Positions 1-38,052 of a stretch of DNA of 38,052 nucleotides are shown one piece after another. The first letter of the stretch is position 1; each line of letters starts with the position of its first letter. Below the pieces are notes generated by a model, which was given only the letters and a program-made list of their open reading frames with translations, was not told the DNA's origin and searched no databases. Both the position numbers and the translations under genes were made by a program. Origin of the DNA: Aurantimonas coralicida (GTDB taxonomy: Bacteria > Pseudomonadota > Alphaproteobacteria > Rhizobiales > Rhizobiaceae); the NCBI GenBank assembly GCA_011050685.1, contig DRFF01000196.1, forward strand, positions 1 to 38,052. Direction: 5' to 3'.

Positions 1-19
1 AGATGTGTATAAGAGACAG
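1..19 (+). other. Nextera transposase adapter (sequencing artefact)
   Basis: The first 19 bases are exactly the Tn5 mosaic-end adapter used in tagmentation libraries, AGATGTGTATAAGAGACAG. It is not genomic. Translated, it gives the familiar artefactual protein starts MCIRDS and MYKRQ. Genuine sequence begins at base 20, inside glyS. Confidence 0.97.
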
Positions 20-1141
20 CTGCAGGGCGAGCACCCGTCGGTGCAGGCGGCGATTGAGGAGCATTACAAGCCGCTCGGGCCGACGGACACGGTGCCGACC
101 GACCCGGTGGCGGTTTGCGTGGCGCTGGCCGACAAGCTCGACATGCTGGTCGGCTTCTGGGCGATCGACGAGAAGCCGACGGGGAGCAAGGACCCTTATG
201 CGCTGCGGCGCGCTGCGCTCGGGGTGATCGGAGTGATAGTGGACGGAGCACTTCGTATCTTGCTGAAGTCCGTAATATTGGAAGCGTATGATCTCCACTT
301 CGAACGTCTGCAGGCTAAGGTAGACGAAGGTGCGAACGTGAATTCGCTCGTGTCACCGGATATCCTCTACCGCGACCTTCTCGCCTTTTTCCATGACCGT
401 CTGAAGGTGCAGCTCCGCGACTCCGGGGCCCGGCACGACCTTGTCGATGCGGTGCTGTCGGGCGGCGCCGCCCCCTCATCCGCCCCTCCGGGGCACCTTC
501 TCCCCGTCGGGGAGAAGAACAGGTCTGCGCCGCCTGGCGCCTCGACCGGATACGGCTACGACAAAAGAATTGCGGATGGCGACGAAAAGGGCACCATTCC
601 TCGCCCCGGCGGGGAGAGGGTGGACGACGCGAAGCGGCGGCCGGGTGAGGGGGCGGATGCACCAGCATCCGAAGCGACGCCTTCCGACCCTCATCAAGGG
701 GAAAGTGGAACAGCACCCCACGAGGACCTCCTCGACATCACCCGCCGCGTGGAGGCGCTGGGAAAATTCCTCGACTCTGAAGACGGCCAGAATCTCCTCG
801 CCGGCACCCGCCGCGCGGCGAACATTCTCGCCGCCGAGGAGAAGAAGGGCACCCGCATCGCCGAAACCGTCGATCTCGCTCTGTTGACCGAGCACGAGGA
901 AAAGGCGCTCGCCGGCGCCGTCGACCGGGCCGAGATCGAGCTGGAAGAGGCGCTGGCGGTCGAGAATTACGCGCACGCCATGGCCGCGCTCGCGAACTTG
1001 CGCATTCCCGTCGACGCGTTTTTCGACAAGGTGCTGGTCAACGCCGAGGACGAGGCCGTCCGCGCCAATCGTCTGGCACTGCTCGCCCGCATCCGGGCGG
1101 CGACGCGAAAGGTCGCCGATTTCGGCAAGATCGCCGGCTGA
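20..1141 (+). CDS. glyS: Glycine--tRNA ligase beta subunit, 3' part (5' end missing)
   Basis: This is the C-terminal 373 residues of the beta chain of the alpha2beta2 glycyl-tRNA synthetase, which charges tRNA-Gly in the cytoplasm. Recognisable blocks are [40 protein letters not shown], the helical anticodon-binding tail with [15 protein letters not shown] and [11 protein letters not shown], and the usual ending VADFGKIAG. The upstream part of the gene lies off the contig, which starts with an adapter. The oddity is a Pro/Gly/Arg-rich insert of roughly 85 residues between DLVDAVLS and [13 protein letters not shown]. It is encoded by a palindromic repeat (bases 468-656 plus flank). Related proteins, as I remember them, have only a few residues at this point. 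The reading frame stays open through the repeat, so the gene is probably functional. Confidence 0.95.
468..656. repeat. Composite RIME-like palindromic element inserted in glyS
   Basis: The 189-bp unit has near-identical inverted ends: ccgccccctcatccg on the left and, as its reverse complement, ccgccccctcacccg on the right. The left half has two hairpins, GCCCC-TCC-GGGGC (482-494) and CTTCTCCCC-GTC-GGGGAGAAG (497-517). The right half is an inverted, degenerate copy with CCTCGCCCC-GGC-GGGGAGAGG (599-619, one mismatch). This resembles the Rhizobium intergenic mosaic elements (RIME). A single related half-element lies at 21560-21612. The length is exactly 63 codons and contains no stop in the glyS frame. 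Confidence 0.85.
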
Positions 1142-1247
1142 GCTTGCAAGGCGCCACATTCGGCGCTTCATTCAACCCGAACGCCTTTACCGGGGCAGGC
1201 GACGCGATCACATCCCCGTGTTTCGAGGCTCGATGGAGTGGGCAGCG
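1142..1247. other. Intergenic region downstream of glyS
   Basis: An imperfect GC hairpin (AAGGCGCC with GGCGCTT, about 1147-1170) follows the glyS stop but has no T run, so termination is uncertain. The rest of the 1142-1487 gap holds the CtrA-type site and the hairpin leader listed separately. I see no gene in the gap. Confidence 0.5.
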
Positions 1248-1262
1248 TTAACCAAAAATTAA
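1248..1262. promoter_or_regulatory. CtrA-type binding site
   Basis: TTAA-CCAAAAA-TTAA is an exact match to TTAA-N7-TTAA, the consensus of the alphaproteobacterial cell-cycle regulator CtrA. It lies about 225 bp upstream of the GH25 muramidase and is the only complete match I noticed. CtrA control of that gene is inferred from position only. Confidence 0.55.
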
Positions 1263-1408
1263 CTCAAAGTTGAGGGTTTCCGGGACTTTGTGGTAAAATC
1301 GTCAGGTCTCGCCTTTACTGTGGCTTCCTGAACGCCTGACTGAAACATTTCGTGATCGGCTTTGCCCGGAACCTGCCAGATTTGAAGGGGATAGCTGCGC
1401 TCAGCCGC

Positions 1409-1450
1409 TTGGGACGGATTTGAACCTTCGGGTTCAGGGGGCCGTCCCGA
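1409..1450 (+). promoter_or_regulatory. Stable hairpin in the GH25 5' leader
   Basis: The outer stem GGGACGG (1411-1417) pairs with CCGTCCC (1442-1448). The inner stem TGAACC-TTCG-GGTTCA (1421-1436) is closed by a UUCG tetraloop. It ends about 37 nt before the ATG at 1488 and has no T run, so it is unlikely to be a terminator. It may stabilise the leader or limit initiation. Confidence 0.5.
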
Positions 1451-1487
1451 AACCAGACTTCGAGCGACTTCGAGGGGAAACCAGCGA

Positions 1488-2987
1488 ATGATGAAGCTCA
1501 GCGCCGTTACGACGGCTGCCGTGAAATTTGCCTGCGCCATCGTCGCGGGCACGCTGTTGATCAGCGGTTCGGCTCATGCCGAATGGAAAGCTCCGTGGAA
1601 ATCGGACGACAAGGCGCTTGTGATCGATGCCTACGAGTTCAACCCGATCAACTGGCAGGAACTGACCTCGGACAAGCGTATCGCCGGCTTTATCAACAAG
1701 GCCTCCGATGGCCTGCCGCCGGCGTGGAGCTGCGGCAAGAGCGACGACGACGCCTACAAGCTATGCAAGAACCGCTGGTGGAAATATTCGGTCACCAAGG
1801 AACTCTATATGACCCGCCGCGAGATGGCGAAGATGAAGGGGCTCCTCTGGGGCGCCTATCATCTCGGCCGTCCCGGCAATCCGCGCGAGCAGGCCGATCA
1901 TTTCGTCGATTTCGCCGAGCCGGCTGAGGACGATCTGATCGCGCTCGACATTGAGGACAATTCGGAAGAGTGGATGAGCCTCGCCGATGCCGAGATTTTC
2001 GCTGACCAGATCAAGATCCGCACCGGTCGCTATCCCGTGCTCTACACCAACGGCTCGACCGCCAAGGCGATCTCCGCCCAGCGGGCGCAATATCCGCTGC
2101 TGTCGCGTCTGCCGCTCTGGTATGCCCGCTACCGCGACGATATCACCGGCAAGTTTCCAGAGGAGACCTGGCCGAGCTATGCCCTGTGGCAGTTCTCCTC
2201 AATGCACAATTGCGACAGCCGCAGCTGCCCGTACCGGGTGAAGGGCGCCAAGACCGATATCGACGTCAATGTTTCGACGATGGACGTCGCCGGCCTCAAG
2301 GCGGCCTGGCCGTTCAACGAGCTGATCGAGCGGGCGCCGGACGCCGACGACCCGGCGATGATGATCGCGTCGCTGGACGAGACGACCAAGGCGGAGGTGG
2401 CCAAGGTTGCTGTCGCGACGGAAGCCGACGCGACGACCCCGCCCAAGCCCGGCGCCAAGCCGACGACGAGCCCGCTGGTCGCCGCCTATGGCCCCGCTGA
2501 GCAGCATGCGCGGCTGGACCCGCTGAAACTCCTGACCAATGTCGCTCGTGGCGCAACGAAGGCAGACAAGCCTGCGCTTGTGGCGGACGCCGGGAAGGAG
2601 CCGTCGGGTGAAGCCGTCCGCCAGTTCCAGACCCATCTCGCCGCGCTGCAAGACGCGGTTGCCTACGCCGCCAACGAAGTCGACCGGCTGTTCATCGGCC
2701 GCGCGGAAGCGGCGACGCGCCGGGAAGAGGCACGGCCGATCAAGGGCGACGACGAAAGTGCGGGGCTGGATTTCCGTCAGCGCTCGCGTTTCGCCGAAAT
2801 CGTCAAAGCGGCGGAAGCGGCCAAGAAGGCCGGTGCCCTGCCGATGCCTGCGCGGATACTCTCGCAGTTGGGCGCTGAGGGCGGCGACCGCGGCCCGCGC
2901 GTCGCTCTACCCGGTGCTGGGCAACGCTTTGCCGGGCTCGACATTCCCGCCCGCCGCATCGACGCGGCGTTCGAAGCGACGCGCTGA
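1488..2987 (+). CDS. Secreted GH25 family lysozyme (muramidase) with long C-terminal tail
   Basis: This is a 499-residue exported protein predicted to cut the beta-1,4 bond between MurNAc and GlcNAc in peptidoglycan. Residues 1-31 are a Sec signal peptide ending SAHA before EW. Residues about 42-275 form a GH25 barrel: DAYEFNPINW (Asp47), FINKASDG, WGAYHLGRPGNPREQADHF, the D-x-E pair in IALDIED (Asp154, Glu156), YPVLYTNGS, LPLWYARYR, YALWQFSS and DIDVNVS. Residues about 285-499 are Ala/Pro/Glu-rich, mostly low complexity, and match nothing I know. The start is supported by AGGGGA about 10 nt upstream; a second ATG follows immediately. The gene stands alone with its own leader and a CtrA-type site upstream. 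Export and catalytic residues are visible; a role in wall remodelling is inferred. Confidence 0.88.
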   Translation: MMKLSAVTTAAVKFACAIVAGTLLISGSAHAEWKAPWKSDDKALVIDAYEFNPINWQELTSDKRIAGFINKASDGLPPAWSCGKSDDDAYKLCKNRWWKYSVTKELYMTRREMAKMKGLLWGAYHLGRPGNPREQADHFVDFAEPAEDDLIALDIEDNSEEWMSLADAEIFADQIKIRTGRYPVLYTNGSTAKAISAQRAQYPLLSRLPLWYARYRDDITGKFPEETWPSYALWQFSSMHNCDSRSCPYRVKGAKTDIDVNVSTMDVAGLKAAWPFNELIERAPDADDPAMMIASLDETTKAEVAKVAVATEADATTPPKPGAKPTTSPLVAAYGPAEQHARLDPLKLLTNVARGATKADKPALVADAGKEPSGEAVRQFQTHLAALQDAVAYAANEVDRLFIGRAEAATRREEARPIKGDDESAGLDFRQRSRFAEIVKAAEAAKKAGALPMPARILSQLGAEGGDRGPRVALPGAGQRFAGLDIPARRIDAAFEATR

Positions 2988-3040
2988 TCCCGCGCTCTTC
3001 GCTTTTTTAGGCGTTCAGCAAAATTTTATCGGATCAACGT

Positions 3041-3065
3041 GGAACCAAAGCTCACGACAACCGTT
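3041..3065 (+). promoter_or_regulatory. EcfG-type (general stress) promoter
   Basis: GGAAC (3041-3045), a 16-nt spacer and CGTT (3062-3065) match the GGAAC-N16/17-CGTT consensus of the alphaproteobacterial general stress sigma factor EcfG. It lies about 40-50 bp upstream of the small membrane protein gene, the expected distance for its promoter. Confidence 0.65.
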
Positions 3066-3112
3066 TCAGACCCGAACAATTACGCCAACATGCTAGAGTA
3101 CGGGTGCTTCAA

Positions 3113-3361
3113 ATGAATAAAACAATTGGCTGGGTCGTCGGTATCATCGTTCTGTTGATCGTGGTCTGGTTCGCCTTCACGATGATCAATGTGGATGTGA
3201 CCGAGGAAGGCGCGTTGCCTGAAGTCAGCGTCGATGGCGGTCAGCTGCCCGAGGCAGAGGTTACGACCGGCGATATCGACATCGGCACGGAAGAAAAGAC
3301 GATCGAGGTTCCGACGATCGACGTCCAGCCGGCCCCAGAGACCGACAAGCCCGCCAACTAA
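3113..3361 (+). CDS. Small single-pass membrane protein, conserved hypothetical
   Basis: The product is an 82-residue protein of unknown function. Residues about 6-25 form one transmembrane helix (GWVVGIIVLLIVVWFAF). An acidic, Pro/Val-rich tail with a semi-regular pattern (EVSVDGGQLPEAEVTTGDID, then EKTIEVPTIDVQPAP) follows, probably in the periplasm. The start could also be the in-frame GTG at 3104, which has AGAG upstream; I prefer ATG-AAT-AAA at 3113. The gene is monocistronic, with an EcfG-type promoter just upstream and a strong intrinsic terminator just downstream, suggesting a stand-alone stress-induced envelope protein. I recall similar short proteins in other Rhizobiales but know no function. 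Confidence 0.75.
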   Translation: MNKTIGWVVGIIVLLIVVWFAFTMINVDVTEEGALPEVSVDGGQLPEAEVTTGDIDIGTEEKTIEVPTIDVQPAPETDKPAN

Positions 3362-3397
3362 GTTCTGGCGAGCCGCCTGCGGTTCCAGTAAGAACCC

Positions 3398-3436
3398 TAA
3401 AGGGCAGTGGCGAAAGCCACTGCCTTTTTTATTTTT
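3398..3436 (+). terminator. Rho-independent terminator
   Basis: The 9-bp stem GGCAGTGGC (3403-3411), GAAA loop and GCCACTGCC (3416-3424) are followed by TTTTTTATTTTT, with an A-rich run before the stem. It closes the small membrane protein transcript. Confidence 0.93.
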
Positions 3437-3485
3437 GGGCTGCTCCACATTTGGGGCCGCATGAGGTCTCGTTTGGAAGCCGGCC

Positions 3486-4532
3486 ATGACGTCTGAACGC
3501 GCTGTCCCCGATGTCGCTTCGGTCTGTTTAGGCGCAGCTCGTGCTGGTGCAATCGAGACGACCTGCCTTTCGGCCGAAAGCGACGACGCTGTCGAGCGCG
3601 CGGTCGCCTGCCTTCGCGGTGGCGGCCTCATCGGCCTACCGACCGAGACGGTCTATGGGCTCGCGGGCGACGCCACCAATGGCGAGGCCGTCGCACGGAT
3701 CTTCGAGGCCAAAGGCCGTCCCCGCTTCAACCCGCTCATCTGTCACGTCAGCGACCTCGACATGGCGGCACGCCTGGCCGTCTTGGATGACATCGCGCGG
3801 GCGCTGGCGGCGCGATTCTGGCCCGGGCCGCTGACGCTCGTCCTGCCGCAGGCGGAGGGAACGCCAGTTCATCCGCTGACGACCGGCGGTCTTGCCACCA
3901 TCGCGATGCGTCAGCCGAAAGGGATCGCTGGCAACATCATTGCGCGCCTCGGCCGTCCGCTCGCTGCGCCGAGCGCCAATCCTTCGGGGCGGGTCAGCGC
4001 CACCAGCGCGGGCCAGGTGATGCGTGGCCTCGGCGGTCGAATCGAGATGATCCTCGACGCGGGTCCGTCGGAGCTCGGCCTGGAATCGACCATCGTCAAG
4101 CCGGAGCGCGATCGCCTGGTACTGTTGCGCGCCGGCCTTGTCGGACGTGACGCCCTGCACGAGGCGACGGGGCTCGCCGTCGTCGCGCCGGATGCGGGTT
4201 CGGGCATCGAGGCACCGGGTCAGCTCCGGTCCCATTATGCGCCGCACGGCACGGTTCGGCTCGACGTGAATCATGTCGAGGCCGGCGAATATCTGATCGA
4301 TTTTGGCGAGACCCCGATCGCCGGCGCGGATGGGGCGGCCGAAATCGTCAATCTCAGCCCGTCCGGAGATCTGCGCGAGGCGGCGGCGAATCTGTTCGCG
4401 GCGCTGGCCCGCTTCGACCGGCCGGAGATCGCGCGCATCGCCGTGGCGCCGATCCCGCAAGAGGGGCTGGGCGAGGCGATCAACGACCGGCTTCGCCGCG
4501 CCGCCGCGCCGCGGGACTGCCGCCGCGAATGA
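3486..4532 (+). CDS. tsaC: L-threonylcarbamoyladenylate synthase (Sua5-type)
   Basis: The enzyme makes threonylcarbamoyl-AMP from Thr, bicarbonate and ATP, the first step of tRNA t6A37 modification. At 348 residues it is the long Sua5 form. The YrdC domain (about 30-215) shows GLPTETVYGLAGDA, the KGRPRFNPL substrate loop, FWPGPLTLVL, SANPSGRVSATSA and LGLESTIV. The C-terminal Sua5 domain starts after the APGQLRSHYAP linker. The ATG has GGAAG upstream. A flavoprotein dehydrogenase follows after 45 bp on the same strand, an arrangement I have seen in other Alphaproteobacteria, so co-transcription is likely. The family call is secure; whether it is named tsaC or sua5 is a matter of convention. 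Confidence 0.93.
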   Translation: MTSERAVPDVASVCLGAARAGAIETTCLSAESDDAVERAVACLRGGGLIGLPTETVYGLAGDATNGEAVARIFEAKGRPRFNPLICHVSDLDMAARLAVLDDIARALAARFWPGPLTLVLPQAEGTPVHPLTTGGLATIAMRQPKGIAGNIIARLGRPLAAPSANPSGRVSATSAGQVMRGLGGRIEMILDAGPSELGLESTIVKPERDRLVLLRAGLVGRDALHEATGLAVVAPDAGSGIEAPGQLRSHYAPHGTVRLDVNHVEAGEYLIDFGETPIAGADGAAEIVNLSPSGDLREAAANLFAALARFDRPEIARIAVAPIPQEGLGEAINDRLRRAAAPRDCRRE

Positions 4533-4577
4533 CAGCCGGCTCGACGGATCGTCGCCGGCCTTCTATGTCTCGATCTT

Positions 4578-6005
4578 ATGCAAGAGGCCGATCCGAAAAT
4601 CCCTGCCGTCCTCCTGGCCCGCTTCGCGGCCATCGTCGGTTCCGCCAACGCGCTGCGGGATGCCGACATGATGGAGGCCTACTTCCACGAGCCGCGCGAC
4701 CTGTTTCATGGCCGCGCGGAATTGGTGCTGCGGCCGGGCAATGTCGAGGAGGTTGCCGCGATCATGCGCCTCGCCAGCGAGACGCGGACGCCGATCGTGC
4801 CCCAGGGCGGCAATACCGGCCTTGTCGGCGGTCAATCACCCCGCTCGCAATCCGAGGTTCTGGTCAGCCTGTCGCGGCTCGATCGTATCCGCGATGTCGA
4901 CCCGATCGGCCGCACGGCGACCGTCGAAGCGGGCGTCGTCCTGAAGCGAATCCAGGAGGCCGCGGACGAGGCGGAGCTGTTGTTTCCGCTGTCGCTCGGC
5001 TCGGAAGGCTCCTGCCAGATCGGTGGCAATCTCGCCTCGAATGCCGGCGGAACCGGCGTTCTGGCCTATGGCAACGCCCGCGAGCTCTGCCTCGGCATCG
5101 AGGCGGTGCTGCCATCGGGCGAGATTCTGCACGGGTTGCGGCGTTTGAAGAAGGATAATCGCGGCTACGACCTCCGTAATCTGCTGATCGGGTCGGAGGG
5201 AACGCTGGGGATCATTACCGCCGCCGTGCTCAAGCTGTTCCCCAAGCCCGCCGGCCGCGAGGTCGCCTATGTCGGGCTGGCGTCGCCTGAAGCCGCCCTG
5301 ACCCTGCTGCAATTGGCGGAGCGACGGGCGGGCGCGCAGCTCACCGCCTTCGAATTGATTCCGCGCCTCGGCATGGAGTTCACGCTCCGCCATACGATCG
5401 GTTCCCGCGACCCGCTGGAGGCGCCGCATCCCTGGTACATTCTCATGGAGATCTCCTCCGGCCGCTCGCAGGGCGACGCGCGCGAGACATTGGAGGGAAT
5501 CCTTGAGGCCGGTTTCGAGAGCCATGTCGTCGCCGATGCGGCGATCGCCAAATCGCTCGCCGAAGCGAACAGCTTCTGGATCATGCGCGAGGAGTTGAGT
5601 TGGGCGCAGCGGCCCGAGGGCGGATCCATCAAGCATGATGTGTCCGTGCCGGTCGCCCTTATCCCGGAATTTCTTCAGGCCGCCGACAAGGCGGTGCTCG
5701 ATGCGATACCACAGGCGCGGATCGTGGCGTTCGGCCATCTCGGTGACGGCAACATCCATTACAACATCTCGCAGCCCGTCGGGGCCGACAAGGACGCATT
5801 TCTGGCCCGCTGGCACGAGATCAGCGATCTCGTCCACGGCATCGTCCGCACCCTGGACGGAAGCTTTTCCGCCGAGCACGGCATCGGCCAGCTGAAGCGC
5901 GACGAGCTCGCCCGGACCAAAGAGGGCGTCGAGATTGATCTGATGCGGCGGATCAAAGCGGTGTTTGATCCTGACAACATCTTAAATCCCGGCAAGCTCG
6001 TTTAG
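4578..6005 (+). CDS. FAD-binding oxidoreductase, D-2-hydroxyglutarate/D-lactate dehydrogenase type
   Basis: This is a 475-residue flavoprotein of the GlcD/VAO superfamily that oxidises a D-2-hydroxy acid and passes electrons to the respiratory chain or ETF. The N-terminal FAD domain has IVPQGGNTGLVGGQ, NLASNAGGTGVLAYGNAREL, DNRGYDLRNLLIGSEGTLG and LKLFPKP. The C-terminal domain has the metal/substrate motif GHLGDGNIHYN and the family signature SAEHGIGQLKRDE. The signature and lack of a glycolate-oxidase iron-sulfur region favour D-2-hydroxyglutarate dehydrogenase, but D-lactate cannot be excluded. No clear Shine-Dalgarno precedes the ATG, so translation may depend on the tsaC transcript. Confidence 0.85.
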   Translation: MQEADPKIPAVLLARFAAIVGSANALRDADMMEAYFHEPRDLFHGRAELVLRPGNVEEVAAIMRLASETRTPIVPQGGNTGLVGGQSPRSQSEVLVSLSRLDRIRDVDPIGRTATVEAGVVLKRIQEAADEAELLFPLSLGSEGSCQIGGNLASNAGGTGVLAYGNARELCLGIEAVLPSGEILHGLRRLKKDNRGYDLRNLLIGSEGTLGIITAAVLKLFPKPAGREVAYVGLASPEAALTLLQLAERRAGAQLTAFELIPRLGMEFTLRHTIGSRDPLEAPHPWYILMEISSGRSQGDARETLEGILEAGFESHVVADAAIAKSLAEANSFWIMREELSWAQRPEGGSIKHDVSVPVALIPEFLQAADKAVLDAIPQARIVAFGHLGDGNIHYNISQPVGADKDAFLARWHEISDLVHGIVRTLDGSFSAEHGIGQLKRDELARTKEGVEIDLMRRIKAVFDPDNILNPGKLV

Positions 6006-6183
6006 ACTTGATTCAAGTTTTCGACTTGCTAACCGTCTTTTCCGTCATGAAGACTTAACCGACTTTCTTAGCGCGACTTCAAGGCGGCGCCCCTACTGTC
6101 ATCCTTATCGAAGGCCGGGATTACATCGGCCCGAACGAGAGACCGCAACATCGGCTCTCAGGAGAGGCAGAAGGCGTCATTTC

Positions 6184-6759
6184 ATGAGCATTGCTCCGAA
6201 CCCACTCGCGACCAAGCCCGAATGGGCGAACGTCCCGGTCCGCCTTGACCCGGCTGCTTGCGATCGTCGCCAGACGATCGAAATGGTCGAGGACGGGGAA
6301 TTGATTACCTACAAGGTCGACCGCCGCGGTGCCGTCGTCCATCGGCGTCTGGAGAAATCCGGACTGCCGGTTTCGATTGCGCTGCCGCCACGCGCCTTCC
6401 GGGGTGTCGCGGCCCGCGCCATGGAGGACGGCAACGGCGAGGTGACGGTGACACTTGAGCTGCATCACAGCGATCCGCGCTGCACGGTGCCGCTCTTGGT
6501 CGCCAGCGACCTCTACGACGTCGCCGCCGACTGGCGGGGATGGGCGGAACTGTTCAACTTGCCGATGCTGATGATCGAGGCGGATGGCGCGTTGCGCACG
6601 CTTGAAGAGACGCTCGGGCAAATCCGGGCTGCCGCGCCGGCGCCGCGTCGCCGGTCGCCCAACCGCCAGCGCCGGCCGCGGTTCCTGGCGCGTCGCAAGC
6701 CCGGCGGGCTCGGGATGCGCATGGTCGTTGCCGGAGAGGAAATCATCGCCCGCCACTAG
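6184..6759 (+). CDS. DUF6101 family protein
   Basis: This 191-residue, probably cytoplasmic protein has no known function. There is no signal peptide or membrane segment. Visible features are a start VRLDPAACDRRQTIEMVEDGE, a beta-rich middle including VTLELHHSDPRCTVPLLVA, an Arg/Pro-rich linker (about residues 150-170) and the ending MRMVVAGEEIIARH. The overall pattern matches the Hyphomicrobiales family DUF6101, assigned from memory. AGGAGAGG lies about 17 nt upstream and AGAAGG nearer. It converges on ubiA, with stops 16 bp apart. Confidence 0.75.
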   Translation: MSIAPNPLATKPEWANVPVRLDPAACDRRQTIEMVEDGELITYKVDRRGAVVHRRLEKSGLPVSIALPPRAFRGVAARAMEDGNGEVTVTLELHHSDPRCTVPLLVASDLYDVAADWRGWAELFNLPMLMIEADGALRTLEETLGQIRAAAPAPRRRSPNRQRRPRFLARRKPGGLGMRMVVAGEEIIARH

Positions 6760-6775
6760 CGCCGGGCGGTGGACG

Positions 6776-7783
6776 TCAGATTCCCGCCAGCGGGAAGGAC
6801 AACGCCCACAGGGACGAGAAGATCAGGCCGAAGAAGATGATCCAGCCGAACACCGTGTTCGACTTGAACAGCCTCAGGCACTGGTCCGCATCATCGATGT
6901 CGAGGGTGCGGATCTGCCAGATCATCTGGAAGGCGCCGGCGGCAAGGCCGGCATAGGCGGGCCATTCGGGGCCGCCCCCCGTGTCATAGCCGGTCAGCAC
7001 GAAGGCGCCCGCGAACAGGGCGATTGCGCCGAGATAGAGAATTGTCAGCGCCAGTCTGGTCCGCTCGCCGAACAGCCGGGCCGTCGAACGGACGCCGACC
7101 AGCGCGTCGTCTTCCTTGTCCTGATGCGCGTAGATCGTGTCGTAGCCGACGGTCCAGAGAATGCTGCCGGCGTAAAGCAGGCCGGCGGCGAGTGAGAGTG
7201 TGCCCCAATACGCCGCCCATCCCATCAGCGCGCCCCAGGAAAAGGCGAGGCCGAGGCCCAACTGCGGCCAGTCCGTGAAGCGCTTCAGGAATGGATAGAT
7301 CGCCACCACGCCGAGCGAGGCGACCCCGAGGAGGACCGCGAACAGGTTGAACTGGATCAGTACCAGGAACCCGACCAGCGCCTGGACGACGAGAAACAGC
7401 TTGGCCTGGAGGCGCGAAACCCGGCCGGAGGGCAGCGGACGCGACCGGGTGCGTGCGACCAGCGTATCGATCTTCTCGTCGACGAGGTCGTTATAGGTAC
7501 ACCCCGCGCCGCGCATGGCGATCGCACCGATGAGGAAGAGGAAGAGTTGCCAAAGGCTGGGGAGGCCGGTGTGAACGGCCCCCGTCTGCACTGCCTGCGG
7601 CGCCAGCGCCGCCGCCCACCAGCACGGCCACAGCAGCAATTGCCAGCCGATCGGACGGTCCCAGCGCGCCAACTGCGCATAGGGCCAGAGGCCGCGCGGC
7701 AACGTGCGGTAGACCCAATTGTTGGACGGTGCATCCGCCACGCGGTCGATTTGGTCCGCGAGGCTTCCTTTCAGATTCGACAT
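6776..7783 (-). CDS. ubiA: 4-hydroxybenzoate polyprenyltransferase
   Basis: This is an integral membrane prenyltransferase of 335 residues that attaches the polyprenyl chain to 4-hydroxybenzoate in ubiquinone synthesis. It has about eight or nine hydrophobic helices. The two Asp-rich, Mg-diphosphate-binding motifs are intact: NDLVDEKIDTLVARTRSRPL and YDTIYAHQDKEDD. The N-terminal WDRPIGWQLLLWPCWW is typical. The open frame extends to 7837, but I chose the internal ATG at 7783 (MSNLKGSLADQ) because the upstream residues do not look like the family; the ribosome-binding site is weak. It is divergent from purD, with 159 bp between the two starts. Confidence 0.93.
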   Translation of the reverse strand: MSNLKGSLADQIDRVADAPSNNWVYRTLPRGLWPYAQLARWDRPIGWQLLLWPCWWAAALAPQAVQTGAVHTGLPSLWQLFLFLIGAIAMRGAGCTYNDLVDEKIDTLVARTRSRPLPSGRVSRLQAKLFLVVQALVGFLVLIQFNLFAVLLGVASLGVVAIYPFLKRFTDWPQLGLGLAFSWGALMGWAAYWGTLSLAAGLLYAGSILWTVGYDTIYAHQDKEDDALVGVRSTARLFGERTRLALTILYLGAIALFAGAFVLTGYDTGGGPEWPAYAGLAAGAFQMIWQIRTLDIDDADQCLRLFKSNTVFGWIIFFGLIFSSLWALSFPLAGI

Positions 7784-7942
7784 GGCACCGAGATTGATGG
7801 CCGAAAGGCCGCAGTCAAGGGTTTTCCGCTTTATCAACGCTTAAGATTTGCCGCGCCGAACTTGACCGCGGCCGTTGCGCCCCCGTAATCGGCAGCGGTC
7901 GGCCGGCCTGGGCGGCAGAAATGCGCTGACAGGGGCGAAGCC

Positions 7943-9220
7943 ATGACGATCAACGTTCTTCTCATCGGCGGCGGTGGCCGCGAACACGCGATTGCCTGGA
8001 AACTCGCGCAATCGCCCGATCTTGGGCGCCTCTACGCCGCGCCGGGCAATCCCGGCATCGCCGAGCACGCCGAGACCGTCGAACTCGACATCTTGGATCA
8101 AGCGGCCGTCGTGGCGTTCTGTCGCTCCAATGCGATCGGCCTTGTAATCGTCGGTCCCGAAGTGCCGCTCGTCGCCGGCCTCGGCGATAGCCTTGCCGCC
8201 GCCGGTATTCCGGTGTTCGGCCCCTCCGCCGCCGCGGCGCGGCTCGAGGGCTCGAAGGGCTTCACCAAGGATCTGTGCACCCTCCACGACATTCCGACGG
8301 CGCGCTACCGTCGCCTCGACGACGTGGCCGCCGCGCGCGACTATGTCCGCGACGGCGGTCTGCCGATCGTGATCAAGGCGGACGGGCTTGCCGCCGGCAA
8401 GGGCGTCACGGTCGCCGAAACGCGTCAGGACGCGCTTGCGGCCATCGACGCCTGCTTCGAGGGCGATTTCGGCGGGCCGGGCGCGGAGGTCGTCATCGAG
8501 GAGTTCCTCGAGGGCGAGGAGGCGAGCCTGTTTTGCATCTGCGATGGCGAGCGGGCGCTGTTCTTCGGCACGGCGCAGGATCACAAGCGCGCCTTCGACC
8601 GTGACCGCGGCCCGAACACAGGCGGCATGGGCGCCTATTCGCCGGCGCTGCCGATGAACGATGCGATGGTGCGCCGGGCGATGCGCGAGATCGTCGAGCC
8701 GACGCTCGCCGGGATGAAGGCGGCCGGAGCCCCGTTCCAGGGCATTCTATATGCCGGGCTGATGCTGACGGAGTCCGGTCCCAAGCTGATCGAATACAAT
8801 GTCCGCTTCGGCGATCCGGAATGCCAGGTGCTGCTGATGCGGCTGGAAAGCGACCTGCTGCCGATTCTCCTCGCCGCCGCCAGGGGCGACGTCTCGGCCG
8901 TCGTGCCGCAATGGTCGGAAGAGCGGGCCCTGACCGTGGTCATGGCCGCGGAGGGCTATCCGGGCGCCCATGCCAAGGGCACCGCGATCCGCCATTTGCC
9001 AGCGGCGAGTGAGACGACCCGGATCTTCCAGGCCGGGACGCAACGCGACGGCGACCGGCTGCTCGCCGTCGGGGGACGTGTCCTCAACGTCACCGCCACC
9101 GGTGCCAGCGTGAAGGAGGCCGCGCGCCGCGCCTATGAGGTCGTCGAAGCCGTCGAATGGGACGAGGGATTTTGGCGTTCAGACATCGGCCACCGCGCGA
9201 TCATGACCGAAAGCATCTGA
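7943..9220 (+). CDS. purD: Phosphoribosylamine--glycine ligase
   Basis: The enzyme (GARS, 425 residues) joins 5-phosphoribosylamine to glycine using ATP, the second step of purine synthesis. The N-terminal domain begins [17 protein letters not shown]. The ATP-grasp domain has [28 protein letters not shown], the signature [14 protein letters not shown] and the metal-binding [10 protein letters not shown]. The length is standard. An AGGGGCGA ribosome-binding site stands 6-8 nt before the ATG. It is monocistronic, since the next gene is a separate fadE unit with its own operator-like site. Confidence 0.97.
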
Positions 9221-9278
9221 AGTCTCCGTTGGGCCGGGTTTTCGGCGTTCGGAGCCGATCCCGATCGTGTCGCTGACA

Positions 9279-9297
9279 TTGACCTTTACGTAAAATG
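9279..9297. promoter_or_regulatory. Candidate operator upstream of fadE
   Basis: TTGACCTTTACGTAAAATG matches the site at 16085-16103 in 17 of 19 positions. It contains the palindrome TTTACGTAAA and a TTGAC that could be a -35 element. It lies about 90 bp before fadE. The pattern resembles operators of MerR-type (LiuR-like) regulators of acyl-CoA catabolism; the regulator is not in this window. Confidence 0.55.
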
Positions 9298-9384
9298 TAG
9301 GAAATGTCTTGGCCTGCGGGTGGGAAACCATCCGCGCGACCATACATTCCTCGTTAACCATGCGGCAAACCCCGGAGCGAAGCC

Positions 9385-11658
9385 ATGTCATTTCGTCAGG
9401 AAAAGCTGACACGGCCGATCTATCGATGGGCCAAGGGCGTCATGCCGCCGATCTCGGAAACCGAGCGGGAGGCGATCGACGCCGGCACGGTCTGGTGGGA
9501 CGGCGAACTCTTTACCGGCGATCCTGACTGGAACAAGCTGCTCGCCATGCCGCCGGCGCGGCTGTCGCCGGACGAGCAGGCGTTTCTCGACGGCCCGGTT
9601 AACGAACTCTGCGCCATGATCGACGAGTGGAAGCTCGTCTGGGAAGATCGCGACCTGCCGCCGGATGTCTGGGACTTCCTGCGCAAGAACAAGTTCTTCG
9701 GCATGATCATCCCGAAGGAATATGGCGGGCTCGGATTTTCCAATACCGCGCATTCGGAGGTGGTGCGCAAGGTCTCCTCCTGTTCGGTCGTCGCCGGTGT
9801 CACCGTGATGGTGCCGAATTCGCTCGGACCGGGCGAGTTGATGCTGCATTTCGGCACGCAGGCGCAGCGCGATTGCTGGCTGCCGCGTCTCGCCGACGGG
9901 CGCGAGATTCCGTGCTTCGGCCTGACCTCGCAGGAAGCCGGCTCCGACGCGGCGGCGATGCTCGACACCGGCATGGTCGAATATGGCGAGCATGAAGGCG
10001 AACGCGTTCTCGGCATCCGGCTGAATTTCCACAAGCGCTACATCACCCTCGGCCCGGTCGCGACGGTGATGGGCCTCGCCTTCAAGATGTTCGATCCGCA
10101 GAACCATCTCGGCAAGGGCGAGGATCTCGGCATTACGGTGGCGCTGCTGCCGACCGCGACCAAGGGTGTGCGCCACGGCGACCGGCATGTCCCGCTGCTG
10201 ACCTATTTCCAGAACGGCCCGCTCTACGGCGACGACGTGTTCATTCCGCTCGACTGGATTCTCGGCGGGCCAGACCAGATCGGCCAGGGCTGGACGATGC
10301 TGATGACGGCGCTTGCCGCCGGCCGTGGCATTTCGCTGCCCTCGCAATCCTCCGCCGCGGCTGCCATCTGCGCGCGCACCACTGGGGCCTATGCGCGGGT
10401 TCGCACCCAGTTCAACGTGCCGATCGGCATGTTCGAGGGCATCCAACAGCCGCTCGCCGACATCGCCGCCAATGCGTATCTCATCGACGCCGCCCGCCGG
10501 CTGACCGTTGCCGCGCTGGATGAAGGCCATAAGCCGTCGGTGGTGTCGGCGATCATGAAGGCGCACGCGACTTATCGCATGCGGGAATCGATCGAGCGGG
10601 CCATGGACATTCATGGCGGCAAGGCGATCATCGACGGCCCGAAGAACTATCTCGCCTCCCAGTACCGGTCGGTGCCGATCGGCATCACGGTCGAGGGCGC
10701 CAACATCCTCACCCGCAATCTGATGATCTTCGGGCAGGGGGCGATCCGCGCCCACCCCTATATGCTGAAGGAGCTGCTGGCCCTGTCCGACGAGGACGAG
10801 GACAAGGGGCTGGACGATTTCGACACGCATTTCTGGGCGCATGTCGGTCATTCGGCCAAGAACGCCCTGCGCAGCTTCGTGCGCGGCTGGACCGGCGGCC
10901 TTGCCGCCCCGGCGCCAAAGAATGCGGCCTTCACCAGCCACTGGCGGCAATTGTCGCGCTATGCCTCGGCGTTCGCGCTCCTGTCCGACCTGGCCCTGCT
11001 GACGCTGGGCGGCGCTTTGAAACGCAAGGAAATGCTGTCGGCGCGGCTCGGCGACATTCTCTCCGAACTCTATCTCCTCGGCGCCGTCCTGAAGCGCTTC
11101 GAGACCGAGGGGCGGCCGGAGGCCGACAAGCCGCTGGTCGAATACATCATGGCGAAGGGCTACAATCGCATGGCCCTTGCCTTCAACGGCGTGCTCGACA
11201 ATTTGCCGGCGCGCTGGGCGGCGATCCTGACCCGGGCGATCGCCTTTCCGCTGGGCGTGCCCTATCATGAGCCGTCGGACGAATTGACCAGCGAGGTCGC
11301 GGCGATCCTGATGCGCCCATCCTCGCAGCGCGACCGGCTGACGCCCGACCTTTATCTCGGCGAGGGACACGCCCAGCATCCGATCAAGGATCTGGAACTC
11401 GCCTTCGAACTGGTGAGCGAGGCCGCGCCGATCGAGAAGAAGCTGCGCGAGGCCAACATCCGCGATCCCGAGGAAGCGAGGGAGGCAGGCGTGATCTCCA
11501 ATGCGGAGTTCGTGCGGCTGGCGGAGGCCCAGGAGGCGGTGGACAAGGTCATCGCGGTGGACGCTTTCCCGATGGCGGAGGTCTCTCCGATCGCATCCCA
11601 ACATGATCGTCCGGCCAAAAATGGCGGCAAGGGCGAACAGCGAGAGGCAGCGGAATAA
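9385..11658 (+). CDS. fadE: Acyl-CoA dehydrogenase, FadE type
   Basis: This FAD enzyme of 757 residues performs the first beta-oxidation step, oxidising acyl-CoA to trans-2-enoyl-CoA. The length and C-terminal extension fit the large FadE class with a DUF1974-like tail rather than the 380-residue class. Seen in order are FFGMIIPKEYGGLGFSNTAHS, the FAD region FGLTSQEAGSDAAAM, TALAAGRGISLPSQS, FNVPIGMFEGIQQPLADIA, MDIHGGKAIIDGPKNYL and VEGANILTRNLMIFGQGAIR. The tail of about 45 residues is charged. GGAGCGA precedes the ATG. The stop overlaps the thiolase start (TAATG), so the two are translationally coupled. It is the first gene of the fadE-thiolase-fadJ operon. Confidence 0.93.
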   Translation: MSFRQEKLTRPIYRWAKGVMPPISETEREAIDAGTVWWDGELFTGDPDWNKLLAMPPARLSPDEQAFLDGPVNELCAMIDEWKLVWEDRDLPPDVWDFLRKNKFFGMIIPKEYGGLGFSNTAHSEVVRKVSSCSVVAGVTVMVPNSLGPGELMLHFGTQAQRDCWLPRLADGREIPCFGLTSQEAGSDAAAMLDTGMVEYGEHEGERVLGIRLNFHKRYITLGPVATVMGLAFKMFDPQNHLGKGEDLGITVALLPTATKGVRHGDRHVPLLTYFQNGPLYGDDVFIPLDWILGGPDQIGQGWTMLMTALAAGRGISLPSQSSAAAAICARTTGAYARVRTQFNVPIGMFEGIQQPLADIAANAYLIDAARRLTVAALDEGHKPSVVSAIMKAHATYRMRESIERAMDIHGGKAIIDGPKNYLASQYRSVPIGITVEGANILTRNLMIFGQGAIRAHPYMLKELLALSDEDEDKGLDDFDTHFWAHVGHSAKNALRSFVRGWTGGLAAPAPKNAAFTSHWRQLSRYASAFALLSDLALLTLGGALKRKEMLSARLGDILSELYLLGAVLKRFETEGRPEADKPLVEYIMAKGYNRMALAFNGVLDNLPARWAAILTRAIAFPLGVPYHEPSDELTSEVAAILMRPSSQRDRLTPDLYLGEGHAQHPIKDLELAFELVSEAAPIEKKLREANIRDPEEAREAGVISNAEFVRLAEAQEAVDKVIAVDAFPMAEVSPIASQHDRPAKNGGKGEQREAAE

Positions 11659-12941
11659 TGGCAAAAGCGGTCTATCTCGTCGACGGCGCCCGCACCCCCT
11701 TCATCAAGGCACGCGGCAAGCCGGGTCCGTTCTCGCCCGTCGACCTCGCGGTCCAGTGCGGCCGGCCGCTGTTGATGCGGCAGAGCTTTGCGGCGGATGC
11801 GATCGATCTGGTCATCCTTGGCTGCGTCAATGTCGTCGCCGACGAGATGAACCCCGCGCGCGTCGCGGCCTTGCGTCTGGGCCTCAAGGATGAAATTCCG
11901 GCCTTCACGGTCCAGATCAATTGCGGCTCCGGCATGCAGTCGATCGACACGGCGTTTCGCTATATCGAGCGCGGTACGGCCGACATCGTACTGGCCGGCG
12001 GGGCCGAAGCGCTGAGCCATTCGCCGCTCGTCCTCAGGCGGGGCGCCGTCGACTGGTTCGCGGCGCTCAACGGCGCCCGCTCCACGACCGACCGGCTGAA
12101 GGCCTTCACCGGTTTGCGGCCGGAGTTCCTCAAGCCGGTCATCGGGCTGGAGCGCGGTCTCACCGACCCGATCACCAATCTCAATATGGGCCAGACCGCC
12201 GAAGTGCTGGCCCATCTCTTCGACGTGTCCCGGCGCGAGGCGGACGCTTATGCTGCCGAAAGCCACAACCGGCTGGCCAATGCCACCAAGCAGGGCTGGC
12301 TGAAGGACGAGATGCTGCCGGCCTTCTCCCGCGACGGCGAGGTCTTCGATCACGATGACGGGGTGCGGCCGGACTCCTCCGCCGCGTCCCTCGCCAAGCT
12401 GAAGCCGGTCTTCGAACGGCCTTACGGCAAGGTGACGGCCGGCAATTCCTCGCAGATCACCGATGGCGCGTCCTGGGTCGTGCTGGCCTCGGAAGAGGCG
12501 GTCGAACGGCACGGCATGACGCCGCTGGCGCGCATCGTCGATTCAGAATGGGGCGGGCTCGACCCGTCGATCATGGGCCTCGGCCCGGTGGTGTCGACGG
12601 CGCCGATCCTGAAGCGACAGAACATGACCGTGTCCGACGTCGATCTGTGGGAGCTGAACGAGGCCTTCGCGACCCAGGTGCTGGCCTGCCTCGCCGCCTT
12701 CGACGACGCGAATCTGGTCGATCCGGTGCTGGGCCTGGAAGGCCGTGGCGGCCGGATCGATCACGCCAACATCAATGTCGACGGCGGCGCGATCTCGCTT
12801 GGCCATCCGGTCGGTACCAGCGGCAATCGCATCACCCTGCATCTGGCCAACGCCATGCGGCGGCTCGGCCGCAAGCGCGGCATCGCGACCGAATGTATCG
12901 GCGGCGGGCTCGGCGGCGCGATGCTGCTGGAAGCCGCCTGA
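11658..12941 (+). CDS. Acetyl-CoA C-acyltransferase (thiolase)
   Basis: A 427-residue thiolase that cleaves 3-ketoacyl-CoA to acetyl-CoA and a shortened acyl-CoA. The nucleophilic Cys89 lies in QINCGSGMQSID. The active-site His is in GAISLGHPVGTSGNR, and the second Cys in ECIGGGLGGAMLLE. ELNEAFATQVLAC is the usual NEAFA box. Its place between fadE and fadJ makes it the beta-oxidation thiolase (FadI/FadA role) rather than a biosynthetic acetoacetyl-CoA thiolase. Its ATG shares a base with the fadE stop. A 124-bp gap with two hairpins separates it from fadJ. Confidence 0.92.
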   Translation: MAKAVYLVDGARTPFIKARGKPGPFSPVDLAVQCGRPLLMRQSFAADAIDLVILGCVNVVADEMNPARVAALRLGLKDEIPAFTVQINCGSGMQSIDTAFRYIERGTADIVLAGGAEALSHSPLVLRRGAVDWFAALNGARSTTDRLKAFTGLRPEFLKPVIGLERGLTDPITNLNMGQTAEVLAHLFDVSRREADAYAAESHNRLANATKQGWLKDEMLPAFSRDGEVFDHDDGVRPDSSAASLAKLKPVFERPYGKVTAGNSSQITDGASWVVLASEEAVERHGMTPLARIVDSEWGGLDPSIMGLGPVVSTAPILKRQNMTVSDVDLWELNEAFATQVLACLAAFDDANLVDPVLGLEGRGGRIDHANINVDGGAISLGHPVGTSGNRITLHLANAMRRLGRKRGIATECIGGGLGGAMLLEAA

Positions 12942-12960
12942 GCGCGCGACGAGACACCAT

Positions 12961-13037
12961 GCCGGCGCGGGACTTCGCGCCGGCTGTTCGCCCGAAACCC
13001 CATTCGGCGCCGCGAGGTCCCAAACTCTTCGCGGCGC
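12961..13037 (+). promoter_or_regulatory. Two hairpins between thiolase gene and fadJ
   Basis: GCCGGCGCG (12961-12969) pairs perfectly with CGCGCCGGC (12976-12984), and GCGCCGCGA (13007-13015) with TCGCGGCGC (13029-13037). Neither has a T run. They could be mRNA-processing or stabilising structures that set the ratio of fadJ to the upstream genes. Confidence 0.45.
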
Positions 13038-13065
13038 GTTCCGACAAGAAGACGAGATCAGAACC

Positions 13066-15186
13066 ATGGGCAGAATGCTGAACGCACTTTCCGATCGCGC
13101 CCTCGAACTCGGGCCGGCACGCGCGGCCGAGCAGCACGGTAACTGGCGGGCCGCCACGGACGAGAATTACGTCTACTGGCTGGTGCTCGACCGGCCGGGC
13201 AAGGCGGTCAACACCATCGACCGGAGCGTTATCGAGGAGCTGTCGCAGCACGTCGACAGGATCATCGACCAGAAGCCCTCGGCCGTGGTGATCCGTTCGG
13301 CGAAGCCTTCCGGCTTCGCCGCCGGTGCCGACATCCAGCAATTCGCCGGCGCTTCGACCGGGGAGATCCGCGGCATGCTGAAGGAGGCACATCTGGTCCT
13401 CGACCGCCTGGCCAAGGTCCAGGCGAAGACGATCGCGGTGATCAACGGTCACTGCCTCGGCGCCGGGCTCGAATTGGCACTGGCCTGCGACCTTCGGATT
13501 GCGGTCTCCGACGCCAGCCTGGGCTTTCCGGAAGTAATGCTCGGCCTGCATCCTGGCCTAGGCGGCAGCTATCGTTCGACAGCGATCGCCGACCCGCTGG
13601 AGGCGATGACAATGATGCTGACCGGCAAATCGGTCACCGCGAAGAAGGCCAAGGCGATCGGCCTCGTCGACGCGGTGGTCGAGGAGCGGCATGTCGGGGC
13701 GGCCGTGCAGGCGGCGCTCTATAACGAGCTCAAGACCGCTGGGGGCGGCTTCAAGACCCAGGCCTTCTCGTTGCGCCCGGCCCGCGCGCTGGCGGCGAGC
13801 CAGATGCGCAAGAAGACGGCGGAGAAGGCCGCCAAGACGCATTATCCGGCGCCGCACCGGCTGATCGACCTGTGGGAAGCCCATGGCGGCAGTGCCAAGG
13901 CGATGCAGGATGCGGAGATCGACAGCTTCGCCGAACTGATCGAGACCGATACCGCCCAGAACCTCGTCCGGGTGTTCTTCCTGCGCGAGACGATGCGCGG
14001 GCTGAAGCAGGGCGATTCGGCGATCAGAAACGTCCATGTCATCGGCGCCGGAGCGATGGGCGGCGACATCGCCGCCTGGGCCGCGCGCGAGGGTTTTCAC
14101 GTGACGCTCGGCGATGTCGCGACCCAACCGATCGGCAAGGCGATCCGCGCCGCCACGAAAATGTTGAAGGCGACGCTCAAGGATCCGTTGAAGGTCCGCG
14201 ACGCGCTGGATCGACTGACGCCGGACCCGGCCGGTCTCGGCATTGCCCGCGCCGACATCGTCATCGAGGCGGCACCCGAAAAGCTGGAGTTGAAGCGAAA
14301 GATTTACGCTGACATCGAACCGAGGTTGAAAGAGGGGGCGTTGCTCGCGACCAATACCTCCGCGCTGCCGCTGGCGGACCTCGCCGAGGGCCTCGCAGAC
14401 CCCTCTCGCCTCGTCGGCTTGCACTTCTTCAACCCGGTCTCCCGAATGCAGCTCGTCGAGATCGTCAGCCACGACAGGATCAGTCCCGAGACCGCACGCC
14501 GGGCCACCGCCTTCGCTGTCGAGTTATCGCGCCTGCCGGCTCCGGTAGCCTCGGCGCCGGGCTTCCTCGTCAACCGCGCGCTGACGCCGTACATGGCCGA
14601 GGCGTTGATCATGGTGGACGAGGGCATCCCCAAGGAGCGGATCGATCGCATCGCCGAGGAATTCGGCATGCCCATGGGGCCGGTGGAACTGGCCGATCAG
14701 GTTGGACTCGATATCGCTGTCGAGGTTTCCGCCTCGCTACGCGAACGGCTGGACAGCGACTTTCCGGAAACGCCGGACTGGCTGGAGAAGATGGTCGCGG
14801 ACGGCACGCTCGGCCGCAAGACCGGCGGCGGACTCTACGAGTACGACTCCGACGGCAAGCCCAAGAAGCAGCCGGTCGACGCGCTGCCGGATTCGGCCAA
14901 GGGCGACCCGGATATTCTCGACCGGCTGATCCTGCCGATGCTGAACGCGGTCGTCGCGTGCCTGCGCGAGGGCGTCGTCGAGAGCGAGGATGTTGCCGAC
15001 GGGGCGATGATCTTCGGCACCGGCTTCGCGCCGTTCCGGGGTGGGCCTATCCACTACGCCAAGAAGCGCGGCGTCGATGAGATCGTCGCCAAGCTGAACG
15101 CGCTGGCGGACAAACACGGCGCTCGTTTCAAGCCCGATGCGGGATGGGACCGCCTGAAGGAAAAATCCACCGCTGCTACAGGCTGA
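13066..15186 (+). CDS. fadJ: Enoyl-CoA hydratase / 3-hydroxyacyl-CoA dehydrogenase fusion
   Basis: A bifunctional 706-residue protein catalysing steps two and three of beta-oxidation. The crotonase domain (about 25-220) has FAAGADIQQF and GLELALACDLRIA, with both general-acid/base glutamates (GLELA and FPEVMLGLHPGLGGS). The NAD domain has the Rossmann motif VHVIGAGAMGGDIAAWAA, then NTSALPLADLA and the catalytic-His region GLHFFNPVSRMQLVEI. The C-terminal domains have APGFLVNRALTPYMAEA and LGRKTGGGLYEY. The frame is open much further upstream, into the thiolase gene, but the first family-like residues follow the ATG at 13066; the ATG at 13075 is an alternative. The gene ends overlapping the FAH-family gene tail to tail by 11 bp. 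Confidence 0.93.
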   Translation: MGRMLNALSDRALELGPARAAEQHGNWRAATDENYVYWLVLDRPGKAVNTIDRSVIEELSQHVDRIIDQKPSAVVIRSAKPSGFAAGADIQQFAGASTGEIRGMLKEAHLVLDRLAKVQAKTIAVINGHCLGAGLELALACDLRIAVSDASLGFPEVMLGLHPGLGGSYRSTAIADPLEAMTMMLTGKSVTAKKAKAIGLVDAVVEERHVGAAVQAALYNELKTAGGGFKTQAFSLRPARALAASQMRKKTAEKAAKTHYPAPHRLIDLWEAHGGSAKAMQDAEIDSFAELIETDTAQNLVRVFFLRETMRGLKQGDSAIRNVHVIGAGAMGGDIAAWAAREGFHVTLGDVATQPIGKAIRAATKMLKATLKDPLKVRDALDRLTPDPAGLGIARADIVIEAAPEKLELKRKIYADIEPRLKEGALLATNTSALPLADLAEGLADPSRLVGLHFFNPVSRMQLVEIVSHDRISPETARRATAFAVELSRLPAPVASAPGFLVNRALTPYMAEALIMVDEGIPKERIDRIAEEFGMPMGPVELADQVGLDIAVEVSASLRERLDSDFPETPDWLEKMVADGTLGRKTGGGLYEYDSDGKPKKQPVDALPDSAKGDPDILDRLILPMLNAVVACLREGVVESEDVADGAMIFGTGFAPFRGGPIHYAKKRGVDEIVAKLNALADKHGARFKPDAGWDRLKEKSTAATG

Positions 15187-16018
15187 CGCAGATGGAATCC
15201 TGCGACCCGAGCCCGGTGCCGCCGAGCGTCACCCGGTCGCCGGACTTCAGGAAACGTGGCGGGTCGTAGGAAAGTCCGACGCCGCCGGGCGTTCCGGTCA
15301 GGATCACGTCGCCGGGCTCGAGCCGCATGAAGCGCGAGATGTAGGAGATGAGATACGGCACCTTGAAGATCATGTCCGCCGTATTACCCGACTGCTGGCG
15401 CTCGCCATTGACGTCGAGCCAAAGGTCGATCTCCCCGTAATCGGGCAATTGGTCGGGTGGGATCAGCCACGGGCCAAGCGGGGCGAAGGTGTCGTGCGAC
15501 TTGCCCTTCGACCACTGGCCCCCGCGCTGGAGCTGGAAACTGCGCTCGGTGACGTCGTTGCAGAGCGTAAAGCCCGCGACGTGCCGGATCGCATCCTCGA
15601 CGGTGACATATTTTGCCCTGCGGCCGATCACCACGGCGAGTTCCACGCCCCAGTCGACCCGGGTGGAAAGCTTGGGCAACTCGATCGGATCGGTGGGTCC
15701 GCAGGCCGCCGTCGCCGCCTTCAGGAAGATCGTCGGCTCCGGATTGACCTTGAAGCCCGCAAGGCTGGCGCTGTCGTGATAGTTTGGCCCGATACCAACG
15801 ATCTTGCCGATCTTCTGGACGGGACGGCACAAGCGAACCCCTTCGGGCACGAGCGGCAGCGAGGCGGGGTCGAGATGCCCGCAGGCAGCAAGTTCGTCGG
15901 GGTCCAGGGAGGCTCCGGATAACGATGAAACATGCTCGGAAAGGTCGCGAATGCGGTTGTCGTCGTCAATCAAGCCCGGCCGCTCGGAACCGCGGTGGCC
16001 AAAGCGTACAAACCGCAT
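15176..16018 (-). CDS. Fumarylacetoacetate hydrolase (FAH) family protein
   Basis: This is a 280-residue member of the FAH/FAHD family of divalent-metal hydrolases, decarboxylases and isomerases acting on 2-keto or beta-diketo acids. The core shows KIVGIGPNYHDSA, EPTIFLKA, VDWGVELAVVIGRRA, LCNDVTERSFQ and GDVILTGTPGGVG. The start is fixed by GGAGG (minus strand, 16025-16029) ahead of the ATG; an upstream in-frame start at 16033 would overlap it. The first metal glutamate, usually in DxExELxxVIG, is Gly124 here, while Glu126 and Asp155 remain. The exact substrate is unknown. It is divergent from the acyl-CoA dehydrogenase gene and may share its regulatory region, which points to acid or ring-cleavage catabolism. 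Confidence 0.85.
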   Translation of the reverse strand: MRFVRFGHRGSERPGLIDDDNRIRDLSEHVSSLSGASLDPDELAACGHLDPASLPLVPEGVRLCRPVQKIGKIVGIGPNYHDSASLAGFKVNPEPTIFLKAATAACGPTDPIELPKLSTRVDWGVELAVVIGRRAKYVTVEDAIRHVAGFTLCNDVTERSFQLQRGGQWSKGKSHDTFAPLGPWLIPPDQLPDYGEIDLWLDVNGERQQSGNTADMIFKVPYLISYISRFMRLEPGDVILTGTPGGVGLSYDPPRFLKSGDRVTLGGTGLGSQDSICVSL

Positions 16019-16084
16019 CAATTTCCTCCCCAATACTGTTACATTAGAAATGGTCGAGACCGGGGTTCGGTTCCTTGCGTTGAG

Positions 16085-16103
16085 TTGACTTTTACGTAAG
16101 ATG
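16085..16103. promoter_or_regulatory. Candidate operator between FAH and acyl-CoA dehydrogenase genes
   Basis: TTGACTTTTACGTAAGATG is the second copy of the site at 9279-9297 (17 of 19 identical). It is 67 bp upstream of the FAH-family start and 68 bp upstream of the acyl-CoA dehydrogenase start, so it could control both divergent genes. Confidence 0.55.
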
Positions 16104-16170
16104 CGGGTCGGTAGAATTGCTTGTTATGCGGTGATTGTCTGCTCCAACGGCCGTTTTTGAAGGAGATGTC

Positions 16171-17967
16171 ATGTACAAGGCGCCCATCGAGGAGATCGCT
16201 TTCGCCCTGAAGAAGGTTGCCGGCCTGGAGCCGGCGATGGAAAAAGGCCTGCTCGGCGAACTGACGCCGGATCTTCTGGACGCGGTTCTGGAGGAAGCAG
16301 GCCGCTTCGCCAGCGAAAAGGTCGCGCCGCTCGCCGAGGTGGGTGACCGGGAGGGCACCTCGGTGACCGACGGCGTGGTGACGACGCCGACGGGCTGGAA
16401 GGAGCTCTACGCCGACTGGATCGCCGGCGGCTGGAACGCCCTGACGGGTCCGGAGGAATATGGCGGCCAGGCCCTGCCGACATCGTTGTCGGCCGCCGTT
16501 TTCGAGATGTGGAACTCGGCGTCGATGGGCTTCGCGCTCGGCCCGACGCTGACCGTCGGAGCGGTGGAGGCGCTGGAGACGCACGGTTCGGATGAGTTGA
16601 AGGCGGCGTATCTGGCCAAGCTCGTCTCCGGCGAGTGGAACGGTACGATGAACCTCACCGAGCCGCAGGCGGGCTCCGACCTGTCGGCGCTGAAGACCAA
16701 GGCCGAACGGGCCGGCGATGGCAGCTACCGGATTTTCGGCCAGAAAATCTACATCACCTATGGCGAGCACGATTTCACCGACAACATCGTGCACCTCGTG
16801 CTGGCGCGGCTGCCCGATGCGCCAGCCGGCGTGAAGGGCATCTCGCTGTTCCTGGTGCCGAAATTCCTGGTCGAGGCCGACGGATCGCTCGGCCGCCGCA
16901 ACGACGTCTTCTGCCATTCCGTCGAGCACAAGCTGGGCATCCACGGCTCGCCCACCTGCACCATGATCTACGGCGACGGCAGTGTCGACGGCGAGGAGGC
17001 CGGCGCGGTCGGCTACCTGATCGGCGAGGAAAATCGCGGCCTCGCCTGCATGTTCACGATGATGAACAACGCGCGGCTTCTGGTCGGCGTGCAAGGCGTC
17101 GGCGTCGCCGAGGCGGCTTTCCAGATGGCGCTCGATTATGCGTGCGAGCGCCGTCAGGGCCGCTCGACGCGCCTCGCCAAGGGCGCCGAGCCTTCGGGGC
17201 AGATGAGCCCGATCGTGGAGCATCCCGATGTCGCCCGCTCACTGCTGACGATGAAGGCGCTGACCGGCTCCGCGCGTGCCATCGCCTATGCCTGCGGCCA
17301 TGCCAGCGACATGGCGAAAGCGACCCGAGACGAGGCGAGCGAAGCGCGGGCCTGGAAGGAGCGTGCGAATCTGTTGACGCCGATCGCCAAGGCGTTCGCC
17401 ACCGATATCGGCGTCGAGGTCGCCTCGCTCGGCATCCAGGTGCATGGCGGCATGGGCTTCATCGAGGAGACCGGCGCCGCGCGGCTGCTGCGGGATGCGC
17501 GGATCGCGCCGATCTACGAGGGCACCAACGGCATCCAGGCGATCGACCTGGTCACCCGTAAGATCGGCCAGTCGGACGGAGCCGCGGTCAGCGCCTATCT
17601 GGCCGAACTCGCCGAGACGGTCGACGCCGTGCGCGGCCGGAACGCGGCGGATTTCGGCGCCACCGGCGAGGCTTTGGCGGCCGCGCTCGACGATCTGAAA
17701 GAGACGACGGCGTTTCTTGCAAAAGCGCTCGCCGACAAGGACATGGACACCGCGCTCGCCGGCGCGACGTCCTATCTCAGGCTGTTCGGCCTGACCGCGG
17801 GCGCCGTCTATCTCGCCAAGGGCGCGCTGGCCGATACCGGCCGCACCGAGCGCACGCATCTCGCCCGCTTCATGGCCGAAAATCTTCTCGGCGAAACGAG
17901 TGCGCTGAAGCGGCAGGTCGTTGCGGGGGCCGCCAGCCTCGCCGCCGCCCATGCCATTCTCCAGTAG
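16171..17967 (+). CDS. Acyl-CoA dehydrogenase with C-terminal domain (DmdC-like)
   Basis: A 598-residue FAD enzyme of the subfamily that includes DmdC (3-methylmercaptopropionyl-CoA dehydrogenase) and many medium or long-chain acyl-CoA dehydrogenases. Visible are the start MYKAPIEEIAFALKKVAGL, TGPEEYGGQALP, MNLTEPQAGSDLSALKTKA, VEHKLGIHGSPTC, the helical FAD domain LGIQVHGGMGFIEETGAARL and the catalytic-base loop IYEGTNGIQAIDL (Glu450), followed by a helical tail of about 130 residues. AAGGAGA precedes the ATG at 16171 and decides it over the frame start at 16135. A crotonase follows after 9 bp, so this is a two-gene acyl-CoA oxidation operon. The substrate cannot be read from sequence, and DMSP breakdown should not be assumed. 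Confidence 0.9.
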   Translation: MYKAPIEEIAFALKKVAGLEPAMEKGLLGELTPDLLDAVLEEAGRFASEKVAPLAEVGDREGTSVTDGVVTTPTGWKELYADWIAGGWNALTGPEEYGGQALPTSLSAAVFEMWNSASMGFALGPTLTVGAVEALETHGSDELKAAYLAKLVSGEWNGTMNLTEPQAGSDLSALKTKAERAGDGSYRIFGQKIYITYGEHDFTDNIVHLVLARLPDAPAGVKGISLFLVPKFLVEADGSLGRRNDVFCHSVEHKLGIHGSPTCTMIYGDGSVDGEEAGAVGYLIGEENRGLACMFTMMNNARLLVGVQGVGVAEAAFQMALDYACERRQGRSTRLAKGAEPSGQMSPIVEHPDVARSLLTMKALTGSARAIAYACGHASDMAKATRDEASEARAWKERANLLTPIAKAFATDIGVEVASLGIQVHGGMGFIEETGAARLLRDARIAPIYEGTNGIQAIDLVTRKIGQSDGAAVSAYLAELAETVDAVRGRNAADFGATGEALAAALDDLKETTAFLAKALADKDMDTALAGATSYLRLFGLTAGAVYLAKGALADTGRTERTHLARFMAENLLGETSALKRQVVAGAASLAAAHAILQ

Positions 17968-17976
17968 GACCCGGTC

Positions 17977-18717
17977 ATGAGCGAACTCATTCAGACCGGC
18001 ACACAGTCCGGCGTCCTCACCATCCGCATGAACCGGCCGGAGAAGAAGAACGCCATCACCCGCGACATGTACCGGGCGATGGCGGATGCTTTGGAAGCGG
18101 CCAGGAACGACGATGCGGTGCGGGCGGTGCTGCTGTGCGGCGGCTCCGGCGCCTTTACCGCCGGCAACGACATCAAGGACTTTATCGCCATCGCCGAGGG
18201 CGGCACACGCCATGGTGAGGTCCACGATTTCCTGCGGGCTATCGCGACCTTTTCCAAGCCGCTGGTCGCCGCCGTCGACGGGCTCGCCATCGGCATCGGC
18301 ACGACGATCCTGATGCATTGCGACCTGGCCTATTGTTCGCCCGACTCGATCTTCAGGACGCCGTTTCTCGACCTCGGCATCACCCCGGAGGCCGGCTCGA
18401 CCCTGATCGCGCCGAAGCTGATGGGCGATCAGCGCGCCTTCGCCTTGCTGGTGCTCGGAGACACCTTCGACGCCGCGACCGCGCGCGAGGCGGGGCTCGT
18501 CTACGAAATCGTCCAAGGCGATGTAGAGGCCGGGGCGCGCGATGCGGCCCTGCGGCTCGCGGCCAAGCCGCCGAAGGCGCTCCGGATCGCGCGCGAACTG
18601 CTGCGCGGCCAGCGCGAGGACATCGTCGAGCGCATCGATCTGGAAGTCGAACATTTCTCCGAGCGAATGACCTCGGACGAGGCCAAGGCGGCGTTTCGGG
18701 CGTTCATGGCGCGGTAG
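17977..18717 (+). CDS. Enoyl-CoA hydratase/isomerase family protein
   Basis: A 246-residue crotonase-fold protein. The oxyanion-hole motifs FTAGNDIKDF and DGLAIGIGTTILMHCDLAY are present. Glu is kept in LGITPEAGSTLIAP, but the other hydratase glutamate position reads GIGTT. A single glutamate is typical of delta3,delta2-enoyl-CoA isomerases and some hydratases, so isomerase activity on unsaturated acyl-CoA is quite possible. The gene starts 9 bp after the acyl-CoA dehydrogenase and is probably co-transcribed with it. It converges on the dedA-type gene, with 19 bp between the stops. Confidence 0.87.
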   Translation: MSELIQTGTQSGVLTIRMNRPEKKNAITRDMYRAMADALEAARNDDAVRAVLLCGGSGAFTAGNDIKDFIAIAEGGTRHGEVHDFLRAIATFSKPLVAAVDGLAIGIGTTILMHCDLAYCSPDSIFRTPFLDLGITPEAGSTLIAPKLMGDQRAFALLVLGDTFDAATAREAGLVYEIVQGDVEAGARDAALRLAAKPPKALRIARELLRGQREDIVERIDLEVEHFSERMTSDEAKAAFRAFMAR

Positions 18718-18736
18718 AGGGGCGTCCCCCGGCGGC

Positions 18737-19369
18737 TCAACCCCGCGAGTCGGGGGCGGTCGGCTCCTCGGCCTCGCCGCCACCGTTCTCCGCGTCGTTG
18801 AACAGGAAGCGATAGGTGCCGACAACGCCGATGAGGCAGACGCCGCCGGCAATCAGGATGATCGGCCAGGTGCCGGATTCGGCGAAGAAATGCCGGAACG
18901 CAGTGCCGAAGACATAGGCGCCGAGGCCGTAGGCGCCGGCCCAGAGCGCCGCGCTGATACAGTTGTAGAAGAGGAAAACCGGCCAGTTCATCCGCATGGT
19001 GCCCGCGACGAAGCCGTTGAGTTGCCGCAGGATGATGACGAACCGTGCCACCAGCACGACGGCGAAGCCATAGGTCTGAAAGCGCTCCTCGACCATGGCG
19101 AAACGCTTCTCGCCGAGGCCGAAATGCGCGCCCCACCGAACCACGATCTTGCGGCCGTAGCGGCGCCCGACGAGATAGCCGAGATTGTCGCCGACGATCG
19201 AACCGGAAAAGGCCGCGATCAGTACCGCGAGAATGTTGAAGGAGCCTTCCCCCGACAGCATGCCGGCGGCAACGATCAGGCTTTCGCCGGGCAGCGGCAG
19301 GCCGGTCGATTCAAGCAGGACGACGACGAAGATGAACCCGTAGCCGTACTGGATGAGATATTCGGTCAA
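18737..19369 (-). CDS. DedA family membrane protein
   Basis: A 210-residue inner-membrane protein of the DedA (SNARE-associated/VTT) superfamily, whose members act in envelope homeostasis and undecaprenyl-phosphate or phospholipid flipping. It has about five hydrophobic segments and the signature ESTGLPLPGESLIVAAG, plus GSIVGDNLGYLVGRRYG. The usual RFxPxxR motif reads VARFVIILRQLNGFVAGT, a variant I associate with an RQLNG subgroup. The only sensible start is a TTG at 19369; the nearest upstream ATG is out of frame. A charged tail (GGGEAEEPTAPDSRG) ends the protein. Confidence 0.87.
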   Translation of the reverse strand: MTEYLIQYGYGFIFVVVLLESTGLPLPGESLIVAAGMLSGEGSFNILAVLIAAFSGSIVGDNLGYLVGRRYGRKIVVRWGAHFGLGEKRFAMVEERFQTYGFAVVLVARFVIILRQLNGFVAGTMRMNWPVFLFYNCISAALWAGAYGLGAYVFGTAFRHFFAESGTWPIILIAGGVCLIGVVGTYRFLFNDAENGGGEAEEPTAPDSRG

Positions 19370-19443
19370 GGCGTCGGCGTCTCATGGCTTGCGATGCCAC
19401 CGTGGCTCGCATGATTGGCTGACGGCGGCAAGTCTCGTCCGGC

Positions 19444-20670
19444 TCAGCGCTCCAGCAGGGCCACGATCTCGACATGCCGCGACCATAAAAACTGGTCGAT
19501 CGGCGTCACCGATGTCACGCGGTAGCCGCCGTCGGTGAGGATTTTGAGATCGCGGGCGAGCGTCACCGGATTGCACGAGACCGCTGCGATCCGCCCGACC
19601 GTCGAGGCCGCGAGCTCACGCGCGAGGCCTTCGGCCCCGGCGCGCGGCGGGTCGTAGACCACGCCGTCATAGAGCTTGAGCTCCTTCGCCGGGGTCGGGC
19701 GGCGGAAGAGATCGCGCCGTTCGGTCGTCAGCGGCTTCAGGCCCGGCCGCGAGCGCCAGGCGGCGAGAAGCGCGGCAAGCTGCGGCGCTTCGGCTTCGAC
19801 CGCGTGAACGGTGGCTTGTGGCGCCAGACGCAGGGCAAAGGTTCCGCAGCCGGCGAAGAGGTCGGCGACCCGCTTGGCCCCGGCCAGATGCGACAGCACC
19901 AGCGACGCCATCGTCGCCTCGGCTGCCGCGACGGCCTGGACGAAGGCGCCCGCGGGCAATTCGACCGTCACGCCGCCGAAGTCCATGGTCGGCGGCTGCG
20001 TCACCACCAGCGTCTCGCCGCTGACCGACAGCCGCGCGAAGCCTTCGCCGAGCGCCAGCGACACCGCCTGCCGGTGCATTTGTTCCGAGAGCTTCGCCGC
20101 GTCGGCAATCGCGACGTCGAGGCCGGTGAGCGTCGCGGTGACCGTCAGCTTCAAGGGCCGCTTGCGGTCGACAAGGATGGCAGCCAGCTTTTGCAACGCC
20201 GGCAGCGCGCGTTCGATGGCCGGCAGGGCGATCGGGCAGACGCTGATCGGCACGATGCGGTTGGAATGCGCGGCATTGAAACCGAGCATGACTTGGTTGC
20301 TGGTGCGAACGGCGGAAAAGGCCACACGCCGCCGCGACGCCGGCGGACAGGGGACGAGGTCGCCGACTTCGGCCGTGACCTCGGCGCGGCCGAGCGCTTC
20401 GACCACCAGATCACGCTTGAAGGCGCGATAGAAGGCATCGTCGGCATGTTGCAGGTCGCAGCCGCCGCAGGTGCCGAAATGCGGGCAGGGCGGCGTCTGG
20501 CGATGCGGCGAGGCGGCGATGATCTCCGCTGCTTCCGCGCGCGGCCCTCCGGTGGCGATCTCGACCGTCTCGCCGGGAAGCGTGAACGGCACGAAGATCG
20601 AGCCGGCGCCGGTCTCGGCGATGCCGTCGCCCTGGGCGCCGAGGCGATCGATGGTGACGCGCTCGCTCAT
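19444..20670 (-). CDS. TrmA/RlmD-family RNA 5-methyluridine methyltransferase
   Basis: A 408-residue SAM-dependent enzyme that methylates a uridine in rRNA or tRNA at C5. A TRAM-like N-terminal domain (VTIDRLGAQGDGIAE...FVPFTLPGE) is followed by the iron-sulfur cysteines in CPHFGTCGGCDLQH, with a fourth cysteine in VCPIAL. The Rossmann domain shows ADLFAGCGTFALRLA and VVYDPPRAGAEGL, and the nucleophilic Cys is in AVSCNPVTLARDL. It overlaps the tlyA stop by 4 bp (ATGA), so the two RNA methyltransferases are co-translated. RlmC, RlmD and TrmA substrates cannot be separated from sequence alone. Confidence 0.9.
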   Translation of the reverse strand: MSERVTIDRLGAQGDGIAETGAGSIFVPFTLPGETVEIATGGPRAEAAEIIAASPHRQTPPCPHFGTCGGCDLQHADDAFYRAFKRDLVVEALGRAEVTAEVGDLVPCPPASRRRVAFSAVRTSNQVMLGFNAAHSNRIVPISVCPIALPAIERALPALQKLAAILVDRKRPLKLTVTATLTGLDVAIADAAKLSEQMHRQAVSLALGEGFARLSVSGETLVVTQPPTMDFGGVTVELPAGAFVQAVAAAEATMASLVLSHLAGAKRVADLFAGCGTFALRLAPQATVHAVEAEAPQLAALLAAWRSRPGLKPLTTERRDLFRRPTPAKELKLYDGVVYDPPRAGAEGLARELAASTVGRIAAVSCNPVTLARDLKILTDGGYRVTSVTPIDQFLWSRHVEIVALLER

Positions 20671-21431
20671 GGCTTTTCCGCCGCGAGCAGGAATTCGTGG
20701 TTGCCGTCGCCGCCGGCGATCGGTGAGGGAATGAGGCCGATCACGCGCCAGCCGGGCTGCGCGGCCAGCCAGTCGCGAAGCGCTTCGGCCACGAGCGGCG
20801 CGCTGTCGGGATCGCGCAGCAAGCCGTTCTTGGCGATCGCCTCGCGGCCGGCCTCGAATTGCGGCTTGACCAGGATCACCGCCGATGTCCCCGGCTCCGC
20901 CAGTTCCAGCGCCGGCGGCAAAGCCAGCCGCAGCGAGATGAAGCTGACGTCGGCGACGAGCAGATCGAAGCGGTGGCCGTTGAGGTCGAGGCGGGTCAGG
21001 TCGCGGGCGTTGAGCCCCTCGATCACGGTGACGCGGTTGTCTGCGCCGACGCGCGGATGCATCTGCCCGTGGCCGACGTCGATGGCCACCACATGCGCCG
21101 CGTCGCGCCTGAGCAGCGCCTCGGTGAAACCGCCGGTCGAGGCGCCGAGATCGAGCGCGGTGCGGCCTTCGACGGGAAACGCGAAATGGTCAAGCGCGGC
21201 CTCGAGCTTCAGCCCGGCGCGCGAGACGTAATCGGCGGCCGGGTCGTCGAGGGTGATCTCGCTTTCGGGCGGCACGTTGAGGCTCGGCTTGGTGACGATT
21301 TGTCCGTCGACCTTGACGTGGCCGCGCAGGATCGCGTCGCGGGCGCGCGCCCGGCTGGCGGCCAGACCGCGGTCGGAAACGAGGGTGTCGAGCCGGACGC
21401 GCGACAGATGCTGTTCTTCGGTGGAGGCCAT
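20667..21431 (-). CDS. tlyA: TlyA family rRNA (cytidine-2'-O)-methyltransferase
   Basis: A 254-residue protein: N-terminal S4 RNA-binding domain (about 11-75, RLDTLVSDRGLAASRARARD) and FtsJ-like methyltransferase domain with YVSRAGLKLEAAL, ALDLGASTGGFTEALL, DVGHGQM and VILVKPQFEAGRE. TlyA proteins 2'-O-methylate 16S and/or 23S rRNA cytidines. The start ATG has only a weak ribosome-binding site. In many Alphaproteobacteria tlyA directly follows dxs; here 680 bp with repeats and a broken brnA gene lie between them, which suggests a later insertion. Confidence 0.92.
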   Translation of the reverse strand: MASTEEQHLSRVRLDTLVSDRGLAASRARARDAILRGHVKVDGQIVTKPSLNVPPESEITLDDPAADYVSRAGLKLEAALDHFAFPVEGRTALDLGASTGGFTEALLRRDAAHVVAIDVGHGQMHPRVGADNRVTVIEGLNARDLTRLDLNGHRFDLLVADVSFISLRLALPPALELAEPGTSAVILVKPQFEAGREAIAKNGLLRDPDSAPLVAEALRDWLAAQPGWRVIGLIPSPIAGGDGNHEFLLAAEKP

Positions 21432-21559
21432 CGGCAGGTCATGCGGCCCGCGCGGTCAAATGGCAAGCGGCGAATGGCGTGAACCGACGGGGAGGCGCGA
21501 AGATTGGTGTGCCCCGATTATCTGGCTTCGCTTGGCCCCAAGGCCATTTCACGGCCACA
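21432..21559. other. Intergenic, first part of the tlyA-brnA gap
   Basis: The gap from 21432 to 21767 holds the palindromic element listed separately and otherwise no credible gene. The open frames crossing it are repeat-derived. No BrnT toxin can be recognised. Confidence 0.6.
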
Positions 21560-21612
21560 TGCCCCTCACCCGGTTCGCTCCGCGAACCACCCTCTCCCCG
21601 CAGGGGAGAGGG
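21560..21612. repeat. RIME-like palindromic half-element
   Basis: The unit starts GCCCCTCACCCG, then GGTTCGC-TCC-GCGAACC (21572-21588) and CCCTCTCCCC-GCA-GGGGAGAGGG (21590-21612). The layout (CCCCTCAnCCG, a first hairpin with a TCC loop, a second CTCCCC/GGGGAG hairpin) is the same as the left half of the element in glyS. The perfect stems suggest recent spread or selection on structure. Confidence 0.85.
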
Positions 21613-21767
21613 ATGGCGCGTCATCGCCGAGGCTTGCAGAATGGAGTACTGTTCTTTTCCCCAGTGGCGGGCGATGGTGGCCACGCCGAGTCTGGTCTCA
21701 GGTCAGACCGAGGACGGGCTCCTGACCGGCTGAGGGGCATGTTGCTTGCGGATCTGAGATTCAAGCT

Positions 21768-22030
21768 ATGAGCAAACGATACGAGAAGGAAATGACCGCG
21801 GCCGATCTGGCGGCGGTGAAGGATGAAGACATCGACACCAGCGATATTCCCGAACTCGACGACGCGTTCTGGAGCAAGGCTCGGCTGGTCGAGCCGGACT
21901 TGACGCAGCCGGTCACCTTGCGGGTCAAGAAGTCCGTCCTCGATGTCTATAAAGCGCAGGGAAGGGCTACCAGACACGCATGAACGCCGTTTTGGAGACC
22001 TATGCTCGCACTCTGACGAACAACCGCTAA
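21768..22030 (+). pseudogene. brnA: BrnA-type antitoxin, frameshifted
   Basis: The first frame encodes DEDIDTSDIPELDDAFWSKA and VTLRVKKSVLDVYKAQG, the pattern of BrnA ribbon-helix-helix antitoxins, then runs into RATRHA and a stop at 21983. One base further in phase, the sequence continues as GYQTRMNAVLETYARTLTNNR to a stop at 22030, the expected BrnA C-terminus. A 1-base deletion in the A/G-rich run near 21957-21967 explains this; a sequencing error is the alternative. No brnT toxin gene is visible upstream, where it would normally lie, so this looks like an orphan decaying antitoxin. It is placed between tlyA and dxs on the opposite strand, with repeat remnants on both sides. Confidence 0.8.
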
Positions 22031-22033
22031 GGC

Positions 22034-22065
22034 GGACCTCGCCTCGCGGGGAAGAGGTGCCCCCG
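22034..22065. repeat. Degenerate RIME-like remnant, inverted
   Basis: On the minus strand this reads GGGGGCACCTCTTCCCCGCG then AGGCGAGGTCC, close to GGGGCACCTTCTCCCC of the glyS element, with the hairpin decayed. It is opposite in orientation to the copy at 21560, so brnA lies between two inverted remnants. Confidence 0.45.
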
Positions 22066-22114
22066 TGCCTGTTCTGTCCGGTTGCGCGAACGCTTTTCAG
22101 CGGCAGCTTGGCCC

Positions 22115-24031
22115 TCACGCCTTCAGCACCCGCTCCGCCTCCGTGCCGAGGGCCCGGAACACCGCGTCGACGATGCCCTTGCGGTCGAGAGCGGCGGTCT
22201 TGACCATCGCCTCCGGCGCGGCGTGGTCGACGAAGCGGTCCGGCATCACCAGTGGCCGCACCTTGAGCCCGTGATCAAGCAGGCCGCGCACCGCCATATG
22301 CTGCAGCACCTGGGTGGCAAAGCCGCCGCTGGCGCCTTCCTCGACCAGGATCAGCACCTCGTGATCGCGGGCGAGGCGCGCGATCAGATCGGCGTCGAGC
22401 GGCTTTGCGAAGCGGGCGTCGGCGACGGTCGTCGACAGGCCGAAGGTGTCGAGCTCCTCTGCCGCGGCGACGCTGTCGGCGAGCCGGCTGCCGAAGGAGA
22501 GGATCGCGACCTTGGTGCCTTCCTTGACGACGCGGCCCTTGCCGATGGCGAGTGCTTCGCCGCGCTCGGGCATGTCGACGCCGGTGCCGCTGCCGCGCGG
22601 ATAGCGGAAGGAGATCGGCCCGTCATCGTAAAGCGCGGCGGTGCGGACCATGTGGCGCAGCTCCGCCTCGTCGGCGGCGGCCATCACCACCATGCCGGGC
22701 AGGGGGCATAAAAAGCCGGTGTCGAAGGCGCCCGCGTGGGTCGGCCCGTCGGCGCCGACATAGCCGGCGCGGTCGATGGCGAAGCGCACGGGCAGTTTCT
22801 GGATCGCGACGTCATGGACGATCTGGTCGTAGGCGCGCTGCAGGAAGGTGGAATAGATCGCCGCGAACGGCTTGTAGCCCTCGCTGGCGAGCCCGGCGCA
22901 GAAGGTGACCGCGTGCTGCTCGGCGATGCCGACGTCGAAGGTGCGGGCCGGAAACACCGCGCCGAATTTGTCGAGGCCGGTGCCGTCCGGCATGGCGGCA
23001 TGAACGGCGACGATCTTGTCGTCTTCGCCCGCCTCCTGGATCAGCGTCTCGGCGAAGACGCCGGTGTAGCTCGGCGCGTTGGCCTTGGCTTTCGCCTGGG
23101 CGCCGGTGATGACGTCGAATTTGGAAACGCCGTGATATTTGTCGTCGGAATCCTCCGCCGGTCCGTAGCCCTTGCCCTTGTGCGTGACGACATGGACGAG
23201 GATCGGCCCGGTCTGGGCGTCGCGGACATTCTTGAGCACCGGCAGGAGATGGTCGAGATCGTGGCCGTCGATCGGCCCGACATAGTAGAAGCCGAGCTCC
23301 TCGAACAAGGTGCCACCGGTAAAGAAGCCGCGGGTGTATTCCTCGGTCTTGCGGGCGCCTTCGCGCATGAATTCCGGCAGATGCTGGCTCAGCGATTTCG
23401 CCCGGTTGCGCAGGGTCCGATAGGTCTTGCCCGAGACCAGCCGCGCCAGATACGCGCTCATCGCGCCGGTCGGCGGGGCGATCGACATGTCGTTGTCGTT
23501 GAGGATGACGATGAGGCGGGCGTCGAGCGCGCCGGCGTTGTTCATCGCCTCATAAGCCATGCCGGCGCTCATCGCGCCGTCGCCGATCACCGCCACCACG
23601 TTGTTGGTGCCGCCGGACAGGTCGCGCGCCACCGCCATGCCGAGGCCGGCCGAGATCGAGGTCGAGGAATGGCCGGCGCCGAAGGGATCGTATTCGCTTT
23701 CGGTGCGCTTGGCGAAGCCGGACAGGCCGCCTTCCTGGCGAACGGTGCGCATGCGCTCGCGCCGGCCAGTCAGGATCTTGTGGGGATAGGCCTGATGGCC
23801 GACATCCCAGATCAGCCGGTCGTCGGGTGTGTTGAAGACGTAATGGAGTGCGACGGTCAGTTCGACGACGCCGAGGCCAGCGCCGAGATGCCCGCCGGTC
23901 TTGGAGACGGCGTCGATCAGATCGGCCCGCAATTCGTCGGCGATCTGCCGCAACTCGCTCTCCTTGAACCGGCGAAGGTCGGCCGGCGAGGCGATCTGGT
24001 CGAGCAGCGGTGTCGTCAACTCGTTGGGCAC
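22115..24031 (-). CDS. dxs: 1-deoxy-D-xylulose-5-phosphate synthase
   Basis: The thiamine-diphosphate enzyme (638 residues) condenses pyruvate and glyceraldehyde-3-phosphate, the first step of the MEP isoprenoid pathway. Visible are [37 protein letters not shown], the TPP motif [18 protein letters not shown] with [48 protein letters not shown] and [10 protein letters not shown]. The start is GTG at 24031, with GAGG about 7 nt upstream. It follows xseB on the same strand after about 160 bp, an order conserved in many Alphaproteobacteria (HDAC, xseB, dxs). It supplies precursors for the quinone and heme side chains made by UbiA and CtaB nearby. Confidence 0.97.
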
Positions 24032-24193
24032 TTCGTCACCTCGCAGGTCTTATCGTTGCGCTGGAACGGCGCGTATCTAGTTTAAATTGGTTCCAGCCTG
24101 CTCCGTTCAACCCGTTGGAGACAACTGAATTTCGGTCGCGCGCCTGCCAGGAGAGGCGCGAGGGTGCGCGGCCCACGGTCCCTGATTGCCCCG

Positions 24194-24490
24194 TCAGCCG
24201 GGGTCGAGCGGTTCCGTGCCGACCGGTTTGCCCTGCCGGTTCAGCTTGATCTTCTCCACCTTGTCCTCGGCCGCCGACAACAGGCGGTCGCAATGGTTCT
24301 TGAGCTTCTCGCCGCGTTCGTAGATGCGGATCGAGCGGTCCAGCGGTACGTCGCCGCGTTCGAGATCCGAGACGATCCGCTCCAGCGCCGCGAGCGCATC
24401 CTCGAAGCTCATGCGCTTGATGTCGGAATCATCGGCCGGAAGGGCGGCTTCGTCGATGTCTGTCATGGCGTTCGCGTCTTTCGAGCTCAT
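24194..24490 (-). CDS. xseB: Exodeoxyribonuclease VII small subunit
   Basis: The 98-residue small chain of exonuclease VII binds XseA to degrade single-stranded DNA. The signature runs [37 protein letters not shown] and [15 protein letters not shown], a helical hairpin. There is an acidic N-terminal extension before it; the ATG at 24466 (MTDIDE) is an alternative start. The gene begins 14 bp after the HDAC-like gene stop, so both are in one operon leading into dxs. Confidence 0.95.
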
Positions 24491-24504
24491 CAGGGCGTGC
24501 GGCG

Positions 24505-25431
<927 letters not shown>

Positions 25432-25462
25432 GGCCAACGAGCTAGCGCCTTTGTCCTGCGGA

Positions 25463-26335
25463 TCAATTCTCTACCTGCGTCAGGCTGATTCGCACCGTTC
25501 TGCCGTCTTCGGTTCGAACCTCGACCGACTCGCCGTCGGCGCTGAGCCGAAGGCGTCCGACCGCCCGTGACGCCAGCGCGATGCTGGCGACGGGCGTGAT
25601 CGTTTCCGGCTCGACCCGCACGACTTCCAGCGCCGTGCGCGCGGCATTCGGCAGGACCAGCGCCGGCGCGCCCTTGAGGCGCACGACCTCCGCCAGATCG
25701 AGATCGCGCGAGCCGATGACATGGTTGCTGTAGCCGGACCGGCTGGCGCGTAGGCGCAGCGCGCCGCCTCGCCAGGCGTAGATTTCCAATGTCCCGCCGA
25801 TATGCGGCGTCGTCACGATGGCGATATCCCGCTGGCCGTCGCCATCGAGATCGGCAAGCGACGCGACGTTCAGCCAGCGGCTCGGCCGGCCGATCGGCGG
25901 AATCGCGGCGCGCTCGACCAGTTGTCCCCCGTCCAGCCCGTAGACGGCGAGCGCCGCGCCCTGGGCGACATCGGAGCGGATGGCAACGATCTCGTTGCGG
26001 CCGTCACCGTCGAGATCGACAAGGCGCGGCGTCAGGTCTTCGAAGACCTGGGTCGCGGGGAGAACCGCTTCGATCGTCCGGCCATCGCGCGTCTTGGCGA
26101 CCAGCGAGCCGGCTTCGATCGCGTCGCCGAGAATCCCGTGGGCGTAGCGCGTGGTCGGGCGGGCGAACCAGGCGGCCGCGATATCGCCGCTGGCCGACGT
26201 GGCGATCTCGCCGTCGGGAATGCGCTCGGCCGCCGGCAAGGGCGACAGCGTCGCGGCGAACAGGACGGCGCTCGACAGGCAGGCTGTGAGCCAGGCACAA
26301 CCGCGCGATTCCGTGGCGGGCACGTCCTTGCGCAT
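25463..26335 (-). CDS. Exported FG-GAP/VCBS repeat protein
   Basis: A 290-residue protein of unknown function with a signal peptide (about 1-37, ending LSPLPAA before ERIPDG) and beta-propeller type repeats. Two calcium-binding loops are plain: LVDLDGDGRNEIVAI and LADLDGDGQRDIAIV, about 64 residues apart. A third repeat (SRDLDLAEVVRLKG) is degenerate. The start ATG at 26335 is only 4 bp after the aroC stop, so it is co-transcribed with aroC; the longer frame into aroC is not real. Placement in the periplasm or on the surface is inferred. Confidence 0.82.
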   Translation of the reverse strand: MRKDVPATESRGCAWLTACLSSAVLFAATLSPLPAAERIPDGEIATSASGDIAAAWFARPTTRYAHGILGDAIEAGSLVAKTRDGRTIEAVLPATQVFEDLTPRLVDLDGDGRNEIVAIRSDVAQGAALAVYGLDGGQLVERAAIPPIGRPSRWLNVASLADLDGDGQRDIAIVTTPHIGGTLEIYAWRGGALRLRASRSGYSNHVIGSRDLDLAEVVRLKGAPALVLPNAARTALEVVRVEPETITPVASIALASRAVGRLRLSADGESVEVRTEDGRTVRISLTQVEN

Positions 26336-26339
26336 TCGC

Positions 26340-27434
26340 TTACCCGCGTCCGGTCTGGCCGCGATGGCGCAGATAATGGTCGGCGATCGCGCAGGCGACC
26401 ATGGCCTCGCCGATCGGAACCGCGCGGATGCCGACACAAGGGTCGTGGCGGCCCTTGGTCATGACGTCGACTTCCTCGCCATCGGCGTTGATCGAGCGTT
26501 TCGGCGTCAGGATCGACGAGGTCGGCTTCACCGCGAAGCGCCCCACCACCGGCTGGCCGGTGGAGATGCCGCCGAGAACGCCGCCGGCGTGGTTGGACAG
26601 GAATTGCGGCTGGCCGTCGGCGCCGATGCGGATTTCGTCGGCATTGTCCTCGCCACTCAACGTCGCGGCCGTAAAGCCGTCGCCGATCTCGACGCCCTTG
26701 ACCGCGTTGATCGACATGAGGTTGGCGGCGATGTCGCTGTCGAGCTTGCCGTAGATCGGCGCGCCGAGCCCGGCTGGAACGCCTTCGGCGACCACTTCGA
26801 CGACCGCGCCGACCGATGAGCCCTGCTTGCGGATTGCGTCGAGATGCGTTGCCCAACGTTCGGCGGTTTCCGCGTCCGGGCAGAAGAAGGGATTGCGATC
26901 GATCTCGGCCCAGTCCCAGCGCTCGCGGTCGATGGCGATGGTGCCGATCTGCACCAGCGCCGCCCGCACCATGAGACCCGGCACGATGCGCCGCGCGATG
27001 GCGCCGGCCGCGACCCGCGTCGCGGTCTCGCGGGCCGAAGAGCGACCGCCGCCACGATAGTCGCGGACGCCATATTTCATATCGTAGGTGATGTCGGCAT
27101 GGCCGGGGCGGTAGCGCCGGGCGATGTCGGAATAGTCCTTCGAGCGCTGGTCGACATTCTGGATTTCTAGCGCGATCGGGGTGCCGGTCGAGACCAGTTC
27201 GCCCTCGCTGTCGCCCGGCATGACGCCGGACAGAACGCGCACCTGGTCCGGCTCCTGGCGCTGGGTCGTATAGCGGGACTGGCCCGGGCGGCGCTTGTCC
27301 AGAAACGCCTGGATGTCGGCTTCCGAAAAGCGGATTCCTGGCGGGGTGCCATCGACGACGCAGCCGATCGCGATACCGTGGCTTTCGCCCCAGGTGGTGA
27401 CGCGGAACAGGTGACCGAAACTGTTGTGAGACAT
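26340..27434 (-). CDS. aroC: Chorismate synthase
   Basis: The FMN-dependent enzyme (364 residues) converts EPSP to chorismate, the last common step of aromatic amino acid synthesis. All three family signatures are visible: [18 protein letters not shown] near the N-terminus, [20 protein letters not shown] followed by [19 protein letters not shown], and [19 protein letters not shown] near the C-terminus. A GGAG lies about 8 nt before the ATG. It is first of a two-gene operon with the FG-GAP protein. Confidence 0.97.
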
Positions 27435-27661
27435 GGAACTCCGCCAGGAGAAGAGAGAATGAGGGTCCGGCTCGATTACGGTAGCTTAACCAACTCCGTC
27501 AAATGCAACCGATCGACATCAAACGTAACCGGACGGTACGAGAATTGACACAATCCGGCGCGAACTTCTGTCCTTGTCGGCAAGCTGCTTCGGGGGCGGC
27601 CGGCGAGTGCCGCGACCGAGACGGGTCGCAGACGCACGCACATCGGAACGAGGGCAAGCTG

Positions 27662-27910
27662 GTGACCAGAAAAATTCTTGCATTTTTCGCAACGTCCTTC
27701 CTGACCGTTGCGATGACGATCCCCTCGTTAGCGGAGGAGGTCGACGGCACGATCGAATCGATCGATCGCGACCGGGCGCAGCTGAAATTGAGCGACGGAC
27801 TGATATACGATCTGCCGGATCATTTCGACTATGAAGCGGTCCGGCCGGGTATGAACGTCGTGCTGATCTTCGACCAGGCCGACAATTTGCGTCTGGTGGA
27901 TGCCGGCTGA
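27662..27910 (+). CDS. DUF1344 family small exported protein
   Basis: An 82-residue protein with a signal peptide (VTRKILAFFATSFLTVAMTI, cleaved after SLA) and a compact beta-rich core: VDGTIESIDRDRAQLKLSDG, YDLPDHFDYEAVRPGM and NVVLIFDQ. This matches DUF1344, small periplasmic proteins of Rhizobiales with unknown function. The start is GTG at 27662, supported by GAGGG 8 nt upstream and by the signal peptide; the frame runs open to 27503 but that part is not protein-like. It converges on the histidine phosphatase gene with 12 bp between the stops. Confidence 0.82.
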   Translation: MTRKILAFFATSFLTVAMTIPSLAEEVDGTIESIDRDRAQLKLSDGLIYDLPDHFDYEAVRPGMNVVLIFDQADNLRLVDAG

Positions 27911-27922
27911 CCCGGAGCGATA

Positions 27923-28516
27923 TCAAACCCAGCTGACGATCGCGTCCCGATAATGCAGGATGCGGTCCTGCGGAATGCCGATATGCGACGCCTCGTCGGC
28001 GCCCAGGTTGTCGTAACAGCGCAGAAAGCTGCGAGTGACGCCGCCATGAGCGGTGACGATGGTCGGCTCGCCCAAGTCTTCGAAGACCGGCCGCACGCGC
28101 TCCGCGAGCATCGCGTAGGATTCCGCATCGGGGCCGGGTGGCACGAAGTTCCACTTGTCGGCTTTGCGTGCCGCGATCCCCTCCGGGTTCCGGGCTCGGA
28201 CTTCCTTGATGGTCGATCCTTGCCAGTCACCGAAATGCAATTCGACCAGGCGCGCGTCGGTTGTGAAGTCGTCCTCGGCCAGGCCGAGCTCGCTGCGAAT
28301 GATCCGCATCGTCTCGGTGGCGCGCGAGAGCGGGCTCGATAGAAAGCGAAATTCCCCTGCGCCGTCACCGAGGACGCTGAGCAGATAGCGGCCATTGCGC
28401 TTCGCCTGAGCCCGGCCGAGGGCATTGAGCGGGATGTCCTCCTGGCCCTGCAGGCGGCCTTCGGCGTTCCAGTCCGTCTGGCCATGGCGGCAGAGATAGA
28501 GGTTCGGGAGCGTCAT
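27923..28516 (-). CDS. Histidine phosphatase family protein (phosphoglycerate mutase-like)
   Basis: A 197-residue member of the branch-1 histidine phosphatases. The catalytic RHG motif is LCRHGQTDWNAEGRLQGQED (His11). Other conserved parts are SSPLSRATETMRI, ELHFGDWQGS (acid Glu) and TAHGGVTRSFLRCY (second His). It is too short for a classical dPGM and more like the CobC/GpmB group, so the substrate is open. It starts 18 bp after fabI and is probably in the same transcript. Confidence 0.9.
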   Translation of the reverse strand: MTLPNLYLCRHGQTDWNAEGRLQGQEDIPLNALGRAQAKRNGRYLLSVLGDGAGEFRFLSSPLSRATETMRIIRSELGLAEDDFTTDARLVELHFGDWQGSTIKEVRARNPEGIAARKADKWNFVPPGPDAESYAMLAERVRPVFEDLGEPTIVTAHGGVTRSFLRCYDNLGADEASHIGIPQDRILHYRDAIVSWV

Positions 28517-28534
28517 GGTGAGCCGGGATGCCGC

Positions 28535-29359
28535 CTACGGAAGATCCTTCACCACCGAGATATCAGGCGCGTCCACCGCCTTCATGCCGACTGTGTGGTA
28601 ACCGCAATCGACATGATGGATTTCCCCGGTGACGCCGCGCGACATGTCGGACAAGAGATACAGTGCCGACTGACCGACCTCGTCGGTGGTCACGGTGCGC
28701 TTGAGCGGCGAATTGTATTCGTTCCACTTGAGAATGTAGCGGAAGTCGCCGATGCCCGAGGCGGCCAGCGTCTTGATCGGCCCGGCCGAGATGGCGTTGA
28801 CCCGGATCGCCTGCTTGCCGAGATCGACGGCGAGATAGCGCACTGATGCCTCGAGAGCGGCCTTGGCGACGCCCATGACGTTGTAGTGCGGCATCACCTT
28901 CTCGGCGCCGTAATAGGTTAGCGTCAGGATCGATCCGCCATCGACCAGCAGCTTCTCCGCTCGAGCCGCGACGGCGGTCAAGGAATAGACCGAAATGTCC
29001 ATCGTCTTGCGGAAGTTTTCCCGCGACGTCTCGACATAACGTCCGGTCAGCTCGTCCTTGTCGGAAAAGGCGATGGCGTGGACGAGGAAATCGATCTTGC
29101 CCCAGCGCTGTTCGACATCGGCGAAGACCGCGTCGATCGTGGTCTCGTCGGTCACGTCGCAATGTCCGGCAAGAACCGCGCCGATCTCGTCGGCGAGCGG
29201 TCCGACCCGCTTCTTCAGGGCGTCGCCCTGATAGGTCAGCGCGATCTCCGCTCCCTGCGCGGCGAGGGCCTTGGCGATACCCCAGGCGATCGAACGGTTG
29301 TTCGCAACGCCCATGACGAGGCCGCGTTTGCCGTCCATCAGACCGGTCGACTGGGCCAT
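28535..29359 (-). CDS. fabI: Enoyl-[acyl-carrier-protein] reductase (NADH)
   Basis: A 274-residue short-chain dehydrogenase that reduces trans-2-enoyl-ACP in the last step of each fatty acid elongation cycle. The FabI pattern is clear: GVANNRSIAWGIAKALAAQG, LVHAIAFSDKDELTGRY, the active-site Tyr-x6-Lys in YNVMGVAKAALEASVRYLA, and VNAISAGPIKTLAASGIGDF. AAGGAA stands 8 nt before the ATG. The J-protein gene lies 137 bp upstream on the same strand. Confidence 0.97.
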   Translation of the reverse strand: MAQSTGLMDGKRGLVMGVANNRSIAWGIAKALAAQGAEIALTYQGDALKKRVGPLADEIGAVLAGHCDVTDETTIDAVFADVEQRWGKIDFLVHAIAFSDKDELTGRYVETSRENFRKTMDISVYSLTAVAARAEKLLVDGGSILTLTYYGAEKVMPHYNVMGVAKAALEASVRYLAVDLGKQAIRVNAISAGPIKTLAASGIGDFRYILKWNEYNSPLKRTVTTDEVGQSALYLLSDMSRGVTGEIHHVDCGYHTVGMKAVDAPDISVVKDLP

Positions 29360-29496
29360 GGTGTTGTTCCTTCAGATGTCTCGGCGATCGATAGTTTTGC
29401 GGCGGCGGGTATGACATAGGCCCGGCCGGCCATCAAGCGCGGCCCTCCCGCGTATCCCTGCGCACGAGGTCGACAGACGCATGGCAACGCGACCGG

Positions 29497-30462
29497 TCAT
29501 CCGGCCGCGTTCTCGCTCTCGGCCCGCTGTCTCAGCAAATCCGCAAGCTCGTGATCGCCGGTCGGCAACATGACCTGAACGGTGGCGAGAAGGCCCCCCC
29601 GGCCGCCGGATTTGGCGGTCAGGCCCTTGCCGCGAAGGCGGAAGGTCTTGCCGGAATCGGTCCAGGCCGGGATCGACAAGGCGATCCGCCCGTCCAGCGT
29701 CTCGACCTCGACCTTGCCGCCGAGCACGGCCGTCCTCAGCGGAACCGGCAGATCGTGGACGAGATCGCGCCCCTCGACCCGAAAGCGCGGATGCGCGGCG
29801 AAATTGATGGTCACGAGCGCGTCTCCGGCCGCGCCGCCCGGATAGGCCGCCGGCTGGCCCTGTCCCTTCAGCCGGATAACCTGTCCGTCCTCGACGCCAT
29901 CGGGAAGCCGGATCGCCAGCCGTTTCCCGTTCGGGAAGATGGCCTCGACCTTTTCGTTCGAGACGATGTCGGCGAGCCGCACCCTGAGGTTGGCTTTGAT
30001 GTCCGCAGCCTTGGCCGCTGCCTCGCGGGCCGCCGAAAACCCGGCGCGGTCACCCCCCCTGCCGGCGCCGGCGCCGCGGAAGGCTTGCTCGAAGAAGTCG
30101 GAGAACGTGCTCTCCTCGCCGAAATCCTCCGCCCGGCCCGTGGAGCGGAATTCAAAGCCTCCCGGCTGACCGGCACGCCGCCCGGCGAACGGACTGCCGC
30201 CCGCGCCCCCGCCAAATCCGGAAAAGTTCTGGAATTTCGGCTTGCCTTCCGCATCGATCTCGCCGCGGTCGAATTGCGCCCGCTTCTCCTTGTCACCGAG
30301 AATCTCGTAAGCCTGGTTGGCTTCGTTGAAACGCGCCGCGGCGGTCGGATCCTTGGCGTTGGCGTCCGGGTGGTACTGCTTGGCGAGTTTGCGGAAGGCC
30401 GACTTGATGTCCTTCTCGCTCGCGGATTTTGCGACGCCAAGAGCGGCGTAAGGATCGCGCAT
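29497..30462 (-). CDS. DnaJ C-terminal domain protein (class B J-protein, CbpA-like)
   Basis: A 321-residue Hsp70 co-chaperone. The J domain (1-66) has [20 protein letters not shown] and the HPD triad at 31-33. A Gly/Phe-rich linker follows ([17 protein letters not shown]). There are no CxxCxGxG zinc repeats, so it is not DnaJ itself. The C-terminal substrate-binding domains show [37 protein letters not shown] and [15 protein letters not shown] lies about 11 nt before the ATG. I infer help with client folding under stress alongside DnaK. Confidence 0.92.
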
Positions 30463-30588
30463 GAGGCAATGGGTCCTTCACGATGCGGACGGATGTTGAA
30501 CGGGGGCAGCGGCCGGGCCGCGCCGAAAGCCTATATGTAGGCGGAAGGTGGGAAATTTAAGGGCGGAGCGTAGGCTGACGAAGGCGGA

Positions 30589-31017
30589 TCAGCGATTTTC
30601 GTCGAACCGCACGAGAGCCCATTCGCCTTCCCCGACCGTGCAGGCCTCGCCATTGTAGAGAGCGATGCCGTCGAAGCGCTGACGGGAGGTCTGGAATTTC
30701 CGGCAGATCTGCCGTCCCGCGCGCACTTCCTGCAGCGCCGTGATGACGCCGTTGGCACCGGTCTGCGGATTGGCCCAGGCGTAGCGCCCGCCGGCGCCCT
30801 CGATATCGGCAGCGGAGACGGCGTTGCGCACGGTGCGCTGGTCCGAGACCTGGTCCGGCTGTGCGGCCGTCTGGGTCGGTGCGGCCTCGACCGCCGGCGC
30901 GATCGAGCCGGTGATGAGGCTGTCATCCACCATGGCGCCAAGTCCCGGCCCCGCCACGACGCATCCGCCGAGGCCGAGTAGAAGAGCGATCATTGAAAGA
31001 GTTTTGAACAGTGCCAT
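30589..31017 (-). CDS. RT0821/Lpp0805 family surface lipoprotein
   Basis: A 142-residue envelope lipoprotein. The signal peptide is MALFKTLSMIALLLGLGGC, with lipobox LGGC placing the lipidated Cys at residue 19. The mature part has RYAWANPQTGANGVITALQE, GRQICRKFQTSRQRFDG and ACTVGEGEWALVRFDE, the pattern of the RT0821/Lpp0805 (17-kDa antigen-like) family. The open frame continues to 31203, into pdxH, but the lipoprotein signal fixes the start at 31017. It is divergent from pdxH with 70 bp between them. The function is unknown. Confidence 0.83.
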   Translation of the reverse strand: MALFKTLSMIALLLGLGGCVVAGPGLGAMVDDSLITGSIAPAVEAAPTQTAAQPDQVSDQRTVRNAVSAADIEGAGGRYAWANPQTGANGVITALQEVRAGRQICRKFQTSRQRFDGIALYNGEACTVGEGEWALVRFDENR

Positions 31018-31087
31018 CAATCTTTTATGTCTAAGGCTGCCGCGCGCGATTCGGCAAGATGTCCCGGAAAGGTAAGACAGGTCCAAT

Positions 31088-31708
31088 ATGGCGAAGGAAC
31101 CTTTAACCTTTGGTGAAACGCCGGTTGGCGACGATCCGTTTGCTCTGTTTTCCACCTGGCTCGACGCCGCTCGGGAGAGCGAACCGAACGATCCGAACGC
31201 CACGGCGCTGGCCAGCGTCGACGAGGCAGGGCTTCCCGACGTCCGGATTCTGCTGCTGAAGGGGTTCGATGAACGGGGCTTCGTGGTCTACACCAATTTC
31301 GAAAGCGCCAAGGGGGAACAGATCCTCCACTCCCACAAGGCCGCCATGTGCTTCCATTGGAAGTCGCTGCGCCGTCAGGTGCGGCTGCGCGGGCCGGTCG
31401 AGATCGTCAGCGACGACGAAGCCGATGCCTATTTTGCTGAGCGCCCGCGCGGCAGCCAGATCGGCGCCTGGGCGTCGGAGCAGTCGCGGCCGCTCGATAG
31501 CCGAGCGGTGCTGGAGGAACGTGTCGCCGACCTTGGCGAACAGTATGGCGACGGCGGAATTCCGCGACCGGCCCGTTGGTCGGGATTTCGTCTGGTGCCG
31601 ATCCAGATCGAGTTCTGGCAGGATGGCCAGTTTCGCTTGCACGACCGGGCGATCTTCCGGCGAACGGAGCCAGGTGCGCCTTGGACTGTCGAGCGCGTGT
31701 ATCCGTAA
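31088..31708 (+). CDS. pdxH: Pyridoxamine 5'-phosphate oxidase
   Basis: The FMN enzyme (206 residues) oxidises pyridoxamine or pyridoxine phosphate to PLP. Visible are [73 protein letters not shown] and the C-terminal block [11 protein letters not shown] ending WTVERVYP. The length is standard. It is monocistronic and converges on cobB, with 59 bp between the stops. Confidence 0.96.
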
Positions 31709-31767
31709 CGGCGGCGGCTGCCTGATCGGCGGGGAGAAGCTGGCTTCGGGCCAAGGCGGCTGGCGCG

Positions 31768-32475
31768 TCAGATCCCGGCGAGGATATCGGTGACAAACGC
31801 CGGCACCAGGACGCTTGCCTTGCCGTGACGGGCCTCGTCGAAAAGCGGCGTGCCGTCCGACGGATCGAGATTGAGTTCCAAGGTTCGGATTCCGGCTGCA
31901 CGCGCCTCGGCGACGAAGCCCGCCGCCGGATAGACCGCGCCGCTGGTGCCGATCGAGACGAAGAGATCTGCGGCCAGAAGACGCTTGTAGATGTCGTCCA
32001 TGTGATAGGGGATCTCGCCGAACCAGACGACGTCCGGGCGCATGCGGCCGGCATGTCCGCAGGCGGTGCAGACCAGGTCGGCGCTCAAATCACCGTCCGC
32101 CAATGAGTGGGTTCCGCAGGCCGCGCAGAACGCCTTGGTGAGTTCGCCATGCATATGGACGATATTTCGCGAGCCGGCGCGTTCGTGCAGATCGTCGATA
32201 TTCTGCGTGACCAGCGTAACCGCGCCATCATGGACGCGTTCCAGCTTGGCGAGGGCATGATGGGCCGCATTGGGCTCGACCGCGGCAAGCCCCGCGCGGC
32301 GAGCATTGTAGAACGCGTGGACCATCGCCGGATCGCGTGCGAAGCCCTCCGGGGTCGCCACGTCTTCCAGCTTCACCCGCGACCAGATCCCGCCCTCGTC
32401 GCGGAAGGTGTCGACGCCGGATTCGGCCGAGATTCCAGCGCCAGTCAGGATAACGATGGAACCGGGGCGTCTCAC
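31768..32475 (-). CDS. cobB: NAD-dependent protein deacylase (sirtuin)
   Basis: A 235-residue sirtuin that removes acyl groups from lysines using NAD+. Motifs are VILTGAGISAESGVDTFRD, the catalytic His in NIVHMHGEL, TQNIDDLHERAG, two zinc CxxC pairs (CAACG, CTACG) and IGTSGAVYPAAG. AFYNARR carries the Tyr-x-x-Arg pair typical of class III (SIRT5-like) sirtuins that accept succinyl or malonyl groups. The start is a GTG overlapping the tldD stop by 4 bp (GTGA); an apparent 29-residue extension belongs to tldD. Translational coupling with tldD is likely. Confidence 0.93.
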   Translation of the reverse strand: MRRPGSIVILTGAGISAESGVDTFRDEGGIWSRVKLEDVATPEGFARDPAMVHAFYNARRAGLAAVEPNAAHHALAKLERVHDGAVTLVTQNIDDLHERAGSRNIVHMHGELTKAFCAACGTHSLADGDLSADLVCTACGHAGRMRPDVVWFGEIPYHMDDIYKRLLAADLFVSIGTSGAVYPAAGFVAEARAAGIRTLELNLDPSDGTPLFDEARHGKASVLVPAFVTDILAGI

Positions 32476-33887
32476 GCCTCGGTGCCGCCCACCGTCACCT
32501 GGTCCATGCGCAGATGCGGCTGGCCGACGCCGACGGGCACGCCCTGGCCGTTCTTGCCGCACATGCCGATCCCGGTATCGAGGGCGACGTCGTTGCCGAT
32601 CATCGACACCCGGTGCATCGCCTCCGGTCCATTGCCGATCAGCATCGCCCCTTTTACCGGCTCCTCGATCTTGCCGTCGCGGATCCGGTAGGCCTCGGTG
32701 CAGCCGAAGACGAATTTGCCGCTGGTGATGTCGACCTGGCCACCACCGAAGGAGACGGCATAAATGCCGTCCTTGACCGAGGCGATGATCTCCTGCGGCG
32801 TGTGCGACCCCTCCAGCATCATGGTGTTGGTCATACGCGGCATCGGCGAATGGGCGTAGGACTGGCGCCGACCGTTGCCGGTGGCGGCCATCCCCATCAG
32901 CCGGGCGTTCTGGCGGTCCTGCATGTAGCCGACCAGCTTGCCGTCCTCGATGAGCACGGTCCGGTTCGTCGGCGTGCCTTCGTCGTCGATGGTCAGCGAG
33001 CCGCGCCGCTCGGCGATGGTGCCGTCGTCGACGACGGTGACGCCCTTGGCCGCCACCTGGCTGCCCATAAGGCCGGCAAAGGCGGAGGTCTTCTTGCGGT
33101 TGAAATCGCCCTCCAGTCCGTGGCCCACCGCCTCGTGCAGCATGACGCCCGGCCAGCCGGACCCGAGCACGATGTCGAAAGTGCCGGCGGGGGCGGGAAC
33201 GGCGCTGAGATTGACCCGGGCCTGGCGCAGCGCCTCGTCGGCGATATGCTGCCAGTTTTCGGTGACAAAAAACTCGCCGAAGCCAGTCCGTCCTCCGGCG
33301 CCGAACGAGCCCGATTCCTGCCGGTCATCCTTGCCGCAGACCACCGAAACGTTGATCCGCACCAGCGGTCGCACATCCTTGGCCAGCCGTCCGTCGGCGC
33401 GCAGGATCTCGACCGTCTGCCATTGCGAGCCGAGCGTCACCGAAACCTGGCGCACATCCTCGCCCTTGGCCCGCACATAGGCGTCGATGTCCTGGAGAAG
33501 CTTGACCTTCGCCTCAAATCCCGGCGAGGGAATCGGGTTCTCGTCGCCATAGAGCTTGCGATTGGTGCCGGCGGGCGGCTCAGCATAGGTCCCGTGATGA
33601 CCGGTTTTCACGGCGGTGACGGCCTGTGCTGCGCGTTTCAGGGCCGCGTCGGAAAAGTCACCCGCATGGGCGTAGCCGACGGCATCACCGGCGACGGCGC
33701 GCAAGCCGAAGCCCTGGTCGGTCGAAAAATTGCCGGCCTTGAGGCGGCCATTGTCGAACACCAGCGATTCCGATTCGCGATATTCAAGGAACAGTTCGCC
33801 ATCGTCCGCGCCTTGGAGCGCTTCGCCAAGGATGGTGTCGATCTCGGCTCTGGAAATGTCGAAGCGCTCGATCAGCGACGCGGTCAT
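32472..33887 (-). CDS. tldD: Metalloprotease TldD
   Basis: A 471-residue subunit of the TldD/TldE (PmbA) metalloprotease, which degrades unfolded peptides and matures some RiPPs. The active site is HEAVGHGLEGDF (HExxxH). Also seen are DRQESGSFGAGGRTGFGEFF, RMTNTMMLEG, GGGQVDITSGKFVFGCTEAY and the ending MCGKNGQGVPVGVGQPHLRM. GAGGAG about 8 nt upstream fixes the ATG at 33887; the frame opens further upstream without family-like sequence. TldE is not in this window, as is usual. It leads into cobB. Confidence 0.95.
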   Translation of the reverse strand: MTASLIERFDISRAEIDTILGEALQGADDGELFLEYRESESLVFDNGRLKAGNFSTDQGFGLRAVAGDAVGYAHAGDFSDAALKRAAQAVTAVKTGHHGTYAEPPAGTNRKLYGDENPIPSPGFEAKVKLLQDIDAYVRAKGEDVRQVSVTLGSQWQTVEILRADGRLAKDVRPLVRINVSVVCGKDDRQESGSFGAGGRTGFGEFFVTENWQHIADEALRQARVNLSAVPAPAGTFDIVLGSGWPGVMLHEAVGHGLEGDFNRKKTSAFAGLMGSQVAAKGVTVVDDGTIAERRGSLTIDDEGTPTNRTVLIEDGKLVGYMQDRQNARLMGMAATGNGRRQSYAHSPMPRMTNTMMLEGSHTPQEIIASVKDGIYAVSFGGGQVDITSGKFVFGCTEAYRIRDGKIEEPVKGAMLIGNGPEAMHRVSMIGNDVALDTGIGMCGKNGQGVPVGVGQPHLRMDQVTVGGTEA

Positions 33888-33999
33888 GGCAGGCTCCTCG
33901 GTCGAAAGATTCAGAGCCACGACATAAGAGCGGACGGGCCGTATGCCAACGGCTGGGGGCACGAGACAGCCGCGCGGCTCCGGCCGGCGTTCGCCGCGA

Positions 34000-34518
34000 T
34001 CACGGCAGGGCGGCGAAGCCGTCCTTGAAGCCGTCGAGGTCTACCGGGATACCGATGCCCTGTTCGGGCGTCTGGAAGACAATGAAGGTCGCCATCTTGC
34101 CGCCGGACAAGGTTTCCAGCAGTTCGTCGGCGAGAACCACCTCAGCGAAGCATCCGTCCTGGAAGCAGCGCACGAACTGCGCTCTGCCGATGTCGTTGCC
34201 GTCGACATACAATCCGAGGCCGTTGGGCAGAAGAATGCCGAGCGGGGCGAGCACGCGCAGGATGCGCGCCTGCTGGTCCGCGGTCTTCAGCGCGACGATC
34301 GACAGGCCGACTTCGGGGCGGTCTTCGGCCACGACGTTTTGAAGCAGGGCGCATTGTTCGCCGGAGGCGCCGGCCGGCTGATCGCAGACAATGGCCCACG
34401 CCCCGTGCTGGGACTTGACCGTTCCGGTGGCGCCGGATTGCGCCGCGGCGGGCTGCGCCGCGGCTGCGGCGGCCATCAGGACGAGGGCCGCGAGTCGCGG
34501 CAGAAAGGCATGTGTCAT
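34000..34518 (-). CDS. Invasion-associated locus B (IalB) family periplasmic protein
   Basis: A 172-residue secreted protein with a signal peptide (MTHAFLPRLAALVLMAAAAA, cleaved near PAAAQ). The IalB pattern is clear: HGAWAIVCDQ, CALLQNVVAE, LRVLAPLGILLPNGLGLYVD, QFVRCFQDGCFAEVVLAD (paired cysteines) and a final SL-GF type block, VDLDGFKDGFAALP. IalB proteins are common in Hyphomicrobiales and were named for Bartonella invasion; in free-living species the role is unknown. ATG at 34518 is preferred, as the signal peptide starts there; an ATG at 34548 is possible. An inverted repeat lies just upstream. Confidence 0.87.
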   Translation of the reverse strand: MTHAFLPRLAALVLMAAAAAAQPAAAQSGATGTVKSQHGAWAIVCDQPAGASGEQCALLQNVVAEDRPEVGLSIVALKTADQQARILRVLAPLGILLPNGLGLYVDGNDIGRAQFVRCFQDGCFAEVVLADELLETLSGGKMATFIVFQTPEQGIGIPVDLDGFKDGFAALP

Positions 34519-34546
34519 CGTAAAATCCGAATCAGGCTTGCTTCTC

Positions 34547-34568
34547 ATTTGCCGCTTCTATGGCAAAT
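34547..34568. promoter_or_regulatory. Inverted repeat upstream of ialB
   Basis: ATTTGCC (34547-34553), 8-nt spacer and GGCAAAT (34562-34568) form a perfect 7-bp inverted repeat about 30 bp upstream of the ialB start. This is a plausible dimeric-regulator operator, but I do not recognise the regulator. Confidence 0.4.
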
Positions 34569-34891
34569 AATTGGTTACCGGCGATGCCGCTTGCCGGCGA
34601 GGCGGATGTCCATAGCACGGGGATAATCGCATAAAACGCGCGTCGCGCGAGCACCGTCCTTTCGCACAAAGCCTCGCTAACGACTGATGTTGCTCGGATT
34701 ATGCCCGCGGCATCGCGAATATGTCGCAAGTGGAGGGCCGTTCTAAGATGTTGCGGAAAACCAGGTTTCGTGGTTTGAAGCACTGGGCTACCGGACATAT
34801 TCGGATTATCATATGTTTTGGTGCTGGCGTTCGCTGGTTCCAAGCAGTATCCGTTCCGGATCAGGGACTGACGCGAGCGCGACAGGAGACA
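34569..34891. other. Intergenic region upstream of ctaC
   Basis: The 373-bp gap between the ialB and ctaC starts must carry the ctaC promoter. Apart from the inverted repeat I see no convincing -35/-10 pair, no FNR/FixK box and no gene. The open frame running in from 34721 in phase with ctaC is not protein-like. Confidence 0.55.
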
Positions 34892-35803
34892 ATGCGAGTG
34901 AGACGATCGATCTTAGCTGCAACGGCGTTTCTTTCGACGGCCGGAGCCGCCATCGCGCAGGAAGCGGACCTGCTTCCCGGACAGCCGCATCCCTGGCAGA
35001 TCCTGCTTCAGGACGCCATGTCGCCTATCGAGAGCCAGATTCAATGGTTCAACTGGTACGCGCTGGCCTTCGTCATCCCGATCACCATCATCGTCGCGGC
35101 GCTTTTGGGGTGGTGCATCTACCGCTTCCGCGAAAGCCGCAATCCGGTCCCGTCCCGCACCAGCCACAATACGCTGATCGAGGTCGTCTGGACCGTCGCG
35201 CCGGTGATCATCCTCCTGTTCCTGGCAATCCCGTCCTTCCAGCTGTTGACGGCGCAGTACAATCCGCCAAGCGAGCCGGAACTGACCATCAAGGCGACCG
35301 GCTATCAGTGGTATTGGGGTTACGAATATCAGCCGGCGGATGGCACCGCGCAGGCGCAGGCCGAGACGGTCTCGTATGAATCCTATCCTCTGCTGGAGGA
35401 AGATCGCGATGGCGCCGGCAAGCAGGATAAGGGGACCTATCCCCATCTCCTGGCGGTCGACAACGAGGTGGTCGTTCCCGTCGATACGGTGATTCGCCTG
35501 CTGTCGACGTCGGCTGACGTCATTCACGCCTTCGCGATGCCGTCGATGGGCGTCAAGGTCGATGCGGTTCCCGGTCGCCTGAACGAATCCTGGTTCGAGG
35601 CGCAGCGGGAGGGCATCTTCTACGGCCAGTGCTCGGAGCTCTGCGGCCAGGCTCACTACAATATGCCGATCGCCATCCGGGTCGTTTCGAAGGAGCAGTT
35701 CGCCACCTGGTATGCCGCTGCTTCGCAGGATCTAGAGAACGCCAACGCGCAGCTGACCGCGGAGATCGACTCCGCGGACGGCATCGCCGTTGCCGGTCGC
35801 TGA
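34892..35803 (+). CDS. ctaC: Cytochrome c oxidase subunit II
   Basis: The 303-residue copper subunit accepts electrons from cytochrome c and passes them to heme a of subunit I. A signal peptide (MRVRRSILAATAFLSTAGAA) is followed by two membrane helices (about 55-75 and 95-115) and a periplasmic cupredoxin domain. The aromatic stretch GYQWYWGYEY and the CuA ligands (His in SADVIHAFAMPS, then CSELCGQAHYNMP with two Cys, Glu, His and Met) are all present. AGGAG 4 nt upstream and the signal peptide decide the ATG at 34892. ctaD follows after 29 bp. Confidence 0.97.
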   Translation: MRVRRSILAATAFLSTAGAAIAQEADLLPGQPHPWQILLQDAMSPIESQIQWFNWYALAFVIPITIIVAALLGWCIYRFRESRNPVPSRTSHNTLIEVVWTVAPVIILLFLAIPSFQLLTAQYNPPSEPELTIKATGYQWYWGYEYQPADGTAQAQAETVSYESYPLLEEDRDGAGKQDKGTYPHLLAVDNEVVVPVDTVIRLLSTSADVIHAFAMPSMGVKVDAVPGRLNESWFEAQREGIFYGQCSELCGQAHYNMPIAIRVVSKEQFATWYAAASQDLENANAQLTAEIDSADGIAVAGR

Positions 35804-35820
35804 ACACCAACAGGGTTTGA

Positions 35821-37434
<1,614 letters not shown>

Positions 37435-37569
37435 GACGCGGCGGCTGACGCCGCACGGTAAATGCGCTACGGTCTTCGGGCCGGGCGCGCCAATATTCGG
37501 GGCCTTCCCATTCGGGAGGGCGCTCAATGCGACCGGACACCGGTCAGATGGACGAGTTCGAGGTTCGAC

Positions 37570-38052
37570 TTGACGCTTCTCGGCCCCACCAACAGCGAGG
37601 TGCGCTCCAACGGCGTGAGCCTTGCCGAGCCGCGTGACTTCCTGGCGCTACTCAAGCCTCGGGTCATGTCGCTGGTGGTTCTCACCGCGATCACCGGCCT
37701 CGCGCTGGCCCCTGGCTCTTTGCATCCGACGCTCGCGGTTATCTCGATCCTGTCGATCGCGATCGGCGCGGGCGCTTCGGGCGCGCTCAACATGTGGTAT
37801 GACGCGGACATCGACGGCGTTATGACGCGCACGGCGAAGCGGCCGATCCCGGCCGGGCGTGTCGAGCCGGAGACGGCACTGGCCTTCGGGCTCGGGCTGT
37901 CTTTGCTGGCGGTTTCGCTGCTCGGTCTCGCCTCGAACTGGTTCGCCGCCGGGCTGCTCGCCTTCACGATCTTCTTTTACGCCGTCGTCTACACCATGTG
38001 GCTGAAGCGCTCGACGCCCCAGAACATCGTCATCGGCGGCGCGGCGGGAGCC
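37570..38052 (+). CDS. ctaB: Protoheme IX farnesyltransferase, 5' part (runs off the window)
   Basis: The first 161 residues of the membrane prenyltransferase that turns heme b into heme O for the aa3 oxidase. The family opening [18 protein letters not shown] and the substrate motif [20 protein letters not shown] are plain, followed by PAGRVEP and [12 protein letters not shown]. No ATG fits the frame near the 5' end. I chose TTG at 37570, with CGAGG 6 nt upstream; GTG at 37600 or 37615 are alternatives. It follows ctaD after 135 bp on the same strand. The downstream half lies beyond base 38052. Confidence 0.92.

Follow-up and report, generated by a model that had tools for sequence, protein, structure and literature searches.

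The window analysed here, a stretch of 38,052 nucleotides from an Aurantimonas coralicida contig, raises the question of how a palindromic repeat comes to be read in frame inside glyS, the gene for the beta subunit of glycyl-tRNA synthetase (GlyRS). RIMEs, which belong to the repeats of rhizobial genomes, are composite palindromes. In the accessible parts of two papers, rhizobial repeats are described as intergenic (PMC2573895, PMC2245857), RIMEs being so described in the first. Palindromes inside genes are already known from two other systems, the Rickettsia palindromic elements (RPE) and the intragenic REPs. According to excerpts of the published accounts, RPEs are palindromes of about 150 bp that lie in frame in unrelated Rickettsia genes and can add peptide (PMC10969869, PMC3733652). 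Excerpts of the second source also describe GTAG/CGTC REPs of several genera, which occur inside ORFs as palindromes and dimers, many of them in genes for DNA synthesis or repair; tRNA synthetases are among the hosts, and recB of two Xanthomonas carries them at about the same site (PMC3733652).

An in-frame palindromic repeat in GlyS

The glyS frame of the window (Table 1) encodes 379 residues and is open right through the insert. Profile searches identify its product as GlyS by PF02092 and DALR_1, and also by TIGR00211, whose score lies below that model's own cut-off because the window protein is partial. The N-terminal part of the gene lies on contig C58, where it stops 18 bases short of the contig end, with GlyS profile positions 1-406 on C58 and 407-535 on the window's contig, C196. 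The best-matching named relatives of the window protein come from Aureimonas, Jiella, Mesorhizobium and other Hyphomicrobiales.

Table 1. Features located in the window and the evidence for each
Feature	Position	Strand	Evidence
Adapter (presumably Nextera), not genome	1..19	none	Transposase sequence at contig end, read by eye
glyS, C-terminal part of GlyRS beta subunit, 5' end open	2..1141	+	ORF, profile matches
Loop of linker B, 87 residues/codons	461..721	+	Alignment; short linker in G002, G006, G007
Composite palindromic repeat, 189 nt = 63 codons, named family F1	468..656	+	Genome matches, fold, inverted arms
Left half-unit (CCCCTCATCC...CACCTTCTCCCC..GGGGAGAAG)	468..519	+	Best other genomic match spans 470-519
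Right half-unit, inverted	591..656	+	Genomic matches start at window 583-594; arms
Extra insert sequence beyond F1, small hairpin (GGATGCACCAGCATCC)	657..721	+	Counterpart in G005
Second, partial F1 copy	21562..21619	-	DNA match

The insert occupies a loop, here called linker B, bounded by DLVDAVLS (437-460) and EDLLDITRR (722 on). Within the F1 element, inverted arms pair 468-485 with 639-656 (89%) and 494-519 with 597-622 (85%), and a local hairpin joins 497-506 to 508-517 (100%). The RNA fold of the element reaches -111.3 kcal/mol (z -5.26), a stability attained by none of 200 dinucleotide shuffles, and is predicted to form a single long helix from which two hairpins branch off and whose tip is structured in part. 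The 63 codons and inverted halves that the first-pass annotation had described are thus confirmed, whereas its four hairpins were a loose account of this fold. Apart from itself, window 460-717 is matched 17 times in the source genome, in part by halves that lie paired at one locus, so that with the open frame the claim of a multicopy palindromic repeat read in frame inside GlyS stands. Being palindromic and multicopy, the insert is ruled out as an ordinary lineage-specific protein segment. The predicted loop of about 85 residues is likewise borne out, both by its codon count and by an AlphaFold2 model of the window protein, in which pLDDT falls below 50 at residues 157-237 and at residues 1-4.

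An Rfam scan of window 1-4000 returned no known RNA family above threshold; a sub-threshold match to BjrC68 lies at 3371-3435 (21.4 bits against a gathering score of 39).

The same insert is present in the sister genome G005, with 84 aligned insert codons at 89.7% nucleotide identity. No close relative was seen to share the segment as ordinary, non-palindromic protein; in the genus-mates G002, G006 and G007 its place is taken by a short linker. Counting a few flanking residues, linker B measures 90 residues in the window, 89 in G005, and 9, 11 and 11 in these three.

Recurrence at linker B

The panel comprised 100 genomes, the source genome included, with a GlyS match in 97. Ninety loci were read, seven matching genomes being left out, and one locus (L131) lacks the N part, leaving 89 rows. 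Linker B reaches at least 25 residues in 14 of these, with inserts of 42-90 residues; the filled genomes are five of the eight in the source genus, eight others of the family and one of another family. All 14 inserts are palindromic, with fold z values from -3.7 to -11.4 against 40 mononucleotide shuffles. The insert is therefore real, as first described, but is no single oddity, the more so as two further loops of the protein are used in the same way (see below).

A larger set of 168 rows joined the panel with 79 of 80 loci from a similarity search with the window protein; some genomes occur in it twice (e.g. L013 and L032). It contains 39 inserts of at least 25 aa at linker B, a count biased towards inserts because the window protein used to rank these loci had its insert in place. 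Cultured carriers of a filled GlyS include Jiella mangrovi and the Aquibium strain of L038. Thirty-three are clearly palindromic (z -3.3 or lower), and the six that are not (L045, L047, L048, L050, L051, L063) all come from similarity-selected loci. On a quick, weakly supported tree of 235 columns, the B inserts of the panel call for a minimum of 12 state changes. Because the tree is weakly supported, the case for repeated arrival leans on the different repeat families found at one site.

Repeat families and copy number

Clustering the 39 inserts by DNA (E 1e-9) gave F1 with nine members, the window's among them, F2 with 15, F4 with six, and nine singletons. By this grouping, several repeat families occupy one GlyS site. 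F1, F2 and F4 share by eye a common core, CTCCCC..TTGNGGGG, and may on that account be distant relatives instead of wholly unrelated.

Family representatives were searched in 32 genome handles, two of which (G027 and G101) look like one genome, and each genome's own glyS copy was counted. F2 gave 44-151 matches per genome in 15 of 15 genomes, F1 3-78 in 7 of 7, F4 1-37 in 6 of 6, and, for the other inserts, a query joined from four of them 12-74 in 4 of 4. In G059 and in G116 a query taken from a different genome matched once, and no second copy was found. Multicopy status is doubtful in G113 (two matches) and in G005 (three matches, the two listed both lying in its glyS).

Only one transposase family, Y1_Tnp, was sought: matches occurred in two of 13 genomes, that of the source genome spanning 28 of 121 positions and the other having an internal stop, and no mobilising enzyme was found in this search. 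Mobilisation by a RAYT was rejected on this count. No target-site duplication was seen by eye at linker B.

Element copies were also observed just upstream of glyS in G054 (C3:688048-688163, in L173) and just downstream of it in G041 (C117:15361-15487, in L178), as if elements spread locally.

Other loops of GlyS

We surveyed 81 full-length sequences among 188 GlyS rows, some genomes again occurring twice. Relative to G006, these 81 rows have no insertion of at least 18 residues outside four sites, A to D, of which B is the linker described above. By peptide resemblance, elements lie at site C in nine rows (L038, L039, L053, L082, L093, G035, G039, G040, G054) and at site D in seven (L034, L036, L038, L044, L082, G039, G054); G039, G054 and L038 have B, C and D all occupied. 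At the DNA level, the D copy of G054 shares 95% identity with the B-copy query across 120 nt, the C copy of G039 is 92% identical to that genome's own B copy, and the closest match of the G039 B copy in that genome lies in ileS (94%).

As a control, 29 loci from a class-wide search (28 from other orders, one from the same order) contained no element-sized insert, their longest segments being 16 residues at B, 8 at C and 22 at D; this control leans towards insert-free genes because its loci are the best-scoring of 157 matching genomes.

Two of these sites also hold segments of other kinds. Site C of G002, G005, L033 and L065 carries a related segment of 38-41 aa (EARKADRPSPGQG-like). Site A (window ~230-376), between ALGVIR and FFHDRLKV, varies in length from 17 to 124 aa and is mostly ordinary-looking, although L042, L059 and L063 resemble another translated repeat there (MAGLDPAIH..DARVKPGHD-like).

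The L038 protein (944 aa), which has all three loops filled, was modelled with AlphaFold2 from 54 aligned sequences at a mean pLDDT of 78.3, with pLDDT of at least 90 at 517 of 944 residues. Values below 50 fall at 315-348 (site C), 466-491 (site D), and 690-786 and 795-802 (site B), and also at the smaller stretches 151-163, 517-520, 587-591 and 644-646. Five PDB relatives were found at E 0.001 (7yse, 7eiv, 7lu4, 8ie2, 7xjy). The low pLDDT of the GlyS loops suggests, rather than proves, disorder.

Elements in other genes

DNA searches located elements inside cobN and near the C-terminal end of uvrB in the source genome (G000), and, in G039, inside ileS, inside a PcrA/UvrD-type helicase between two domains, and near the C-terminal end of queG. 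The ileS assignment concerns L202, whose Pfam match by itself indicates only a class I synthetase. In L216, of a pyrimidine phosphorylase-like family, the element lies in the N-terminal part of the ORF, perhaps ahead of the true start. Gene families were scanned at 5 of 9 loci in G000 and 12 of 25 in G039, and we give no figure for the genic rate because these scans covered part of the loci.

Further hosts emerged when 60 genomes were searched by peptide, a design that is biased in frame and of whose matches part were listed. Among the matches listed are cobN (G001, G003, G004, G009, G027), ileS (G009, G035), site C of glyS (G035), a dehydrogenase E2 (G027) and a biotin carboxylase (G021); several long element-bearing ORFs had no family match in these searches.

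As in GlyS, positions recur. All six aligned CobN rows have the element at one common site, these rows having been picked as matches and that of G000 being a fragment. IleS has two sites. At the first, the peptide is F1-type in G009 and F2-type in G035, whereas G039 has none; at the second, it is F1-type in both G009 and G039, and G035 has none.

Three further observations concern individual genes. The UvrB of L193 (G000 C100:15900-18700) has a long C-terminal extension with two F1-like half-units ~250-300 nt apart. A half-element lies inside an annotated E2-type gene (dihydrolipoamide acetyltransferase family) on a Shinella zoogloeoides plasmid (L234), and the E2 gene of G027 (L306) likewise has an element match. 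In an annotated plasmid collection, the best 60 of 133 matching records include two with a feature under the match and three without annotation, the gene table being incomplete; one matching Sinorhizobium stretch is without annotation.

Reading register and selection

Searches that ignored frame yielded seven F1 copies, namely those at glyS site B in G000, G041 and G039, those at glyS site C, in the helicase and in ileS of G039, and that in cobN of G000. All seven are read in the identical register. Four more copies at glyS site B (L039, L049, L060, L102) agree with them; these come from an insert-including search and are not frame-blind. Element coverage in this scoring is partial for L049, L060 and the glyS-C and helicase rows, and L043 was left out as a loose pattern match.

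The suggestion that the repeat is kept so as to hold just one frame open fails, as most scored F1 copies have two of the three registers open. In the five of the seven frame-blind F1 copies that were scored over the whole element, one alternative register is open and would give a net charge of +8 to +18, against -3 to +1 for the register used; L039 has no open alternative. The ten F2 rows at glyS site B, which are not independent, use a register of charge -3 to 0. The next register (+8 to +12) is open in nine of the ten, and the third (0 to +4) is open yet unused in four. Exceptions to the bias occur in cobN of G009 and G027, where parts of the F2 elements use different registers. The register bias is compatible with selection against an Arg-rich loop, but also with position-specific insertion.

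Between the window and G005, dN/dS is 0.33 in the insert and 0.11 in the flank; over 12 non-independent pairs taken as orthologous, it ranges from 0.14 to 0.65 and from 0.06 to 0.17, respectively. Ten of these 12 pairs have a lower dS inside the insert than in its flank. The arms of F2 covary by eye, 12 of 13 rows keeping one central pair complementary. Three influences may be at work together: a weak constraint on coding, a constraint on the palindrome, and homogenisation of copies. The low insert dS and the arm covariation, in particular, would reflect palindrome constraint, copy homogenisation or arms that arrive ready-made, and they count against a reading in terms of tolerance.

Origin of the inserts

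We hypothesize, and hold to be probable, that these are MITE- or REP-like selfish palindromes whose insertions last wherever a flexible linker can accommodate them without loss of frame, most being read in the least basic register. The insert of the window would have landed in glyS in an ancestor common to the source genome and G005, in the linker between the putative DAVL-ending helix and the anticodon-binding domain. With the frame open, the repeat would be translated in the cell as a disordered, near-neutral loop rich in Gly, Pro, Ser and Glu and tolerated by the enzyme. Mobility of the repeats would then let different palindrome families fill the same few loops (B, C and D of GlyS, one of CobN, two of IleS) repeatedly. 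The pattern would amount to a viability filter on selfish insertions, acting on frame, stops and perhaps charge, with no copy-specific function; the charge filter is the weakest step.

A stronger version of this hypothesis, possible but rather unlikely in our judgement, holds that the palindromes are 'translation-safe', their arms being shaped for one soluble, near-neutral register. Linkers of essential enzymes would then be a refuge, since an imprecise deletion in one of them would be lethal, and loops of GlyS, IleS and CobN would be long-term docking sites. If this is true, a few loops of these three proteins have been reused over long times by different palindromes.

The identical site and register of most copies could also be set by the chemistry of insertion, i.e. 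by sequence- or structure-specific integration, with protein tolerance secondary. A left flank like YTGGCGAGYGG, which by eye adjoins inserts of several families, would agree with such a hotspot. We nevertheless regard it as unlikely, given that different families, genes and loops are affected, that no target-site duplication is visible by eye, and that the GlyS sites are modelled in loops, which would not be expected from chemistry alone.

Homologous recombination with another lineage could have brought in inserts and their flanking codons as one piece, and recurrence would then be over-counted. Flanks of the form L[ASG]...ND (window 461-466 and 713-727, and panel rows) surround 12 of the 14 insert-bearing panel alleles and are found in 6 of the 75 empty ones. 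They sit ill with simple insertion and may be scars of lost elements, a sign of a permissive longer linker, or segments moved along with the insert. The weak resolution of the 235-column tree leaves room for such transfer. Different families per site would still require several separate arrivals, and in G039 and G054 the glyS copy has its nearest counterpart, among the genomes searched, in other copies of its own genome; transfer thus seems an improbable source of the pattern.

The very stable folds, the arms that by eye stay complementary despite changes and the lower insert dS in 10 of 12 pairs could instead point to a regulator acting at the RNA level, a glyS mRNA hairpin kept for RNase III-like cleavage, ribosome pausing or attenuation and tuning GlyS, with the frame secondary. 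Such a hairpin would lie deep within the ORF, at three different places depending on the genome, and 75 of the 89 panel genomes do without a B insert. Complementarity, moreover, may arrive with the element and not be selected in glyS, because the repeats are multicopy elsewhere. RNA-level regulation accordingly appears quite doubtful to us.

Finally, an assembly chimera near the adapter-bearing contig end, which the first-pass annotation had named as a danger and which the adapter at the contig start might suggest, is practically out of the question, being ruled out by the counterpart in G005 and by the split of glyS between C58 and C196, with the insert starting 460 nt in from the contig end and 13 further panel genomes carrying inserts at linker B.

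Comparison with known repeats

The tolerated selfish palindromes proposed here resemble previously described elements in being read through open frames, in our case in glyS, cobN, ileS and a PcrA/UvrD-type helicase, as RPEs are. The likeness to RPEs is drawn from their published description; our hosts are Hyphomicrobiales, not Rickettsia, and several families fill one identical site across genera. Intragenic REPs differ from our units, which are longer composites, with a Y1 transposase match in only 2 of 13 genomes, and whose same-site filling spans many genera and several loops of one protein. No GTAG or CGTC tag was seen by eye at the ends of 468-656. RIMEs are likened to the F1 element by description only, as repeats of rhizobial genomes, and differ in being described as intergenic, whereas the window copy lies inside glyS. 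F1 is short and multicopy with inverted terminal repeats, as MITEs are, and differs from them in that no target-site duplication was visible by eye and no partner transposase was found in the Y1_Tnp search. Among the matches listed in a search of mainly open-access literature, we found no earlier report of translated palindromes inside Hyphomicrobiales genes. New are the group of hosts, the occupation of identical sites by more than one family, the use of three sites within a single protein, and the bias in register.

Repeats would thus become protein sequence outside Rickettsiales as well, with natural replicates at identical sites. These replicates make the question raised by RPEs, whether such inserts are junk, a refuge or raw material for protein segments, directly testable. 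The finding also accounts for the unusually long GlyS, IleS and CobN of some of these genomes, and it calls for caution in annotation, such loops being repeats and not domains. Selfish DNA may find refuge in a small number of protein loops of these bacteria.
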